In this document: positions 1 to 57,756 of the stretch, one piece after another | How positions within the stretch are numbered: the first letter of the stretch is position 1 | Layout: each line of letters opens with the position of its first letter | Source of the DNA: Verrucomicrobium sp. BvORR106 | GTDB lineage: Bacteria > Verrucomicrobiota > Verrucomicrobiia > Verrucomicrobiales > Verrucomicrobiaceae | Assembly (NCBI RefSeq): GCF_000739655.1 | Contig: NZ_BATR01000180.1 | Coordinates: 1-57,756, forward strand | Direction: 5' to 3' | Length of the DNA: 57,756 nucleotides | Notes under the pieces: model-generated | What the model was told of the DNA's origin: nothing | The model's database searches: none | The model's input: only the letters and a program-made list of their open reading frames with translations | Translations under genes and position numbers: made by a program

Positions 1-105
1 CTTTTACTGACGCCGACCGAACTGTCTCAACCCTTGCGTAGTCCCGGCGGCACCACACCCTTGAGCCCAAGATTGAGCGAGCACCTCCGGTCGCACGGAA
101 GTTCT

Positions 106-201
106 TCCTCGAAGAGGATGCGGCCACAAGCCCAACGTTGACGAGCATCGAGCGAGTCTACGTTGGGTTACAGCGGATAGCGGCACCTACTCCGAAGGAG
201 T
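106..201 (+). repeat. Hairpin-cluster repeat, AGCCC family, copy 1
   Basis: Three consecutive hairpins fill this gap. A small one lies at 106-118 (TCCTC, loop GAA, GAGGA). A large one lies at 129-169 (arm AGCCCAACGTTGAC against GTCTACGTTGGGTT, one G-T wobble and one T-T mismatch, 13-nt loop). A second small one lies at 189-201 (ACTCC, loop GAA, GGAGT). The copies near 5.5, 6.9 and 38 kb share the layout. Relative to the 5.5 kb copy, two base pairs of the large stem differ on both arms in a compensatory way. Nothing in bases 1-256 looks coding. Confidence 0.75.
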
Positions 202-256
202 TGTGGCGGTCTGGCTTATCTGCCCCCACCGCCGAATCAACAACCCTCCAACCACG

Positions 257-1585
257 TTATTTCCCAGACCTCAATCCCGCCGTATTCACCGCAATCACCC
301 GATAGCCCTCCGCTTTCGTTCCCTCAGCCACAGCGTAACTCATCTGCACCAGCGGCATGGCCGGAGTGTCACTGTATTGCAGCCCCTGAAACACGGGCCT
401 GCCGAAGGGATTCTTCGGCTGCGCTGGCACCGTCGCGATTTCCTTCCCGTCGCGCTCGATGATGAAATGGCCGACACCACTTTCCAGATCCGCCTCTGCG
501 TCCCACTTCAACTCTGAGCCCTCAATCCGTACCTTGGTCGGCGCAGGCGGCGGGGTGATGTCGGCGATCGCGGTGTCTTTGACATACTGCATCCAAGCCT
601 TGGCGGTGGCCTCATCCGGCAGCCACACTGCCTTGCCCACGTCCCCGGTAAATTTGACCGCAGGTACGGCTTCGGCCCCCAGCAACGGAGCCAACCACGC
701 CCCCTCCTTCGACATCGATTTCAAAGCACCCCCACTATGGTCTGGCAAACGCGCGGTCAGGCACGCATCCAGCCAACGGATCGCCAGATAGCGCTGATTG
801 CCACACTCATGGCTCGTCAGCGGATCCACCGCCACTCCCACCAGGCCGCCCTTGGCCCGCAGTTCGCTGAAGAACGTTTCGTTCGAGGGCCACACGCCGG
901 CGAAACGCCCCTCCTTCACCGTGACACCCTCCTTCGTGCCCAAGTTGCACATGATCGGCACCTGCACCGCTTCATCAGGAATGAGATGCGCCTTGATCGC
1001 TGCCCGCTCAGGATTCACCTTCAGTAGAGGCACCCCACTGCGCTGCCACGCCGCCGCCACCCGTTGTGGATGCAGGAGCGTCATGCCGCCGGCCCAGTGC
1101 CCGCCACCACTGTGTCCCCACAGCGCCCACGGCACACTGGCCAGCTCCGGATGACCGCTCGCCTTCCCCAGGTCCCCCAGCGCCTTTTCAAAAGCCGCTC
1201 CGGATCCATTGCGCGGATCACACCACATCTGGCAGTCCGCCTTCTCCGGTTGCTCATATGCGGGTGAGAGCAACGCACAATCATGCTTCTTAGCCAGCGC
1301 CTGCCAGTGCAGGTCAAACGCCCCCGTCAGACCGGATTTGCACGAACCTTCACCACAACCGTGCTGGTGCACGATCACACCGCGAAGCATCTTCACTCCC
1401 GGCGGCACCCACACCGTGTAGTTCACGGGAAAGATCAACCCGCCCGGTTCCTTGGACGCCTCATACCGCACCCGGTAGTACGGTGCCTCCGCCGCGGGGA
1501 AAACATCATACGGCGCGCTCTGAGCCTGGAGCATCGGGAGCGGCGCGGTGGCGAGGACAAGGGAAAGACAGAGAAGATGGCGCAT
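257..1585 (-). CDS. Secreted alpha/beta-hydrolase family protein
   Basis: A 442-residue protein with a signal peptide (MRHLLCLSL followed by a hydrophobic stretch ending near LQAQS). The hydrolase core carries the nucleophile elbow WGHSGGG, and a late SHECGNQ segment may give the catalytic His. The C-terminal ~80 residues look like a separate fibronectin-III-like module ([14 protein letters not shown], then [13 protein letters not shown]). The frame stays open upstream to 1756, but that part is encoded by a repeat element, so the Met at 1585 just before the signal peptide is the better start. The substrate is unknown; an ester of a plant or algal polymer is plausible given the similar enzymes nearby. 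Confidence 0.8.
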
Positions 1586-1692
1586 GTGTGGAGCATACGC
1601 GCCAGTCACGCCGGGCTTTACACCAGCTTCGCGAGACACTCTCCGTCTCCACGTTACCCATCCCGTCTTCTCGCCCTGGCCCGTCCACACAT

Positions 1693-1813
1693 CACGCCAG
1701 TGTCTTGGAGTGCTGGCGGCTCGACGCCGCTTTCGCCTGCAGAAGAGACGCCCCATTCAATCCCCACCGTTGCCAGCCGGCGCAGCCCACTCGCTGGTTC
1801 ACAAACAAGCCCC
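1693..1813. repeat. 121-bp intergenic repeat, copy 1
   Basis: This stretch aligns end to end, without gaps, with 3978-4098, at roughly four bases in five. It opens with CACGCCAGTGTCTTGGAGTG and includes GGCTCGACGCCGCTTT and CCGTTGCCAGCCGGCG. It is followed by CCAAGACGCTTCGCGA, a motif also present in inverted context near the second copy. It starts 108 bp upstream of the start codon of the minus-strand hydrolase at 1585. The remainder of 1586-1922 shows no gene. Confidence 0.75.
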
Positions 1814-1922
1814 AAGACGCTTCGCGAATTGAGAAGCCTTGCCCCCGTTCTCAAGCACACTGCCCGTCGCAGACGGAACAACAGACCATGACGCTGAGGC
1901 GCCCACCCTCCTCAACCAGCGG

Positions 1923-3863
1923 TTAGTTCAAATCCAACTCCGCCGCCTTCGCCTTCTTCTGTTTCGCAGGTGGATAGTCGGGATGTAATCCCGCCATGCG
2001 CGGAGTGATCGGCCGGACAGGGCCGACGTTGATCGCGTAAGGGGTGGTGTTGATCAGCTTGTCAATCGCGGCCCAATTGTCTCTCACCTGTTTGGCCACG
2101 ACCTCGTCCTTCTTTTTCCAATAGCGGCCCATCAGCGTCACGTTATCCATGACCAGACGGGTGTAGTCCAGCCCCACTTGGACAAACGCCACCCGACGCT
2201 GATACAGCGAACCCGCTGGTGCCGCCGCAGCCGCCCGAGTCAGTCTCTCTTGCGATTCGCGAAGAAGCTCCGGCGTGTAAAGCTCAGGGAACAAAAACAC
2301 ACCACCATCCGGGTTCTTGGCCGTGTAGGCCATGCGCGCCTTCTCCAGGCCTTCATAGTACTCTCTAACCGCCCCGGCCGCCGGGCCAAATCCACGCTGA
2401 TAGTAATCCGCAAGAATCGCCTGCCCATCCTTCTTGGAGTCCCACACCAGTTGGGCCATCACGTAGTATTGTGGTCCCAGGGTTGCCCAATGTTCCCAGA
2501 CTCCGTCGATGTAGATGCCCCGACATCCTGCCGCCGCGACATCCTTCAGATCCCGGATCGTCTGCTGGGTGGACAGATCAGGCAGCCCCTGTTGCCACCC
2601 TGCTGGGCTGCCCGTGTTGGGACGCCAGAAAAACGACGAGGTCACCTTGGCCCAGGCATCGAACTGCTCGCGATACGTCTCCCCTCTTGTCGATCCCACA
2701 TCCACCAGACCGGTCCTTCCGTAGAAGTTCGCCACCAAGGTCATGATCACATTGTCTGCGGGACGGGCCACCACTGGCGCAGGTCGGGAGTGGCCATAGC
2801 TGAGCATGAGCACGCAGTAGTCTTTCCCCGGGTACTTGGCCTTTAGCTTTTCTCCAGCCTTGTTGGCAAAGGTCACGTCCCGGTCAGAAAGAGCCGGATG
2901 CACCTCAGCCAGTTTGTACCAGTTGAAGCGTCTCGGCTCTCCATCGGGATGATCCCAGGCCCGGCAGTTGGCACACACGCAATGTCCACTGGCCCAGCTA
3001 TCGTTGGGTGAGGCATTAAAGACCGTCTTGCCAGGATTCGCATTTAGGTCTGCCTCCACCTCCTCCAGCCAGAGTTTCAGGACCAGAGGGTTCGAGACAC
3101 AAAGCTTGGCCGTACGGGGATTCGGGAACCCGCTGCGCGTGCCATCCGGCTGCAGGGCAAAGATCTCCGGGTACTTCTCATGGTAGCGTTCCCACCAATC
3201 CCCAAAGCCGTGTCCGCCCTCCATCGTCAGCGAGCCCAGTTGGAGCCGCTGCCGGAGGGTCCACTCATGGGATTTGCCATACCCCTTGTCGCCCAGACTG
3301 GAGTAGTGAAAAACCCCTTCTCGGGAACGGATCTGGGGATGATACCGTTGCTCAAACGGTGCGAGCACAATGCGGTCCTTGGAAATCACATCTTCCCCCA
3401 GCTCCCCTGGCCAGAGCCAGCGCACACCCAGCTGGTCCTGTATGAAAGTATAGACCGCATTCACCGTGCCATACTCCGTCTGGGCATCAGGGGCCGCCCA
3501 GCGATCCCGTCCCGCGATCACCACATGCTTGTCGTTCGCCGCCAGAAGCGTCTCTTCAGGAAACTGAAACTCGAAGTCCATTCCAGGAAACAGTTTCGCA
3601 ACTCCCGGCTGCACCCCCACCCAGATCGCCTGCGGCGGCACCACCGCCAACTCACCTTCGATGATCTGCGGACGCGCCCCAGTGACCTTCTCAATGGAGG
3701 CCGCCAGCTCATTCACCGCCGCCCGCGTGAAAGCTGAGGACCCTTTCGCCAATACAATGGGAAGAGCCCCCTTCCCCTTCTCAGCGAGAACCAGATCGGC
3801 CGCACGCAGCCAGGACACTGAACTCAACGCGACCAGTAGCAGGCCAAAGGATTTTATCGTCAT
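1923..3863 (-). CDS. Secreted DUF4838 domain protein (glycoside-hydrolase-like)
   Basis: A 646-residue protein with a signal peptide (MTIKSFGLLLVALSSVSWLRA). The N-terminal ~110 residues resemble the alpha-glucuronidase N-terminal type of fold (ARPQIIEGE, IWVGVQPG). The middle region matches DUF4838, with NASPNDSWASGHCVCANC, CVLMLSYGHSRPAP and a GIYIDGVWEHWATLGPQYYV segment. DUF4838 proteins are common in Verrucomicrobiota and Bacteroidetes polysaccharide degraders and are related to glycoside hydrolases; no activity can be assigned from sequence alone. The Met at 3863 is preferred to 3941 because the longer form has a non-signal N-terminus. A 121-bp repeat lies 115 bp upstream of the start. 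Confidence 0.85.
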   Translation of the reverse strand: MTIKSFGLLLVALSSVSWLRAADLVLAEKGKGALPIVLAKGSSAFTRAAVNELAASIEKVTGARPQIIEGELAVVPPQAIWVGVQPGVAKLFPGMDFEFQFPEETLLAANDKHVVIAGRDRWAAPDAQTEYGTVNAVYTFIQDQLGVRWLWPGELGEDVISKDRIVLAPFEQRYHPQIRSREGVFHYSSLGDKGYGKSHEWTLRQRLQLGSLTMEGGHGFGDWWERYHEKYPEIFALQPDGTRSGFPNPRTAKLCVSNPLVLKLWLEEVEADLNANPGKTVFNASPNDSWASGHCVCANCRAWDHPDGEPRRFNWYKLAEVHPALSDRDVTFANKAGEKLKAKYPGKDYCVLMLSYGHSRPAPVVARPADNVIMTLVANFYGRTGLVDVGSTRGETYREQFDAWAKVTSSFFWRPNTGSPAGWQQGLPDLSTQQTIRDLKDVAAAGCRGIYIDGVWEHWATLGPQYYVMAQLVWDSKKDGQAILADYYQRGFGPAAGAVREYYEGLEKARMAYTAKNPDGGVFLFPELYTPELLRESQERLTRAAAAAPAGSLYQRRVAFVQVGLDYTRLVMDNVTLMGRYWKKKDEVVAKQVRDNWAAIDKLINTTPYAINVGPVRPITPRMAGLHPDYPPAKQKKAKAAELDLN

Positions 3864-3977
3864 AGGAAAGCAATGCTGATTCCCGCGCTGAAACGAAGCG
3901 GTTTGGAAAAAATTTCGTGGAAAAGCGTGATCACATCGCACCTACGCACTTTGCAGAAGCCTGGCACCACCTTGCCG

Positions 3978-4236
3978 CACGCCAGTGTCTTGGAGTGCTG
4001 GCGGCTCGACGCCGCTTTTGCCTGCCGAAGAAGCACCCAATCCAATTCCGACCGTTGCCAGCCGGCGAAGCCTACTCGCTAGGCCACAAGCAAGCCCCTC
4101 CCGCTGCTCACCCGCGGAAGCCCCCCATCTCCTTTAGACAACGCACCACCCCTGCTCCCGTACCTAGGTTCTATCCCATCACCACAGCCGCCAAAGCGGT
4201 GTCGAGCCACACGCACTCCAAGACGCTTCGCGAGGC
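3978..4236. repeat. 121-bp repeat copy 2 with inverted end motif
   Basis: Bases 3978-4098 match 1693-1813. Beyond them, at about 4190-4236, an inverted relative of the left end appears (CAAAGCGGTGTCGAGCC, then CACTCCAAGACGCTTCGCG). The whole ~260-bp unit therefore has imperfect inverted ends, like a small non-autonomous element. Copy 1 would be a version shortened internally at its right side. No open frame inside looks like a gene. Confidence 0.65.
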
Positions 4237-4351
4237 AGCAAGCGCTGGAGCTCGTTACACCCTACAAACTTTGCCCACTTCTCAAAGCCCCCGTCCCGGA
4301 TGGGCGCCTGGAGGCTGCCCCTTGAGCACGGAGTTCGAGGAAGCATGAAAC

Positions 4352-4453
4352 CGTCCCGGAGGGACGCCGGAAATTGGCCGGTGGTGGAGGCCTGTCATCA
4401 GGCCGGGAACCACCGGACTATGAACACAATAATCTCCCGTCCCGGAGGGACGG
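4352..4453. repeat. Three-hairpin repeat, CGTCCC/GGTGGT type
   Basis: Small perfect hairpin at 4352-4366 (CGTCCC, loop GGA, GGGACG). Large hairpin at 4378-4416 (CCGGTGGT pairs with ACCACCGG, and inside it GGCCTG pairs with CAGGCC around TCAT). Small perfect hairpin at 4437-4453 (CCGTCCC, loop GGA, GGGACGG). The order small-large-small is the same as in the AGCCC family, though the sequences are unrelated. It occupies the gap 3864-4486 together with the 121-bp element. Confidence 0.7.
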
Positions 4454-4486
4454 CGGATCGCGGCACTCCAACGCAACAAACAAACA

Positions 4487-4891
4487 TCAATCGCCCTTCT
4501 CCTGCTCCACCAGCTTCTGAATCGCAGCCTGATAGTCCGCCTCAAGCCAATCAGGCAATTCAGTCCGCTCGGCACGCCAGATAGGAAAGGCGATGTCCCC
4601 GGCAAAGATCGTAAAGCCAGTTTCGGTGCGCTCCACCGTCCTCGTCCAACTGTTCCCTTTGGGCGACAGCCTAAACCTCAGCGTAACTAGATCATCCAAC
4701 GTGAACCACAGCCGCATGATCCCTTGCCCCTTGCTTCGATCGTTCGTCGCAAGAAACTGCACCGCATACCCTTTCTCATCGAAAATGAGAACACCTGGTG
4801 CCCCCTCGAAATCATGCTCCACCCACCAATATCCAATCAGGTCAACAGGGAGGGTAAAGCTGAGAGATTTCATGGGCTCGTCTATGTTCAT
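4487..4891 (-). CDS. Small hypothetical protein, possible immunity protein
   Basis: About 134 residues from the Met at 4891; starts at 4873 (ATG) or 4954 (TTG) are also possible. The sequence has an aromatic-rich start (LIGYWWVEHDFEGAPGVLIF), then FTLDDLVTLRFRLSPKG, and an acidic, charged C-terminus. There is no signal peptide or membrane segment. I do not recognise the family. Small size, acidic nature and position among barstar-like and ankyrin genes suggest an orphan immunity-type protein, which is inference only. It lies directly downstream of the 108-residue gene on the same strand. Confidence 0.55.
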   Translation of the reverse strand: MNIDEPMKSLSFTLPVDLIGYWWVEHDFEGAPGVLIFDEKGYAVQFLATNDRSKGQGIMRLWFTLDDLVTLRFRLSPKGNSWTRTVERTETGFTIFAGDIAFPIWRAERTELPDWLEADYQAAIQKLVEQEKGD

Positions 4892-4950
4892 TCGATGAAG
4901 CTCAACGTTCCGATCATCCGCTCGCACTCCGCCAGTTCCCGCAGGCGGGG

Positions 4951-5277
4951 TCAATTCACAGGTCTCTGATTGCGAGAATAAACCACCACTGCGGGCTCAT
5001 TTGGCAAGGGAAAAACAATCGTGGGGCAGACATCATTCGCACCCCCAAAAACACGGGGCACGGATTCCAAGACGCTTCCCCAACCAACGTCGGAGTCGTT
5101 GACCTCCACTGCGTGTCCATCTGAGGTCTCAAAACTCAAGTAGCGCACCACAGCGCCATCCGGAAGACTCTCTGTATACGAGAGAACCTTCCAAATATCG
5201 TCCAAAGGCAACTCTGCTTCGGCATTTGTTTCGAAAACCACCCGAAGCCCCGCTCGTGTTAGCTCTGCTGAAGGCAT
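4951..5277 (-). CDS. Small hypothetical protein
   Basis: 108 residues from an ATG. The sequence includes ELPLDDIWKVLSYTESLPDG and YLSFETSDGHAVEVNDSDVGWG, suggesting a mixed alpha/beta cytosolic protein without a signal peptide. The family is unknown to me. It is probably co-transcribed with the 4487-4891 gene (59 bp between them with the ATG start, or an overlap if the TTG at 4954 is used). It belongs to the run of short minus-strand accessory genes. Confidence 0.5.
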   Translation of the reverse strand: MPSAELTRAGLRVVFETNAEAELPLDDIWKVLSYTESLPDGAVVRYLSFETSDGHAVEVNDSDVGWGSVLESVPRVFGGANDVCPTIVFPLPNEPAVVVYSRNQRPVN

Positions 5278-5311
5278 AGTTGATCAAGCAAACCACGGCG
5301 GCAGCAGCATC

Positions 5312-5476
5312 TCAAGGAAGGTTTACGCGCTTTTGCCCCCGCCCTTGCAACTTCAAGAACTGATCCGGTTGCCCAAAGTACCCATAAAACTCCTCCTCCC
5401 AGAAGTATCCCTCCTGCCTCCAGGCGACGAGCTTGTTGAGCATTTCGGCGAACGATAGAGGAATTACGCAGGTCAT
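5312..5476 (-). CDS. Small 54-residue open frame, uncertain
   Basis: It encodes 54 residues beginning MTCVIPLSFAEML and containing WRQEGYFWEEEFYGYFGQ. The composition looks more like a real protein than an out-of-frame product, with clustered aromatic and acidic residues. It ends 34 bp before the 5277 gene on the same strand, and the AGCCC repeat begins just upstream (5496). It may be the remains of a longer gene cut by the repeat, or a genuine small gene. No family is recognised. Confidence 0.35.
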   Translation of the reverse strand: MTCVIPLSFAEMLNKLVAWRQEGYFWEEEFYGYFGQPDQFLKLQGRGQKRVNLP

Positions 5477-5495
5477 CTCTGTGGCACCCGCTTGG

Positions 5496-5643
5496 CTTCT
5501 GAAGCCGATCCCCGCAGGGGATCTGTACCACAGCCCAAGGTTGCCGAGCTTCCAGCGAGGCTACCTTGGGTTTCCGCAGCCGGAAATCTCAGGTGTGGAA
5601 GCCGACGACGTCAGCTTCTCCCTCATCGCCACCAACACCTCCA
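5496..5643 (+). repeat. 148-bp repeat containing AGCCC hairpin cluster, copy 2
   Basis: Identical to 6907-7054 except for one base (T at 5573 is A in the other copy). It contains a small hairpin at 5507-5523 (GATCCCC, loop GCA, GGGGATC), the large hairpin at 5532-5572 (AGCCCAAGGTTGCC against GGCTACCTTGGGTT) and a small hairpin at 5571-5586 (TTTCCG, loop CAGC, CGGAAA). The near identity implies a recent duplication or conversion. The rest of 5477-5787 shows no gene. Confidence 0.85.
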
Positions 5644-5787
5644 GGACATTCCAAACGAGGCCCCTGCATTCAAGATCCAAGTCCCAAGAAGACGCCTACA
5701 TCCACCCGAACTGGAAAACACCTGGAGTTCCCTTTCCTCATGAATCCATATTGAGGTCAAAAAGGCAGCTCCGCAGATCTCTATTCG

Positions 5788-6294
5788 TCATCCAACTAAG
5801 CCCGCAAGATAATTGGCAATTTCAGATTCGCCTCGCTCCTCAGCAAACCCCAAGGCATCCATATCCTTCATCGAGTTCCCTGTGTATTTCACTCGAACGT
5901 CAATCCCCTTCGCTATGAGCAGTTTCACGATCTTTGAGCTTCCACCCTGAATGGCACTGAAAAGCGGATTCCTTTCTGGTTCACTCACGTCCAAGGCTGC
6001 ACCGGCAGCCAAAAGCAATTCCACTGCCTTTAGGTTGCCAAAGGCTGCGGCTACATTGATGGCGGCCCCGCCAAACGCCCCCCCTTTTGCATTCACATCG
6101 GCACCTAGAGATAGCAGGCATTCGACAATCGCGGGACTTCCGGCCTGTGCCGCCACATGCAGCCAAGTACCGAAGGCTGTCATGAGTTTAAGCCTTTCCT
6201 TTGATTCGCCGATCAAAGCACGAACCTTGGTCACGTCAGCTGCCTTTATGGCCCCTCGCAACGCCTTGATGATGACAACATCTTCCGTACTCAT
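5788..6294 (-). CDS. Ankyrin-repeat protein
   Basis: 168 residues with three to four ankyrin repeats: TWLHVAAQAGSPAIVECLLSL, then INVAAAFGNLKAVELLLAAGA, then PLFSAIQGGSSKIVKLLIAKG. Each shows the usual hydrophobic and Gly spacing and the GADVNAKGG turn. A short N-terminal helical region (IIKALRGAIKAADVTKVRALI) acts as a cap. No signal peptide, so it is probably cytosolic and protein-binding. A second, damaged copy lies at 7131-7489. Ankyrin proteins of this size are often antidotes or neighbours in polymorphic toxin loci, but no toxin gene is visible here. Confidence 0.85.
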   Translation of the reverse strand: MSTEDVVIIKALRGAIKAADVTKVRALIGESKERLKLMTAFGTWLHVAAQAGSPAIVECLLSLGADVNAKGGAFGGAAINVAAAFGNLKAVELLLAAGAALDVSEPERNPLFSAIQGGSSKIVKLLIAKGIDVRVKYTGNSMKDMDALGFAEERGESEIANYLAGLVG

Positions 6295-6317
6295 TCAACG
6301 TCTTTGGATGTCATAAA

Positions 6318-6332
6318 GGGACAGACACTTTG
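6318..6332 (+). repeat. GGGACAGACACTTTG motif, copy 1
   Basis: One of four related short motifs in this island (6318, 7148, 7513, 8682). It lies 24 bp upstream of the ankyrin start codon. The 8682 copy forms a perfect hairpin (CAAAGGG, loop ACAGA, CCCTTTG), so the family resembles REP-like palindromes; here the stem is partly decayed. Confidence 0.5.
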
Positions 6333-6358
6333 CACCACGTCTTTTTCAAAAGCCAATT

Positions 6359-6805
6359 TCACGCGAGATTTCTGTAAAACTCTCTGCCGAACTCTTGAGC
6401 CCCCGGCTGAGGCTCCGCAGCATCCCGATGATAGATGAGGTCCGAAAAATCAAACCGATTCAAAACCGCCTCTCCCCTTTCGTCTTCAAATACGTCATGC
6501 ACCTCATACCCGCAAAGTGCCCGGCGAATTCCATTCTCGCCCGTTAGACTCAAGTAGAGTTCGTCGATGATCCTCGCAACCATGGCTGGCTCATTCATCC
6601 CCTCCCCAAAGCCGAAGTTCGAGTATCCAGGTCCCACTGGGCACGCAGTCACATACCAAAAGTCGGACTTCGTGTACAGATCGAGGTTCGCCATGGGAAC
6701 CCTTCGGTCGTCAAGGCACAGGACCAGGGATTCAAGCCCTTCCTTGATGCGGAAAGCATCAACTTCCCGATAACACTCGATCACCAGACTGAAATACATC
6801 GCCAT
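6359..6805 (-). CDS. Small hypothetical protein, possible immunity protein
   Basis: 148 residues from the Met at 6805 (a second Met at 6799 is also possible). The sequence runs YFSLVIECYREVDAFRIKEG, then RVPMANLDLYTKSDFWYVTA and DLIYHRDAAEPQPG, ending REFYRNLA. It is acidic and aromatic with no signal peptide. The upstream extension of the frame to 6949 runs into the 148-bp repeat and is unlikely to be coding. The family is not recognised; location and character fit an immunity-type cytosolic protein. It lies upstream of the ankyrin gene on the same strand with a 64-bp gap. Confidence 0.6.
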   Translation of the reverse strand: MAMYFSLVIECYREVDAFRIKEGLESLVLCLDDRRVPMANLDLYTKSDFWYVTACPVGPGYSNFGFGEGMNEPAMVARIIDELYLSLTGENGIRRALCGYEVHDVFEDERGEAVLNRFDFSDLIYHRDAAEPQPGAQEFGREFYRNLA

Positions 6806-6906
6806 GGTCACGCACAATGGTTGAATTTCCTGAGTATCGGCAATCCCCACTCGAAGACAAGGGCCGCCATCGCGGATGGGAGTCAAAGACCTCTGCACCC
6901 GCCGCC

Positions 6907-7054
6907 CTTCTGAAGCCGATCCCCGCAGGGGATCTGTACCACAGCCCAAGGTTGCCGAGCTTCCAGCGAGGCTACCTTGGGTATCCGCAGCCGGAAATCT
7001 CAGGTGTGGAAGCCGACGACGTCAGCTTCTCCCTCATCGCCACCAACACCTCCA
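6907..7054 (+). repeat. 148-bp repeat containing AGCCC hairpin cluster, copy 3
   Basis: One mismatch from 5496-5643. Small hairpin 6918-6934, large hairpin 6943-6983 with the same stem as copy 2 except that the outermost pair is A-A, then a shortened small hairpin (TCCG, loop CAGC, CGGA). With copy 2 it forms direct repeats 1.41 kb apart, bracketing the intact ankyrin gene and the 6359-6805 gene. Confidence 0.85.
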
Positions 7055-7090
7055 CTGCCCGATGGTCGGCTCATCCTACGCTCAACGCTC

Positions 7091-7109
7091 AAGAGCCGGG
7101 ACGGCTCTT
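7091..7109. repeat. Short palindrome AAGAGCC/GGCTCTT
   Basis: Perfect 7-bp arms around GGGAC, next to AGCCC-family copy 3. No poly-T follows, so it is probably another repeat-derived palindrome rather than a terminator. Confidence 0.4.
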
Positions 7110-7130
7110 CCACATTTTCGGCAAGCATCA

Positions 7131-7489
7131 CTACCCGGCATCACAGAGGGACAGACACTTTGTACCCCTTTCTGGTTCACTCACGTCCAAGGTAGCACCG
7201 GCAGCCAAAAGAACTTCCACCACCTTGGAGTTTCCGTAACCTGCAGCTAAGTTTACTGCTGTCCCACCGAATGCCCCTCCAATGGCATTAACATCCGCAC
7301 CAAGGGATAACAAACATTCGACCATCTCAACATTTCCAGTCTTCGCCGCCACATGCAGCCAAGTACCGAAGGGAGTCATTAGTTGAAGCCTTTCCTTTGA
7401 ACGCCGATCAAAGCACGAACCTTGGTCACGTCAGCAGACTTTACGGCCTCTCGAAGCGCCTTAATGATGACAACCTCTTCCATACTCAT
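7131..7489 (-). pseudogene. Broken duplicate of the ankyrin-repeat gene
   Basis: The first 37 codons (MSMEEVVIIKALREAVKSAD onwards) match the N-terminus of the intact ankyrin protein. A single-base loss (GGCGAATCAAAG in the intact gene, GGCGTTCAAAG here) then shifts the frame to a TAA at 7379. The second part continues in another frame from the overlapping ATG at 7379 (MTPFGTWLHVAAKTG) and stays ankyrin-like until EPER. There the homology stops at base 7167 and a GGGACAGACACTTTGTACC motif replaces the missing last ~60 residues. It thus carries both a frameshift and a 3' truncation. The 82-residue second part might still be translated by coupling. Confidence 0.8.
7148..7166 (+). repeat. GGGACAGACACTTTGTACC motif at the pseudogene breakpoint
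   Basis: The motif ends exactly where homology between the ankyrin duplicates ends (7167 corresponds to 5971), so it marks the truncation junction. Confidence 0.6.
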
Positions 7490-7512
7490 TCAACGTCTTT
7501 GGGTGCGATATA

Positions 7513-7527
7513 GGGACCGACACTTTC
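7513..7527 (+). repeat. Degenerate GGGACAGAC motif
   Basis: GGGACCGACACTTTC, 24 bp upstream of the ankyrin pseudogene start. It is the duplicate counterpart of 6318-6332 and shares its flank (CATTCAACGTCTTTGG). Confidence 0.4.
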
Positions 7528-7580
7528 GGTCTCCCACAGGACGACTTTGAGTTGCTCGTGCCCACCTGTTTTTGCGGCAT

Positions 7581-7871
7581 TTAGTCAACAAAACTAAATT
7601 GAAAACGCTCCGAGAAATTTAAACCTCTATCATGTGCCTCTACATCTCGGAACAATTCTGCAATCTTATCTTGTATGTCTCCCAGGTTCTTTTTGCTTTC
7701 GGAAGCGTTGATCCAAACGATCTCTAGCGGGCGATCCACGTCAGCCGTGAGACGATCCCAAAGCGCGTTGAGATTACGCCCGTAGAAGTCTCCCAAGTCA
7801 AGGATTTTCGCTAGGGCATCATGAAAGTCTGCCTCGCTGCCTATGGTATTACCATCTATCGTAATTCGCAT
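7581..7871 (-). CDS. Barstar-family RNase inhibitor-like protein
   Basis: 96 residues. It shows the barstar pattern: an N-terminal strand (MRITIDGNTI), then a helix with FHDALAKILDLGDFYGRNLNALWDRLT, whose GxNLDALWD-type core is diagnostic, then PLEIVWINA and a C-terminal helix-strand. Barstar binds and blocks barnase-type ribonucleases in the cytosol; relatives serve as immunity proteins for secreted RNase toxins. No barnase-like gene is seen nearby, so this is an orphan antidote or protects against toxins of other cells. The gene is visibly richer in A+T than the housekeeping genes of the window, which suggests transfer. Confidence 0.85.
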   Translation of the reverse strand: MRITIDGNTIGSEADFHDALAKILDLGDFYGRNLNALWDRLTADVDRPLEIVWINASESKKNLGDIQDKIAELFRDVEAHDRGLNFSERFQFSFVD

Positions 7872-8028
7872 CGTCTTCAGTTGTTATTTCCAGTCCGCCA
7901 GAGGAATGACGGGACCTTCCCGCAATAGCCTGTCTCATCGCACTGCGGCAACAAAACCAACCTCGTCATTGGTCCAGGTCACGGGATGGGGCGTCATAGT
8001 TGGAGTTCAAAGCTCAGTCTCGAGGGGC

Positions 8029-8613
8029 TCACGGCGGCGAACCGGGTGTTGGCGGGCATTTCCCGCCGCTCACGTTGCCAGTTGCGAGGTGTATCGTCGC
8101 TGTGCTGAAACATGAACACGGGGCATCCCACACAGATGCTCGAATCTCATTACCGTGAACGGTGACATCTTTGATTCCATCCCAAGAAATGGACGACGTT
8201 CTCCAACGTATGCCATTTTGATCAATGCACAACATGCGGACAAAGTCCCAAACAATCATGATCTGCTGTTCGGCATCCAATTTTACGCCCATCAACGGAC
8301 GCAACGATATTCCTTCCCACTTCTTAGGCTGGTCCACATTGACCAAATAGCCTTCTCCTTTCGAGATGATTATCGCACGGATTTTATCGGGGCAACTTCC
8401 GGCGAAATTTACTGCATTCTTGGACAGGTTGCCACGAGCGAAAGTGCCATACCAAGGTTCTCCTCGCTGTGGAAAAAACTCTATTCCAAGCCCATCAACC
8501 CAACCGTCTTTCACTGCCCCTGGAAAGCAAAGACTCAGTTGTGAATATTCAGGCTCAGTTACCATGCTAGCGTGGTAACTTGCACCAAAATGGTCTTCAA
8601 ATTGATTACTCAT
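8029..8613 (-). CDS. Hypothetical protein
   Basis: 194 residues from the ATG at 8613. The middle has EFFPQRGEPWYGTFARGN and IRAIIISKGEGYLVNVDQPK; the C-terminal part has VTVHGNEIRASVWDAPCSCF and ATIHLATGNVSGGKCPPTPG. The last segment suggests a strand-rich domain that binds or monitors something. No signal peptide or membrane helix. Family not recognised. It is transcribed with the island genes on the minus strand, and a GGGACAGAC motif lies ~70 bp upstream. The 157-bp gap below it (7872-8028) shows nothing recognisable. Confidence 0.6.
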   Translation of the reverse strand: MSNQFEDHFGASYHASMVTEPEYSQLSLCFPGAVKDGWVDGLGIEFFPQRGEPWYGTFARGNLSKNAVNFAGSCPDKIRAIIISKGEGYLVNVDQPKKWEGISLRPLMGVKLDAEQQIMIVWDFVRMLCIDQNGIRWRTSSISWDGIKDVTVHGNEIRASVWDAPCSCFSTATIHLATGNVSGGKCPPTPGSPP

Positions 8614-8681
8614 TAGGACGGAAAAATCGGTGTGTAATGATTTCAGTTCTATCGCTCGCGGATGGGCGTGAATCTCACAAA

Positions 8682-8703
8682 GGGACAGACCCTTTGTACC
8701 ACG
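8682..8703 (+). repeat. GGGACAGACCCTTTG motif with perfect hairpin
   Basis: CAAAGGG (8679-8685) pairs perfectly with CCCTTTG around ACAGA. It is the best preserved of the four motif copies and stands between two minus-strand genes. Confidence 0.5.
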
Positions 8704-8714
8704 GCAGGGTCCAA

Positions 8715-9377
8715 CTACAGATCCCCTTCGCCTCCCCGCAGCAGCGGATCTTCGTTCAGATAGGCCTTGGCATTCTTGAAAAGCGTAGGATCGGCATCCT
8801 GCGCCATCACCGCCAGCAGCCTTCTTGCTTCTTGATCCCCTTGCTTTGCCAAGACTCGGGAGACAGACATCAATATCGCTCGAAATGGCAAAAGCATCCC
8901 GGGGTCTCGTATCATCCCGTAGATCACTGGTCTCAAGGCGGGCTCAATCAGCTTCAGCGAGCACATGGTACGCAGCGCCTCCACCAGGTTGGGCATAACA
9001 GTCAGATCATAACGGCTCACGTCCGCCCAGCAAACTTGCTTCACAAGATTCGCACTCCCCTCCCACACGCTCCGCCCGCGCAATGACTTGTTGTCGAGCA
9101 CAGCTCGCGCGACCCGCATCTGCATCGCAGCCCCCTCCGTTCGCAATGCCATCTGAAGCAACTGCTCCTGTTCAGCCGTCACTAAAGTCATGGGCCTTAT
9201 TGCTTTCAGCAGTGGGAAGATTCGATCTCGATTGTAAGCTGACATGACCAAGAGCAATTCAACATCCGCCGGCTGCTTCACACACCGTGCGATCTTCTTG
9301 ATGATCCGCAGCATCCTTCGGCACAGGCTATTCTGAAAGTCGAATTGCAGGCAACCAATAGGTTTGTTCCAGGTCAT
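8715..9377 (-). CDS. Hypothetical alpha-helical (HEAT-like) protein
   Basis: 220 residues from the Met at 9377; a start at 9314 (MLRIIKKIARCV) is also reasonable. The protein is almost wholly helical: repeated leucine-rich helices such as ADVELLLVMSAYNRDRIFPL, LVKQVCWADVSRYDLTVMP and EALRTMCSLKLIEPALRPVI suggest HEAT-type tandem helices. The acidic tail ends LLRGGEGDL. No signal peptide. Family not recognised. It is the last gene of the minus-strand island; beyond 9.4 kb the DNA returns to higher GC. Confidence 0.55.
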   Translation of the reverse strand: MTWNKPIGCLQFDFQNSLCRRMLRIIKKIARCVKQPADVELLLVMSAYNRDRIFPLLKAIRPMTLVTAEQEQLLQMALRTEGAAMQMRVARAVLDNKSLRGRSVWEGSANLVKQVCWADVSRYDLTVMPNLVEALRTMCSLKLIEPALRPVIYGMIRDPGMLLPFRAILMSVSRVLAKQGDQEARRLLAVMAQDADPTLFKNAKAYLNEDPLLRGGEGDL

Positions 9378-9592
9378 CACGCTGCCTGTCACTTCCGCGC
9401 CTCGTGAAACAGCCGTCTGAGATTCCCCCCATCGCGTGACCACACCTCACGCTCGAACCTAAGGCGACAGTTGATCCCTCCCCACATGAATCCTCCTTCA
9501 CCATCCCTGCCCCTCTCTCCATCCCCGAAAGATCCCCGCCCTCCCCTGCGTTCGTCTCAGCCTGCCGCCCATTTTCACGGCGGCATCCAGCC

Positions 9593-10615
9593 ATGACCTT
9601 CCGCGCCCTCTCCCAAACTTTTTCACGCTCCCGTCTCCAAGTTGCCCTGCCGCTGCTCCTGGCAACGGCGACGCTCCCTCTCTCCCGGTCCGCCTCAGCT
9701 GCGCCGGAGGATGACCAGTATGTACTGGGGCCGGACTCCGTGGCCCAGGAAGGGGTGCCACGCGGCAAGGTGATCCCCATGGCTCCCTGGCAGTCCAAGA
9801 TCTTTGAAGGCACGACCCGCGACTGGTGGATCTATGTCCCCGCCCAGTATGATGGTTCCAAGCCCGCCAGCGTACTCGTGCTGCAGGACGGCGGGGCCTC
9901 CAAAGGTGACCCCAAACAGGCCGGGCCCAACAATGCCACCTATGTTCTGGACAACCTGATCCACAAAAAGGAGTTGCCCGTCACCATCGCCATCTTCATC
10001 AGCCCCGGCAGTTTCCCGGCCACCAATCCCGGGGAGAAACCCCGCAGCAACCGCAGCTTCGAGTACGACACGCCTTCTGATCAATACGCCCGGTTCCTCC
10101 TTGAAGAGATCCTTCCGGAAGTGAGCAAGCAGTACAAGCTCACTGATGATCCCGAGCAGCGCGCCCTCGCCGGTGGCAGCAGCGGCGGCATCTGCGCCTT
10201 CACCGTGGCCTGGGAGCGCCCTGACTCCTTCCGCAAGGTGATCAGCCACATCGGCAGCTTCACCAACATCCGCGGCGGCTACACCTACCCTGCGCAGATC
10301 CGCAAGACCAAGCCTGAGGTGGCCAAGAACACCTACAACACCCCGGAGCTAGAGAAGCTCCTCGAATCCCGCCGGAAGATCCGCGTGTTCCTCCAGGACG
10401 GCAAGAATGACATCGACAACCAGTTCGGCAACTGGCCCCTGGCGAACCAGGATATGGCCGCGGCGCTCAAGTTCGCCGGCTGGAACTATCAGTTCGTTCT
10501 GGGCGAAGGCACCCACAACGGCAAGCACGGGGCGTCTTTGTTTCCTAACACTCTGCGCTGGATCTGGCAGACAGAAAAACCAGCCGACCCGGCCCCTGCT
10601 CCAGCCGCCAAGTAG
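9593..10615 (+). CDS. Secreted esterase (esterase D / feruloyl-esterase-like), paralogue 1
   Basis: 340 residues with an N-terminal signal peptide of ~37 residues. The fold is that of the putative esterase family PF00756. WWIYVPAQYDGSKPASVLVL opens the core; the nucleophile is Ser196 in GGSSG, Asp273 lies in GKNDID and His308 in GEGTHNGKHG. A Pro/Ala-rich tail ends the protein. Relatives cleave feruloyl, acetyl or other esters, or iron-siderophore esters. A close paralogue sits at 12847-13713, with the molybdate genes between them. A terminator follows 39 bp after the stop. Confidence 0.85.
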   Translation: MTFRALSQTFSRSRLQVALPLLLATATLPLSRSASAAPEDDQYVLGPDSVAQEGVPRGKVIPMAPWQSKIFEGTTRDWWIYVPAQYDGSKPASVLVLQDGGASKGDPKQAGPNNATYVLDNLIHKKELPVTIAIFISPGSFPATNPGEKPRSNRSFEYDTPSDQYARFLLEEILPEVSKQYKLTDDPEQRALAGGSSGGICAFTVAWERPDSFRKVISHIGSFTNIRGGYTYPAQIRKTKPEVAKNTYNTPELEKLLESRRKIRVFLQDGKNDIDNQFGNWPLANQDMAAALKFAGWNYQFVLGEGTHNGKHGASLFPNTLRWIWQTEKPADPAPAPAAK

Positions 10616-10653
10616 CCCCGGCCCCATGCCAGGCTAGATCCATTCCCGACCAG

Positions 10654-10691
10654 ACCGGGCTGACCTTGACAAAGGCAGCCCGGTTTTGTTT
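10654..10691 (+). terminator. Intrinsic terminator after esterase 1
   Basis: Stem ACCGGGCTG with CAGCCCGGT (9 bp), an inner CCTT/AAGG pair, then TTTTGTTTG. It ends transcription of the plus-strand esterase before the convergent DUF4412 gene. Confidence 0.8.
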
Positions 10692-10730
10692 GCAACTCAT
10701 TTCCCTGCCGGCGGGATCCCGGCTTGTTTC

Positions 10731-11357
10731 CTATTTCTTGTCCGTCACCAACTCATAGTCCGCTGGCACCACGAAGTCGGCATCTGGCAGCGGCGTGGTC
10801 TTGACGTCCTCCAGGGTGGTGGTGGCCGTGGCCCCGCCCAGATCCACATGGCTCTTCACCACCATGCCATTGATGTCGTTCAGCACATTCACACCGCCCA
10901 GAGTGCTGAGCGTGGCGAGGTCGGTCTTGATGGCTTCATAGTTGGGGAAGTCCTTTGCCACCCAGAGCTTGCTCTTGATGCCGCCACCGAAGTCCCACTC
11001 GTGGATCTCGCAGTTGTAGACCCCTATCTTCTCCATTTTGCCCGTGCCCAGTGGCCGGTGCAGCCGGGCGGAGGCCAGCGACTTGGCGATCTCCGCCGCC
11101 ACCGGTCCTGTCTTGAAGTTGGTTTTGGAGAGCTTCTTCGTCCCGTGGATGAGGATGATCATCTCTCCCGTGGTCGTATCGATGAGATTGGTCTGAGCCG
11201 TTCCACTGTCGATGCGGATCTTGGTGCCTTTCACCTTCATCACAGAAGGGTTCTGCGCCCCGGTACTGTTGGATTTTTGCACCAGGGTCAGATCCGCACG
11301 CCCCGTGGCAGGCACAATGCAAAGCAGGAGGGCGGCGAAGAAGGAAAGCGGTTTCAT
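10731..11357 (-). CDS. Secreted DUF4412-like protein
   Basis: 208 residues with a signal peptide (MKPLSFFAALLLCIVPATGRA). The mature part has KVKGTKIRIDSG, LIDTTTGEMIILIHGTKK, IGVYNCEIHEWDFGGGIKSK and VKSHVDLGGATATTTLEDVK. This is the pattern of the DUF4412 family, whose members relate to LolA/outer-membrane-sensor beta barrels (binding a cofactor or lipid is only suspected). Start at 11357 because the longer frame adds a non-signal leader. It is convergent with esterase 1 and divergent from modB. Confidence 0.75.
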   Translation of the reverse strand: MKPLSFFAALLLCIVPATGRADLTLVQKSNSTGAQNPSVMKVKGTKIRIDSGTAQTNLIDTTTGEMIILIHGTKKLSKTNFKTGPVAAEIAKSLASARLHRPLGTGKMEKIGVYNCEIHEWDFGGGIKSKLWVAKDFPNYEAIKTDLATLSTLGGVNVLNDINGMVVKSHVDLGGATATTTLEDVKTTPLPDADFVVPADYELVTDKK

Positions 11358-11500
11358 GGGAGGGGGAGCAAGCAAGTCTGCATTGCCCGGCTGGTCAAGG
11401 ACCATCCCGGACCGTCCGGGCAGAATTGACAGCCCCCGTATCGCGCCTTAGGGACCACCTGGACACCCGCCCGCTCCCCTCTCCGTTCCGCACCGCGCCC

Positions 11501-12172
11501 ATGACTCCTGAAGATTGGCAGACCCTCTGGCTCACCATCTGGACGGCAGCGGCAGCGGTGGCACTGATCCTCCCACCCGGGGCCGCCCTCGCCTGGTTGC
11601 TGGCACGGAAGCGCTGGCCGGGCAAGACACTGGTGGAGACCCTGGTGGCCCTGCCCCTGGTCGTTCCCCCTGTGGCCACGGGACTGGTGCTACTCAAGCT
11701 CCTCGGCCGTCGCGGCCCCGTCGGGGGCTGGCTTTACCAAACCTTCGGCTGGGAGATCGTCTTTACCTGGAAAGCCGTCGTGGTGGCCCTCGCGGTCATG
11801 TCCTTCCCCCTGCTGGTCCGCAGCCTGCGCACCGCGTTTGAAGGGGTCCCCGTGCGTCTGGAGGGCATCGCCCGCACTTTGGGTCGCGGCCCTTGGAACG
11901 TCTTCTGGACCGTCACCCTTCCGCTCGCCCGCCGGGGCCTGGCTGCCGGAGTCGTCCTGTCCTTCGCCCGCGCACTGGGCGAGTTCGGCGCCACCATCAT
12001 GGTGGCAGGCTTTATCTCGGGCAAGACCTCCACCCTTTCGCTCTCCATCTATCAGCTCGTCCAGACCGGCCAGGATGCCCATGCCATGAAGCTCCTGGGC
12101 ATCTCCGTGGTACTGGCCTTCGCCGCCCTCTGGATCAGCGAACTCCTCACCCGCCGGAGGCAGCCCTCATGA
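11501..12172 (+). CDS. modB: Molybdate ABC transporter permease ModB
   Basis: 223 residues, about five membrane segments (first ~13-34). It has the permease EAA-type loop (ARTLGRGPWNVFWTVTLPLA), which docks to the ATPase. The segment LGEFGATIMVAGFISGKTST is typical of ModB/CysTW-type permeases for tetrahedral oxyanions. It forms the membrane channel for molybdate (or tungstate) import. The ATG at 11501 is preferred; a TTG at 11426 gives an unlikely leader. The stop overlaps the modC start (ATGA), so the two are translationally coupled. No modA is visible on either side. Confidence 0.9.
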   Translation: MTPEDWQTLWLTIWTAAAAVALILPPGAALAWLLARKRWPGKTLVETLVALPLVVPPVATGLVLLKLLGRRGPVGGWLYQTFGWEIVFTWKAVVVALAVMSFPLLVRSLRTAFEGVPVRLEGIARTLGRGPWNVFWTVTLPLARRGLAAGVVLSFARALGEFGATIMVAGFISGKTSTLSLSIYQLVQTGQDAHAMKLLGISVVLAFAALWISELLTRRRQPS

Positions 12173-12807
12173 GTCTGATCCTGGAAAACCTCCGCCTCCC
12201 GCTGGCCGACTTCGCCCTGGAAGTGAATGTGGAGCTCGCCGCCCCGGTCACCGGCCTCTTTGGCCCTTCTGGCGCGGGCAAGACTTCCCTGCTTGAGGTG
12301 GTAGCCGGCCTGCGCCGACCAACCGCTGGCCGGGTGCAACTCCACGGCCGCGTGCTCGATGATGCAGCCGCGCGCCAGCACCTGCCACCAGAGCGTCGAC
12401 AGGTCGGCTATGTGCCACAGGATCTCGCCCTCTTCCCCCACCTCAATGCGCGGGCGAATCTCGAGTTTGGCCATGCGCCCGGAAGTCCCCTTCCCAGCGC
12501 AAAGGTGGTGGATATCCTCGAACTCGCCCCGCTCCTGGACCGCCGGGTGCACCACCTCAGCGGCGGGGAGAAACAACGCGTCGCGCTCGGTCGCGCCCTG
12601 TTGGCCTCCCCGGCCATCCTCCTCATGGATGAGCCCCTCTCCAGCCTCGACCAGAGGTTGCGTCAGCGCGTGCTGCCCTACCTTCAGGCCATCCGCCGCG
12701 AGTTCTCCATCCCCATGATCTACGTGAGCCATGCCCGAGATGAGATCGAGATGCTTTGCGATGAAGTACTCGAGATCGCCGGGGGGCAATGCACGAGGCG
12801 ATCGTAG
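12169..12807 (+). CDS. modC: Molybdate ABC transporter ATPase ModC, short form
   Basis: 212 residues: Walker A GPSGAGKTS (~residues 32-40), Q-loop GYVPQDLALFPHL, ABC signature HLSGGEKQR, Walker B ILLMDEP followed by LSSLDQ, and switch His in YVSHARDE. It powers import through ModB. Typical ModC is ~350 residues with a C-terminal TOBE/mop molybdate-sensing domain; that domain is absent here, so feedback by bound molybdate is probably lost. Starts at the ATGA overlap with modB. Confidence 0.9.
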   Translation: MSLILENLRLPLADFALEVNVELAAPVTGLFGPSGAGKTSLLEVVAGLRRPTAGRVQLHGRVLDDAAARQHLPPERRQVGYVPQDLALFPHLNARANLEFGHAPGSPLPSAKVVDILELAPLLDRRVHHLSGGEKQRVALGRALLASPAILLMDEPLSSLDQRLRQRVLPYLQAIRREFSIPMIYVSHARDEIEMLCDEVLEIAGGQCTRRS

Positions 12808-12846
12808 GAAACATTTTCTGCGTGGCGGGCGTTGATAGCAGCCACC

Positions 12847-13713
12847 ATGCGCATGCGCCTCCCTGTCCTCCTCACCGCCCTTCTCTTCGCCTCACAGGCT
12901 CCAGCCATTGACGACTACAAGATCGGCGAACTGGCGCTGGAGAAGCCCGGCGTGCCCAAAGGCTCCCTCACCCAGATGCCCACCTGGAACTCCAAGGTGT
13001 ATGCCGGCACCACGCGGGACTGGTGGATCTATGTGCCCGCCCAGTACAGCGCCGAAAAGCCCGCCGCCCTCATGGTCTTTCAGGATGGGCATGACTACGT
13101 GAACCTCAAGGGCAACTGGCGCGTGCCCACCGTCTTTGACAATCTCATCGCCTCCGGGGCCATGCCACCCACCATCGGCATCTTCATCAATCCCGGCCAT
13201 CTGGGTGAGCAGAAGCCTCAGAGTGCCTGGAAGTCCAACAACCGCGGCAAGGAATACAACACCCTCGGCAACACGTATTCGAAGTTCCTGCTCGAGGAGA
13301 TCATCCCTGAGGTGCAGAAGCAATACAAGCTGGTGGAGGATCCCGAGCAATGGGCCATCGGCGGAGCCAGCAGCGGGGCCATCTGCGCCTTCACGGTCGC
13401 GTGGGAACGGCCAGACAAGTTCCGCAAGGTCTTCTCCACCATCGGCAGCTATGTGGACCTTGCTGGCGGCCATGCGTACCCGTATCTCATCCGCGTCGCC
13501 GAGCGCAAGCCACTGCGCATCTTCCTGCAAGACGGAGCCAACGATCTGGACAACCCCTACGGCAACTGGCCGCTGGCCAACCAGATGATGTTCTCCTCCC
13601 TCAACTACATGAAGTACGATGTGAAGCTTGAGTACGGCGACGGCCAGCACAACAGCAAGCACGGCGGCTCCATCTTCCCCGAGGCCATGCAATGGCTCTG
13701 GCGCAAGCAGTAA
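12847..13713 (+). CDS. Secreted esterase, paralogue 2
   Basis: 288 residues with a signal peptide (MRMRLPVLLTALLFASQAPA). It is strongly similar to the 9593-10615 protein, sharing TTRDWWIYVPAQY, CAFTVAWERPD.FRKV, IFLQDG.ND.DN and GNWPLANQ. Catalytic residues: Ser175 in GASSG, Asp233 in GANDLD, His268 in GQHNSKHG. PF00756-type esterase, exported. The ATG at 12847 lies 39 bp after modC, so read-through from modBC is possible. It is followed 51 bp later by an SMP-30-like gene; together they may degrade the same ester/lactone substrate. Confidence 0.85.
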   Translation: MRMRLPVLLTALLFASQAPAIDDYKIGELALEKPGVPKGSLTQMPTWNSKVYAGTTRDWWIYVPAQYSAEKPAALMVFQDGHDYVNLKGNWRVPTVFDNLIASGAMPPTIGIFINPGHLGEQKPQSAWKSNNRGKEYNTLGNTYSKFLLEEIIPEVQKQYKLVEDPEQWAIGGASSGAICAFTVAWERPDKFRKVFSTIGSYVDLAGGHAYPYLIRVAERKPLRIFLQDGANDLDNPYGNWPLANQMMFSSLNYMKYDVKLEYGDGQHNSKHGGSIFPEAMQWLWRKQ

Positions 13714-13764
13714 ACGCCCCTCCCACCACCGACCGATCCCACCCGATCCTTCTCCCCAGGCTTT

Positions 13765-14673
13765 ATGAAACAATTTCTCGCTGCCGCACTGCTTCTCTCC
13801 CCGCTGGCCGGACTGATGGCCCAGGACACCTCCCTGCATGACAACCTCGTCCCCGGCGAAGGCTGGCAGGAAGCCGTCACCGGCTTCGCTTTCACCGACG
13901 GCCTGGCCACCGACGTTGCGGGCAACCTACTCTTCACCGATGTGAAGTCCGGCAAGGGCATCTACCAGCTGGGTCCAGATGGCAAGGTCAACCTCCTCAT
14001 CGACAACCAGCCCGGCATCAGTGGCCTGGCCCCCGGACCAGATGGCCGCCTCTATGCCTGCCAGAACAAGGCAGGCAAGGTGGTGGTGTTTGAAAAGGAC
14101 GGCACCGTGAAGGAACTGATCAAGGACGTGAAGCCCAATGACCTGATCGTCACTTCCAAAGGGTTCGTGTACTTCACAGAGACACCAACCAAGCGCATCC
14201 ACTGCATCACCCCTGAGGGCAAGACCTTTGTGGCAGATGAAGGCCACGTGCTTCGACCCAATGGCATCACGCTCTCCGCTGACCAGAGCACGCTGGCCGT
14301 GTCCGAGCATGGCGGCAGCAAGGTCTGGGCCTGGCAGATCCAGCCTGACGGCACGCTCAAGGGCGGATCTCCGTACATGACGATGCTCGTCTCCCCCAAC
14401 AACGCCAAAGGTGAGGCGCTGGGTGATGGCGCCACCACGGATGAGAAAGGCCGCTACTACGTCACCACCGAGCTCGGCATCCAGGTCTTCGATGCCATGG
14501 GCCGCCTCTCCGGCACCATCGCACCACCCTATCTGGGGGCCAAAATCGTGAGCGTGGAGTTCGCCGGCCCCGGCCGGGACTGGCTCTACGTCTGCGCCGG
14601 GGACAAGATCTACAAACGCAAAACCAACACCCGCGCCGCATGGACCACCGCTCCCGCTGCCGCCAAGCCCTAG
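13765..14673 (+). CDS. Secreted SMP-30/gluconolactonase-like protein
   Basis: 302 residues, signal peptide to about residue 20 (LAGLMAQ). Six-bladed propeller repeats of the SMP-30 family: TGFAFTDGLATDVAGNLLFTD, GISGLAPGPDGRLYACQNKA, then LRPNGITLSADQSTLAVSEHG, where the N-G-I segment carries the metal-binding Asn, and GDGATTDEKGRYYVT. Such enzymes hydrolyse sugar lactones with a bound divalent metal. It is co-directional with the upstream esterase (51 bp apart), suggesting one operon for processing carbohydrate esters and lactones outside the cytoplasm. Confidence 0.85.
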   Translation: MKQFLAAALLLSPLAGLMAQDTSLHDNLVPGEGWQEAVTGFAFTDGLATDVAGNLLFTDVKSGKGIYQLGPDGKVNLLIDNQPGISGLAPGPDGRLYACQNKAGKVVVFEKDGTVKELIKDVKPNDLIVTSKGFVYFTETPTKRIHCITPEGKTFVADEGHVLRPNGITLSADQSTLAVSEHGGSKVWAWQIQPDGTLKGGSPYMTMLVSPNNAKGEALGDGATTDEKGRYYVTTELGIQVFDAMGRLSGTIAPPYLGAKIVSVEFAGPGRDWLYVCAGDKIYKRKTNTRAAWTTAPAAAKP

Positions 14674-14771
14674 CAGGAGACCTCACAGAGGGGCATTATT
14701 TCATCGACTTTCAGCAGCAGGCCTGACAATCCGCACTTGCGTTTTGTCCTTGCTTGCGTTGTTCTTGCAGC

Positions 14772-16511
14772 ATGACGTCATTCTGGCAGCGATTCCCGCC
14801 GCCGCTCCGCATCAGCATCCCTTTGCTGATGCTGGTCTTCAGTCTCGGGTTTGTTACGTTCAACACGTGGTTGCTTCTCCGGAGTGACCTGCGCATTGCG
14901 GAGGACCGGGTCATTGACCAGGCGGAGCGGACCGCAGCACGTCTGGCGGAGATGGTCGCCCTACGCCAGGGGACGAATGAAACCAGCCTGCAGCGGGAGC
15001 TCGCCTTCCTGGCTCGGGATCCCCGCGTGCACTGGGCCGTCATCTGCAATCAAGACCAAACCATCGTCTTCAGCACCCGGGCAGACTGGCTGGGGCAACC
15101 CGCCGCCACCCCCCTGCCTCCCCAGGCGGTGGCACTAGCCCTCCGTGCGGCCCGGGACCGCGCCCCAGCCTACAGCACCGATCACAAGCAGGCCGCCTAC
15201 GCCGTGCGCCCTCTGCCCAGTGAGTCGGACGATCCCCTCCAGTGGCTCGTGATCGTTGAGCATGACCTGACCAAGGCGGTGACCATCGCCTACGGCAGCG
15301 CCCGCAGCCAGGGCCTGGTCTCCGCCGGGGTACACGCCGTGGCCTGCCTGCTCCTGTGGCTGGGGCTACACCAGTTCTTCACCCGGCGCACCCGGCAGCT
15401 CCTGGAGAAGGCCCGCATCACAGAAGCCGGCGAGGCCCTGCCGGAGCCCCTCTCCGGGGGAGATGAATTTGCCGAGCTGAGCCGCGCCCTCCGGGAGAAC
15501 CAAGACCGCTTCCACCAGCTGGCGGACAACGTGGGCGACCTCTTCTTCATCTTTACCCGGGACCGGAAGGTCATCTATGTGAACCCAGCGTATGAGACCA
15601 TGTGGGGACGCAGCATCCAGCGGCTCATGGAGGACCCGGAAAGCTGGAAGGACTACGTCCTGGAGGAGTACGTGGAGGCGCTGGACCACTCCATGGATCC
15701 CCTCATGCACGGTGCCACCATGTCCCAGTGTGAGTACCGCATCCAGCATCCTGACGGCTCCATCCGCTGGATCGAGGGGCGGCTCTTCCCCGTCAAGAAC
15801 GCGGCGGGCGAGGTCTACCGGATCGCCGCCCTGTGTCGGGACGTCACCGACCGCAAGGCCTCAGAGCAGCAGATGCTCAATGTGAGCGAGCGGGAACGGC
15901 GCAACATCGGGCATGATCTCCACGACGACCTGTGCCAGCGCCTGGCCGCCATCAAGCTCAAGTGCGAGCTGTTCACCGACTCCCTGCGCAACCAGGCCCC
16001 GCCCAATGTAGCGCAGGCCGCAGAGATCAGCCGCCAGATCGCGGAGGCCACCTCCGTCTGCCGGAACATCGCCCGCGGCCTCGCTCCGGTGGACCTGGAG
16101 GGCGACGGTCTCATGGGCGCCCTGGCCAAACTGACGAAAAACGTGGAGTCCATGTATGAAATCCCGTGCTTCTTCTATTGTCCGCATTCTGTGATGGTGG
16201 ACAACCCCAACGCTGCGGTAAACTTATACCGGATAGCCCAGGAACTTGTTAACAACGCCGCCCGACATGGCAATGCCACCCGAATCGACATCCGTCTGGA
16301 AATGAACGCAGAATCAGTGAGAATTGAGGTTTTGAACGACGGAGTGGAATTTCGCGACACACCAGAAAATAGAACCGGCATGGGTTTAAAAATTATCCAT
16401 TATCGCGTCAATGCGATCGGGGCAAACGTACGCATTTCTCCGCGCAAAGACGGAATCCGGGGCACCGCCGCTGTGGTCATCGCCTCCCATTCCACCTGCA
16501 ATCCCAACTAA
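14772..16511 (+). CDS. PAS-containing sensor histidine kinase, NarL/LiaS type
   Basis: 579 residues. Membrane helices at ~11-36 and ~183-203 enclose a periplasmic sensor. A PAS domain (~245-365) follows, including RFHQLADNVGDLFFIFTRD and a PAC part ending CRDVTDRK. The HisKA_3 box has phospho-acceptor His384 (ERERRNIGHDLHDDLCQRLA). HATPase_c has N-box ELVNNAARHG (491-500) and G-box GMGL (536-539). It should autophosphorylate and pass phosphate to the regulator 8 bp downstream. Odd: the last ~105 codons (from ~16190) use A/T-rich codons unlike the rest of the gene. Start at ATG 14772; the TTG at 14754 adds six residues. Confidence 0.9.
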   Translation: MTSFWQRFPPPLRISIPLLMLVFSLGFVTFNTWLLLRSDLRIAEDRVIDQAERTAARLAEMVALRQGTNETSLQRELAFLARDPRVHWAVICNQDQTIVFSTRADWLGQPAATPLPPQAVALALRAARDRAPAYSTDHKQAAYAVRPLPSESDDPLQWLVIVEHDLTKAVTIAYGSARSQGLVSAGVHAVACLLLWLGLHQFFTRRTRQLLEKARITEAGEALPEPLSGGDEFAELSRALRENQDRFHQLADNVGDLFFIFTRDRKVIYVNPAYETMWGRSIQRLMEDPESWKDYVLEEYVEALDHSMDPLMHGATMSQCEYRIQHPDGSIRWIEGRLFPVKNAAGEVYRIAALCRDVTDRKASEQQMLNVSERERRNIGHDLHDDLCQRLAAIKLKCELFTDSLRNQAPPNVAQAAEISRQIAEATSVCRNIARGLAPVDLEGDGLMGALAKLTKNVESMYEIPCFFYCPHSVMVDNPNAAVNLYRIAQELVNNAARHGNATRIDIRLEMNAESVRIEVLNDGVEFRDTPENRTGMGLKIIHYRVNAIGANVRISPRKDGIRGTAAVVIASHSTCNPN

Positions 16512-16519
16512 CGACCGCC

Positions 16520-17218
16520 ATGAGCAAGCCAAACATCGACCCTGACGACCCCAACTCCGACAAGAAAAAGATCGCCTTCGTGGACGATCACACCATGCTG
16601 CGAGACGGTCTGCAGAAGCTGGTCGAGAGCCAGCCAGACCTTCGCTGCTTCTGGACGGCCAGCAATACGCAGGACGCGCTCCAGCAGCTGGAGCAGGGCA
16701 AGCCGGACATGCTGGCGGTGGACATCTCCCTCCCGGGGCGCAACGGCCTGGAGCTCATCAAGGATGCCCTGGCCCTTCACCCCGACCTCCCCATCCTCGT
16801 CATCTCCATGCACGACGAGAGCTTCTACGCCCAGCGCGTGCTGAAGGCGGGAGCCCGGGGCTACGTCATGAAGGACGCGGAAAGCACCACCCTCCTGCAG
16901 GCCATCCGGAATGTCCTGGAAGGCGGCCGCTACGTGAGCCCCGCCATGAGCGCCCAGATCATGGAGGCCTTCTCCGGCCGCGGTGCCGCCCGCCCCGTGG
17001 ATGGCGTGCAGCGCCTCAGTGATCGCGAGTTCGAGGTCTTCCAGCTCATCAGCGAAGGCAAGAGCACCCAGCAGATCGGGGACGCCCTGAACATCAGCGT
17101 GAAGACAGTGGAAGTGCACCGCGCCCACATCCGCGAGAAGCTCAAGCTGGAAGACGGCGCCTCCGTGCTGCGCTACGCCGTGCGCTGGGCTGAGCGTCAG
17201 AAACTCGGCACCGATTAG
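16520..17218 (+). CDS. NarL/FixJ-family response regulator
   Basis: 232 residues. Receiver domain with acidic pair Asp22/Asp23, phospho-acceptor Asp68 (LAVDISLPG), Ser96 and Lys118. The C-terminal LuxR-type helix-turn-helix (165-225) contains LSDREFEVFQLISEGKST and INISVKTVEVHRAHIREKL in near-canonical form. It binds DNA as a dimer on phosphorylation. It lies 8 bp after its cognate kinase, so one operon. The N-terminus carries ~15 extra charged residues (PNIDPDDPNSDKKK). Targets are unknown; no obvious binding-site repeats precede the operon. Confidence 0.93.
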   Translation: MSKPNIDPDDPNSDKKKIAFVDDHTMLRDGLQKLVESQPDLRCFWTASNTQDALQQLEQGKPDMLAVDISLPGRNGLELIKDALALHPDLPILVISMHDESFYAQRVLKAGARGYVMKDAESTTLLQAIRNVLEGGRYVSPAMSAQIMEAFSGRGAARPVDGVQRLSDREFEVFQLISEGKSTQQIGDALNISVKTVEVHRAHIREKLKLEDGASVLRYAVRWAERQKLGTD

Positions 17219-17304
17219 AATTCAGGCGACTCTGTCCGGATGGTTGGCTGGGCAGAGCCGCTCCCCCCGCCCATGCTTCGTTTCCAGCTATTCAAAGCCC
17301 CCCG

Positions 17305-18336
17305 TTATCTGCCGCCCGCCTGCGTGTGATGTTTCACCCAGTTCGTGGCATCCTCCAGCACCTGCTGGCGCTGGGAATCGTGTAGCAGCAGATGGTAGGA
17401 CTGGCGGTACCAGTTGATCGTCTTGTCCGCACTGCCGATCTGGTCATAGAAGATCTGGATTTGCTCTTCACTGGCGATCACATCGTTCGGACTCGCCAGC
17501 ACCAGCACCGGCACCTGTAGCTTGGTGGCTGCATGAGGAGCGGTACGCATCATGTCATCCACCTCCCCCAGCAGACGGAGGGTGAAGTGGGACACATAAT
17601 GGGAGGTGATTGCCATCTGGGCTCCGTGCGTGGTGTCATGCGTCACGCGAATCTGCTTGTCATCCACGCCCCCCAGCCGCTCCAGGTTGACTTTGACCCC
17701 GGGAAGCAGGGCGATGGCAGAGTACAGCAGCGTGGCCCGGGCCCCTTTCGGCCGCAGGCGCAAGCCCGCCGCAGGTGAGGAGAGCACCATCCCGGCAGGC
17801 AGTTCTGCCGGGTCCCGCATTTGGTCGGTCACCGTGTGTAGGGCGATCAGGGTGCCCAGGCTTTCCGCGTACCAGATGACCGGCACCCCAGGGTGTCGCT
17901 CCCGCACCAGCCGGTGAAAGGTGAGCAGGTCCTTCTGCCAGACCTCGGCGGACGAGATGTCTCCCCGGCGCCGGCGGTCGGGGTCATTCCCCTGCCCGCG
18001 CATTTCCATGCCATACACGGCCATGCCCATCTCGGGCCAGGCATCCCGCAGCATCCAGAAATCCATCGCCGCCCCGCTGAGGCCATGCACGGTGATGACC
18101 ACCGCCTTCACCTTGCCGCCTTTCACCGGCTTGCCCTCACGCCAGGGCATCACCTTGCCGTCATAGCTCCGCCAAGTCTGCGCTCCCAGTTCTGGCTTCA
18201 TCTGACGCACGGCTCCAGAACTGCTACAGCTGGCCAGCAAGAGGCAGAAGATGCCGCACCAGAAGGAGCAAAAGGCCTGCAGCTTAGAGTCATGGGCACT
18301 GGCAGGAGGCAGGTCATCCACCACGGCGAAGGCCAT
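17305..18336 (-). CDS. Lipoprotein alpha/beta hydrolase (monoglyceride-lipase-like)
   Basis: 343 residues from the Met at 18336 (18384 is possible but overlaps the upstream gene by 71 bp). A hydrophobic segment ends in a lipobox LLLASC, so the protein is probably an anchored lipoprotein. Hydrolase core: VVITVHGLSGAAMDFWML (oxyanion His-Gly), YGMEMRGQGND, nucleophile Ser in WYAESLG (Ala replaces the first Gly of GxSxG), acid in VLASPNDVIAS, His in QSYHLLLHD. The pattern fits Hydrolase_4/monoacylglycerol lipases. The last gene of a probable mpl-M14-hydrolase operon; its start overlaps the M14 gene's end. Confidence 0.82.
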   Translation of the reverse strand: MAFAVVDDLPPASAHDSKLQAFCSFWCGIFCLLLASCSSSGAVRQMKPELGAQTWRSYDGKVMPWREGKPVKGGKVKAVVITVHGLSGAAMDFWMLRDAWPEMGMAVYGMEMRGQGNDPDRRRRGDISSAEVWQKDLLTFHRLVRERHPGVPVIWYAESLGTLIALHTVTDQMRDPAELPAGMVLSSPAAGLRLRPKGARATLLYSAIALLPGVKVNLERLGGVDDKQIRVTHDTTHGAQMAITSHYVSHFTLRLLGEVDDMMRTAPHAATKLQVPVLVLASPNDVIASEEQIQIFYDQIGSADKTINWYRQSYHLLLHDSQRQQVLEDATNWVKHHTQAGGR

Positions 18337-19084
18337 GTTCCAGGGCAGACTGGATGAAGGTCTTTTGCGCTTCGATTCGGTCATGCAGGGAGAACTCCGA
18401 GGGGGATTCGAAGGTAAGTGTGAGGGGGGCACCCATCAAATGCAACACAATGGCTTCAGGCTGGCCAGGCATTTCCGGCAACACCCTGCGCACGATCAGG
18501 CCGCCCTTGGCAGCCCGGCCATCGATCCTTTTTCGCTGGTCGATGGGTAAAACACGGGAACAGTCTTTCAGAATCTTGTTTCCGACCACCGGACTCTGCG
18601 GGTTCAGCTCATAGAGGTAATTGCCCTGACCGTCGTAGTCCTCATGCAGGCAGATTCCCATGGCAATCTGCCGCCCCGCCACCACCCGGTGCCAGGCCGA
18701 GATCAGGGGATGCTCCGTGGCGTTGAAGCTCCGATTCAGATCCGTCCCATCCTGGTCGTGCCGGGTGTTGAGGATCAGCCCGTGCGGATTCATCACGGGG
18801 AAGATGAGGTACCGGTCCTCCTTGAATCGGGCCACGTTCTCCCTGGCCCAAGCCAGCAGCCCCCAGGGTGCGGCGGGCTCGTCTCCGTGAATGCCGGCGG
18901 AGAGATAGATCGTCGGACGCGTGTCCTTGGCCGCGTCTCGGGTCCGCAGCACATAGACGGGCAGCTCCCCCACCCGGGCGAAGACCTCCATCTTCAGTCC
19001 CGCCTCCTTCGCCAGCGCCTGCCACTCCCTCACCAGCGCCCGGTAGTCATGGGCGCGGTGGTTGACCAGGGGGTGGACGGGCAT
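18314..19084 (-). CDS. M14-family zinc peptidase, MpaA-like murein peptide amidase
   Basis: 256 residues from the ATG at 19084 (a TTG at 19108 adds eight). Zinc ligands His66 and Glu69 in SAGIHGDEPA and His147 in ICLHEDYDG; substrate Arg in TDLNRSF; a late TFESPSE segment probably gives the catalytic Glu. No signal peptide, so cytosolic. Size, the HGDE motif and location 76 bp after mpl fit MpaA, which splits the gamma-D-Glu-diaminopimelate bond of murein tripeptide. Mpl re-uses the intact tripeptide, so the two act on the same pool. A different peptide substrate cannot be excluded. Confidence 0.75.
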   Translation of the reverse strand: MPVHPLVNHRAHDYRALVREWQALAKEAGLKMEVFARVGELPVYVLRTRDAAKDTRPTIYLSAGIHGDEPAAPWGLLAWARENVARFKEDRYLIFPVMNPHGLILNTRHDQDGTDLNRSFNATEHPLISAWHRVVAGRQIAMGICLHEDYDGQGNYLYELNPQSPVVGNKILKDCSRVLPIDQRKRIDGRAAKGGLIVRRVLPEMPGQPEAIVLHLMGAPLTLTFESPSEFSLHDRIEAQKTFIQSALEHGLRRGG

Positions 19085-19160
19085 CGCGGGGGTCGTGGCA
19101 GTTTTCAAGGCTGCATTTCACTACGTCTGCGGAAGCCCGCCGACCTGCAAAACGCAACTC

Positions 19161-20543
19161 TTAGAGCCGCTCCATCAGCTTGCCGTGGATCCCTTCGAAC
19201 CCGCCGTTGCTGAAGACGATCACCACATCACCCTCTTTTGCCAAGGGCTTGAGGCGCTCGATGATGGCGTCCACGTTCCGCTCATGGTAGCTCGGCCGCC
19301 CGGAGGCACTGACCGCCGCCGCCACCGCGTCCACATCCAGAAGCTGGCCCGCGGGCACCTTCTCCGGCATGTTCACGGCGGCGATGATGCTGCCATCTGC
19401 CTCCTTGAGAGCCTCGATCAGCTCTCCCTGCAGGGTGTTGCGGCGGCTGGTGTTGGACCGCGGTTCAAACAGCGCCCAGAGACGGCTCTGGGGATACTTC
19501 TGGCGCAGACCGCGCAGGGTCTCCCGGATGGCTGTCGGATGGTGGCCAAAGTCGTCAATGATCGTGATGCCATGCACCTGACCGCGCTCGGTCTGGCGGC
19601 GCTTCACCCCGCGGAACTCCAGGAGGGCCGCGCGGATTTCATCGTCCGAAAGACCGGCAAACCGCGCCACACAGATGGCCATGGCGGCGTTGCGGGCATT
19701 GAACTCGCCCACCATCGGCAGGCGGAAGGCCACCCCGTTGAGCTCGAAGTCGGTGTGCTCTGGTGCTGCGGAAGTGACCCGCAGGCGCACTTCACAATCC
19801 TCACCAGTGCCCACGGTCACCGCCGGGGCCGGGCAGGCCTCCATCAACTTGCGGCAGTTGGCCTCGTCCCCGTTCAGGAACACCTTCCCGTTGCGGGGCA
19901 CCACGCGCAGCAGGCGGCTGAAGGTCAGCAGGATGTCATCCAGCGTGTCGAAGATGTCCGCGTGATCGAACTCGATGTTGTTCACGATCACCGCTTCCGG
20001 GAGATAGTGGAGAAACTTGGACCGCTTGTCGAAGAAGGCCGTGTCATACTCGTCCCCTTCGATCACGAAGCACTCGGAGTCCGAGTAACGCGCTCCGACA
20101 TCGAAATTATCCGGCACACCGCCGATGAGATAGCCGGGATTTTTTCCAGCGTGCTCCAGCAGCCACGTGAGGATGGAGGTCGTCGTGGTTTTGCCATGCG
20201 TGCCGGAAACCACAAAGTTCCGCTTCCCCTGCATCACTTCCCACTTCAGCAGTTCCGGAAGGGAGGTGTAGGGCAGCTTGCGTTCCAGCAGGGCCTCCAC
20301 TTCGGGATTGCCCCGGGAGACCGCATTTCCCACCACATACATGTCCGCATCTTCAGGCAGGTTTTCCGCCTTGTACCCACTGGCGATCTCAATGCCGTGG
20401 CTCTCCAGCATCGTGGACATGGGTGGATACACCGCGTTGTCAGAGCCTGTAATTTTGTGTCCTAGCTGACGGAAGGCGGCCGCAGCTGATCCCATGGCGG
20501 TACCGCAAATGCCAATGAAGTGAAAGTGCTTGATCTGACTCAT
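19161..20543 (-). CDS. mpl: UDP-MurNAc:L-Ala-gamma-D-Glu-meso-DAP ligase Mpl
   Basis: 460 residues. Mur-ligase architecture: N-terminal Rossmann part (FIGICGTAMGS, residues 9-19), ATP loop GTHGKTTTTS (114-123), central FVIEGDEYDTAFFDKRSKF, FDHADIFDTLDD and the C-terminal FGHHPTAIRETL and LFEPRSNTSRRN. The GDEYDTAFFDKRSKF segment and IGICGTAMG favour Mpl over MurC. It attaches recycled murein tripeptide to UDP-MurNAc, feeding cell-wall synthesis. First gene of a minus-strand operon with the M14 enzyme. ATG at 20543 chosen, as the longer frame adds an unrelated leader. Confidence 0.93.
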   Translation of the reverse strand: MSQIKHFHFIGICGTAMGSAAAAFRQLGHKITGSDNAVYPPMSTMLESHGIEIASGYKAENLPEDADMYVVGNAVSRGNPEVEALLERKLPYTSLPELLKWEVMQGKRNFVVSGTHGKTTTTSILTWLLEHAGKNPGYLIGGVPDNFDVGARYSDSECFVIEGDEYDTAFFDKRSKFLHYLPEAVIVNNIEFDHADIFDTLDDILLTFSRLLRVVPRNGKVFLNGDEANCRKLMEACPAPAVTVGTGEDCEVRLRVTSAAPEHTDFELNGVAFRLPMVGEFNARNAAMAICVARFAGLSDDEIRAALLEFRGVKRRQTERGQVHGITIIDDFGHHPTAIRETLRGLRQKYPQSRLWALFEPRSNTSRRNTLQGELIEALKEADGSIIAAVNMPEKVPAGQLLDVDAVAAAVSASGRPSYHERNVDAIIERLKPLAKEGDVVIVFSNGGFEGIHGKLMERL

Positions 20544-20663
20544 GAAGCGATGACTGGGGGAAATCCGGAAAATGCAAAAGGCTGAGCCGCGCTTCTTAGA
20601 GTGGAGCAGGCGTCCGTGCAAGCGAGTGTTTGCCCACCTGCATCTTCCTCAGGTGGTGACATC

Positions 20664-20680
20664 GTTCACACCAAGTGAAC
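20664..20680. promoter_or_regulatory. Possible operator between mpl and NTF2-like gene
   Basis: A perfect inverted repeat, GTTCAC-ACCAA-GTGAAC, in the 182-bp divergent gap. No known regulator site is recognised. Confidence 0.25.
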
Positions 20681-20725
20681 CCACACTTGCATCCCGGGTG
20701 GGAAACCGGGATAAATTCCCCAACC

Positions 20726-21157
20726 ATGGAAAAAACCTCCTCCCCAGCGTCCCCCTCCCCCGCCCTGGAGCTTGTCCAGAAGCTGTACACCGCCTTTGAG
20801 CACCGGGATGTGGCCACCGTGGCCGGCCTGCTGGGGCCTCATGCCGTCATCTCCCAGTCTGCTGAGCTCCCCTGGGGAGGCACCTTTGAGGGACTGGAGG
20901 GCTTCAGCCGCTTCTTCGGCCTCATCCTCCAGCACATCGACTCCAAGGTGACCGTGGACCGCTACATCGATGCCGCGGAATGCATCGTCGCCATCGGCAG
21001 CACCCGTGGCACCGTCAACGCCAACGGTGCCAGCTTCGAAGTCCCGGTGGTGCACGTCTGGCAGGTGGAGGACGGCAAGATCACCAAGTTCTCCCCCTAC
21101 ATCGACGTGCCCACCATGAACGCGGCCCTCCAACACGAGCCCATTCCTACTTCCTAG
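20726..21157 (+). CDS. SnoaL/NTF2-like fold protein
   Basis: 143 residues. Typical cone-shaped NTF2-like pattern: a long first helix (ALELVQKLYTAFEHRDVATV), then LLGPHAVISQSAELPWGGTF, GLEGFSRFFGLILQHI and the paired strands VPVVHVWQVEDGKITKFSPY. The family covers small-molecule isomerases, hydrolases and non-enzymatic ligand binders, so a precise role cannot be given. Soluble, cytosolic. Start at 20726 (MEKTSS). Divergent from mpl and convergent with the HAD gene. Confidence 0.8.
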   Translation: MEKTSSPASPSPALELVQKLYTAFEHRDVATVAGLLGPHAVISQSAELPWGGTFEGLEGFSRFFGLILQHIDSKVTVDRYIDAAECIVAIGSTRGTVNANGASFEVPVVHVWQVEDGKITKFSPYIDVPTMNAALQHEPIPTS

Positions 21158-21197
21158 CCCGCACTCCATCACTCCATCACTCCATCACCCGCATTTC

Positions 21198-22076
21198 TCA
21201 AAATCCCGGCGCGCTCACCGTGGCGTTCTCGATCTCAAAGCGCTTCCGCCGGAGCATGCCATCCGCTATTTCCAAAACCATCTCCTCCAGGAGCAGGCGC
21301 AGGTGGCTGCCACCGCGGTAGTCGCTGGGTGCGATGTACTTCACCCGGTCTGCATGGGCCGTGAGCTGGTAACACTTGCGGAAGCTGCTGCGGGTGGTGT
21401 CCGCCGGGTTGTACACCGCCACCGCATTGCCACCGTATTTGCGCATGAGGGTGAAGCACGGCACATCCGTGGGTCCGTCACCGATGTAGATCATGTGCTG
21501 GAAGGGGATAGGCCTCATGTCCGCCGGCATGTGGTCATTCACATCGTCCCCCGGCTCCAGCATGCCTTTGTTGATACGGAAGAGATACTGAGTCTTCGTG
21601 GTGTGGCCGATGACACGCTTGGGGAAGTTGATGCGCCCTTCACGATCCTCTGAGAACTCACAGCCAAACACCGCATTCACATGCGGACGCAGGGCGCTGC
21701 CTTCGATCAGCTCCTTGAGGCCAGAGGAGATGATGTAGTGCTCCAGCTTGATGCCCATGGTCTTGTGCTCGGGGCGCAGCACACCATTCATCTCCTGGAA
21801 CATGTCCGGCAGGCCCGGGTAGAAGTGGAGCTTGGAGCCCAGCGCACGCAGCTCTGCATTGGAAGGCCGGACGGGCGTCAGGCAGTCCAGCATGACCTTC
21901 AGGTAGGCCAGTTCATTGTCGAACCCATCCTCCCTTACGAGGGCGTGCGCCTTCTTCCAGAACTGCTCCACATGGATGCCGAAGTGAGGGAACACCACCT
22001 CATCCGTCATGTAGTACGGGCTGAGGGTCTGATCATAATCGTAAACTAGGCCAATGGTGGTCTGAGCGGCTGCCAT
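21198..22076 (-). CDS. HAD-superfamily phosphatase
   Basis: 292 residues. Motif I DYDQTLS gives the nucleophile Asp13 and acid/base Asp15; the motif II Ser is probably in YIISSGLKE; motif IV is MIYIGDGPTDVPCF. The overall plan resembles phosphoserine-phosphatase-like HADs, with a helical cap between motifs I and II. Soluble. The substrate cannot be told. It is the downstream partner of the epimerase gene on the same strand with a 46-bp gap. Confidence 0.85.
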   Translation of the reverse strand: MAAAQTTIGLVYDYDQTLSPYYMTDEVVFPHFGIHVEQFWKKAHALVREDGFDNELAYLKVMLDCLTPVRPSNAELRALGSKLHFYPGLPDMFQEMNGVLRPEHKTMGIKLEHYIISSGLKELIEGSALRPHVNAVFGCEFSEDREGRINFPKRVIGHTTKTQYLFRINKGMLEPGDDVNDHMPADMRPIPFQHMIYIGDGPTDVPCFTLMRKYGGNAVAVYNPADTTRSSFRKCYQLTAHADRVKYIAPSDYRGGSHLRLLLEEMVLEIADGMLRRKRFEIENATVSAPGF

Positions 22077-22122
22077 GAGGAAGGAGTGAGGAGGAAAGAA
22101 AATCTAAAGGGGGTCAAAAGGA

Positions 22123-23016
22123 TCAAACGAGCGAAGCCACGGCCTCGCGGAACTGCGAGTGCTTGAAGACGTAGCCACTGTCAAGCGCCGCCTGGGGCAC
22201 AGCCCGCTGGCTCTCCAGCACCACGGAGGCCAACTCGCCCATGAGCAGCTTCATGCCGAAGGCGGGCGTGGGGATGAACGTCGTCGTGCCCAGCACACTG
22301 GCAATCTGCTGGGTCATCTCCGCATTCGTCACCGGATGCGGCGCGGAGAGATTAAAGGGCCCTTTACAGGCCGGGGTCTCCAGCAGATGCAGGATCAGCC
22401 CCACCTCGTCCTCCAGATGGATCCAGGGCACCCATTGTTTCCCATCACCCAGACGGCTGCCCAGGCGCAGGCTGAAGATCTTTTTCAGCATCGGCCAGGC
22501 CGCCCCGCCCTGCCCCAGCACCATCCCGGTCCGCAGCAGGACCACGCGGGCTCCAAGGATCTGGCGCGCTTCGTTGGCCGCTTTTTCCCAATCCCGGCAG
22601 ACATCTGCCAGGAATCCTGTCCCCATAGGGGTCTTTTCGGTGAGCACCTCATCGCCGCGATGACCATAGGCTCCGGTCCCGGAGGCGCACAGGAGCACCT
22701 TGGGCCCGTCTGGACTGGCCTTCATGGCATCCACCACGGCTTCCGTCACCGGAATGCGGCTGTCACGGATCCGCTGCTTCTTGGCATCGGTCCAGTAGCC
22801 CATCACACTCTCACCGGCCAGATGGACAATAGCGTCCAGGCCACCCAGGTTCAGGGCTGGCTTCTCGGTCATGTCCAGCACCCGGCACTCCACCGCCCAC
22901 TCTGGCGGTGACTGGGGCTTGCGCGAAAAAACGATCACTTCATGGCCGCGCTGCTGGGCCTCACGCCCCACGGCCGTGCCGATGAACCCCAACCCACCCG
23001 TGATGCCGATTCTCAT
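22123..23016 (-). CDS. TIGR01777-family NAD(P)-binding epimerase-like protein (YfcH-like)
   Basis: 297 residues. Rossmann glycine motif at the N-terminus (RIGITGGLGFIGTAVG), then DAIVHLAGESVMGYWTDAKK, the segment VLLCASGTGAYGHRGDE, GTGFLADVCRDWE and a C-terminal DUF1731-like part (FGMKLLMGELASVVLESQRA, YVFKHSQFREAV). These fit the YfcH/TIGR01777 branch of extended short-chain dehydrogenases, of unknown substrate; some relatives act in cell division or chlorophyll-plastid biology. Probably co-transcribed with the HAD gene. Confidence 0.9.
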   Translation of the reverse strand: MRIGITGGLGFIGTAVGREAQQRGHEVIVFSRKPQSPPEWAVECRVLDMTEKPALNLGGLDAIVHLAGESVMGYWTDAKKQRIRDSRIPVTEAVVDAMKASPDGPKVLLCASGTGAYGHRGDEVLTEKTPMGTGFLADVCRDWEKAANEARQILGARVVLLRTGMVLGQGGAAWPMLKKIFSLRLGSRLGDGKQWVPWIHLEDEVGLILHLLETPACKGPFNLSAPHPVTNAEMTQQIASVLGTTTFIPTPAFGMKLLMGELASVVLESQRAVPQAALDSGYVFKHSQFREAVASLV

Positions 23017-23102
23017 GCCGGGAACTCAAGACCCAGACCGAGAACTTGCAAGGCCAAGCGGGTGATTCTTGGCCCTGTTCTCCGTCACCTCTGGATGCCA
23101 GC

Positions 23103-23945
23103 TCAGGGCGGTGAGGCCCAGCGACCACTCGCCGGGAAGGGATTCGCCTTCTCGCGCCGCTGAGTGTCGCCCGTACGCCAGGGGCCGGGAACCGGGTCTG
23201 AAAAGTGCGGCACCGCATCCTCCCCGAGGAAGACGGCCACGCCGATGACGCCCACATTCCGGGTGTCGCCGTGCTTCATGGCCGCATAAGACCGGGAGAC
23301 GCTGGCAAAGCGGAAGGCCGCCACCTGGTTCATGGAAGTACGCCAGCCCTCGATGCGCACCGACCCGTGTCCTGGAATCACGTAACCGCGCTTCTGCACA
23401 GAAGCCGGTCTCCCGTCCAGAACATCCAGCCCATCCACCGACACCACCACCTCCACCCGGCGGCTGGTTTCGTTGCGCAGCAGAATGTCATACCGCTCTC
23501 CAGGCTCGCCAATCACGTAGGTGTTGCCGTCCTCCACCCCACGAAGCCAGCCCCCCTCGCTCTTCAGACCGAAGGACACCGAACCACTGCCGATCTTCTT
23601 CCACCCACTGAATTTCCGGCCACCTCCCCCGGTGGCCGCCAGCACACCCTGTCGATCGTTGTAGAAGATCTTCTCGCTGACGGCCGGGTGGGAACTGCCT
23701 CGTCGGAAAGTGGTGCTGTCCACCTCCGACCACCGGGACTCGCCGAAACCGGTCCCCAAGCCGGGCCGACTCTTCTCAGTCAGAGAAGCCGTGCGAGCAG
23801 AGCCTCCCAATGCCCCGTCGGAGCTGCTCCCAGACGAGACGGGAGAGGCACATTGGGTGGCCAAGGAGGTCAGGGCCAGGGCAAAGAATCCGCGCAGGGC
23901 GGACCGGAGGGAAAACACGCGAGACAGTAGAGGGGGGAGTTTCAT
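23103..23945 (-). CDS. Putative lipoprotein of unknown function
   Basis: 280 residues from the Met at 23945: a signal segment (LRGFFALALTSLATQC) with a plausible lipobox, then a low-complexity Ser/Gly stretch. The mature part is strand-rich, with YNDRQGVLAATGGGGRKFSG, VIGEPGERYDILLRNETSRR, VEVVVSVDGLDVLDG and GYVIPGHGSVRIEGWRTS. That looks like one or two beta-sandwich domains. Family not recognised. Divergent from the GNAT gene. Confidence 0.7.
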   Translation of the reverse strand: MKLPPLLSRVFSLRSALRGFFALALTSLATQCASPVSSGSSSDGALGGSARTASLTEKSRPGLGTGFGESRWSEVDSTTFRRGSSHPAVSEKIFYNDRQGVLAATGGGGRKFSGWKKIGSGSVSFGLKSEGGWLRGVEDGNTYVIGEPGERYDILLRNETSRRVEVVVSVDGLDVLDGRPASVQKRGYVIPGHGSVRIEGWRTSMNQVAAFRFASVSRSYAAMKHGDTRNVGVIGVAVFLGEDAVPHFSDPVPGPWRTGDTQRREKANPFPASGRWASPP

Positions 23946-24082
23946 GGCGTGGCAAAACGTTTTCGAGGCGGCCACTGAAAACAGGGCCACCACCACTGCA
24001 TGTGGAGAAAATTGATCCCGTGACCGAAGCCCCCAAGATTTTTTACCTCCTCAATGCAGAGGATGTGGGACACTGCCCGCCG

Positions 24083-24586
24083 ATGATCATCCGCCCCGCC
24101 ACCTTGCAAGACTTGCCCGAGGTCAAACGCCTCCTCGACGCTGCCTTTGCCCCCAGCCTGTACGAATCCACGCTGGTGGAATTGATCATGACCGGGGCGG
24201 AGATCCATCACGGCTGGGTGGCGCTGCTAGATTCTCAGATCGCGGGTTTCATTCTGTACTCGGTGGCGACGAACGAAACCCACCCCATCGGTTGGCATCT
24301 CGCACCGCTGGCCGTGCTTCCTGAGGCCCAGCGCCAGGGCATCGGCTCAGCCTTGGTCGCCCATAGCTTGCAGTCGCCGCCCTTGAAGGAGGAGCCAGTG
24401 TTCGTCCTTGGCGACCCCGCCTACTACGAGCGTTTTGGCTTTTCACCCTTCAAAACACCGACTTGCCCGTACGATCCCGGGAACGAGCACTTTCGTGCAT
24501 TGCGATGGCAGGAAACCGCAACCCCCTTCACGGTGGGCTACACCTCCGCCTTCCAGCTCACCGCCCAGCAACTGGGACTGGAATGA
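24083..24586 (+). CDS. GNAT-family N-acetyltransferase
   Basis: 167 residues. Fits the GNAT pattern: MIIRPATLQDLPEVKRLLDA, beta strands HHGWVALLDSQIAGFIL, and acetyl-CoA loop VLPEAQRQGIGSALV (84-89 QGIG), then VFVLGDPAYYERFGFSP, typical of the YhbS-like branch. Transfers an acetyl group to an unknown amine. An in-frame GTG at 24002 would add 27 residues; the ATG at 24083 fits the family better. Upstream and divergent is the lipoprotein gene. Confidence 0.87.
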   Translation: MIIRPATLQDLPEVKRLLDAAFAPSLYESTLVELIMTGAEIHHGWVALLDSQIAGFILYSVATNETHPIGWHLAPLAVLPEAQRQGIGSALVAHSLQSPPLKEEPVFVLGDPAYYERFGFSPFKTPTCPYDPGNEHFRALRWQETATPFTVGYTSAFQLTAQQLGLE

Positions 24587-24626
24587 GTCCCAGCATGGGC
24601 GCAGACACGCGCTTTCCTTTGATGTG

Positions 24627-24646
24627 ACAGAAATGTGATTTTCTGT
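24627..24646. promoter_or_regulatory. Possible operator upstream of glycosyltransferase
   Basis: ACAGAAA-TGTGAT-TTTCTGT, a perfect 7-bp inverted repeat ending 42 bp before the GTG start of the next gene. AT-rich context resembles a promoter region. Regulator unknown. Confidence 0.3.
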
Positions 24647-24688
24647 TCGCGCTTGTCTGCATGACGGCTACTAAATCGGCTCCCTCAC

Positions 24689-25786
24689 GTGATTCTTATC
24701 CTTACTGCAGGCTTCGGCGACGGTCATAACACTGCGGCACGCAACGTGGCGGGCGGCTTGCGCCGTCTTGCGCCTCAAGAAGAGGCCCTGGTAGTGGACT
24801 TGTTCGATATCGCGCATCCGGCCCTTTCTCCTGTGATGAAGGAGAACTACCAGATGCTCATCACGCGTGCTCCCTCTGTGTGGGCCTGGATTTACGGCCG
24901 CTCAGCGAAGGTGAGCTTCGACGGCAGCCCGGACATTTTGGCGGGACTGCGCAAGGCTCTGGCAGCACTGCTGAAGAAGCACCGCCCCCGGGTGATCGTC
25001 TGCACCTACCCGATCTATCCCAAGCTTCTCAAGCAGATCCAGGCCACCGGCGCGACCACCCCGCCGGTTTACACGGTCATCACGGATTCCATCAGCATCC
25101 ACCCCATCTGGTTCATCGCCCCCAGCGACGCCTATTTTGTGGCGGATGAGGACTCGCGTAAGAGCGCGCTCCGCCTCTGCCGCGTCGCCGACGAGATCCA
25201 TGTGGCCGGCTTCCCCGTGAGTCTGGACTTTCGGGAACAGCCCACCTCTGAGGAATCGGCTTCCCCTCACGGGAAGATCCTCTATCTGCCCTCCACCAGC
25301 GTGAAGCACGTGGAGCGGACCTTGGCCTCCTTGCACCCCCTCCTTCAGGCTGGCACCCGGCTTACCCTGCCCGTGGGCAAGCACGCCTCCCGGCTCTATC
25401 ACGTAGTCACCCGTTTTGTGGACTCCGTCCCGGATGGGTCCGTGGAAGTCATCGGCTGGACCAACCGCATCCCGCGCCTCCTGCAGACGCATGACTTCGT
25501 CATCTGCAAGGCAGGTGGAGCCATCCTGCACGAATCCCTTGCCGCCACCTGCCCCGCCATCATCGACTACGTGGTCCCGGGCCAGGAAGAGGGCAATGCG
25601 GAGCTGCTGACCAAGCATGAGTGTGGCGTCACTACCTCCTCCCCGGAACAGACCGGCCAGGAAGCGGCCCGATTCCTCGCCAACAACCGATCGGAGGCCC
25701 GCCGCATGAAGGCCAATATGCGAGCCCTCAGCGAGCCGGATGCCGCCTTGAAAATCGCCTCCTGGGTGATCGCCCACGCTCCCTGA
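24689..25786 (+). CDS. MGDG-synthase-like (GT28) glycosyltransferase
   Basis: 365 residues from a GTG start, directly giving MILILTAGFGDGHNTAARNV, the N-terminal strand-loop of monogalactosyldiacylglycerol-synthase/UgtP enzymes. The rest fits: YQMLITRAPSVWAWIYGRSA, CTYPIYPKLLKQIQ and, in the donor-binding C-terminal half, VIGWTNRIPRLLQTHDFVICKAGG, then DYVVPGQEEGNAELLTKHECG. GT-B fold, membrane-associated; transfers a sugar from a nucleotide donor to diacylglycerol or a similar lipid. Followed by a HAD gene 9 bp away, probably one operon. Confidence 0.88.
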   Translation: MILILTAGFGDGHNTAARNVAGGLRRLAPQEEALVVDLFDIAHPALSPVMKENYQMLITRAPSVWAWIYGRSAKVSFDGSPDILAGLRKALAALLKKHRPRVIVCTYPIYPKLLKQIQATGATTPPVYTVITDSISIHPIWFIAPSDAYFVADEDSRKSALRLCRVADEIHVAGFPVSLDFREQPTSEESASPHGKILYLPSTSVKHVERTLASLHPLLQAGTRLTLPVGKHASRLYHVVTRFVDSVPDGSVEVIGWTNRIPRLLQTHDFVICKAGGAILHESLAATCPAIIDYVVPGQEEGNAELLTKHECGVTTSSPEQTGQEAARFLANNRSEARRMKANMRALSEPDAALKIASWVIAHAP

Positions 25787-25795
25787 CCCAGCCCC

Positions 25796-26404
25796 ATGCC
25801 TGCTCCCGCGCTGCTTTTCGACATCGGCAATGTGCTGGTCCATTTTGATTTCACCCCGGCCGCCCGCCGGTTTGCGACCCTGAGTGATGCCACCGAAGCC
25901 GAGGTGCTGGCACGGCTCCGCCCGTTCAAGGACGATCTGGAGTCCGGCCGCATCAGCGATGACGACTTCATCCGCGAGAGCACCCGGCTCATCGGGTTTC
26001 ACGGCACCCGGGACGATTTTGTGACCGCCTGGGGAGACATCTTCACGGAGAACGCCCCCATGATTGCCCTCGTGGAAGAGCTGGCTGGGAAAGTGCCTCT
26101 GTACCTGCTCTCCAACACCAGCGGCCTGCACAAGGAGTGGCTCTTTGCCAAATTCCCGGTCTTCCAGCGCTTTTCCGGCGGCATTTACTCCCACGAGGCA
26201 CAGTGCATGAAGCCGCACGACGCGATTTTTCAGCAGGCCGTGACCGCGTATGGGCTCGATCCAGCGCACACGTTCTATATCGATGATCTGGAGGACAATA
26301 TCGCGACCGGACAGCGTCTCGGATTCGTCAGCCACCACTACCACCACGAGCGCCATGCCGCTCTGGAGGCGGAACTGCGGGCCTGGCTGGGTGCGGCAGA
26401 GTGA
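25796..26404 (+). CDS. HAD-IA phosphatase, YihX-like
   Basis: 202 residues. Motif I FDIGNVLVHFDF is the YihX/HAD-IA form (Asp9 nucleophile). Motif II lies in LYLLSNTSGLHKEW, motif III Lys in SHEAQCMKPHDAIF, motif IV in TFYIDDLEDNIATGQRLG. Likely a sugar-phosphate or small phosphomonoester phosphatase. It starts 9 bp after the GT28 gene, so it probably shares its operon. Confidence 0.88.
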   Translation: MPAPALLFDIGNVLVHFDFTPAARRFATLSDATEAEVLARLRPFKDDLESGRISDDDFIRESTRLIGFHGTRDDFVTAWGDIFTENAPMIALVEELAGKVPLYLLSNTSGLHKEWLFAKFPVFQRFSGGIYSHEAQCMKPHDAIFQQAVTAYGLDPAHTFYIDDLEDNIATGQRLGFVSHHYHHERHAALEAELRAWLGAAE

Positions 26405-26472
26405 CGCGCCTGTCACGCAAATAAGGCCTTTTTCGTTTCCCCGCTTGCTGGGGTGGTGTAGGCTCTTCGCCT

Positions 26473-27165
26473 ATGGAGTTACTCAAGCAGTTCTTGCACT
26501 TCGTCATGCATCTGGATGAAAGCCTCCCGGGTTTCATCAGCCAGCACGGCATTTGGATCTACGGCCTTCTGTTCCTCATCATCTTCTGCGAAACCGGTCT
26601 GGTCGTGACCCCTTTCCTGCCGGGTGACTCCCTCCTCTTTGCAGTAGGTGCGGTAGCGGCCAACGACGCCTTCACGAACAGCCTCCGGCTTGAGTACGTG
26701 ATCCCGCTCATGATTGTAGCTGGTGTCCTTGGAGACGCCGTGAACTATGCCATCGGCCGCAGGCTTGGGCCCGCGGTGTTCAATCGCGAAAACGGTGTTT
26801 TGCTCCGCAAGGACTACCTCGTCAAGGCCCAGCAATTTTATGACAAGCACGGCGGCAAGGCCATCATCCTGGCCCGCTTTGTCCCCATTGTCCGCACCTT
26901 CGCCCCCTTCGTCGCTGGCATCGGCCGCATGAAGTACAGCTCCTTTGCCTACTACAACATCCTCGGCGCCGTCGTTTGGGTGGTGAGCCTCACCCTCGCA
27001 GGCTACTTCCTGGGCACCATCCCGATCATCAAGAAGAACTTCGAGGCCACGGTCATCCTGATCATCTTCGTATCGCTGCTGCCCATCGTCTTCGAGTGGT
27101 GGAAGGCCCGCAAAGAGGCTGCCGCCACCGCGGCAGCAGCCAGTGATGCCGAGCCGGCCGCCTGA
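26473..27165 (+). CDS. DedA-family membrane protein
   Basis: 230 residues. Contains the family's conserved features: FCETGLVVTPFLPGDSLLF (Glu40, PGDS 50-53), GDAVNYAIGRRLG, and ARFVPIVRTFAPFVAGIGRM with the two essential arginines (135, 141). About five hydrophobic segments. DedA proteins act in membrane-lipid (undecaprenyl phosphate or phospholipid) translocation and help to maintain membrane potential. C-terminal Ala/Glu-rich tail. A strong terminator lies directly after. Confidence 0.93.
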   Translation: MELLKQFLHFVMHLDESLPGFISQHGIWIYGLLFLIIFCETGLVVTPFLPGDSLLFAVGAVAANDAFTNSLRLEYVIPLMIVAGVLGDAVNYAIGRRLGPAVFNRENGVLLRKDYLVKAQQFYDKHGGKAIILARFVPIVRTFAPFVAGIGRMKYSSFAYYNILGAVVWVVSLTLAGYFLGTIPIIKKNFEATVILIIFVSLLPIVFEWWKARKEAAATAAAASDAEPAA

Positions 27166-27190
27166 TCTGCCGGTTTCTGATTCCCTTAAC

Positions 27191-27224
27191 AGCCCGGAAC
27201 TCCCCATGGGGTTCCGGGCTTTTT
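27191..27224 (+). terminator. Intrinsic terminator after dedA-family gene
   Basis: AGCCCGGAAC pairs with GTTCCGGGCT (10 bp) around TCCCCATGGG, then TTTTTG. It separates this operon from the convergent hydrolase gene. Confidence 0.9.
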
Positions 27225-27243
27225 GTAGCTCCTCTACCAAGGG

Positions 27244-28386
27244 TTACCTTACCGGACGCTCCTTGAGCGCCCACTCCATGAACCGGTAGGCCAGAGCATT
27301 GGACTCCTCAGTGGGCTCATGCAACGGCCGGTTGTGCATGCCCGCCAGCGCCGGGACTTTCTGCACAGTGTAGGCTTCGCGAACCCGATTCAGGTCCGCC
27401 CACCGGGAGGGAAAGTCTTCTGACCCGCCGGAGACCAGGAACGGCCGGGGGGCCATCAGCATCTGGAACTCACTGAGACTGCGCCCCTGCTCCATGATCT
27501 GCTTGTAGGGGCCAGTTCGTGGACTTTCCGACGTGATCAGCCCTGATTTGCGCGTGTAGCCAGGCTCATAGCCCAAGTACCACGGCTCCCAGTAGTTGAT
27601 GCTGATGCGGGCCTCATCAAACACGATGCCGGGATCCGACCACACAGCACAGGCAAACTTCTCCCAGAGGCAGGAGCCGAACATGGCCCACTTGCCACCG
27701 TAGGAATGCCCCATCACCCCGATGCGATTGCGATCCACCTCCGAACGGTCTGCCAGGGCCTGCCAGGCATTGGCAGACAGGTAGCCCAGATAGGAAAGCG
27801 GCTGACATTTCGCAGCGTCGGACAGCACCGGCTTGCGGGCGTCGCCCCCGGGCGCCCCCATGCTCAGGCTCACAAAACCCCGCTTGGTGAGCTGATACGC
27901 AAAGTCCCGCAGCGGCTTCTTGCCCAGGCCGATGCTGGTCTCCGGATCATAGAACGGCACATACACAGCGGGGAATGGTCCCTTCCCATCGGGGATGAGG
28001 AGATAACCCTCCCCCGTCTGGCCTGGGGCAATCTCCAGTCGGATTCGGTGCTGGGTGAAGTCCTCTCGCCGGCTGGTCTCCAGGATCTCCAGCTTGGGAT
28101 GCTCCAGCACCGGCGGCCACTCGCCCATGAAGCCCTGCCAGGTCTTCAGAATTTCACTGCGCCGGGCGGCCCACTCCTCTTTCGTCTGGGGTGTCTTGCC
28201 CGAGGCCAGGTCCACCAAGCGAGGACCGGCAGTCACTTTGCCCACGTACTCAGCCGGTGGAGTGAAGTACGGGGCGAGCTCTTTGGGAAGGTCGTCTGCC
28301 GCTTTTGCTGAAGTCCGGCCCAGCAGTACACCGACCGCCGCGACCATCACACCTGTCTTGATTGCTAGATGGGGAACTCGTTTCAC
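27244..28386 (-). CDS. Secreted alpha/beta hydrolase (acetyl-xylan-esterase-like)
   Basis: 380 residues from a GTG start (an ATG at 28347 is also possible), with an export signal (PHLAIKTGVMVAAVGVLLG). A central region has ADRSEVDRNRIGVMGHSYGG (nucleophile Ser in GHSYGG), SDPGIVFDEARISINYW, acid in LVSGGSEDFPSRWADL and His in ALAGMHNRPLHEPTEES. Pattern like the secreted dienelactone-hydrolase/acetyl-xylan-esterase group of Verrucomicrobiota and Planctomycetes. Transcribed divergently from the FG-GAP protein gene. Confidence 0.82.
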   Translation of the reverse strand: MKRVPHLAIKTGVMVAAVGVLLGRTSAKAADDLPKELAPYFTPPAEYVGKVTAGPRLVDLASGKTPQTKEEWAARRSEILKTWQGFMGEWPPVLEHPKLEILETSRREDFTQHRIRLEIAPGQTGEGYLLIPDGKGPFPAVYVPFYDPETSIGLGKKPLRDFAYQLTKRGFVSLSMGAPGGDARKPVLSDAAKCQPLSYLGYLSANAWQALADRSEVDRNRIGVMGHSYGGKWAMFGSCLWEKFACAVWSDPGIVFDEARISINYWEPWYLGYEPGYTRKSGLITSESPRTGPYKQIMEQGRSLSEFQMLMAPRPFLVSGGSEDFPSRWADLNRVREAYTVQKVPALAGMHNRPLHEPTEESNALAYRFMEWALKERPVR

Positions 28387-28476
28387 CAGTCAATTACGCA
28401 ATACCCGACAGGTTTTTGCAGCACGACCCGTTACGTCAGCTTCCACGCTCTCAGGCAAACCTTGCCCGCATTCCTC

Positions 28477-29655
28477 ATGAAAGCACTGTCCACGCTCGCC
28501 CTCCTCCTCGGCACCTCCTGTCTTTCCACGTTTGCACAGGACAAGACCCCGGTCTTCAAAGCCCAGGAGATCGACAACCAGATCCAGATTGGCTACGGGC
28601 TCGCCATTGCGGATGTGCAGGGGGATGGCAAGCCCGACATCCTGCTGGCAGACAAAACTGCCTTCGTCTGGTACGAAAATCCCACCTGGAAAAAGCATGT
28701 CATTGCCGAGAACCTGACGGCCAAGGACAACGTCTGCATTGCTGCCCGGGACATCGATGGCGACGGGAAGTGCGAGATCGCCGTGGGCGCAGAGTGGAAC
28801 CCCTCCGACACGGTGAACAGCGGGGCGGTGTTTTACCTCATTCCTCCGGCTGATCGCACCCAGAAGTGGGAGCCGGTGAAATTGACTCATGAACCCACCA
28901 CCCACCGTATGAAGTGGGTGAAACGCAGCCCTGATCGTTACGACCTCGTGGTCGTGCCACTTCACGGACGCGGCAACAAGAACGGCGAAGGCGAGGGCGT
29001 GAAGGTCCTAGCTTACCAAAAGCCCGCCGATCCCAAGGCAGAGTGGAAGACTGAGCTTGTGTCCGGAGACATGCACATGACCCACAACTTCGATGTGGTG
29101 CAACAGGATGGGGAGAACTTCGAGCGACTCCGTTTGGGCGGCAAAGAAGGCATCGAATGGCTCACCCCCACCACCAGTGGCTGGAAGAAGGAGCATCGCG
29201 TGAAGCATGAAGCAGGAGGTCCGCTCAAAGGATCCGGCGAAGTCCGGGAAGGCAAGCTGGGCACAGCCACATTCGTCGCCGCCATTGAGCCCATGCATGG
29301 CAACGACCTGGCCGTGTACAACGTCCCCGCCGGAGATGGCACCCCTAACCGCATCGCCTTGAGCACCACCCTCGACGACGGCCACGCCCTGGCCAGTGCC
29401 GACCTTCTCGGTCTGGGCCGCAATCAGATCGTCGCTGGCTGGCGCGCCAATGCCAACAAACTGGCCCGGGTGGGCGTCAAGATGTGGGTGCCGGATGCAA
29501 CAGGCTCAGCATGGAAGGACTACAGCATCGATGACAACCAGATGGCCTGCGAAGACCTCGCCGTGGCCGATCTCAATGGCGACAATAAGCCCGACATCAT
29601 CGCCGCCGGCCGCCGGACCAAGAACGTCAAGATCTATTGGAACGAGACGCCTTAA
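28477..29655 (+). CDS. Secreted FG-GAP/VCBS-repeat protein
   Basis: 392 residues with a signal peptide (MKALSTLALLLGTSCLSTFAQ). Propeller motifs with calcium-binding DxDGDGK-type loops: IADVQGDGKPDILLADKTAF, ARDIDGDGKCEIAVGAEW, ADLLGLGRNQIVAGWRAN and AVADLNGDNKPDIIAAGRRT. Beta-propeller, secreted or surface-located, possibly a recognition or lectin-like domain. Family widespread in Verrucomicrobiota; role unknown. Start at 28477 before the signal peptide. The 442 bp after it hold only repeats. Confidence 0.87.
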   Translation: MKALSTLALLLGTSCLSTFAQDKTPVFKAQEIDNQIQIGYGLAIADVQGDGKPDILLADKTAFVWYENPTWKKHVIAENLTAKDNVCIAARDIDGDGKCEIAVGAEWNPSDTVNSGAVFYLIPPADRTQKWEPVKLTHEPTTHRMKWVKRSPDRYDLVVVPLHGRGNKNGEGEGVKVLAYQKPADPKAEWKTELVSGDMHMTHNFDVVQQDGENFERLRLGGKEGIEWLTPTTSGWKKEHRVKHEAGGPLKGSGEVREGKLGTATFVAAIEPMHGNDLAVYNVPAGDGTPNRIALSTTLDDGHALASADLLGLGRNQIVAGWRANANKLARVGVKMWVPDATGSAWKDYSIDDNQMACEDLAVADLNGDNKPDIIAAGRRTKNVKIYWNETP

Positions 29656-29816
29656 CGGAGCTCCGTCAATAAAGGAGGCAGGGGGGGCCAGCCCCGCTCA
29701 GTCGTACCGTGTAAGAGAGGTTATAGATGACAACGAGGTGCAACGTAAATTCCACGCCCTTCTTCGCTCCCCACCCGGTTGGGACAGCCGGACTACAACC
29801 TCCGTTCCGTACCGGG

Positions 29817-29888
29817 GTTGGAGTACCGACTTTAGTCGGCTCAGGCTGTGGTTGGAGAACTTCCGCCGACTAAAGTCGGTACTCCAAC
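29817..29888. repeat. 24-bp perfect inverted repeat (GACTTTAGTC type)
   Basis: The left arm (29817-29840) starts GTTGGAGTACCGAC and the right arm (29865-29888) is its exact reverse complement, around a 24-nt loop. Each arm itself contains CCGAC-TTTA-GTCGG (or its complement), so it can fold on its own. Located in the non-coding gap 29656-30097, in which I see no gene. Confidence 0.85.
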
Positions 29889-30097
29889 ACTGAGGTCCAT
29901 CACGGCAAAGGACGCTATGCCACTGCGCCCCGCTCAATCGCCCGTCCCCTGACACCGCAGACGGCAACCCTCCAGCCAACTTAGCTCCTCAACCCCTCCA
30001 CTCCATCCACACAAAGGAGTACTCGATCCTGCCTGCTGGCACCTGAACCGAAACAAATCACAGCCAAAACGGATTCTGATTTGCTATACCTCTGTGC

Positions 30098-30481
30098 ATG
30101 CAGCGTTCACGCAGTCCCCTGTCCTCTTTTCACCGTGGCTTCAGCCTCGTGGAGGCTCTTGTCACGGTCGCAGTGATCGGGGTGATCGTGTCCATTGCCC
30201 TGGTCGGCCTGGACGACTACCGGGAGGCCACTCAGGATGCCCAACGCCGCCGCAATGCCCAGAACATCGTCGGGGTCTTTGAGGCGGGACGCGCTGCTGG
30301 AGTCCAATGGGAGGTCTCCAGCCTGGACGCCGCCCTGAAAGACGTGACCCGCGGCAAGGCCGTGGAGACAGGCGTCCTCCGCGGCAACTACTTTGCCTTT
30401 CCCGAACCTGACGCTGAGGCGGTCACGAATGCGAAAAAGTACATCCGCCTGGAGGACGGCAGGTTGACCTACCATCCCTGA
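30098..30481 (+). CDS. Type IV pilin/pseudopilin-like protein
   Basis: 127 residues. An N-terminal prepilin peptide: basic leader, then G/FSLVEALVTVAVIGVIV, the classical cleavage site and hydrophobic helix with Glu at +5. The remaining ~90 residues are soluble and include an RRRNAQNIVGVFEAGRAAG helix. Pseudopilins are processed by PilD peptidase and assemble into type II secretion or pilus-like filaments. No other pilus gene is nearby, so it must work with machinery elsewhere. Confidence 0.85.
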   Translation: MQRSRSPLSSFHRGFSLVEALVTVAVIGVIVSIALVGLDDYREATQDAQRRRNAQNIVGVFEAGRAAGVQWEVSSLDAALKDVTRGKAVETGVLRGNYFAFPEPDAEAVTNAKKYIRLEDGRLTYHP

Positions 30482-30490
30482 ACCAGGCTT

Positions 30491-31729
30491 CTAAAACACC
30501 CGCGCCCAGAGCGCCTTCAGATAGCGGCTCTCGGGGCAGTTCGACATGACCGGATGGTCTGAACCCGCCCCGGTGCGGTCCAGGATTTGCAGCTTGCGCC
30601 CGTTGCGGTGGGCAATGCCGATCACGAGTTCCTCGAACTGCTCCACCGGCATGAGACCGGAGCAGGAGCAGGTAACAAAGAGCCCGCCCTTGGCCACCAG
30701 GGAGATGGCCAGCTTGTTGAGGTCATGGTACTTGGCCTTACCTTCCTCGAACCCTTCGCGGGAATGAACCAGCTTGGGCGGATCCAGCACCACCGCGTCC
30801 CAGGTCGCTCCGTTGCGCTGCATCTGGCGCATGTAGGTAAAGGCATCCGCATGCACGAAGTCGATGCGCTGCTGGTTCAGGTTGGCGTTCTTCTTGGCCT
30901 GCTCTACCGCTTTCTCGTCCAAGTCCACGCCGATGACTTCAGCCGCACCGCCGAGCTTGGCCGCCACGGAGAAACCGCCGGAGTAGCAACAGACGTCCAG
31001 CACGCGGCAGTCCTTCACCCAGCGGCCCAGTTGGGCCCGGTTGTCCCGCTGGTCACAGAAGAAACCTGTCTTGTGGCCTTCGGCAAAGTTCACATGGAAC
31101 CGCATGCCGTTTTCAGTGATTTTCGTGCCTGCCTCCGGGGCACTGAGCTGATTCACCTGCTCCAGAACTTGATGGGGCACCAACCCTTCGGCACGGATCG
31201 GGGCGTCGTCGAAATGCACCACCGCCTGAGTCGTGCCCAGCAGCTCATGCAGAAGGGGAATCCACTCCCCTGCCCTCTGGAGGGCTGAGGCATTGCTCAA
31301 CTCCACCGCCAGCACCTCGCCAAACTTGTCCACCATCAGACCGGGAATGCCGTCGGCATCCGCATGCACCACGCGGAAGGCATCGCTCTGCTGGGGCAGG
31401 GCCAGAGTCTTCAGCCGCAGATCCACCGCCTGGCGCAGCGCCTTGGTAAAATGATCGGGATCAAGGGGTTCCGCACCATGCTGGAACACGCGCAACGGCA
31501 CGCGGGCCCCCGGACTGAAAAATCCGTGCCCGAAAGGCTTCCCCTCCTTGTCGTACACCGTGACCGCGTCACCACGCTTCGCATCAGGCGAAGCGGCCAT
31601 GATCATGTTGGGGAAGAAATTCGGGTGGAAATTGTAGTACTTGATCTGCACCCAGGGCGTGGACCAGCCCTCGCTTCCGGTGGGAACTTGGCGGGGACGG
31701 ACGGGGCGGCGGTGGCTGGGAGCGGGCAT
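30491..31729 (-). CDS. rlmI: 23S rRNA (cytosine-C5) methyltransferase, RlmI-like
   Basis: 412 residues. PUA-like N-terminal part, then a central EEHK-like domain with MVDKFGEVLAVEL, and a Rossmann methyltransferase domain: KTGFFCDQRDNRAQLG, motif I VLDVCCYSGGFSV, VIGVDLDEKAVEQAKKNA, catalytic-region VLDPPKLVHSREGF and CSCSGLM. This matches RlmI (m5C1962 of 23S rRNA) or its RlmK-free relatives. The N-terminal ~25 residues are basic and Pro-rich and may not be translated. Convergent with the pseudopilin gene, 9 bp apart. Confidence 0.88.
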   Translation of the reverse strand: MPAPSHRRPVRPRQVPTGSEGWSTPWVQIKYYNFHPNFFPNMIMAASPDAKRGDAVTVYDKEGKPFGHGFFSPGARVPLRVFQHGAEPLDPDHFTKALRQAVDLRLKTLALPQQSDAFRVVHADADGIPGLMVDKFGEVLAVELSNASALQRAGEWIPLLHELLGTTQAVVHFDDAPIRAEGLVPHQVLEQVNQLSAPEAGTKITENGMRFHVNFAEGHKTGFFCDQRDNRAQLGRWVKDCRVLDVCCYSGGFSVAAKLGGAAEVIGVDLDEKAVEQAKKNANLNQQRIDFVHADAFTYMRQMQRNGATWDAVVLDPPKLVHSREGFEEGKAKYHDLNKLAISLVAKGGLFVTCSCSGLMPVEQFEELVIGIAHRNGRKLQILDRTGAGSDHPVMSNCPESRYLKALWARVF

Positions 31730-31893
31730 GGATTTGGAACTGAGGTTGATACCCCGATCCTGGTCACTCGCAACCCTGAAAGAGGAGCATGGACTTAAGG
31801 TACCCCCCTATTTTGGATGGGACCCAATTTTACATACAAGGACCGGGACCGTGGCTAAAAGGGGAGCCCACTACCCCTCCCCTTCCCCTGGAC

Positions 31894-32136
31894 ATGACGA
31901 CCAACAACATCACGCCCCTGACCCAGATCCTCCCGGCCGCAGAGAAGTCTTTTGCCTCCTTGCTCAGCGCCTCCGGCATCAGCTCGCCCACCGATCTGGC
32001 AAAGAACCAGCCAGAGAAGCTGCTGCGCTGGATGGAGGAAGTGAACTCCGAACAACGTCTGGTGCGGAAGCTCCCGACGCTGGACACGGTCCGGGAATGG
32101 ATTCGCCAGGCGCAGTCCTGGGGCACTGCCGCCTGA
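31894..32136 (+). CDS. DUF4332-like small helix-hairpin-helix protein
   Basis: 80 residues. Reads LLSASGISSPTDLAKNQPEK, then LLRWMEEVNSEQRLVRKLPT and VREWIRQAQSW; the order of helices matches DUF4332, a helix-hairpin-helix-like domain that suggests nucleic-acid or protein binding. Start at 31894, just before MTTNNITPL; the frame opens earlier but with repeat-like composition. The 164 bp upstream to 31730 shows nothing recognisable. Confidence 0.6.
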   Translation: MTTNNITPLTQILPAAEKSFASLLSASGISSPTDLAKNQPEKLLRWMEEVNSEQRLVRKLPTLDTVREWIRQAQSWGTAA

Positions 32137-32161
32137 CGAAAAGGGTCAACCAGCAAGGCCG

Positions 32162-33346
32162 CTACTCCGCGGCCTTCAGTGCCTCCCGCAGCACCGGCTC
32201 AAACGCATCCGCCTGACGGAAGAAGCCGAGGTCGCTCGGGTGCGAGCCATCCGTTGCGCCATCGGAGTCGTCTCCCAGCAAGTTGTCGCCCGGGAGATAG
32301 AAGAGACCGGTCACGTTCTCGGCCTTGAGCTTGTCGAAGGCTTCCTTGAGCGCCACGTGGTTGTCGGTGTGGTACTTGGCGCGATCCGGATGAATCCAGG
32401 AGTTCGTATTGCGACGGTCTTCCACCAGCACAATGGGCGTCTTGGGCCGGGCAGCCCGCAGCTGTTTGACGAGCGGGACGCAACGCTCACGGATCAACTC
32501 CGCGCCCATATTCGGGTTGCAGTCGATCACGTACACTGCCGGGTCCAGCTTCACGAGTTGATCGCCGACGGCGGCATCCATCTTCCCATTGCCGGAGAAT
32601 CCGAGGTTCATGACATGCCGGTCCAGCCGACGTCCGAGGATCGCGGTATGAACCATGCCCGGACGCGACGCACAAGCCCCATGGGTGATGGAGGTGCCGT
32701 AGAACACCACCGGCTTGGGCCGAGCGGTTAGCCCCTCAAAGGTGGCCCCCTCACTGACGCCGATCTCCAACTTCTCCACGCCGTTGAACAGCGGCAGATA
32801 CAGCATCCATTCGCGAGCCTCTCCCTTGATCGTACCCGTGAGATCCGCCTGAAGCTCCTGCTTGTCTGGCTTGCTCACGCCCACCCAGCGCCACTTGCCG
32901 TCTTCGGCCTTGGCGTAGAGATCCACACCGCTCACCCCGGTCGCAGGCATGTGCGGCATCGCCAGATTGGCCTTGAGCAGCTTGTACCGCACCTGAATGT
33001 TGGTGGCGTTGCTTTTGAAGCGCACCAGCATCCCGGCACTGTCCCGGCTCAGATTCCACACCGTGTCCGTCACCTTGCCTTCCGCCACGGAAGGGAACCG
33101 GTCGTAGTACCGTTTGCGGGCCTCATCTCCCCAGCCCCGCCCTTCCAGATAAGGAGCAGCATCGTGCCAGGTCAACGGCTTGGCCGCTGGCTTGGCAGGC
33201 TGCGGCGGGATGGAACTCGGCACCGGCTCTGAGGTGATCGTCGCAGACTTGCCCCCTTCAGGGGAAATCACCGTGGCCCCTTTCTGAGCCATCAGCGGGA
33301 CAGTGGAGAGGGACAGCGTGGTGGTGATGAAGGATCGGCGTTTCAT
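32162..33346 (-). CDS. Secreted SGNH/GDSL hydrolase
   Basis: 394 residues with a twin-basic signal (MKRRSFITTTLSLSTVPLMA). An N-terminal beta domain (~90-205), then the SGNH core: block I VVFYGTSITHGACAS, a GTS variant with nucleophile Ser219; block III Asn in NLGFSGNGKMD (Asn253); block V HPSDLGFFR with catalytic His. This arrangement is found in secreted carbohydrate esterases (e.g. CE2/CE3-like deacetylases). Likely removes acetyl groups from polysaccharides. Upstream gap 33347-33558 holds no gene. Confidence 0.88.
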   Translation of the reverse strand: MKRRSFITTTLSLSTVPLMAQKGATVISPEGGKSATITSEPVPSSIPPQPAKPAAKPLTWHDAAPYLEGRGWGDEARKRYYDRFPSVAEGKVTDTVWNLSRDSAGMLVRFKSNATNIQVRYKLLKANLAMPHMPATGVSGVDLYAKAEDGKWRWVGVSKPDKQELQADLTGTIKGEAREWMLYLPLFNGVEKLEIGVSEGATFEGLTARPKPVVFYGTSITHGACASRPGMVHTAILGRRLDRHVMNLGFSGNGKMDAAVGDQLVKLDPAVYVIDCNPNMGAELIRERCVPLVKQLRAARPKTPIVLVEDRRNTNSWIHPDRAKYHTDNHVALKEAFDKLKAENVTGLFYLPGDNLLGDDSDGATDGSHPSDLGFFRQADAFEPVLREALKAAE

Positions 33347-33558
33347 GGGAAATTGGAAATCAGAAGCAGCTCTTTTTCTGAGCCTCAACCAAAACGCCAA
33401 CACTCGACCACCATCTTGCAGGAGAAACGCACAAGGTCCACTGACCCGCCTAGAGGCGCCCCCCTCAACAACCCATGACCCGTCCCCCGCAACCATATTA
33501 CCTAGAACCAAAACTGACCTGCTGTTTTACTGAATCACTGAACTACTGAATCACCGGC

Positions 33559-35871
33559 CTACCGCCCCAGATGCTGCCGAAGGAACTCCACCGTCCCCTT
33601 CCCGTTGATCGTATGCGGTCCGTTGAAATACTCGATCTGCGACTTCCCCCCGAGACCCAGTTTGTTGTAGTACCGGAAGACCTTGGCGTATTCATAGGCC
33701 ACCCACTCGTCCAGACCCACGCCATCATCGTGGCCACGCTCCACCATGAAGGGACGCGGAGCGATGAGCGCCGCCATCTCGGCATAGTTGAAGGTGTTGC
33801 CCAGATTCCATTCCCAGATCTCGTACTCGCCGCTGTACACATAGCTAAGAGGCAGATCCACCGTGGCGCACTTCCGCACCCACTCATTGAAGTCGCCGGA
33901 GCAGATGGAGAGACAGTAGTCCGGCAGCACGGCAGGAATGCGCATGGCAGATTTGCCGCCGTAGCTGAGTCCGTAGAAGGCAATCTTCTCGCCATCCACA
34001 AAGGGCTGCGTTTTCAGCCAGGCGAGCGTCTGCTGATGCTGCCCGATGATCACGGAGAACAAGCTCAGCCCCACCAGATTCAGTTTCCGCTGAATCACTC
34101 GGAAGTGGTCCTTGCCCCTGTAGAAGTTGTGGGGAGCAAAGGTCACATAGCCCTTGCGAGCCAGAGTCGCAGCAAACCCCTTGTAGGCCCCAAAGGCCTT
34201 GGCCGAGGAGTCTTCATTGACGACATCCTCAGGCAGCCCCTCCAGGCCGTGCTGGCAGACCACCACCGGACGCCTCTCGCCCTCCTTGATGCCGGTGGGT
34301 ACAAGCAAATAACCCCAGGCAGACACCCCGGGCCAGACCTCCATCATCACCTCGTGCGTGACAAAGTCTTCATTCTGAGCCAGCACGCGGCTCTGGGCGG
34401 CAGGCGGCCCCACGGGATCTGGCAGACGACCGATTGAATCCTCCCAGAACGCCTTGCGAAGCTTTGCGGTGGTGGCCATTCGCACGTCGTCCGTCTTTGC
34501 AGCGGCGAGCGGCTTCCACACCAGGGCCGTCCGCTGCCTTTCACACACCTGCAGCGCGTGCCGAGCATGATTCACCAGTTCATTCACCAGACGTTGTTGC
34601 CGGGCTCGATCATCCGGCAGCGACCCACGCCGGATTCGCAGCTCGGAGGGGGCCTCCAGCTTGCCCACCTGCAGCGCCTTGCGCAGCCAGCCCACAGCTT
34701 CCACGGGAAAGATGGCCAGATCCCCTTCCTCCGCGATCACGAGCCGGAGATGCTCCGCCAGCTTGTCTCCCACGAGTTGCCTCGCCCGCTTGATGCCCTT
34801 TCTCACCGCCTCCTCTTCAGGATGGTCAAGATTGGCGGGGGCCGCGTTTTTCCTGACACCAGCCTTTGACTCACCTCCCGCAGGCAGCGCGGGGTACTGA
34901 CCGTGCGCGATGATGAGAGGACGCGGCATCACCAGGCTGGCGATCTCTGCCTCCCCAAACTCTTTGATCAGGCCGAAGCCATTCCTCTCCAGAGGACGCT
35001 GCCAGGTATCTTCCAGTTCCTCCCAGGCTCCGCTCACCAGCGTGGCATCGATTCGTTTGTCCAACGCGGCAGCCAGCAGTGCCAGACGTCCTCCTTCGCC
35101 GTATCCCGCCACCCCCACGGGCACCTTGCGTGCCTGCATCCACTCCACCAGCGCCAGCACTTTGTGCAGTTCATAGCCACCCACATTGCGCCCCAGCTCA
35201 AAAGTCTGCCGGTAGATCCATTCCCGGTGAGACAGGTCGGTACGCAGCCCCAGTTCCGCATTGCCGGAGAAATCCGACTGCCGGTTGATCAAGGCGGGGA
35301 TGACCACATCACACCCGGCCAGCGCCAGCTCATGGGCCGCCTGCCCCAGCATCTCCTTCCCCTCCACCAGTCCGGCCAGCTCCTCAGGAGTCTGCCCCGC
35401 ATCCGGTAGCAGGATGACGCAAGCCACTGCCTCCGCCCGCTGCTTGAGGTAGATCCCCTCGCCGTTTACTCCCTCCAGCGCGGGCCAGCGCACGGCATGC
35501 ACCACGTACTTTGCCGCCTCCGCCAGCCTCAGCTCATGCACTGAGGAACTCAGGTACTCCAGCCCGACCATGGGCACTCGCACATCGAGCTCATGCAACC
35601 CCAGTATCGCGCCCAAACGAGCCCGACGAGGCTCCACCGAGGCTTCATACGACTTGGCTGAACTGAGATCCAGCTTCCAAAAAGCCGAACGTTTTCCCTC
35701 GGCATCCTTGATTAACTGGGTGGCAAACTGATCGATGTCCGCCACCAGAGCCGCCGACCTGACATCGCCAGTTGCCTCCTCCAGCACAGAGGTACCCACC
35801 AGGGGCTGCTGCCCCCACACCGGACCCGCCAGGGCCAGGCACACCGGAATCCAGCCAAAATGGAAGTGCAT
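33559..35871 (-). CDS. Secreted tandem alpha/beta-hydrolase protein
   Basis: 770 residues with a signal peptide (MHFHFGWIPVCLALAGPVWG). Two hydrolase-like halves. The first (~80-400) has VPVGVAGYGEGGRLALLAAAL, where the nucleophile elbow GYGEG lacks Ser, so it is probably catalytically inactive. The second (~470-770) has VVVCQHGLEGLPED, active-type FYGLSYGGKS with nucleophile Ser636, acid in GHDDGVG and His753 in FNGPHTINGKG. The second half resembles acetyl-xylan-esterase/dienelactone hydrolase proteins. The first half may serve structure or substrate binding. No neighbour indicates the substrate. Confidence 0.82.
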   Translation of the reverse strand: MHFHFGWIPVCLALAGPVWGQQPLVGTSVLEEATGDVRSAALVADIDQFATQLIKDAEGKRSAFWKLDLSSAKSYEASVEPRRARLGAILGLHELDVRVPMVGLEYLSSSVHELRLAEAAKYVVHAVRWPALEGVNGEGIYLKQRAEAVACVILLPDAGQTPEELAGLVEGKEMLGQAAHELALAGCDVVIPALINRQSDFSGNAELGLRTDLSHREWIYRQTFELGRNVGGYELHKVLALVEWMQARKVPVGVAGYGEGGRLALLAAALDKRIDATLVSGAWEELEDTWQRPLERNGFGLIKEFGEAEIASLVMPRPLIIAHGQYPALPAGGESKAGVRKNAAPANLDHPEEEAVRKGIKRARQLVGDKLAEHLRLVIAEEGDLAIFPVEAVGWLRKALQVGKLEAPSELRIRRGSLPDDRARQQRLVNELVNHARHALQVCERQRTALVWKPLAAAKTDDVRMATTAKLRKAFWEDSIGRLPDPVGPPAAQSRVLAQNEDFVTHEVMMEVWPGVSAWGYLLVPTGIKEGERRPVVVCQHGLEGLPEDVVNEDSSAKAFGAYKGFAATLARKGYVTFAPHNFYRGKDHFRVIQRKLNLVGLSLFSVIIGQHQQTLAWLKTQPFVDGEKIAFYGLSYGGKSAMRIPAVLPDYCLSICSGDFNEWVRKCATVDLPLSYVYSGEYEIWEWNLGNTFNYAEMAALIAPRPFMVERGHDDGVGLDEWVAYEYAKVFRYYNKLGLGGKSQIEYFNGPHTINGKGTVEFLRQHLGR

Positions 35872-35974
35872 GGATCAAAGCGAACCAAATCGGCGGTCGT
35901 TGGTCAACATTTGCCGCTACCTGCTTGCGAGTCCCCTCTTGCATTCTCCGCCCGCTGCCGTTTGAATCTCCGCC

Positions 35975-36733
35975 ATGAAGCGCCTTGTCCCTTTCCTGCT
36001 TGCTCTGATCCTCGCCCCCTTCCTCATGGGGATGAGCAAGAAGATCCCCTACTCGATCACTTTCCACGCCCAGGCCACCGAGCAGGACCCGCCCAAGACC
36101 TACTTCCCGCTCGACATGGGTGGCCAGCGGATGTTGTTCAAGCTCATCCCAGAGATCTCTCAGGAGAACGTGGTGGCATTCCATCCCTTCCCCGCAGATG
36201 ACGGCACCCAGGGATGCGCCCTCCAGCTTGATTTCCGGGGCAAGGGATCGCTGGAAATCATCACCCGCGGCCGCAAGGGGGAATACCTGATCGCCATGGT
36301 GAATGGCAAGCCGGTGGATTTCGTGGTCATGGATGATCCGGTCACAGATGGAATGATCACCATCTGGAAGGGATTCAACGCTGAGACGATCGCCCAGATG
36401 GACAAGAAAACGCCCCGCATCAAACCCGGCGGCCCGCCGACCATGAACAAGAACATGGACATGGCCCCCGTGGGCAAACGCGAGCGCAAGGATGCTCTCC
36501 AAGCGGACCGTGCCGCGAAGAAGGCCGCTGAAAAAGCCCGCAAGGAAGGCCGCCCCGTCGAGCCCGAAGTGCCCAGCCTGCCCGCTGCCCCGACAACGAG
36601 CCGCATCCCAGTGGAAGGTGCCAGCCCGACCCCAGGGCCCACACCTGCCCGCCCTGGCGCACCAGAGCCCTACATTCCTCCGACGAACCCAGTTCCTTCC
36701 GTGCCCACTGAGCCCTTGTTGCCCCAGCGATAA
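35975..36733 (+). CDS. Exported hypothetical protein with Pro-rich tail
   Basis: 252 residues, signal peptide (MKRLVPFLLALILAPFLMGM). The domain after it (~25-150) reads YSITFHAQATEQDPPKTYFP, LEIITRGRKGEYLIAMVNGKP, then DDPVTDGMITIWKGFNAET, somewhat like a SecD-head-type or periplasmic alpha/beta fold. A charged stretch (KRERKDALQADRAAKKAAEK) and then Pro/Ala-rich repeats (PTPGPTPARPGAPEPY) end it. Family not recognised. Followed 39 bp later by an M23 peptidase, likely in one operon. Confidence 0.7.
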   Translation: MKRLVPFLLALILAPFLMGMSKKIPYSITFHAQATEQDPPKTYFPLDMGGQRMLFKLIPEISQENVVAFHPFPADDGTQGCALQLDFRGKGSLEIITRGRKGEYLIAMVNGKPVDFVVMDDPVTDGMITIWKGFNAETIAQMDKKTPRIKPGGPPTMNKNMDMAPVGKRERKDALQADRAAKKAAEKARKEGRPVEPEVPSLPAAPTTSRIPVEGASPTPGPTPARPGAPEPYIPPTNPVPSVPTEPLLPQR

Positions 36734-36772
36734 GTTTCCACCTCGGCAAGCCCCTACGACTGTCTTCGCAAC

Positions 36773-37900
36773 ATGATGTTCCGGATTTTTCCCGCCGTCG
36801 CCTGTCTGCTGGCCGCCACAGCCAGCTTGATCGCCCAAGCACCGCCAGCACCGGGGACACCGTCCGTGTCTCCCTACGTGTTCCCGCTCGGGCTGCCCAC
36901 CGACAACGACGCGCTGCTGCGCGGGGACAATGCTTCCTTCTACATGTATGTGGACCGGATTTTTGAGAATCAGGTCTCCGCGCCATGGGAAGGCGGGCAG
37001 TACGGGTACGTGCGGGGTCCGGTGCGGCATGGGAGCGAGATGGTGCTGATGGCCTTCCACGAAGGGATCGACATCGCCCCCACCAAGCGGGATGCCGCCG
37101 GTGATCCCACCGATGAAGTCCGGGCCATCTCTCCGGGGAAGGTCGTGCACTGTTCCCAACTGGCGGGGGCCAGCAACTACGGCCGCTACGTGGTGGTGCA
37201 GCATGACACCCCAGACGGCTCGTTCTTCTCCCTCTACGCTCACCTCAGCAAAATCGCCGTGCAGGCAGGGCAGGAAGTGCAGCTCGGCACCCAGCTGGGC
37301 GTCATGGGCTACACGGGCAGCGGGCTGAATCAGAAGCGGGCCCACGTCCACCTGGAGCTCAACCTCATGCTGAGCAGCCGGTTTGATGACTGGCACGCCC
37401 AGAACTTCCGCCCCAGCCCCAACAAGCACGGCATCTACAACGGCATCAACCTTACGGGCATTAACATCGCTGCCTTCTACCTGGCCCACCAGAAGGACCC
37501 AGCCCTCTCCATTGCCAGCTTTGTCCGGAGCACCGAGCCAACCTGGAAAGCCGTGGTGCCTCGCAAGGGCGAGCTGGAACTGCTGAGCCACTACCCCTGG
37601 TTGGGAGACGCACCCACCGCCGCCTCACCGGCTTGGGAAATCACCTTCGGCGACTCCGGTCTGCCCATCCGCGTCCAGCCCAGCCAGCTCACCGTGACCC
37701 AGGCCCAGATCACCTGGGTGAAGGATCGCAACATGCCTCACGGGTATTACACACGCGGTTACATCGCGGGCAGCGGGGAAAAAGGCACCCTGACCGCCTC
37801 CGGCAAACGCTTCCTGGACCTCGTTACCGGCGACTTTGTCGCCCCAGCACCTGCGAAGGAAGAGGAGAGCAAGAAGGTGTCAGGGAAGAAGAAGGGATAG
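36773..37900 (+). CDS. Secreted M23-family peptidase
   Basis: 375 residues with a signal peptide (to ~SLIAQ). LytM/M23 zinc motif: AFHEGIDIAP (His and Asp), RYVVVQHDTPDG, YAHLSKI and HVHLELNLM, giving the His-Asp-His-X-His set. Enzymes of this family cut peptidoglycan cross-bridges. The C-terminal ~100 residues (SGLPIRVQPSQLTVTQAQI) are a separate strand-rich module with a charged tail. Translationally separate from, but likely co-transcribed with, the preceding exported protein. Confidence 0.85.
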   Translation: MMFRIFPAVACLLAATASLIAQAPPAPGTPSVSPYVFPLGLPTDNDALLRGDNASFYMYVDRIFENQVSAPWEGGQYGYVRGPVRHGSEMVLMAFHEGIDIAPTKRDAAGDPTDEVRAISPGKVVHCSQLAGASNYGRYVVVQHDTPDGSFFSLYAHLSKIAVQAGQEVQLGTQLGVMGYTGSGLNQKRAHVHLELNLMLSSRFDDWHAQNFRPSPNKHGIYNGINLTGINIAAFYLAHQKDPALSIASFVRSTEPTWKAVVPRKGELELLSHYPWLGDAPTAASPAWEITFGDSGLPIRVQPSQLTVTQAQITWVKDRNMPHGYYTRGYIAGSGEKGTLTASGKRFLDLVTGDFVAPAPAKEEESKKVSGKKKG

Positions 37901-37991
37901 GGGGCAGTAGTTACGCTCCTTCCGGATTTCGATTCCGTTCCCACAGATGCGCCAGGTGAAGTACTCACCGTTTGTCACACTCAACTGCTCT

Positions 37992-38262
37992 GACGCCAAG
38001 GGCGTCATACAAATTAGCCCAGGGTCAGGCGAGGCACGAGCCGCCACCCTGGGTACATGAGCGAGTGGACCAGAACTCCGAAGTGAGTTCTACAAACCGC
38101 GGCCGCACCCTGACGTGTCCACCACATGCGGGACAGTCGCCTCCGGGTGATCTGGACGGCCTGTAGAACTCCCTTGGAGTTCCATCACTACCGCGTGCTC
38201 CCCGGGGTGGCGACCGCTTCGCGGTCTGACCCCGGGCTATTGTGTATCACGCCGTTGGCGTG
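37992..38262. repeat. Two inverted AGCCC-family hairpin clusters
   Basis: Plus-oriented unit: small hairpin 37992-38006 (GACGCC, AAG, GGCGTC), ATACAAATT, large hairpin 38016-38055 (CCCAGGGT against ACCCTGGG) and a hairpin at 38073-38090 (GAACTC/GAGTTC). Minus-oriented unit, read on the other strand: small hairpin 38248-38262 (CACGCC/GGCGTG), ATACACAAT, large hairpin 38201-38239 (CCCGGGGT against ACCCCGGG, inner GACCGC/GCGGTC) and a hairpin at 38166-38182 (GAACTCC/GGAGTTC). Linker and order match in both. No gene is seen in 37901-38358, a convergent gap. Confidence 0.8.
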
Positions 38263-38358
38263 GGGCTTCCCCCATGAAAACACGGGATCCCATCACCCTC
38301 GGGCTTTCCATCCCGCCCCCAGACCCGCCATTACGGGTCCGGCATACTCGCACCCACC

Positions 38359-39444
38359 TCAGGACACAGGTGCCAGAATGATCTTCTGCACATCCATGAT
38401 GGCGCCGCCATTTTTGCTCTGGGGCTTCACGGCCAGGCGGTAGGTGCCAGGTTCTTTGATCTCCAGTTCACCCACGTTCACGGGAGCCCACTTCTGGAAA
38501 CCACCGGTATCCTGCACCTTGAATTTCAGCGCCTGCTCGCCCATCTGAATGGCCACTTCACTGCCGCCGCCGGCTCCGCAGCCCTGGTGCACGGTCACGT
38601 TGTATTTGCCCGCTTTGTCCACGGTGAATTCCCACTCAGCGAAGTCCTCTTTCTCCGTCCAGAAACCCAGGCAGTTCTTCTCGGGTTTGGGCTCGTAGCG
38701 CATGTTTTCGCTCCAGGTGGTGGCGTCCTTGGCCAGCAGTTGCAGGGAGCCGTCTTCCGTCGGCTTCACTTCTTCACCTTCCTGGGTGGGCACCAAGGCC
38801 ACTTCTTCCAAAACGAAAGTGGACCAAGCCACACCGTTGGGGGTGTAGAACGCCATGAACTGGTCGCCCCCCTGCGGGATGTAGATGTCGCCGATGTAGA
38901 GCCGCTTGGTCGCGCCGCTGGTGCTCACCAGCGTTTTCTTGAGGCGAAGATCACCGAATTTGAACTGCACCCCCAGTGTGGAAGACTTGAGCGAATAGGA
39001 AATCCGGACGCTGTAGCGGCCCCAGCGCTTCGACTGGAAAGGGAAATTGTACTGCTCCCAGTGCTCCATTGGAGCAAAGGTGCTCTGATCCTTGGCGACC
39101 TTGAATGCCATCACCCCGCGCTCAGGAAGATCCTGACGCTCAATGGGTTCCCCACTGCCAAAGTCACCGAGTCCAGAGAAGGAGTCGGTGACCGCATACG
39201 GTGAAGCGGGTTGAGCAGGAACGGCTGGAGCGGGAGCCTCCGGCTGGGGCTGATCCGTCTTCAGGGCCTCTTCCGCCTTCACAGTCTCCGTCGGAGTCGT
39301 GGCAACTGCCGCTTTCGCCTCCTGCTGCACCACCTCCTTAGCGGCCTCTGGAGTCGCCTTGACGACAGTGGCTTCGCTCTTGCCGCAGGCGGAAAGAGCA
39401 AGGGGAATTCCAACGATCAGCAGGGAAGCAAGAGGGCGGTTCAT
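38359..39444 (-). CDS. Lipoprotein with C-terminal carbohydrate-binding-like domain
   Basis: 361 residues. Lipobox in LIVGIPLALSAC; then an Ala/Thr/Glu/Pro-rich linker (to ~residue 95). Two beta-sandwich domains: one with WGRYSVRISYSLKSSTLGVQ and RLYIGDIYIPQGGDQFMAFY, the second with EWEFTVDKAGKYNVTVHQGC and IKEPGTYRLAVKPQSKNGGA. The second is typical of CBM6/35-like or NPCBM-like modules seen in alpha-L-fucosidase tails. Exposed at the outer membrane; may bind glycans. No catalytic domain present. Confidence 0.75.
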   Translation of the reverse strand: MNRPLASLLIVGIPLALSACGKSEATVVKATPEAAKEVVQQEAKAAVATTPTETVKAEEALKTDQPQPEAPAPAVPAQPASPYAVTDSFSGLGDFGSGEPIERQDLPERGVMAFKVAKDQSTFAPMEHWEQYNFPFQSKRWGRYSVRISYSLKSSTLGVQFKFGDLRLKKTLVSTSGATKRLYIGDIYIPQGGDQFMAFYTPNGVAWSTFVLEEVALVPTQEGEEVKPTEDGSLQLLAKDATTWSENMRYEPKPEKNCLGFWTEKEDFAEWEFTVDKAGKYNVTVHQGCGAGGGSEVAIQMGEQALKFKVQDTGGFQKWAPVNVGELEIKEPGTYRLAVKPQSKNGGAIMDVQKIILAPVS

Positions 39445-39548
39445 GCGGGCGATAGCTCTGGACAAAGAGGAGTACGAACGGCTTCAACGCCCGGCACCCT
39501 CAGCTTATTAGGCCGATTTCTCCTATTCCATCCGCCCCACGAACCACC

Positions 39549-40904
39549 TCATGCGCCGCACACCTCCTCGACCGCAAGGCGCACGGCTCTCACCATCGCC
39601 TCCAACTCGGACTCCACCACGCAGAGTGGCGGCATGAGGACGATGGTGTTGGCAATGGGTCGCGTCAGCAGCCCATGCTTGCGGGCGGCCACGCACACCC
39701 GGGCTCCCACCTGCTCCGCTGTCTCGTAGTCAAGGCGCGGAGAGCGCTGCTTGACCAGCTCAATGCCCGCAATCAGGCCACAACGCCGAACTTCCAGCAC
39801 ATGGGCCATGTCTGTGAGCCCCTGGAGCAGGCGGTCGAACGCCTTGATCTTCGCCGGGAGTTGCTCCAGGACCTTTTCCTCGCGAAAGACGGCCAGACTG
39901 GCCAGCGCCGCCGCACACCCGAGCTGATTGCCCGTGAAGCTGTGCCCGTAGAAGAAGGTGCGCCCCTCGGACGGAGCGCCCAGGAAGCCTTCATAAACTC
40001 GTTGATTCACCAACGTGGCAGCCAGCGGCAGATACCCTCCAGAGAGCCCCTTCGCCATGCAGAGGAAGTCTGGCACCACTTTTTCCTGCTGACAGGCAAA
40101 CATGGTGCCGGTACGGCCTAAGCCCGTCATCACTTCATCCAGAATGAGGAAGATTCCCTGACCGCGGCACCAGGTTTCCAGAGCCTTCAGCATGCCCTTG
40201 GGCCAGATCCGCATGGTGTTCACCCCCTGCACGAGCGGCTCGATGATAACGGCGGCGATGTGCTGCAGATCGTCCGCCGGGAGCGCGGCCAGGTCCTCAA
40301 ACGTCCGAACCCGCTGCACCACGTACCCAAACTGGTTGGCGCTCCCCTTGAAGAGCGGAATGCCGCCCAAGCTTGCAGCTCCCAAGGTATCCCCGTGATA
40401 CGCCGCATCAAAGGCCAGGATCACGTCCCGACCGGGCTGGCCGTTCTGCCTCCAGAATTGGAGGGACATGCGCACCGCGGCCTCAATGGCCGTGGAGCCG
40501 TTGTCTGAGAAAAAGACCTTCTCCAACCCGCCATCGGGAAAGAGCCCGACGAGTTCACTGGCAAGCTGCGCTGCGGGAGGATTGCCAAATCCGAGGTAGG
40601 AGGTGTGCGCCACCCGGTCGAGCTGCGCCTTGATGGCCTCGTTGATCCGCGGATGACAATGCCCGTGGATGTTCGTCCAGATGGAAGCGTTCCCATCGAG
40701 ATACCGGTTGCCATGCTGATCCACCAGATAACAGCCCTCCCCACTGCAGAGCATGAGAGGCTCATGCTCGGGTGCGCACCAGTCGCGCATGGGGGTGAAG
40801 GGATGCCAGGTGTAGGTCTTGTCGAGTTCCGCGTAGTTCAAGCGAAGTGGGAGGGGGAGTTTGAAGATGCCGCCCCCTCCCATGAACCCAAATGACAGAG
40901 GCAT
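39549..40904 (-). CDS. bioA: Adenosylmethionine-8-amino-7-oxononanoate aminotransferase BioA
   Basis: 451 residues. PLP fold-type I, class III. Substrate motif TWHPFTPMRDW, SDNGSTAIEAAVRMSLQFW, FDAAYHGDT, cofactor Asp in LILDEVMTGLGRTG (256) and the PLP lysine Lys285 in CMAKGLSGGYLPL. Converts KAPA to DAPA in biotin synthesis with SAM as amino donor. Other bio genes are not in the window. Its ATG overlaps the TGA of the upstream deacetylase gene (TGATG), indicating coupled translation. Confidence 0.93.
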   Translation of the reverse strand: MPLSFGFMGGGGIFKLPLPLRLNYAELDKTYTWHPFTPMRDWCAPEHEPLMLCSGEGCYLVDQHGNRYLDGNASIWTNIHGHCHPRINEAIKAQLDRVAHTSYLGFGNPPAAQLASELVGLFPDGGLEKVFFSDNGSTAIEAAVRMSLQFWRQNGQPGRDVILAFDAAYHGDTLGAASLGGIPLFKGSANQFGYVVQRVRTFEDLAALPADDLQHIAAVIIEPLVQGVNTMRIWPKGMLKALETWCRGQGIFLILDEVMTGLGRTGTMFACQQEKVVPDFLCMAKGLSGGYLPLAATLVNQRVYEGFLGAPSEGRTFFYGHSFTGNQLGCAAALASLAVFREEKVLEQLPAKIKAFDRLLQGLTDMAHVLEVRRCGLIAGIELVKQRSPRLDYETAEQVGARVCVAARKHGLLTRPIANTIVLMPPLCVVESELEAMVRAVRLAVEEVCGA

Positions 40905-41854
40905 CAACCCCCGGATAGGGCGGTCACATGCGCAGTCACCGCCTTGCCCAGCCCGTCGAGGTTGTAACCGCCTTCCAACACCGATACCAGGCGCCCGGAG
41001 CAGTGTTCATCCGCGAACTTCATGAGAGTCTTCGTAAGCGCGGCAAAGTTCGCGTCGGTGAGCCGAAACTGCCCCAGAGGATCATCCACCCGGGAGTCAA
41101 ACCCTGCTGAGATCATCACGAGATCCGGCTTGAGCTTGGCTGCCTCCTGCAAGATGTGATGTTCCAGCGCCCCACCAATTTCGGGATATCCTGAGCCACT
41201 GGGAAAAGGAAAATTGAGGATCATCCCCTTCGCCTTCCCCTCCCCTTTCTCCTCCGCCCAGCCGGTGTAGGGGTACCACGGGGCCTGGTGGGTGCTGGCA
41301 AAGATCACGCTCCCATCTGCATAGAAGATGTCCTGCGTGCCGTTGCCGTGGTGCACATCCCAGTCCACGATCAAGACCCGGCCGGCCCCGTGTTTCTTTT
41401 GCGCCACCCGGGCTCCAATCGCGATGTTGTTGAACAAGCAGAATCCCATGCCCTGGGCGGGCCGGGCATGATGCCCCGGGGGCCGCACGACGCAGAAGGC
41501 GTTCTTGAGCTTCCCGGTCATGACGGCATCCACCGCCTCCACGACACTGCCCGCGGCGTGACGCGCCACTTCCAGGGAGCGCGGACTGATCGCGGTGTCC
41601 CCCGTACTGAGCTCTCGTTTGCCAGCCGCCACGTCCCGCTTGGCAGTTTCCAAGTACTCCCGCGTGTGGCAGAGCAGGATCTCATCGTCCGTGGCCGGCC
41701 GGGAGGCGATGGTCGTCATCGTCTTGGTCAGCCCCGCTGCGGTGAGTGCCCGGGCCACCGCCTGGTAGCGCTGCGGCGCCTCCGGGTGCCCCTCACCCGT
41801 GTCATGTGCGGCGCTGATGGCATCAAGTACGAGTCCGGAGGAAGGAGTGGCCAT
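40904..41854 (-). CDS. Histone-deacetylase-family (acetoin-utilization-like) amidohydrolase
   Basis: 316 residues from the Met at 41854. HDAC core: HDTGEGHPEAPQRYQAV, RPPGHHARPAQGMGFCLFNN with His128-His129, zinc ligands Asp166 and His168 in DWDVHHGNGTQDIF, and ISAGFDSRVDDPLGQFRL. Zn-dependent deacetylation of acetyl-lysine, acetyl-polyamine or another acetyl-amide; cytosolic. It overlaps bioA by one base (TGATG). Longer frame to 41992 runs antisense over the recG promoter and is not adopted. Confidence 0.9.
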   Translation of the reverse strand: MATPSSGLVLDAISAAHDTGEGHPEAPQRYQAVARALTAAGLTKTMTTIASRPATDDEILLCHTREYLETAKRDVAAGKRELSTGDTAISPRSLEVARHAAGSVVEAVDAVMTGKLKNAFCVVRPPGHHARPAQGMGFCLFNNIAIGARVAQKKHGAGRVLIVDWDVHHGNGTQDIFYADGSVIFASTHQAPWYPYTGWAEEKGEGKAKGMILNFPFPSGSGYPEIGGALEHHILQEAAKLKPDLVMISAGFDSRVDDPLGQFRLTDANFAALTKTLMKFADEHCSGRLVSVLEGGYNLDGLGKAVTAHVTALSGG

Positions 41855-41957
41855 GCCTCCATGGGAGCAGTCCGCCTTTCCAGTGTCAATGCAGGATACC
41901 CGGGCCGCACTTGCAATCCCGCCCGGCAGGAGCCATGAAAACACCTTCGCCTTCTCC

Positions 41958-44066
41958 ATGAGTTCCGCCGCCAGCGTCATCAGTCTCGACACCCCGCTCG
42001 ATCAGGTGGAGGGACTGCGTCCCGCAGCCGTGCGCATGCTGGTCAAGGAAGGGCTCACCACCACGGGCAGCCTGGTGCTGCACTTCCCCGCCCGGCATGA
42101 AGACCGTCGGCGCATGGACTTCAAAGGGTTCTGCCCCAGCGAGACGCCAGTTTGTCACCATGTGCGGGTGTTGAAGACACGCGTGCTGCGTTTTGGCCAA
42201 CGCGGCGGGGTCTTTGAGACCATAGTGGAGGCAGCGGAGGCCAATCCCATGCATCAGCAGCTCACGCTGCGTTGGTTCGGCATGGTGTATCTGCAAAAGG
42301 TCCTGGCCGTGGACATGGAACTGATGGTGTACGGCAAGATCAAGGAAATAAAGGACCGTCTCCTCATGGACCACCCGGAGTACGAGATCGTCCGTGGTGA
42401 CGAGGACGACGACGAGGTTGGCATTCACTCCTCCCGCATCGTCCCGGTGTACCGGCTGCGCGGCGGACTGAAGCAGAAGCCCCTGCGCCGCACCACCTGG
42501 CAGGTGATGGAGCAGCTTCCCGCGGCGGCACTTCCCGACATTCTGCCCCGGCCCAAGGCTGGCGGAGACTTCGCCGGGATGACCCGTGCCAAAGCCATGC
42601 GCACGCTGCACCACCCGGATGGGTTCGATGAGCTCACGCAGGCGCAGCGCTACCTCGCTCTGGAGGAGTTCTACATCATGCAGCTCCGCGCCGTGCGGAG
42701 GAAGCTCCAGTTCAAACACCACGGCGGAAACTCCCAGCGTGCGGAGGGGCGGTTGCTCGCGGCCTTTGCCGAGGCGCTCCCCTTCCAGATGACGGGAGCT
42801 CAGAGCCGCTCGCTGGATGAGATCCTGGCTGACATGGCCCTGCCCCAGCCCATGAACCGCCTGCTTCACGGTGACGTGGGCAGCGGCAAGACCGTGGTGG
42901 CCCTGGCCGCCATGCTCATGGCTGTGGAGTCCGGCCGCCAGGGAGCCCTCATGGCCCCCACCCAGATCCTCGCCGAGCAGCACTATGAAAACGCCCGCCG
43001 CTGGCTGGAGCCGCTCGGCATCCGCGTGGCCCTGCGCACTGCGGACAAAGTATTGGAATCGTGCGCTCCACAAATTCTCGAAGCCGATCGCGGCCCCGAC
43101 ATCGTCATCGGCACCCACGCGCTGCTTTATGAACGCAGCGCGGGGAACCTGCCCCGCCTGGGGCTCGTCGTCATTGATGAGCAGCACAAGTTTGGCGTGG
43201 CGCAGCGGGCCCGGCTCATCGCCCAGGGCGAGACGCCGGACGTGCTGGTGATGACGGCCACGCCCATTCCTCGAACCCTCACCCTGACCCTCTACGGGGA
43301 CCTGGATGTCTCGACCATCGACGAGCGTCCCCGGGAACGGGGCAAGATCATCACCGCCGTGCGGGAGGCGACCAAGGTGGATGAAGTCACCAAGTTCGTC
43401 CTGACCCGTCTGGAGGAAGGGCGGCAGTGCTACATCGTGTATCCTTTGATCGACGAGTCAGAGAAACTCGATGCCGGGGCGGCGACCACCGGGCTGGAGG
43501 AATGGACCAAACGACTGGCCCCGCATACCACCGGGCTGTTGCATGGCCGCATGGATACCGAGGCCAAGGAGGCCGTGATGCGGCAGTTCCGCGAGGGCAG
43601 CGTCAAGGCCCTGGTCAGCACCACCGTGATCGAGGTGGGGGTGGATGTCCCCAACGCCACCGTCATGATCATCCACGACGCGAGTCGTTTTGGCCTGGCC
43701 CAGCTGCACCAGCTTCGCGGTCGCATTGGCCGTGGAGCTCACACTTCCTATGCCATTCTCTTCGTGCCCAAGGGAGACAAGGAAGCCGTGGCCAGACTCA
43801 AGCTGCTGGAGGAAACCACGGATGGCTTCAAGATTGCAGAGGAAGATTTGACCCGCCGGGGTCCCGGTGATGTCTTGGGCAGCGCCCAGAGCGGCCAGTC
43901 ACCACTGCGCTTCGGCGCCCTGCTTGCCGATACGCGGCTGGTCACCACGGCCCGCCGTCTCGCCGAACGCACGCTGAAGGAAGATCCTGAACTGACAAAG
44001 CCGGGCCACGCCCACCTGCGTGCCATGGTCGGTGAGGAGGTGTTTGGCGAGGGCACCATGCAATAA
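41958..44066 (+). CDS. recG: ATP-dependent DNA helicase RecG
   Basis: 702 residues, close to the usual ~690. An N-terminal wedge/OB part (VEGLRPAAVRMLVKEGLTTTG, ARHEDRR), then helicase domains: Walker A LHGDVGSGKTVVA at ~305, ALMAPTQILAEQH, DEQH box VVIDEQHKFGV at ~407, MTATPIPRTLTLTLYG, and in domain 2 VEVGVDVPNATVM, RFGLAQLHQLRGRIGRG. Remodels stalled replication forks and Holliday junctions. Divergent from the HDAC/bioA pair; ATG at 41958. Confidence 0.96.
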   Translation: MSSAASVISLDTPLDQVEGLRPAAVRMLVKEGLTTTGSLVLHFPARHEDRRRMDFKGFCPSETPVCHHVRVLKTRVLRFGQRGGVFETIVEAAEANPMHQQLTLRWFGMVYLQKVLAVDMELMVYGKIKEIKDRLLMDHPEYEIVRGDEDDDEVGIHSSRIVPVYRLRGGLKQKPLRRTTWQVMEQLPAAALPDILPRPKAGGDFAGMTRAKAMRTLHHPDGFDELTQAQRYLALEEFYIMQLRAVRRKLQFKHHGGNSQRAEGRLLAAFAEALPFQMTGAQSRSLDEILADMALPQPMNRLLHGDVGSGKTVVALAAMLMAVESGRQGALMAPTQILAEQHYENARRWLEPLGIRVALRTADKVLESCAPQILEADRGPDIVIGTHALLYERSAGNLPRLGLVVIDEQHKFGVAQRARLIAQGETPDVLVMTATPIPRTLTLTLYGDLDVSTIDERPRERGKIITAVREATKVDEVTKFVLTRLEEGRQCYIVYPLIDESEKLDAGAATTGLEEWTKRLAPHTTGLLHGRMDTEAKEAVMRQFREGSVKALVSTTVIEVGVDVPNATVMIIHDASRFGLAQLHQLRGRIGRGAHTSYAILFVPKGDKEAVARLKLLEETTDGFKIAEEDLTRRGPGDVLGSAQSGQSPLRFGALLADTRLVTTARRLAERTLKEDPELTKPGHAHLRAMVGEEVFGEGTMQ

Positions 44067-44199
44067 CTTCCCCCTCCACCTGTGCGACCGAATTCCTGAA
44101 CCTCAAAAAAGATCTAACATCCCTGGCCCGTCTCCCTCCAAAGGGAAGGCCCCCCAGGGGCCATCCCTTCCACCCCTGGCCGCCGTACCTCATTGAGAC

Positions 44200-45363
44200 A
44201 TGCTTGAACATTTCCGACGCATCCTTCTGGTCATCATCATCTTCTTCGCCGCCACGTGGCTCTACCGGCAGTGGCAGGTGCGGCAGGGCGGTGACAGTTT
44301 GTTCGACCACATCCAGACCGGCGGCAGCGGGCCGGAGAAGTTCACCAGCCCCTCAACCACGCGCCTGACCCCTGCGGATGTGCCGGGACTGGCGCGGCTC
44401 AGTGAGGAGTCTGCCAAGCTGGCGGGCTCCGTCTTGCCCTCCGTCGTGAGCATCGACACCGCCACCATCAGCCGCGTGGCGGTCAGAGACATCTTTGGCT
44501 ACTTGCGCGGTTATCGCAACGACGTGTCACCCGGCCTCGGCTCGGGCGTGATTGTCAGCAAGGAGGGTCATGTCATCACGAACTACCACGTGATCAAAGG
44601 GGCCACTCAAATCAAGATCACCACCAACGACCGCAAGTCCTACAAGACTGAGATCATCGGAGCAGACACCCAGCGGGACATCGCCGTGCTCAAGATCGTG
44701 GGAGGGGGAAACAACTTCCCCGCGCTGAACTTTGCCAACTCGGACGAGGCCCGCGCCGGACAGTGGGTCTATGCGGTGGGCAACCCCTTCGGTCTCACTG
44801 GCACCGTCACCCAGGGCATCATCAGTGCCACTCAGCGCCGGTTCAGCGACACCTCCAACTCCCTGCTCCAGACGGACACGGTCATCAACCCCGGCAACTC
44901 TGGCGGTCCGCTCGTCAACGTCGTGGGGGACATCATCGGCATCAATGTGGCCATCTTCACCCGCGGAGCAATGTCCACGCAGGCCTGGCAGGGCGTGGGC
45001 CTGGCCGTCCCCGCCAATGATGTGAAGGAATCGTTTCAAGCCATCATGAACCGCGGTGCGCCGGTACTGGGCTTTCTCGGCATCGAGGTAAATCCTGAAC
45101 CGGTGGCTGTGGACTCCGCATTGGGCACCACGCTCGGCGCCATGGTGGAAACGGTGAACCAGCAATCCCCCGCGGCAAAGGCCGGCATCCAGGTGGGTGA
45201 TGTCATCATGCAGTTCGGCCCGCGCACTTTCGGATCAGTGGACGAGTTGTTGCTGATGATTGCCAAGGCACGGCCAGGGCAGGAGATTCCCATGATCGTG
45301 GTCCGCGACGGACACATCCTCAACATCAAAGCCGAGATCGCCCCACGACCAGCCACCAACTGA
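44200..45363 (+). CDS. HtrA/DegP-like serine protease (S1C) with PDZ domain
   Basis: 387 residues. Single N-terminal membrane anchor (~8-24). Trypsin-like domain with triad His130 (ITNYHVIKG), Asp160 (QRDIAVLK), Ser234 (NPGNSGGPL). One PDZ domain at ~290-380 (AAKAGIQVGDVIMQFG). Periplasmic quality-control protease/chaperone, DegS-like in having a membrane anchor and one PDZ. Could also trigger an envelope-stress cascade. The following frameshifted OmpA-domain gene lies 41 bp away. Confidence 0.93.
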   Translation: MLEHFRRILLVIIIFFAATWLYRQWQVRQGGDSLFDHIQTGGSGPEKFTSPSTTRLTPADVPGLARLSEESAKLAGSVLPSVVSIDTATISRVAVRDIFGYLRGYRNDVSPGLGSGVIVSKEGHVITNYHVIKGATQIKITTNDRKSYKTEIIGADTQRDIAVLKIVGGGNNFPALNFANSDEARAGQWVYAVGNPFGLTGTVTQGIISATQRRFSDTSNSLLQTDTVINPGNSGGPLVNVVGDIIGINVAIFTRGAMSTQAWQGVGLAVPANDVKESFQAIMNRGAPVLGFLGIEVNPEPVAVDSALGTTLGAMVETVNQQSPAAKAGIQVGDVIMQFGPRTFGSVDELLLMIAKARPGQEIPMIVVRDGHILNIKAEIAPRPATN

Positions 45364-45404
45364 GGAACAGTCCAGGCTCGACAAACGCGCCTCCGGCTGT
45401 TGCA

Positions 45405-46878
45405 ATGGGTGAAAGGTTGGAACATTACATGCTTATGTCCAACGCCCGTTGCTCCATCCGTTCTCGCGCCCGTGGCGGCGCGTTCGGGCCGCTCTTGATC
45501 ATCGTCGTGGCATTGGCCATGAGTGCTGCGGTGTTTTTTCTCTTCACCAAAAAGTGGATCGAAAAAGAAACCCCCGCCCCTGCCGGTCAGGCCAGCACTC
45601 CAACCGCTGAAGCGCCCCCCGCTCCCGCTGCGGCCAGGCCCACAACGGCTCAAGATGCGGAACCTGCCGCCGCCAAGAAACCCGCGGCACCAAAGACCTT
45701 GGGCTTCGCCCGCCCGCAGGATGTTGCTCAGCAACTCACGCGCAATCTGGCAGAGGGTGACCTCAAGTCCGCTGCCGGCCTGGTGGCGGCAGGAGACCCA
45801 TCACAAGCTGCAGCGAGCCTGAGTGTGATGGAGAAGATTAAAGAACTCGGTTACAAAGGCGGAGCGGTAAGTCTGGTGCAAACACTGGGCCAGACTGAAG
45901 GCGTGGTACGACTGTCGGTGCCACTCTCCAACACCCAGGGAGGTGCCCCTGATCTCAATCTCCAGATCGATGTCGTCAAAGATCCCAACATGGGCTGGCG
46001 CGTGCACAAGCTGCGTCTGCCCAAGGAGCTCGAGATCGCTGTTGCCGCCGTGATTCCTCCCGGTGCCCCCATGATCAACCCCGCCGGTGGCCCTCCGCTT
46101 CCGGCAGGCTCAGGGCAGTCACTCTTCGTGGTAGATGCCGCCCCGGATGCGATCACCCACGCCAGCAACTTTGTCCGCGCCCTGCTCAAGCTGGACTATG
46201 AGACGGCACAATCCTATGTGGATGCGGACAAGATCCCACCGGTGAAGCTGGCCGGGCTCTGCATCGTCTTTGAAGACGGCAAGTATGCCCTGCAGGATCA
46301 GAAGCCGTTGGTGGCCACCGTCTCCACAGAGACGTCCAGCTGGATCATCGCCAAGGTGCGCTCCGACATCTACAAGGAAGAGACAGAGTTTGGCCTGGAG
46401 ATGGAAAAAAATTGCCGGTGGTTGGCGCATCATCGGCCTAAATCTCTCCCGCCTCCTCGCGGACAACGCCCGCTCCTCGGCATTGGTCGGCATTCCCTAC
46501 ACTCCGCTGGTGCAGAATCCCAAAGGGGGCGAAAGCATCGCCCTGTACTTTGAGTACGATCAGACCGTGTTGCACCCACGGGCCCAGGCACAGCTCAACA
46601 TCGTGGCCTCCATCCTGAAGGCCAGCCCCAGCAAGAAGCTCAAGATCGGCGGGCATACCGATGCCAAAGGTAGCGACCAGTACAACGTGGCGCTCTCCCA
46701 ACGCCGTGCGACGGCGGTGAAACAGTATTTCCTGGATCAAGGCGTCCCGCCCAGTCAGGTGGAAACCGTCGGCTTCGGCAAGGCCCTGCCCCTCAGCCCC
46801 AATGCCAATCCCGATGGGACGGACAATCCGGATGGCCGCTCCCGCAACCGTCGCGCTGAGATCCTGCTGGACTTCTAA
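45405..46878 (+). CDS. Membrane-anchored OmpA-domain protein, frameshifted at A7
   Basis: Two frames together make one ~490-residue protein. Frame 1 (45405 to ~46410): a transmembrane helix (PLLIIVVALAMSAAVFFLF), an Ala/Pro-rich linker and a domain with VRLSVPLSNTQGG and VKLAGLCIVFEDGKYALQDQ. Frame 2 runs from ~46410 to 46878 with KIAGGWRIIGLNLSRLLADN, then a standard OmpA/MotB domain: ALYFEYDQTVLHPRAQAQLN, IGGHTDAKGSDQYNVALSQR, TVGFGKALPLSPN and GRSRNRRAEILLDF. They join at a run of seven A (ATGGAAAAAAATTG); six would keep one frame. Sequencing error, true mutation or slippage on the run are all possible. The OmpA domain would bind peptidoglycan. Confidence 0.8.
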
Positions 46879-46887
46879 CAGCCCTGG

Positions 46888-47496
46888 TCAGGCGTCCTTC
46901 CGCTGCGCCCACTTCTTGCCCCCTGCCAGAGCGCTCAGAGTTTCCTCCAGGCGCTTGTCCAGCGTCTCCTGCCGTTTGGCGGTGCCGATCCACACCATGT
47001 ACTCCCGCTGGTAGGTGGGCTTGAGGCTTTCAAAGAAGGCTGCGGCCTTCTTGTGCTTCTTTAGCGCTGCCTCCAGCTGCGGCGGCATGGGCCAGGGTTC
47101 GCGTTTCACCTTGGGTGGTGGGGCGGACGGGGTGCGATCCACGGCCACGGCTGCATGCAACATCGCTTTGAAAGCGGGCCTGCGCAGCTCTGACAGCTCC
47201 TTCAGCTTGATGCCGCGAATCCCCACATTCTCCAGCCCGTGATTAAACAGGCCGGAGGGATCCGCCACCTCGCCACCCCGGTAAAAAGTAATCTCCACGT
47301 GATCGTTGAACGCTCCCAGCGCACACACCCGCTTCTGCCCTGAAAAGCACAGCATGTTCGAGTTGATGCTCTCCTTCAGATCCGGCTCCCAGCGAAAAAT
47401 CAGGTCCCGCAGCTCCTCGCAGATCTCCCGGGTGAATCCCGGACAGGTGGCGATCCATTCATCGGGGTCCTGGGTACGGGAGGCGCGGCAGTCCAT
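46888..47496 (-). CDS. DUF1801 / YdeI-OmdA-like protein
   Basis: 202 residues. N-terminal DUF1801-type part (CEELRDLIFRWEPDLKESIN, LCFSGQKRVCALGAFNDHVE, ITFYRGGEV) and C-terminal OmdA part (LEAALKKHKKAAAFFESLKP, YMVWIGTAKRQETLDKRLEE). This order is that of YdeI/YjhQ-type proteins (OmdA, bacteriocin protection). Cytosolic; mechanism unknown. Convergent with the preceding OmpA gene (9 bp). Confidence 0.85.
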   Translation of the reverse strand: MDCRASRTQDPDEWIATCPGFTREICEELRDLIFRWEPDLKESINSNMLCFSGQKRVCALGAFNDHVEITFYRGGEVADPSGLFNHGLENVGIRGIKLKELSELRRPAFKAMLHAAVAVDRTPSAPPPKVKREPWPMPPQLEAALKKHKKAAAFFESLKPTYQREYMVWIGTAKRQETLDKRLEETLSALAGGKKWAQRKDA

Positions 47497-47631
47497 GGCG
47501 ATTTTGCGGGAGTGAGGAGTGAACCAAACATGGGCTCTGCCCGTCTCAGTGACAAGGTCCGAGTGGGCTGGATGATCGGCAAGCCGCCGGTTGGCAGCCT
47601 CAACTTTGGCCCCCTATACTTTCCCTCCCTC

Positions 47632-48615
47632 ATGATCAGGCGCCTGCCTTCCGCCACTGCCCCGGTCTCTGCGGCCGGTATCATCCTGCTTGTCTGCCTG
47701 CTTCCTGCCTGCGGAAAGAAGGAGCCCCCGCCTCCCGTCAAGCCGGCACCCGCCCCTGCTGAGGCCACACCTCCACCAGCCCCCGCCCCGCCTGCTCCAC
47801 CCGCCACTCCCACTGCGCCTCTGCCATCGCCCTCTTCCCCAGCCCCTATCCCTACCCCCACGGTGCCGCCCATGCCCGCCCCTACTCCTCCCGCCCCGGC
47901 ACCAGCCCCTCTGCCGCCTCCCAGTGTGCCAGACACCGTTCCCCCAGAAGAACGCCTGGGGGAAGTGCGCAAGCTCCGGACCCCCGGACTCACCACCCAA
48001 CTTCGGGACGCAGGCTTCACCCTCGGGGACCCGATCTTCATCCGCGTGTTCAAAGAGACCCTGGAGCTGGAACTCTGGATTAAACCCAAGTCCGCCCCGA
48101 CCTATCGCAAGTGGAAGACCTGGCCCATCGCGGCCATGTCAGGCGAGCTGGGCCCAAAAAACAAACAGGGCGACCGCCAGGCCCCGGAAGGGTTCTATCA
48201 GGTGACGGCGAAGTCGCTCAATCCACGCAGCAGTTATCACCTGTCCTTCAATATCGGATACCCCAACGCCTTGGACCTCGCCCACCAGCGCACGGGCAAC
48301 TTCATCATGGTGCACGGCAAGGCGGTCTCAATCGGCTGCTTCGCGATGACGGATCCCGTGATTGAAGAGATTTACCTCATGGCCGAAGCCGCCTTGAAAA
48401 AGGGTCAGTCTGCCTTTGCCGTGCATGTGTTCCCCTTCCGCATGACCTCAGAACGTCTGCTTCAGGCCAGTGAGGAGCACCCTTCACTCCTGCCCTTCTG
48501 GCTGGATCTGCGGCAGGGCTACAATGCCTTCGAGTCCACCCAGCAGCCGCCGATCATCAAGGTGGAGGAAAAGCGCTATCGGATCACCCCTGTGGGCACC
48601 CCTCAACCATCTTGA
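47632..48615 (+). CDS. Lipoprotein L,D-transpeptidase (YafK-like)
   Basis: 327 residues. Lipobox LLVCLLPAC. A long Pro/Ala linker (PPPPVKPAPAPAEATPPPAP and so on, ~30-105) spans from the membrane to the catalytic domain. This has YkuD/YafK features: FIRVFKETLELELWIKP, GPKNKQGDRQAPEGFYQVT and the active site HGKAVSIGC with His228 and Cys236. Forms 3-3 cross-links, or attaches/removes proteins on peptidoglycan. The start at 47632 precedes the signal peptide; the longer frame is not signal-like. Confidence 0.88.
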   Translation: MIRRLPSATAPVSAAGIILLVCLLPACGKKEPPPPVKPAPAPAEATPPPAPAPPAPPATPTAPLPSPSSPAPIPTPTVPPMPAPTPPAPAPAPLPPPSVPDTVPPEERLGEVRKLRTPGLTTQLRDAGFTLGDPIFIRVFKETLELELWIKPKSAPTYRKWKTWPIAAMSGELGPKNKQGDRQAPEGFYQVTAKSLNPRSSYHLSFNIGYPNALDLAHQRTGNFIMVHGKAVSIGCFAMTDPVIEEIYLMAEAALKKGQSAFAVHVFPFRMTSERLLQASEEHPSLLPFWLDLRQGYNAFESTQQPPIIKVEEKRYRITPVGTPQPS

Positions 48616-48646
48616 CCGAATTTCCCGAATTTGATTGAATGGATGT

Positions 48647-49468
48647 ATGAAAACCTCCCTCCTGGCCCTCCTCTCCGGGGTGCTCGTCGCCACTGCTTCC
48701 GCAGGCGATCTGGCGGACTTTACCGGCCAGCCCTTCAAGCTGACCACAAACTTCGGGGACACCTACTATAACTGCCGGGTGGTGAAGGTCACACCTGAGA
48801 CCGTGACGATCATGCATGAACAAGGGGTCACGAAAATCGGCCTCGACCTTCTCTCGCCCGATCTACAGAAAAAGTTCAACTACGATCCACTGAAAGCCCG
48901 TGAGTACGCCCGGGTGGAACAGGAGAAGAAGGATCAGGAAGTCGCACGGGTGCGCAGCCTCAAAGAGAAGCGCGACCGGGAAGAGCGCACCATGATGGCC
49001 GGACTGATGGCGGAGGAGAAGAAACAACTCCAGGAGCAGGCAGATCGTGAGCAAGCCCGTCGCGACGCCGCCCGTGCCCCCGCCCAGCCAACTCAACCGC
49101 TGGCAGCCATGCCAGGAGATCCCACGCCCATGCTGGGCTCGCCAGCGCCTGCCGCAACGGTGATGCAGGTGGAGTCCGCCGTCCCCACGGTCGCACCCAT
49201 CACGGAGGTCTATTCACCTGAATCCAACCGGAACCGGCGCTATCTCAGCCGGGACAACGGCTACTACTATCCCTGGTATCCAGGCTATGGCTATGGGGCC
49301 GGTTATGGCTACGGCTCAGACTATGGGTACACGTATCCCTACTACGGCAGCGGGTATTACTACTCCCGTCCGCAGGCACTTTGCCCGCCCTTCCTTCAAC
49401 AAGCCCGCCGCCCCATCATCTCCGGCACCATCAAGGTCGGGAATGGCGTGATCAAGGTCAACCGGTAG
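48647..49468 (+). CDS. Secreted protein with coiled-coil and Gly/Tyr-rich tail
   Basis: 273 residues. Signal peptide (MKTSLLALLSGVLVATASAG). A small SHD1/SH3-like N-terminal domain (FGDTYYNCRVVKVTPETVTI), then a highly charged helix (VEQEKKDQEVARVRSLKEKR), an Ala/Pro linker and a Tyr/Gly-rich repeat (YGYGAGYGYGSDYGYTYPYY). Such tails favour self-association or surface adhesion. Family unknown; the SHD1-like start occurs in many Verrucomicrobiota secreted proteins. 31 bp after the L,D-transpeptidase, so perhaps one operon. Confidence 0.75.
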   Translation: MKTSLLALLSGVLVATASAGDLADFTGQPFKLTTNFGDTYYNCRVVKVTPETVTIMHEQGVTKIGLDLLSPDLQKKFNYDPLKAREYARVEQEKKDQEVARVRSLKEKRDREERTMMAGLMAEEKKQLQEQADREQARRDAARAPAQPTQPLAAMPGDPTPMLGSPAPAATVMQVESAVPTVAPITEVYSPESNRNRRYLSRDNGYYYPWYPGYGYGAGYGYGSDYGYTYPYYGSGYYYSRPQALCPPFLQQARRPIISGTIKVGNGVIKVNR

Positions 49469-50687
49469 GCATCCACCGCTGGCTCACCCGCCAAAATCCC
49501 AGGGCCAGGAGACTGACACCACTTCCCAGAAGGCACACGCCGCTCCAGCCGGCGTGGGCATACACGGCGGTGGCTGACAGCGCTCCCAAGCCGCTGCCAG
49601 CGGCATAGAAGGTCATGTAGCAGCCCACCAACCGGCTGTGAGCCTCGGTGCTGCGCTGGAAGATCAGGCTCTGGTTGGCCACATGCAGCGCCTGTCCGCC
49701 CAGATCCAGCACCAGGATGCCTGCCACCAGCGCCCACAAGCTGTGCAGAGTGAAAGCCAGCGGCACCCAAGCGAGCAACAAGAGGGCCAATGCCATCCCG
49801 CTCACCCACTGTCCCCTGCCCCGGTCTATCCAGGAACCGGTACGCGATGCACTGAGCGCTCCCACGGCACCCACCAGGCCAAAGGCACCAATCGCGGTAT
49901 GGTTGAACCCATAAGGCGGTGCCGACAGCGGCAGCACCAGTGCGCTCCAGAAGATATTGAACACCGCGAACATCAGCAGCGCGAGCGTGCCCCGGATCTG
50001 CAGCACGCGATCCCTGGCAAGCATGGTCACCATGGAGCCCAACAGCCGGGGGTAGGAAAGCGGCTGGACCACCAGTTCCTGCCTGGGCAGCATCTTCCAT
50101 AAGCCCCCCAGCAGCATCAGGGAGAGCCCCGCTGAGCCCAGGTAAACAAAACGCCAGCCAGCAAGATCAGCCACCAGGCCTGACACCACCCGGGCCAGCA
50201 GCAGCCCCATGACCACGCCCCCCTGCACGGTGCCTACCACCCGCCCTCGCTCCTGGATGGGGGCCGCAGTAGCGGCATAGGCGATGAGCCCCTGGGTCAT
50301 CGCCGTGCCCAAGAGTCCAACCATGACCATGGCGAGGAGCAGCATGGGCCGGGACGAAGCCGCCCCCGCCAGCCCCAGTGCTCCCGCCAGCAGCAGCATC
50401 TGAAGCAACATCAGCCGACGGCGCTCCACCAGGTCCCCCAGAGGTACGAGGAACAACAACGCCAGCGCGGAGCCCACCTGGGTGACGGTCACCACGCCCC
50501 CGGCTGCCGCATGCGTCAGGGCAAACTCCGTCGCCAGCGTCTCCAGCAGCGGCTGGGCATAGTAGACATTGGCGACACAGATCCCGCAGGCGATGGCGAA
50601 GAGCAGCACCCATGCCCGCGGCATCGCAGCGGACGCCGGAGGGGCAGAGTCTGGAATGGATGATAGGGGGCAGGCAGAGTGATCCAT
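49458..50687 (-). CDS. MFS transporter
   Basis: 409 residues with twelve expected membrane segments. Typical drug/H+ antiporter features: YYAQPLLETLATEFALTHAAAG, the DLVERRRLML loop after TM2 and VVGTVQGGVVMGLLLARVVSG. A YajR/AraJ-like multidrug exporter is likely. The longer TTG start at 50708 lies inside the operator; the ATG at 50687 is preferred. Divergent from an HxlR regulator, which probably controls it. Confidence 0.88.
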   Translation of the reverse strand: MDHSACPLSSIPDSAPPASAAMPRAWVLLFAIACGICVANVYYAQPLLETLATEFALTHAAAGGVVTVTQVGSALALLFLVPLGDLVERRRLMLLQMLLLAGALGLAGAASSRPMLLLAMVMVGLLGTAMTQGLIAYAATAAPIQERGRVVGTVQGGVVMGLLLARVVSGLVADLAGWRFVYLGSAGLSLMLLGGLWKMLPRQELVVQPLSYPRLLGSMVTMLARDRVLQIRGTLALLMFAVFNIFWSALVLPLSAPPYGFNHTAIGAFGLVGAVGALSASRTGSWIDRGRGQWVSGMALALLLLAWVPLAFTLHSLWALVAGILVLDLGGQALHVANQSLIFQRSTEAHSRLVGCYMTFYAAGSGLGALSATAVYAHAGWSGVCLLGSGVSLLALGFWRVSQRWMPTG

Positions 50688-50698
50688 GGGGAAGCGAT

Positions 50699-50756
50699 CC
50701 AGTTGCAAAATGAAACCAGTTTACACAAAATGAAACGAGTTTTAAAATGCAACTGG
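50699..50756. promoter_or_regulatory. HxlR-type operator: repeats plus inverted repeat
   Basis: Three repeats of AAAATGNAACNNG type begin at 50707, 50727 and 50744 (spacings 20 and 17 bp). CCAGTTGCA (50699) and TGCAACTGG (50748) form an inverted pair around them. It lies between the divergent MFS and HxlR starts and probably covers both promoters. Confidence 0.65.
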
Positions 50757-50815
50757 ATTCCTCAAACTGACCTGGCGTCTGATTATTCAGAAGCGCCCTG
50801 CTGAAAGGTACTGCC

Positions 50816-51265
50816 ATGCCCCGCACCAAGAAGCCCCCCTACCAAGCCTGCCCAGTGGCCCGAGCCGCCGCCATCATGGCCGACCGGTGGTCAGTTCTCA
50901 TTGTCCGGGATGCCTTCGACGGATTGCGTCGTTTTGGCGAGTTTCAGAAGAGCCTCGGCATTGCGCGCAACATTCTGGCGGACCGTCTGCACACCCTGGT
51001 GGAGACCGGCATTCTGACCATGGAGCCCGCCTCAGACGGCAGTGCCTACCAGGACTATGTGCTGACGCCGAAGGGCGAAGCGCTCTTCCCCGTGGTGGTG
51101 GGCTTCCGTCAGTGGGCAGAACAGCACCTCTTTCAATCAGGGGAGCCACACTCCCAGCTCATCGAGCGCAAAACCGGCCGACCGGTGCGCAAGATGGCAC
51201 CAAGCACCCGCGACGGACGGGTGCTTGGGCCACAGGATGCCTTTGTCAGGAAACTGCCGTCTTAG
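50816..51265 (+). CDS. HxlR-family transcriptional regulator
   Basis: 149 residues. Winged helix with the family signature: CPVARAAAIMADRWSVLIVR, FGEFQKSLGIARNILADRLH, LVETGILTMEP, YVLTPKGEALFPVVVGFRQW. The conserved Cys near the start is present, as in redox- or aldehyde-sensing members. It likely binds the operator above and represses the MFS gene. Overlaps the end of the convergent antiporter gene by 20 bp. Confidence 0.92.
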   Translation: MPRTKKPPYQACPVARAAAIMADRWSVLIVRDAFDGLRRFGEFQKSLGIARNILADRLHTLVETGILTMEPASDGSAYQDYVLTPKGEALFPVVVGFRQWAEQHLFQSGEPHSQLIERKTGRPVRKMAPSTRDGRVLGPQDAFVRKLPS

Positions 51266-53003
51266 GAGCGGGTGCTGTGAACAGCTCTTCACGCACGCGG
51301 TCGCGTTCACGGTCGATCATCTCGTCCGTGGCGCCCATTTCCTCCAGCAGGTAGTCCGTCATCGCCAGAGCGATTTCCCCTTCGCTGGTGAAGACAGCAT
51401 TCGCACCGCACTGCCGCAGGGCCTCAGCCTGGTTGAGGTAGGAGGTGCGGGAGAGGATGCGGATCTTGGGATTGAGGTCGCGGGCAGCCTCCACGATCTC
51501 CTTGGCCGGGACACCGGAGGCGGCGATGATGAGGCCCTCCGCCTTCTCAATGCCAGCATGATGCAGGATCTCCCGCTGTGCGGCATCGCCGTACACAGCC
51601 GGTTTGCCTTCAGCCAGCAACTTGCGCACTGTCTCGATATTCATCTCCACGATCACGGGGCGGAAGCCATTGTCTTCCAGGATGCGGCTGAGCGTACGAC
51701 CCACCGGACCGTAACCCACCACCACCACCCGGTGGACCGTGTCATCCAGTTCCAGCACGTTCTGCACATCTGCTGGCCGGGGCGGACGGGCCCATCCCTT
51801 GCTTTCCAGCCACTTGATCAAAGGAGCGATGCCCTTGTACATGAGCGGGTTCAAGGTAATGGAGATCACAGAGGTGAGCACGAGGGCGTTGGTCGCCTCC
51901 GGCGGGAGGATCTTCATCGAGGTGCCCAGCGCCGCGAGAATGAAGGAGAACTCCCCGATCTGCGCCAGCGCCACGGCGATGGAGAGCGCCGAGGAAAGTG
52001 GCTTCTTGAAGAACAGGACCACTGCCAACGCCGCGAGCGGTTTGCCGATGATGACAATGGCCAACGTGGCCAGCATCAACGGCCAGCCGGTCTTGAGTGC
52101 ACCGGGATCAAACAGCATGCCCACGGACACGAAAAAGAGCACCGCGAACGCATCCCGCATAGGGAGCGCCTCTGACGCTGCCCGACCGCTGAACTCCGAC
52201 TGCCCCACCACCATGCCAGCAAGAAATGCCCCCAAGGCCATCGAAGCCCCGAAGAACTTGGCGGACCCCACAGCAATGCCGAGGGCCAGCACCAACACGG
52301 TCAGCGTGAAGAGATCCCGCGCGCCCGTCTTGGCCACGTACCCCAGGAACCACGGAATGATCTTCTGCCCAGCCACCAGGGTGAACACACACAACAGCCC
52401 CAGCTTGAACATGGCCACGCCCATGGTCACCCACACATTGCCGCTCTCCGCGACATGACCAGCCCCATGAGCATCCGCCGGATTGCCAAATATGGCAGGC
52501 AGAAGCACCAGCACCAGAATGGTGAACAGATCCTCCACAATCAGCCAGCCGATGGCGATGTGGCCACTCGGGGTGTGCAAAGCCCGGTTGTCAGAAAGCA
52601 CCCGCGTCAGCACCACGGTGCTCGCGACAGAAATGGCCATGCCAAAGACAATGCCCGCCTCAATGGACCACCCGAAGAAGTGCGTTACAATCGCTCCCAG
52701 CACCGTCGCCGCGGCGATCTGTGCCACCGCTCCGGGAATAGCGACCTTCCGCACGGCCAACAGATCTTTGAGATGGAAGTGCAGGCCCACGCCAAACATG
52801 AGCAGAATGACGCCGAGCTCCGCGAACTGCGTCGCGATGTCATTGTCCGCGACAAAGCCTGGAGTAAAAGGGCCGACCAGAATGCCAGCTAGCAGATAGC
52901 CGACGATCGGGGACAATTTGAGCTTTTGGGTGATGAAACCCAGGGCCAACGCAGCGGTCAACCCTCCCGTCAGTGTCAGGATGAGATCAAGGTTGTGGGG
53001 CAT
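51246..53003 (-). CDS. CPA2-family cation/proton antiporter with TrkA-N domain (KefB/YbaL-like)
   Basis: 585 residues. Twelve or so membrane segments with CPA2 patterns: LKLSPIVGYLLAGILVGPFT, FAELGVILLMFGVGLHFHLK, FGASMALGAFLAGMVVG, AVALAQIGEFSFIL. A cytosolic TrkA-N (RCK) domain follows (RVVVVGYGPVGRTLSRILED at ~418) and ends without a TrkA-C domain. Matches YbaL/KefB-type K+/H+ antiporters controlled by nucleotides. The ATG at 53003 begins MPHNLDLILTL. Confidence 0.93.
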   Translation of the reverse strand: MPHNLDLILTLTGGLTAALALGFITQKLKLSPIVGYLLAGILVGPFTPGFVADNDIATQFAELGVILLMFGVGLHFHLKDLLAVRKVAIPGAVAQIAAATVLGAIVTHFFGWSIEAGIVFGMAISVASTVVLTRVLSDNRALHTPSGHIAIGWLIVEDLFTILVLVLLPAIFGNPADAHGAGHVAESGNVWVTMGVAMFKLGLLCVFTLVAGQKIIPWFLGYVAKTGARDLFTLTVLVLALGIAVGSAKFFGASMALGAFLAGMVVGQSEFSGRAASEALPMRDAFAVLFFVSVGMLFDPGALKTGWPLMLATLAIVIIGKPLAALAVVLFFKKPLSSALSIAVALAQIGEFSFILAALGTSMKILPPEATNALVLTSVISITLNPLMYKGIAPLIKWLESKGWARPPRPADVQNVLELDDTVHRVVVVGYGPVGRTLSRILEDNGFRPVIVEMNIETVRKLLAEGKPAVYGDAAQREILHHAGIEKAEGLIIAASGVPAKEIVEAARDLNPKIRILSRTSYLNQAEALRQCGANAVFTSEGEIALAMTDYLLEEMGATDEMIDRERDRVREELFTAPAPKTAVS

Positions 53004-53213
53004 CGTCTTCCATACCCAGTTGAGCTGGTGAGGCAACCCACGAGGGCGATTTAGGGAAATTTTTACCTATCTCGTGGCAAAATTGCCCGATTGTTTCCCG
53101 AGGAAATAAAATCGCGGGGCCTCGCGGAGTTTTTCTTGCTTCCTGTTGCGTTTTTGCCTGTAATTGTCCCTCTAAAAATCCCCGGGCTGCTCCCTTGGGT
53201 CATTGCCATCCCC

Positions 53214-53567
53214 ATGAAAACCACCTCATTGAAATTCGCCGGCCTGCTCTGCCTCACCTTCGCTCTCGCAGCCCCGGCCTTCGCAGACATCTCCTCCATG
53301 ATGAAGGAGTCCATGAAGGGAGAAACCAGCCTCTACAAGAAGGTGGCCACCGGCAAGGGCTCTGATGACGATGCCCAGAAGCTCCTGGCTTATGTGAAGA
53401 CCCTCCCGGCTGAGTCCCCGGAAAAGGGCGATGCGGCGAGCTGGAAGGAAAAGACCGACAAGCTGGTCAAGGCCACTGAAGACGTCGCCGCCAAGAAGCC
53501 CGGCGCACTGCAGGAACTGCAAACCGCCGGCAACTGCAAGGCCTGCCACAGCGTCCACAAAGGCTAG
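53214..53567 (+). CDS. Small exported cytochrome c (c'-like)
   Basis: 117 residues. Signal peptide (MKTTSLKFAGLLCLTFALAAPAFA). A helical body rich in Lys and Ser, and a C-terminal haem motif CKACH (108-112), a position typical of cytochrome c' and related four-helix cytochromes. Met close to the N-terminus may be a ligand. Periplasmic electron carrier or gas-binding protein. It stands alone with a terminator behind it and a long A/T-rich leader. Confidence 0.85.
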   Translation: MKTTSLKFAGLLCLTFALAAPAFADISSMMKESMKGETSLYKKVATGKGSDDDAQKLLAYVKTLPAESPEKGDAASWKEKTDKLVKATEDVAAKKPGALQELQTAGNCKACHSVHKG

Positions 53568-53601
53568 AGCACGGCCACTCAGAATCTGCCAGTCACTCTC
53601 A

Positions 53602-53633
53602 ACCGCCCCCGCTCCCGAGGGGGCGGTTTTTTT
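53602..53633 (+). terminator. Intrinsic terminator after cytochrome gene
   Basis: AACCGCCCCC pairs with GGGGGCGGTT around GCTCCCGA, followed by TTTTT. Strong form. Confidence 0.9.
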
Positions 53634-53731
53634 GTGCCTGACCACGAGGCAGTCAACCATGTCACGAGATCTTTGCTTTCCCCTCATGGACGGAGCAAGG
53701 GTTTCAGGTCGAGAGGCGGCGGTACGCACCC

Positions 53732-55456
53732 ATGACCGCTGATCCGCAGACTGCCCCTTCTCCCGCCTCGCCCTCACTTCCTCAGAAGCGCCTCTTTCCA
53801 GCCTGGCTCCTGCTGATTCTGCTGACAGCCCTGCTCTATCTACCCGGCACAGGGGACATCCCCCTCATGGATCGCGATGAGCCCAGGTTCGCACACGCGA
53901 CGATGGAGATGATGCAGAAGGACACCTGGTTGATCCCCTACTTCAATGGGGAGTACCGCTTTGATAAACCGCCCCTGACCTACTGGTGGATGCGCCTGCA
54001 CTACCTGCTGCTCGGCTTCAACGAACTGGCCGCTCGTTTGCATTCCGTGGTCGCCGTCTGGTTGGTGGCGCTGGTGGTGTTTCGCACCGGGAAGCGCATC
54101 TTCAGCCCGGCGGCCGCCTGGTGGGCGGCTGTAGGCTGGCTCACGTGCCTCCAGGCGCTGATTCACGGACGGCTCTGTGTGGCAGACATGCCCATGGTTC
54201 TATGTGTCACGCTGACCATGGCCGCCCTGCTGGAGCTCCTCACGGGGCCGGATGTGAACAGGCGACCCTTTTCCTGGTCCTGGTGGATGCTCTGGCTTTC
54301 GATCGGTGCGGGCTTCCTGGCCAAGGGTCCCATCGCTCTGCTCGTTCCTGTGCTGGCCGTGTTGTTGTGGCGGTTCGCCTTCTGGCGCAAACCTGCCCCC
54401 TGGCGGCGGCTGGGGCTGGGCTGGGGAGTCCTTCTCGCTCTGGCCATCGTCGCATCCTGGGGCATCCCTGCGTTGATGCAGACACATGGGCTATTCTGGA
54501 AGGTGGGCATGGGAGAGCACGTCGTAAAGCGCGGCACGCAGGCCTTCAACGGACGCGTCGTCCTGCCCTTCTACTACTTCGCCACCGCCTTCCTCAGCCT
54601 GCTACCGTGGATCGCCTTTCTGCCGCTCGTATGGAAGCATCTACGGGCCTCCTGGAATGCCCAGACCACCCTGCTGCTGGCTTGGTTCACCGCGCCGTAT
54701 CTGATCTTTCTGGCCTATGCCACGCAACTGCCCCACTACGTGATGCCAGGATTCCCCGGCTTCTTCCTGCTGCTGGGCAGCACGCTGGCTGCGGCACCTT
54801 CCGAGAGAGGAATCTCCTGGGGCCGATTCGGCTGGATTTATGCCGGGCTGATGACACTCGTTGCCGTGGCTGCCCTCAGCCTGGCTTGGTCCGGCTCCTG
54901 GGTGACCGTGAATTCGCTGCGCTGGGTGATCACCGCCGGTGCGGGTCTGCTGTTGGCGCTCGTGAGCTTGGGGATCGCCGTGGAGCGCGGCCACCGTGTC
55001 GCCATGGGATTGGCGGTTGTGTTGGCAGCGGGCTGTCTAGTGACCTTCGGAAAGGCTTTGCGGACCGAGCACCCCATCATTCGACTAACTCCGGAACTAA
55101 AGCAGGTCCCAGGAGACAAAGACCTCCTCGCCTGGGGCTTCACCGAGCCGAGCCTGGTCTTCTACGCCGACCGCCAGTGGACCATGCTGTCAAAAATGGA
55201 ACGGGTGAAGGAACGTCTGACCAAAGGCCGCACCGGTGCCGTGGTCCTGCTGCGGCGGGAATGGACCTTGAGCGACCGCATCAAGCAGTGGCGCAACGGC
55301 AGCGCCATCACCACCAGCAAGGATAATCAGCAGGAAGTGGATGCTCTTTCAGCCAGCCTGCCAGGTGCCAAGGTCGTCGATGTGGAAGGCTACAACCTCG
55401 CCCGGAGCAGCTGGGTAGAACTCACATTGATCATCCCGGTCAAAGCACAGAAGTGA
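53732..55456 (+). CDS. GT39/ArnT-like membrane glycosyltransferase
   Basis: 574 residues. Long hydrophobic N-terminal part with the family's catalytic acidic loop LMDRDEPRFAHATMEM (Asp49-Glu50), YRFDKPPLTYWW, and then ~10 further membrane segments. Extracytoplasmic tail with a mixed-fold domain (TEHPIIRLTPELK, SLVFYADRQWT). ArnT/PMT-type enzymes use polyprenyl-phosphate sugars to modify lipid A or proteins. Which acceptor is used here is unknown. A TIR element follows immediately. Confidence 0.9.
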   Translation: MTADPQTAPSPASPSLPQKRLFPAWLLLILLTALLYLPGTGDIPLMDRDEPRFAHATMEMMQKDTWLIPYFNGEYRFDKPPLTYWWMRLHYLLLGFNELAARLHSVVAVWLVALVVFRTGKRIFSPAAAWWAAVGWLTCLQALIHGRLCVADMPMVLCVTLTMAALLELLTGPDVNRRPFSWSWWMLWLSIGAGFLAKGPIALLVPVLAVLLWRFAFWRKPAPWRRLGLGWGVLLALAIVASWGIPALMQTHGLFWKVGMGEHVVKRGTQAFNGRVVLPFYYFATAFLSLLPWIAFLPLVWKHLRASWNAQTTLLLAWFTAPYLIFLAYATQLPHYVMPGFPGFFLLLGSTLAAAPSERGISWGRFGWIYAGLMTLVAVAALSLAWSGSWVTVNSLRWVITAGAGLLLALVSLGIAVERGHRVAMGLAVVLAAGCLVTFGKALRTEHPIIRLTPELKQVPGDKDLLAWGFTEPSLVFYADRQWTMLSKMERVKERLTKGRTGAVVLLRREWTLSDRIKQWRNGSAITTSKDNQQEVDALSASLPGAKVVDVEGYNLARSSWVELTLIIPVKAQK

Positions 55457-55485
55457 CGTCAGCGGCGATTCGTTCCGGTATCATC

Positions 55486-55630
55486 TAAACCACAGAGGAA
55501 CAGAGAACACAGAGACTGAATTTGGGTCAGGATTAGTAAGATAGAATCCGGGGCGGCCGTGACACCCCATTTGAAGTTTGGATTTTGAAGTTTTGCATTC
55601 CCTCTGTGTTCTCTGTGCCTCTGTGGTTTA
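55486..55630. repeat. 145-bp MITE-like element with 29-bp terminal inverted repeats
   Basis: The left end 55486-55514 (TAAACCACAGAGGAACAGAG...) and the right end 55602-55630 (ending CTCTGTGGTTTA) are inverted copies with a single mismatch in 29 bases. Both outer ends are TA, compatible with TA target duplication. The 87-bp centre has no gene. It fills the convergent gap between the GT39 and PAP2 genes and may terminate both. Confidence 0.8.
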
Positions 55631-55643
55631 GCCAAGAGCCCCA

Positions 55644-56459
55644 TCAACCCGCCCGAGCCTCACCGGCCTCTACCACTTCATCCTCATCCGACACCACCAC
55701 TTCCTCAGGATCGCCTGCAGCTTTCATGTAGCGCACGCGGCGCACCGCAATCCCCAGCGGAATGCCAAACAATACGGCGATCCAGATGGCCACCGCCACA
55801 TCTGAGGGATGATGCTGGTTCCCGTACATGCGGGCCCAGCAGACACCGGTGGCGCAGACCATCGCCGGCACGCCCACCATGGGCATCGCCACCGCGAGCG
55901 GGATCGAGGAGCCAAATGCCGTGGCCGTGTGGCCGGAGGGGAAGGAGTTGAAGTCCCACTTCACCTGGGGACCATACCAGCCATCCGTCACGCCTTTTTT
56001 GGCGATGGCGTTGGGCCGGGGGCGCCCCATCGTGAAACGAAACACATTCGCCACCAGCCCGGCAAAGATCGCACACAGCATGCTGGCGATCGCGAGTCTC
56101 TGGAAATAACGCGACTTGAAGAGCCGCCCCCCCATCCAGACGGCCACCACCAGGATCAAGTTGTACCCGGCAAAGTCCCCCCACTTCCCGATCTCTCCGG
56201 AAAGGTCCTTCAGATCCTGACGCAGCTCGCGATTGGGCATCTGCTTCAGCTGAACAACCTTCAGCACCTCCGCATCACGCGGCACCAGGAACACGAAGAC
56301 CAGCCCGACGAACAAAACCGTGGCGGCGGCCATCTTCCAGCGGTGCCGGGACATGACTCCGACCATTTCCCTCCAGAGCAGCGCAATGTCCGGCCACATT
56401 TTCAGGGTGATGGGCACTCGTTTGCGCCGGATGCAGCGTGGGGCGATGGAAGAACTCAT
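55644..56459 (-). CDS. PAP2-family phosphatase, membrane type
   Basis: 271 residues. Several membrane helices; phosphatase motifs MGRPRPN, SFPSGHTA and ARMYGNQHHPSDV, giving the Arg-Pro, Ser-Gly-His and His-x-x-x-Asp set. Likely dephosphorylates undecaprenyl pyrophosphate, phosphatidate or a similar lipid. A charged, acidic tail (VSDEDEVVEAGEARAG) follows the last helix. Start at 56459. Downstream of a related PAP2 gene on the same strand. Confidence 0.88.
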   Translation of the reverse strand: MSSSIAPRCIRRKRVPITLKMWPDIALLWREMVGVMSRHRWKMAAATVLFVGLVFVFLVPRDAEVLKVVQLKQMPNRELRQDLKDLSGEIGKWGDFAGYNLILVVAVWMGGRLFKSRYFQRLAIASMLCAIFAGLVANVFRFTMGRPRPNAIAKKGVTDGWYGPQVKWDFNSFPSGHTATAFGSSIPLAVAMPMVGVPAMVCATGVCWARMYGNQHHPSDVAVAIWIAVLFGIPLGIAVRRVRYMKAAGDPEEVVVSDEDEVVEAGEARAG

Positions 56460-56552
56460 GCAGGAGAAGTGAGAGGTGACCCGGTGTTTCACCGGTGTCG
56501 CACCCTCGCAAACACCCCGACCCTGCGCGAAAAATACTGTGCAAAGAGACCG

Positions 56553-57756
56553 TCACCTCTTCTGCACAGCGCCCCTGGAAACCAGCCGGACCTGCCCCCG
56601 TTCCAAGGCCATGAGAAGGCGCAATCGCGGTCCCTTCCCCTGCCTGGACCAGCGTCCCTCCCCCTGGTGGAACTCTCCGGTGTCGTCGGTCACAGTTACG
56701 GTGGGACCATGCGCCACCACGACCTCACACCCTTCCGGCACCAGCAACTCCACCGTACCCTCACCAGTGAATTTCCACTCCTGGCGATCAAGAACGGGAC
56801 CGGGGTTCAGAGTGACCTCCGTTCCCGCCAGAGTGAGTACCGCCTCCCGGACACTCTCCACGGGAAACTCAAGCTGGAGTTCCTGGTTTAGTTCCGTGAA
56901 CCATCCTTTCCGGGTCTGAACATAGCGCACCTCAGGAAGGCCCGCCCCCGTCGACTGCTTTAAGCGCACACCGGAGAGAACCACACTCCAGACCATGCCA
57001 TGGCCGGAGGCGTCCACCTTGAGACGCGGCACTGCGGCGGGCACGATCTCCAGGTTCCCCTCCTGAAAGGTGCCGGAAAGTCTGAGCCCACCATCCGGCA
57101 CGACGTCGGGACCTTCCACCATCTGATTGCGCTGGTAGGGCGTGGCCAGCAAGGCCCCCACGGTGGCCAGGGCAATGAGGAGGGCCACGATGGCCGCACC
57201 GCTGCGTGGATGCTTCAGCAGCCAGGCAAAGCCCCTGGCAAACCACTGCCGGCGCTCCAGCACCTGAGTGCCGGTCCAGAGGCCGGCACAGGTGAACCAC
57301 ATGAGTCCCATCGCCCACCACGTGTCGGTGAGAAAGTGGCCTCCTTGAACCGCACGGGCCAGCCCGATGAGCCACCCGGTCACCATCCCGCCCGCCAGCC
57401 CCGCCCAAGCCAGTTGCACATTCCGGCGGCGATGGATGAAGTAGTAGGAGAAAAAGAAGAACCCCATGGTGGCATGCCCGCAGGGGAAGGACTTGCCGGT
57501 GCTGCTCGCGTCCCGCACCCAGACTGGTTCATAGGCATGACGCCCGCCAAACTCGACCACGTCCCTCGGTCGGGGCCTCCCCCAGTGATCCTTGAGGATG
57601 GCGTTTGCCACCAGACCAGGCCCCACTGCGAGCACCAGTGCGAGATACACGGTGGCGAAGTTGCGCTCCGCCGGCAGACGCCTCCCCACCTTCAAGACAA
57701 GTCCACCCAGCGCCACCAGGACTGCCAGCATGGCCGGCAGGGTGCCAAAGTGGTAG
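56553..57756 (-). CDS. PAP2-family phosphatase with C-terminal beta domain (5' end beyond window)
   Basis: More than 400 residues are visible; the frame stays open through 57756 (YHFGTLPA precedes the Met at 57731), so the start lies outside. Motifs: KDHWGRPRPRD, SFPCGHATMGFF (Cys before Gly-His instead of Ser), ARAVQGGHFLTDTWW. After the helices, ~170 residues form a strand-rich domain (VLSGVRLKQSTGAGLPEVRY, GTVELLVPEGCEVVVAHGPT), probably extracytoplasmic. Paralogue of the gene downstream, 93 bp away. Confidence 0.85.
   Translation of the reverse strand, partial: YHFGTLPAMLAVLVALGGLVLKVGRRLPAERNFATVYLALVLAVGPGLVANAILKDHWGRPRPRDVVEFGGRHAYEPVWVRDASSTGKSFPCGHATMGFFFFSYYFIHRRRNVQLAWAGLAGGMVTGWLIGLARAVQGGHFLTDTWWAMGLMWFTCAGLWTGTQVLERRQWFARGFAWLLKHPRSGAAIVALLIALATVGALLATPYQRNQMVEGPDVVPDGGLRLSGTFQEGNLEIVPAAVPRLKVDASGHGMVWSVVLSGVRLKQSTGAGLPEVRYVQTRKGWFTELNQELQLEFPVESVREAVLTLAGTEVTLNPGPVLDRQEWKFTGEGTVELLVPEGCEVVVAHGPTVTVTDDTGEFHQGEGRWSRQGKGPRLRLLMALERGQVRLVSRGAVQKR

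Follow-up and report, generated by a model that had tools for sequence, protein, structure and literature searches.

REP sequences and the REPtrons that encode TnpAREP (RAYT) have been described in E. coli and Stenotrophomonas (PMC2817692, PMC8266576), and the IS200/IS605 TnpA enzymes form subclass 1.1 in the TnpAY1 survey (PMC6006769). In the cited portions of that survey, no REP is listed for subclass 1.2, whose members come mostly from Cyanobacteria and Bacteroidetes; the cited part of Quentin et al. 2018 describes this subclass as generally lacking IS hairpins and lists no REPs for it. The same portions of the survey (PMC6006769) place the TIRYTs mostly in subclass 2.1 and give them a C-terminal HTH together with a GGGGWSAS motif. 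We analysed a stretch of 57,756 nucleotides from Verrucomicrobium sp. BvORR106 (the window), which contains three copies of a palindrome. With a probability of roughly 0.7, these palindromes are the centres of REP-like non-autonomous elements that fold as ssDNA and are moved by subclass 1.2 transposases. The elements have a three-hairpin anatomy, covary consistently with the fold, flank transposase genes in inverted orientation, are spread across phyla, reach a high copy number, and show an orientation bias.

The palindromes, of the form AGCCC...TTGGG, lie at 129-167, 5532-5570, and 6943-6981, and no match was found in 100 shuffles. The three large stems that an earlier note had placed here were therefore borne out, with 0 expected by chance. 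The note had also read copy 1 as differing from copies 2 and 3 at two paired positions; this reading was correct both at position 8/34 (C-G versus G-C) and at position 13/29 (A-T versus C-G), and the G.T wobble that it reported at the second pair was found in 3/3 window copies. Several features were absent from it. Positions 19 and 22 of the apical loop form a T-A pair in copies 2 and 3 and become A.A in copy 1, A.A replaces the outermost A-T pair in copy 3, and a mid-stem tandem G.A/A.G mismatch is retained in 124/129 and 123/129 unique copies of the family. Furthermore, copies 2 and 3 share 97% identity across 160 nt (5484-5643 versus 6895-7054) and, judging from the sequence, look like recent duplicates. 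They are thus not independent, and the window alone provides one comparison, not two. The z values of the ssDNA fold were -3.43 for copy 1 (104-223), -4.62 for copy 2 (5500-5600), and -4.05 for copy 3 (6911-7011), and in the predicted folds each palindrome is part of a larger structure, with the following features.

106..118, + strand: copy 1 mini-hairpin 1, TCCTC-GAA-GAGGA (sequence, ssDNA fold, family match 98-168 with E 5e-20)
119..128, + strand: copy 1 tag TGCGGCCACA, between mini-hairpin 1 and the palindrome (sequence; similar in the type-A upstream group)
129..169, + strand: copy 1 central palindrome, C-G / A-T variant (sequence, shuffles, ssDNA fold, covariation)
189..201, + strand: copy 1 mini-hairpin 2, ACTCC-GAA-GGAGT (sequence, ssDNA fold; this element type flanks the G065 transposase gene L278)
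202..211, + strand: copy 1 tag TGTGGCGGTC, after mini-hairpin 2 (sequence)
5507..5523, + strand: copy 2 mini-hairpin 1, GATCCCC-GCA-GGGGATC (sequence, ssDNA fold, family match)
5524..5531, + strand: copy 2 tag TGTACCAC (sequence, subtype comparison)
5532..5572, + strand: copy 2 central palindrome, G-C / C-G variant (sequence, shuffles, ssDNA fold, covariation)
5571..5643, + strand: copy 2 type-B downstream module, a small hairpin at 5571-5586 followed by TCAGGTG...GCCGACGACGTCAGC (conserved among type-B copies; ssDNA fold)
6895..7054, + strand: 160-nt block, 97% identical to 5484-5643 (sequence comparison)
6918..6934, + strand: copy 3 mini-hairpin 1 (sequence, ssDNA fold, family match)
6935..6942, + strand: copy 3 tag (sequence)
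6943..6983, + strand: copy 3 central palindrome, outermost pair A.A (sequence, shuffles, ssDNA fold)

The window palindrome forms the central part of a three-hairpin element, in which a mini-hairpin, a short tag, the AGCC... palindrome (REP), a spacer, a second mini-hairpin, and a similar tag follow each other. The mini-hairpin has a stem of approximately 5-7 bp and a triloop that is usually GAA, AAC, or AAA on the strand as read, and GCA in window copies 2 and 3. The plan is not uniform, since type-B copies have a different downstream module. When an automatic rule was applied to 83 elements, both mini-hairpins were found in 55, and 28/83 were without both by this rule. The triloop was GAA, AAC, or AAA in 45/55 first and 38/55 second mini-hairpins, compared to means of 1.1 and 1.2 after approximate dinucleotide shuffling (50 rounds); the complementary triloops occurred 0 and 2 times. 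The tags after the two mini-hairpins of one element were more alike than mismatched tags (p=1.3e-6), and in copy 1 the TGTGGC of the second tag is complementary to the GCCACA of the first. The tags are family-specific. Most element families are without a GTAG tag, and GTAG is present only in some type-B and type-C tags, set apart from the palindrome. Mini-hairpin loops and tags are conserved across phyla, and tandem arrays with a unit of one mini-hairpin and one palindrome were also seen.

The palindrome family has at least 150 copies in its own genome, and 21 of the copies matching the pattern there fall inside an ORF by our own gene calls. For the covariation analysis, a sequence-only profile gave 157 matches, from which partial and duplicate ones were left out to obtain 140 copies, 129 of them unique. 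An R-scape-like G-test with APC was used, in which parsimony substitutions were redistributed over a FastTree tree to generate the null (300 simulations); the test assumes a tree, and repeats can recombine. In this genome-wide phylogeny-corrected check, which the earlier note had proposed, the five top-scoring pairs were all stem pairs. The top one was the C-G/G-C pair of that note (E=0.000), followed by its neighbour in the arm (39-67, E=0.023) and by three pairs of the mini-hairpin: 14-18 (E=0.030), the outer pair 8-24 (E=0.073), which lies across a mismatch in type A, and 13-19 (E=1.3). The A-T/C-G pair was paired in 128/129 copies, as A-T, G-T, G-C, or C-G, but was not significant alone (E=4.1). 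Selection on a folded form, which had been argued from two double changes, was thus supported by the first pair and not by the second on its own. In an exact-pattern set of 82 unique copies, with one reverse-strand reading left out, three trees yielded E=0.000, 0.005, and 0.000 for the first pair; this pattern fixes most arm letters, a bias that the sequence-only profile set removes. The folded form had been proposed to be ssDNA or RNA. Covariation cannot separate the two, and it is the transposase association and the replichore bias that point to ssDNA.

Within the own genome, types A and B were much more frequent than type C, which adjoins the only cognate transposase gene found there; these counts are relative only, since copies with equal upstream letters were merged (99 matches to 67). 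Upstream and downstream modules are shuffled among the subtypes. A congeneric complete chromosome (G067) holds 119 copies, weak ones included, and in Terriglobus albidus a different cognate palindrome occurs in 109 exact copies.

The element is present on both sides, inverted, of the own-genome HUH/Y1 transposase gene L031. The window's contig (C30) carries none of the 18 PF01797 matches of this genome; the cognate transposase gene is on C157. Seven transposase matches reached E<=1e-10, a low copy number, and identity to the query was 37-50% for 5 of 6 own-genome paralogues. All seven class-1-like Y1 genes of this genome (L031-L037) have inverted flanking repeats above control, with a different element at each. 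When 27 loci from relatives were included, the inverted flanks exceeded the 99th percentile of 780 mismatched flank pairs at 29/34 loci, and 5/34 of this family-level set (L131 and L156, without a frame, left out) had none above control. The wider set consisted of the best 80 of 567 relatives of a verrucomicrobial query, or 78 loci from many phyla after leaving out L163 and L188 for their short flank. In this set, 55/78 loci had inverted flanks above control (5048 mismatched pairs) and 23/78 did not, with only 5/13 in Bacteroidetes having them; most of the loci are from Verrucomicrobia and Planctomycetes, and such a set says little on the true distribution. A sibling transposase gene in G065 (L278) carries the type-A element, that of window copy 1, on both sides.

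Judged from their sequences, the transposases carry the subclass 1.2 signature. The motif DH[VI]H...WQ...Y---Q--HH was found in 76/80 proteins of the best 80 of 567 relatives, and Y---Q--HH and WQ in 15/15 aligned transposases. The three scanned proteins all passed the NCBIfam IS200 model NF033573 (64.1, 62, and 74.6 bits; cut-off 55), and with the REP_Tyr_transpos model (cut-off 80) they gave no match, 29.1 bits, and 19.3 bits. L031, the one protein scanned with Pfam, showed the Y1_Tnp domain alone.

The orientation of 81 isolated copies in G067 depended on the replichore (10+/27- versus 29+/15-, p=0.0007), with the origin and terminus placed from GC skew only; other element families there gave a borderline result (1/11 versus 5/4, p=0.046). 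By our own gene calls, the copies showed no orientation preference with respect to neighbouring genes (89 versus 79 and 31 versus 29), and gene orientation was rejected as the source of the strand bias. A comparison of 84 own-genome loci against 0.8 Mb of G067 included detailed alignments at three sites. Among the matches listed, the element was absent from G067 at L084 and L092, where the flanks have diverged, and at the third site G067 holds a different, degraded-looking element; none of these three alignments gave a clean empty site or exact element boundaries.

The pairing could alternatively be kept for a use in RNA, with the hairpins acting as transcribed 3' ends, mRNA stabilisers, or bidirectional terminators. 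The structures would fold as RNA too, and by our own gene calls convergent neighbours exceed divergent ones in the own genome (31 versus 14, n=84) and in G067 (13 versus 2, n=30). Nevertheless, promoter avoidance explains the convergent excess equally well, the orientation is tied to the replichore and not to neighbouring genes, and one transposase subclass has inverted flanking repeats in many phyla. With no Rfam family at the gathering threshold within the window and 0/3 palindromes called by terminator prediction, a structured RNA was rejected as a candidate, and an RNA role in general appears unlikely. We consider it improbable to a similar degree that the palindromes are passive remnants, spread by recombination and segmental duplication, whose paired changes came from hairpin template switching and not from selection. 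The near-identical 160-nt blocks around copies 2 and 3 and the shuffled modules fit such an origin, and at the top pair 8 branches change both sides together, as a one-step correction would give. However, 12 branches change one side only, so stepwise change occurs; the conserved mini-hairpin loops and tags are unprotected by template switching, and the transposase association would be left unexplained.

That the elements are ordinary GTAG-type REPs of a class 2 RAYT is very improbable, although the general plan is the same (high-copy extragenic palindromes, inverted pairs, a flanked Y1 transposase) and GTAG occurs within some type-B and type-C tags. Most element families are without this tag, the aligned transposases have Y---Q--HH instead of Y---NP, and the three scanned proteins fall far under the REP_Tyr_transpos cut-off. 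Moreover, the three own-genome class 2 genes with a frame (L039, L040, L042, and L043, without one, left out) gave a mixed picture as a negative control: inverted flanks were missing at L041 and L044, and L038 (YIQENP) carries a simple GTAG repeat of one hairpin, in which no mini-hairpins were visible by eye. The motif, the scores, and this class 2 comparison led to the rejection of a canonical RAYT.

Under the preferred reading, that of ssDNA elements moved by subclass 1.2 transposases, the HUH/Y1 enzyme, with its own element inverted on both flanks, most likely recognises the element as folded ssDNA. It would cut and rejoin the element at or near the tags, which would serve as guide or cleavage sequences, and solo copies would thereby spread, mainly in the ssDNA at the replication fork; an L031-type transposase is the presumed mover of these copies. 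Since recognition would depend on the fold, the stem pairing would be maintained, giving rise to compensatory changes. The active strand would be the complement of the AGCCC strand. On this complement each mini-hairpin has its tag on the 5' side, as with IS200/IS605 guides, and the orientation bias places it on the lagging-strand template. If the AGCCC strand were active, the bias would run against what is expected from IS608.

Related elements that share this design lie beside ssDNA transposase genes in many phyla and point to a mobile repeat of a kind that is widespread but has been little described. We regard it as an even question whether they form a separate phylum-crossing ssDNA repeat class between IS200/IS605 and REPtrons, one built from units of palindrome, strand-specific triloop mini-hairpin, and tag, in tandem arrays with a period of ~65-85 nt, moved by subclass 1.2 enzymes, with the 5' tag of the complement strand as guide and with solo copies preferring that strand on the lagging-strand template. 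An architecture common to many subclass 1.2 members across several phyla gives this subclass a substrate. It names the parts to mutate (triloops, tags, and the mid-stem G.A mismatch), opens strand choice and guide pairing to direct tests, and bears on the origin of REP-like repeats from IS200/IS605 transposons and on what a class 1 enzyme would gain from such repeats. It also suggests that a widespread class of repeats can escape survey rules demanding GT[AG]G.

Compared with the REP/REPtron systems as the cited parts of PMC2817692 and PMC8266576 describe them, the present elements are likewise high-copy extragenic palindromes with a Y1 HUH transposase gene between inverted copies and a short tag beside the hairpin, and they share a conserved mid-stem mismatch with the E. 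coli REPs. They differ in a class 1-like Y---Q--HH in place of the class 2 Y---NP, in family-specific tags with no general GT[AG]G at the hairpin foot, in a palindrome that alternates with mini-hairpins of mostly GAA/AAC/AAA triloops, and in the tandem arrays of one mini-hairpin and one palindrome. The likeness to IS200/IS605 subclass 1.1, as covered in the cited part of PMC6006769, lies in the NCBIfam IS200 model exceeding its cut-off, the hairpins with short tags, and the replication-related orientation bias, which fits excision and insertion on the lagging-strand template only with the complement strand active. In contrast, subclass 1.1 has W[TS] where WQ was found here in 15/15, and the flanking element here is a three-hairpin repeat with many solo copies, most of them non-coding. 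TnpAY1 class 3 has a Y----Q motif and a CnGA foot, unlike the Y---Q--HH and the tags varying by family found here. As in the cited part of PMC3733652 for TIRYT/TIRtron, a Y1 transposase lies between long, partly self-complementary inverted repeats, possibly of repeated families; however, L031 shows only Y1_Tnp by Pfam, and no GGGGWSAS was seen by eye in its flanking elements. Some overlap with TIRYT/TIRtron may exist. With TnpAY1 subclass 1.2, as given in the cited portion of PMC6006769, the transposases share DH[IV]H, WQ, Y---Q--HH, a length of about 150 aa, and a low copy number. The inverted flanking repeats at 55/78 loci differ from the entry given there for this subclass, and they contradict its lack of a REP, not the subclass 1.2 assignment.

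As the earlier note had described, three palindromes of the AGCCC family were found in the window, where the chance expectation was 0:

129-169, copy 1, in a type A element
5532-5572, copy 2, in a type B element
6943-6983, copy 3, in a type B element

The two paired differences of copy 1 from copies 2 and 3 (C-G/G-C and A-T/C-G) and the G.T wobble were present as that note had read them. Copy 1 differed further in the apical loop, and the outermost pair was absent in copy 3. Because copies 2 and 3 share 97% identity across 160 nt, the window alone amounts to one comparison. As single-stranded DNA, all three window copies and the element of L031, a transposase gene of the same genome, folded more stably than their shuffles (z -3.4 to -4.6). 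No Rfam family reached the gathering threshold in the window, and no terminator was called on any of the three palindromes.

Other repeats in the window were as follows:

1675-1813 and 3960-4098, the two units of a direct repeat of 139 nt (83%), one arm of which recurs inverted at 4190-4227; this is one more repeat family
4291-4457, a different three-hairpin family with GTCCCGGAGGGAC mini-hairpins and a CCGGTGG palindrome (17 exact-pattern copies); its own transposase, L037, lies elsewhere in the genome, in a reading frame without the Y---Q--HH end present in relatives
5971-6331 and 7167-7526, a duplicated ankyrin-repeat gene region adjoining copies 2 and 3, with a spacing different from that of the duplicated elements
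6305-6339, 7135-7169, 7500-7534 and 8669-8703, four copies of a AAAGGGACAGAC-like repeat, which looks similar to the published GGGGWSAS repeats at the ends of TIRYT transposases

When the flanks were aligned, a mini-hairpin was found about 10 nt upstream of the palindrome in every subtype, and the own-genome copies carried three kinds of downstream module. In types A and C, a second mini-hairpin is followed by a tag similar to the first one; type B has a different module, and upstream and downstream modules combine in several ways. By a rule-based search, the order mini-hairpin, palindrome, mini-hairpin was present in 55 of the 83 transposase-flanking elements tested (28 family loci and 55 genome_contigs loci). 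These 55 were selected for both mini-hairpins without regard to loops; GAA, AAC or AAA triloops occurred in 45 first and 38 second mini-hairpins, compared with means of 1.1 and 1.2 (maximum 4) when approximate dinucleotide shuffling was repeated 50 times. Among 40 non-redundant elements, the numbers were 32 and 24. In DNA, the C-GAA-G hairpin stands out for its stability, and aptamer papers that employ such a mini-hairpin are among the literature listed. The complementary triloops were found in 0 first and 2 second mini-hairpins, so that the mini-hairpins keep to one strand with respect to the palindrome. The tags after the two mini-hairpins were alike (mean 4.40 of 9 versus 3.46, p 1.3e-6). 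At several loci (e.g. L033, L190, L195, L212, L218 and L233), elements are arrayed in tandem and each period contains a single mini-hairpin and a single palindrome, which suggests a repeating unit made up of palindrome, spacer, mini-hairpin and tag.

Covariation was then considered genome-wide. Among 82 unique exact-pattern copies, the C-G/G-C pair ranked top (E 0.000 to 0.005; three trees, 400 simulations each). Since the exact pattern holds most arm letters fixed, divergent copies were gathered with a sequence-only model, and the test was repeated on 129 unique copies (140 by flanks) with 300 null simulations. The same pair (columns 40-66) again led, with a score of 122.0 against a null maximum of 109.3.

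Fold pairs following pair 40-66 among the 129 unique copies (score; E)
39-67: 96.4; 0.023
14-18, mini-hairpin: 95.0; 0.030
8-24, outer mini-hairpin: 87.1; 0.073
13-19: 64.6; 1.3

The A-T/C-G pair (columns 45-61) ranked 8th (score 56.7, E 4.1; A-T 97, G-T 17, G-C 10, C-G 4, unpaired 1). Ranks 6, 7 and 9 were column pairs outside the fold (E 2.4 to 5.2), which is what differences between subtypes would produce. The mid-stem mismatches were retained (G.A in 124 and A.G in 123 of 129). The earlier note's proposal of selection on a folded form stands.

The exact palindrome pattern had 94 matches in the own genome (44 plus, 50 minus, one place being counted on both strands; reversed control 0), and the sequence-only profile had at least 150, this being the number scored, all with E of 5e-6 or better and the weakest partial. 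Eight of the 68 genomes of the family carried the exact pattern.

Exact-pattern matches per genome
G000 (own genome): 94
G065 (Verrucomicrobium sp. BvORR034): 97
G067 (congeneric chromosome): 38
G061: 34
G062: 27
G063: 2
G009: 1
G023: 1

In the five genomes at the foot of this list, the matches show differences within the palindrome, and a lone match does not exceed what the reversed control yielded in five of the genomes. A 1600-base slice of G065 agrees at every base with record NZ_BATQ01000132.1; G065 was classed as congeneric with the own genome, which places the window in the genus Verrucomicrobium. Terriglobus albidus had 109 exact copies of its own palindrome, many as inverted pairs; this palindrome occurred 2 to 4 times in four other genomes, 7 times in the own genome and 0 times in two searched genomes. 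Among the pairs listed for Terriglobus, most were plus then minus, like the arrangement around the transposase gene; of the close pairs in G067, 8 were minus then plus (starts 108-153 nt apart) and 3 plus then minus (262-319 nt).

PF01797 had 18 matches in the own genome. The L031 protein (151 aa; nearest solved structure by sequence 2fyx, a putative transposase, E 0.0006) is encoded between inverted type C copies of the AGCCC element, and its G065 sibling, with one in-frame TGA, between type A elements. Six more class-1-like genes of the own genome each had their own analogous element. Own-flank similarity exceeded the 99th percentile of mismatched pairs at 29/34 family loci and 55/78 genome_contigs loci.

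Genome_contigs loci above control by group (many are MAGs, and group names may be wrong)
Verrucomicrobia: 24/32
Planctomycetes: 14/16
Armatimonadetes: 4/4
Bacteroidetes: 5/13
Acidobacteria: 2/3
Others: 6/10

DH[VI]H, WQ and Y---Q--HH, found in 76/80 genome_contigs proteins, are the subclass 1.2 signature in Table 1 of Quentin 2018 (PMC6006769), where the REP column reads "no".

L038, a class 2 RAYT gene on contig C53 of the own genome (YIQENP), has an inverted repeat on both sides, which on one strand reads GTAG, one base and a single perfect hairpin, the canonical GTAG type; no mini-hairpins were seen by eye in this repeat, and inverted flanks were not found at two other own-genome class 2 genes. 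The two plans thus occur side by side in this genome, and a separate transposase class goes with each. Di Nocera 2013 (PMC3733652) reported REPs of the GTAG type from PVC bacteria, as well as transposases flanked by TIRs; of these 26 TIRYTs, Quentin 2018 (PMC6006769) places 20 in subclass 2.1, the other six in 2.2 and 2.5, and 0 in 1.2. Among the titles and abstract openings listed for the openly accessible RAYT, REPIN, TIRYT and REP literature, none described a three-hairpin architecture.

In G067 (one contig, 8,220,857 bases), GC skew, seen for 28 of 60 samples, was for the most part positive up to 4.1 Mb and negative beyond that point, although there were exceptions. The 119 element matches were 23 plus/40 minus in the first half and 37/19 in the second (p 0.0017), the 81 isolated copies 10/27 and 29/15 (p 0.0007), and 21 isolated copies of other element families 1/11 and 5/4 (p 0.046). 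No orientation preference relative to neighbouring genes was found (89 vs 79 in G000, 31 vs 29 in G067); gene direction itself is only weakly tied to the replichore (331:269 and 60:86). With this bias, the lagging-strand template carries the strand complementary to AGCCC. Along that complement, each tag is positioned 5' of its mini-hairpin, as IS200/IS605 guides are (PMC6006769, PMC8266576); this is a lead, not proof, that the complement is the active strand. The element fits best as a variant within the REP/IS200-like kind, and its mechanism is inferred.
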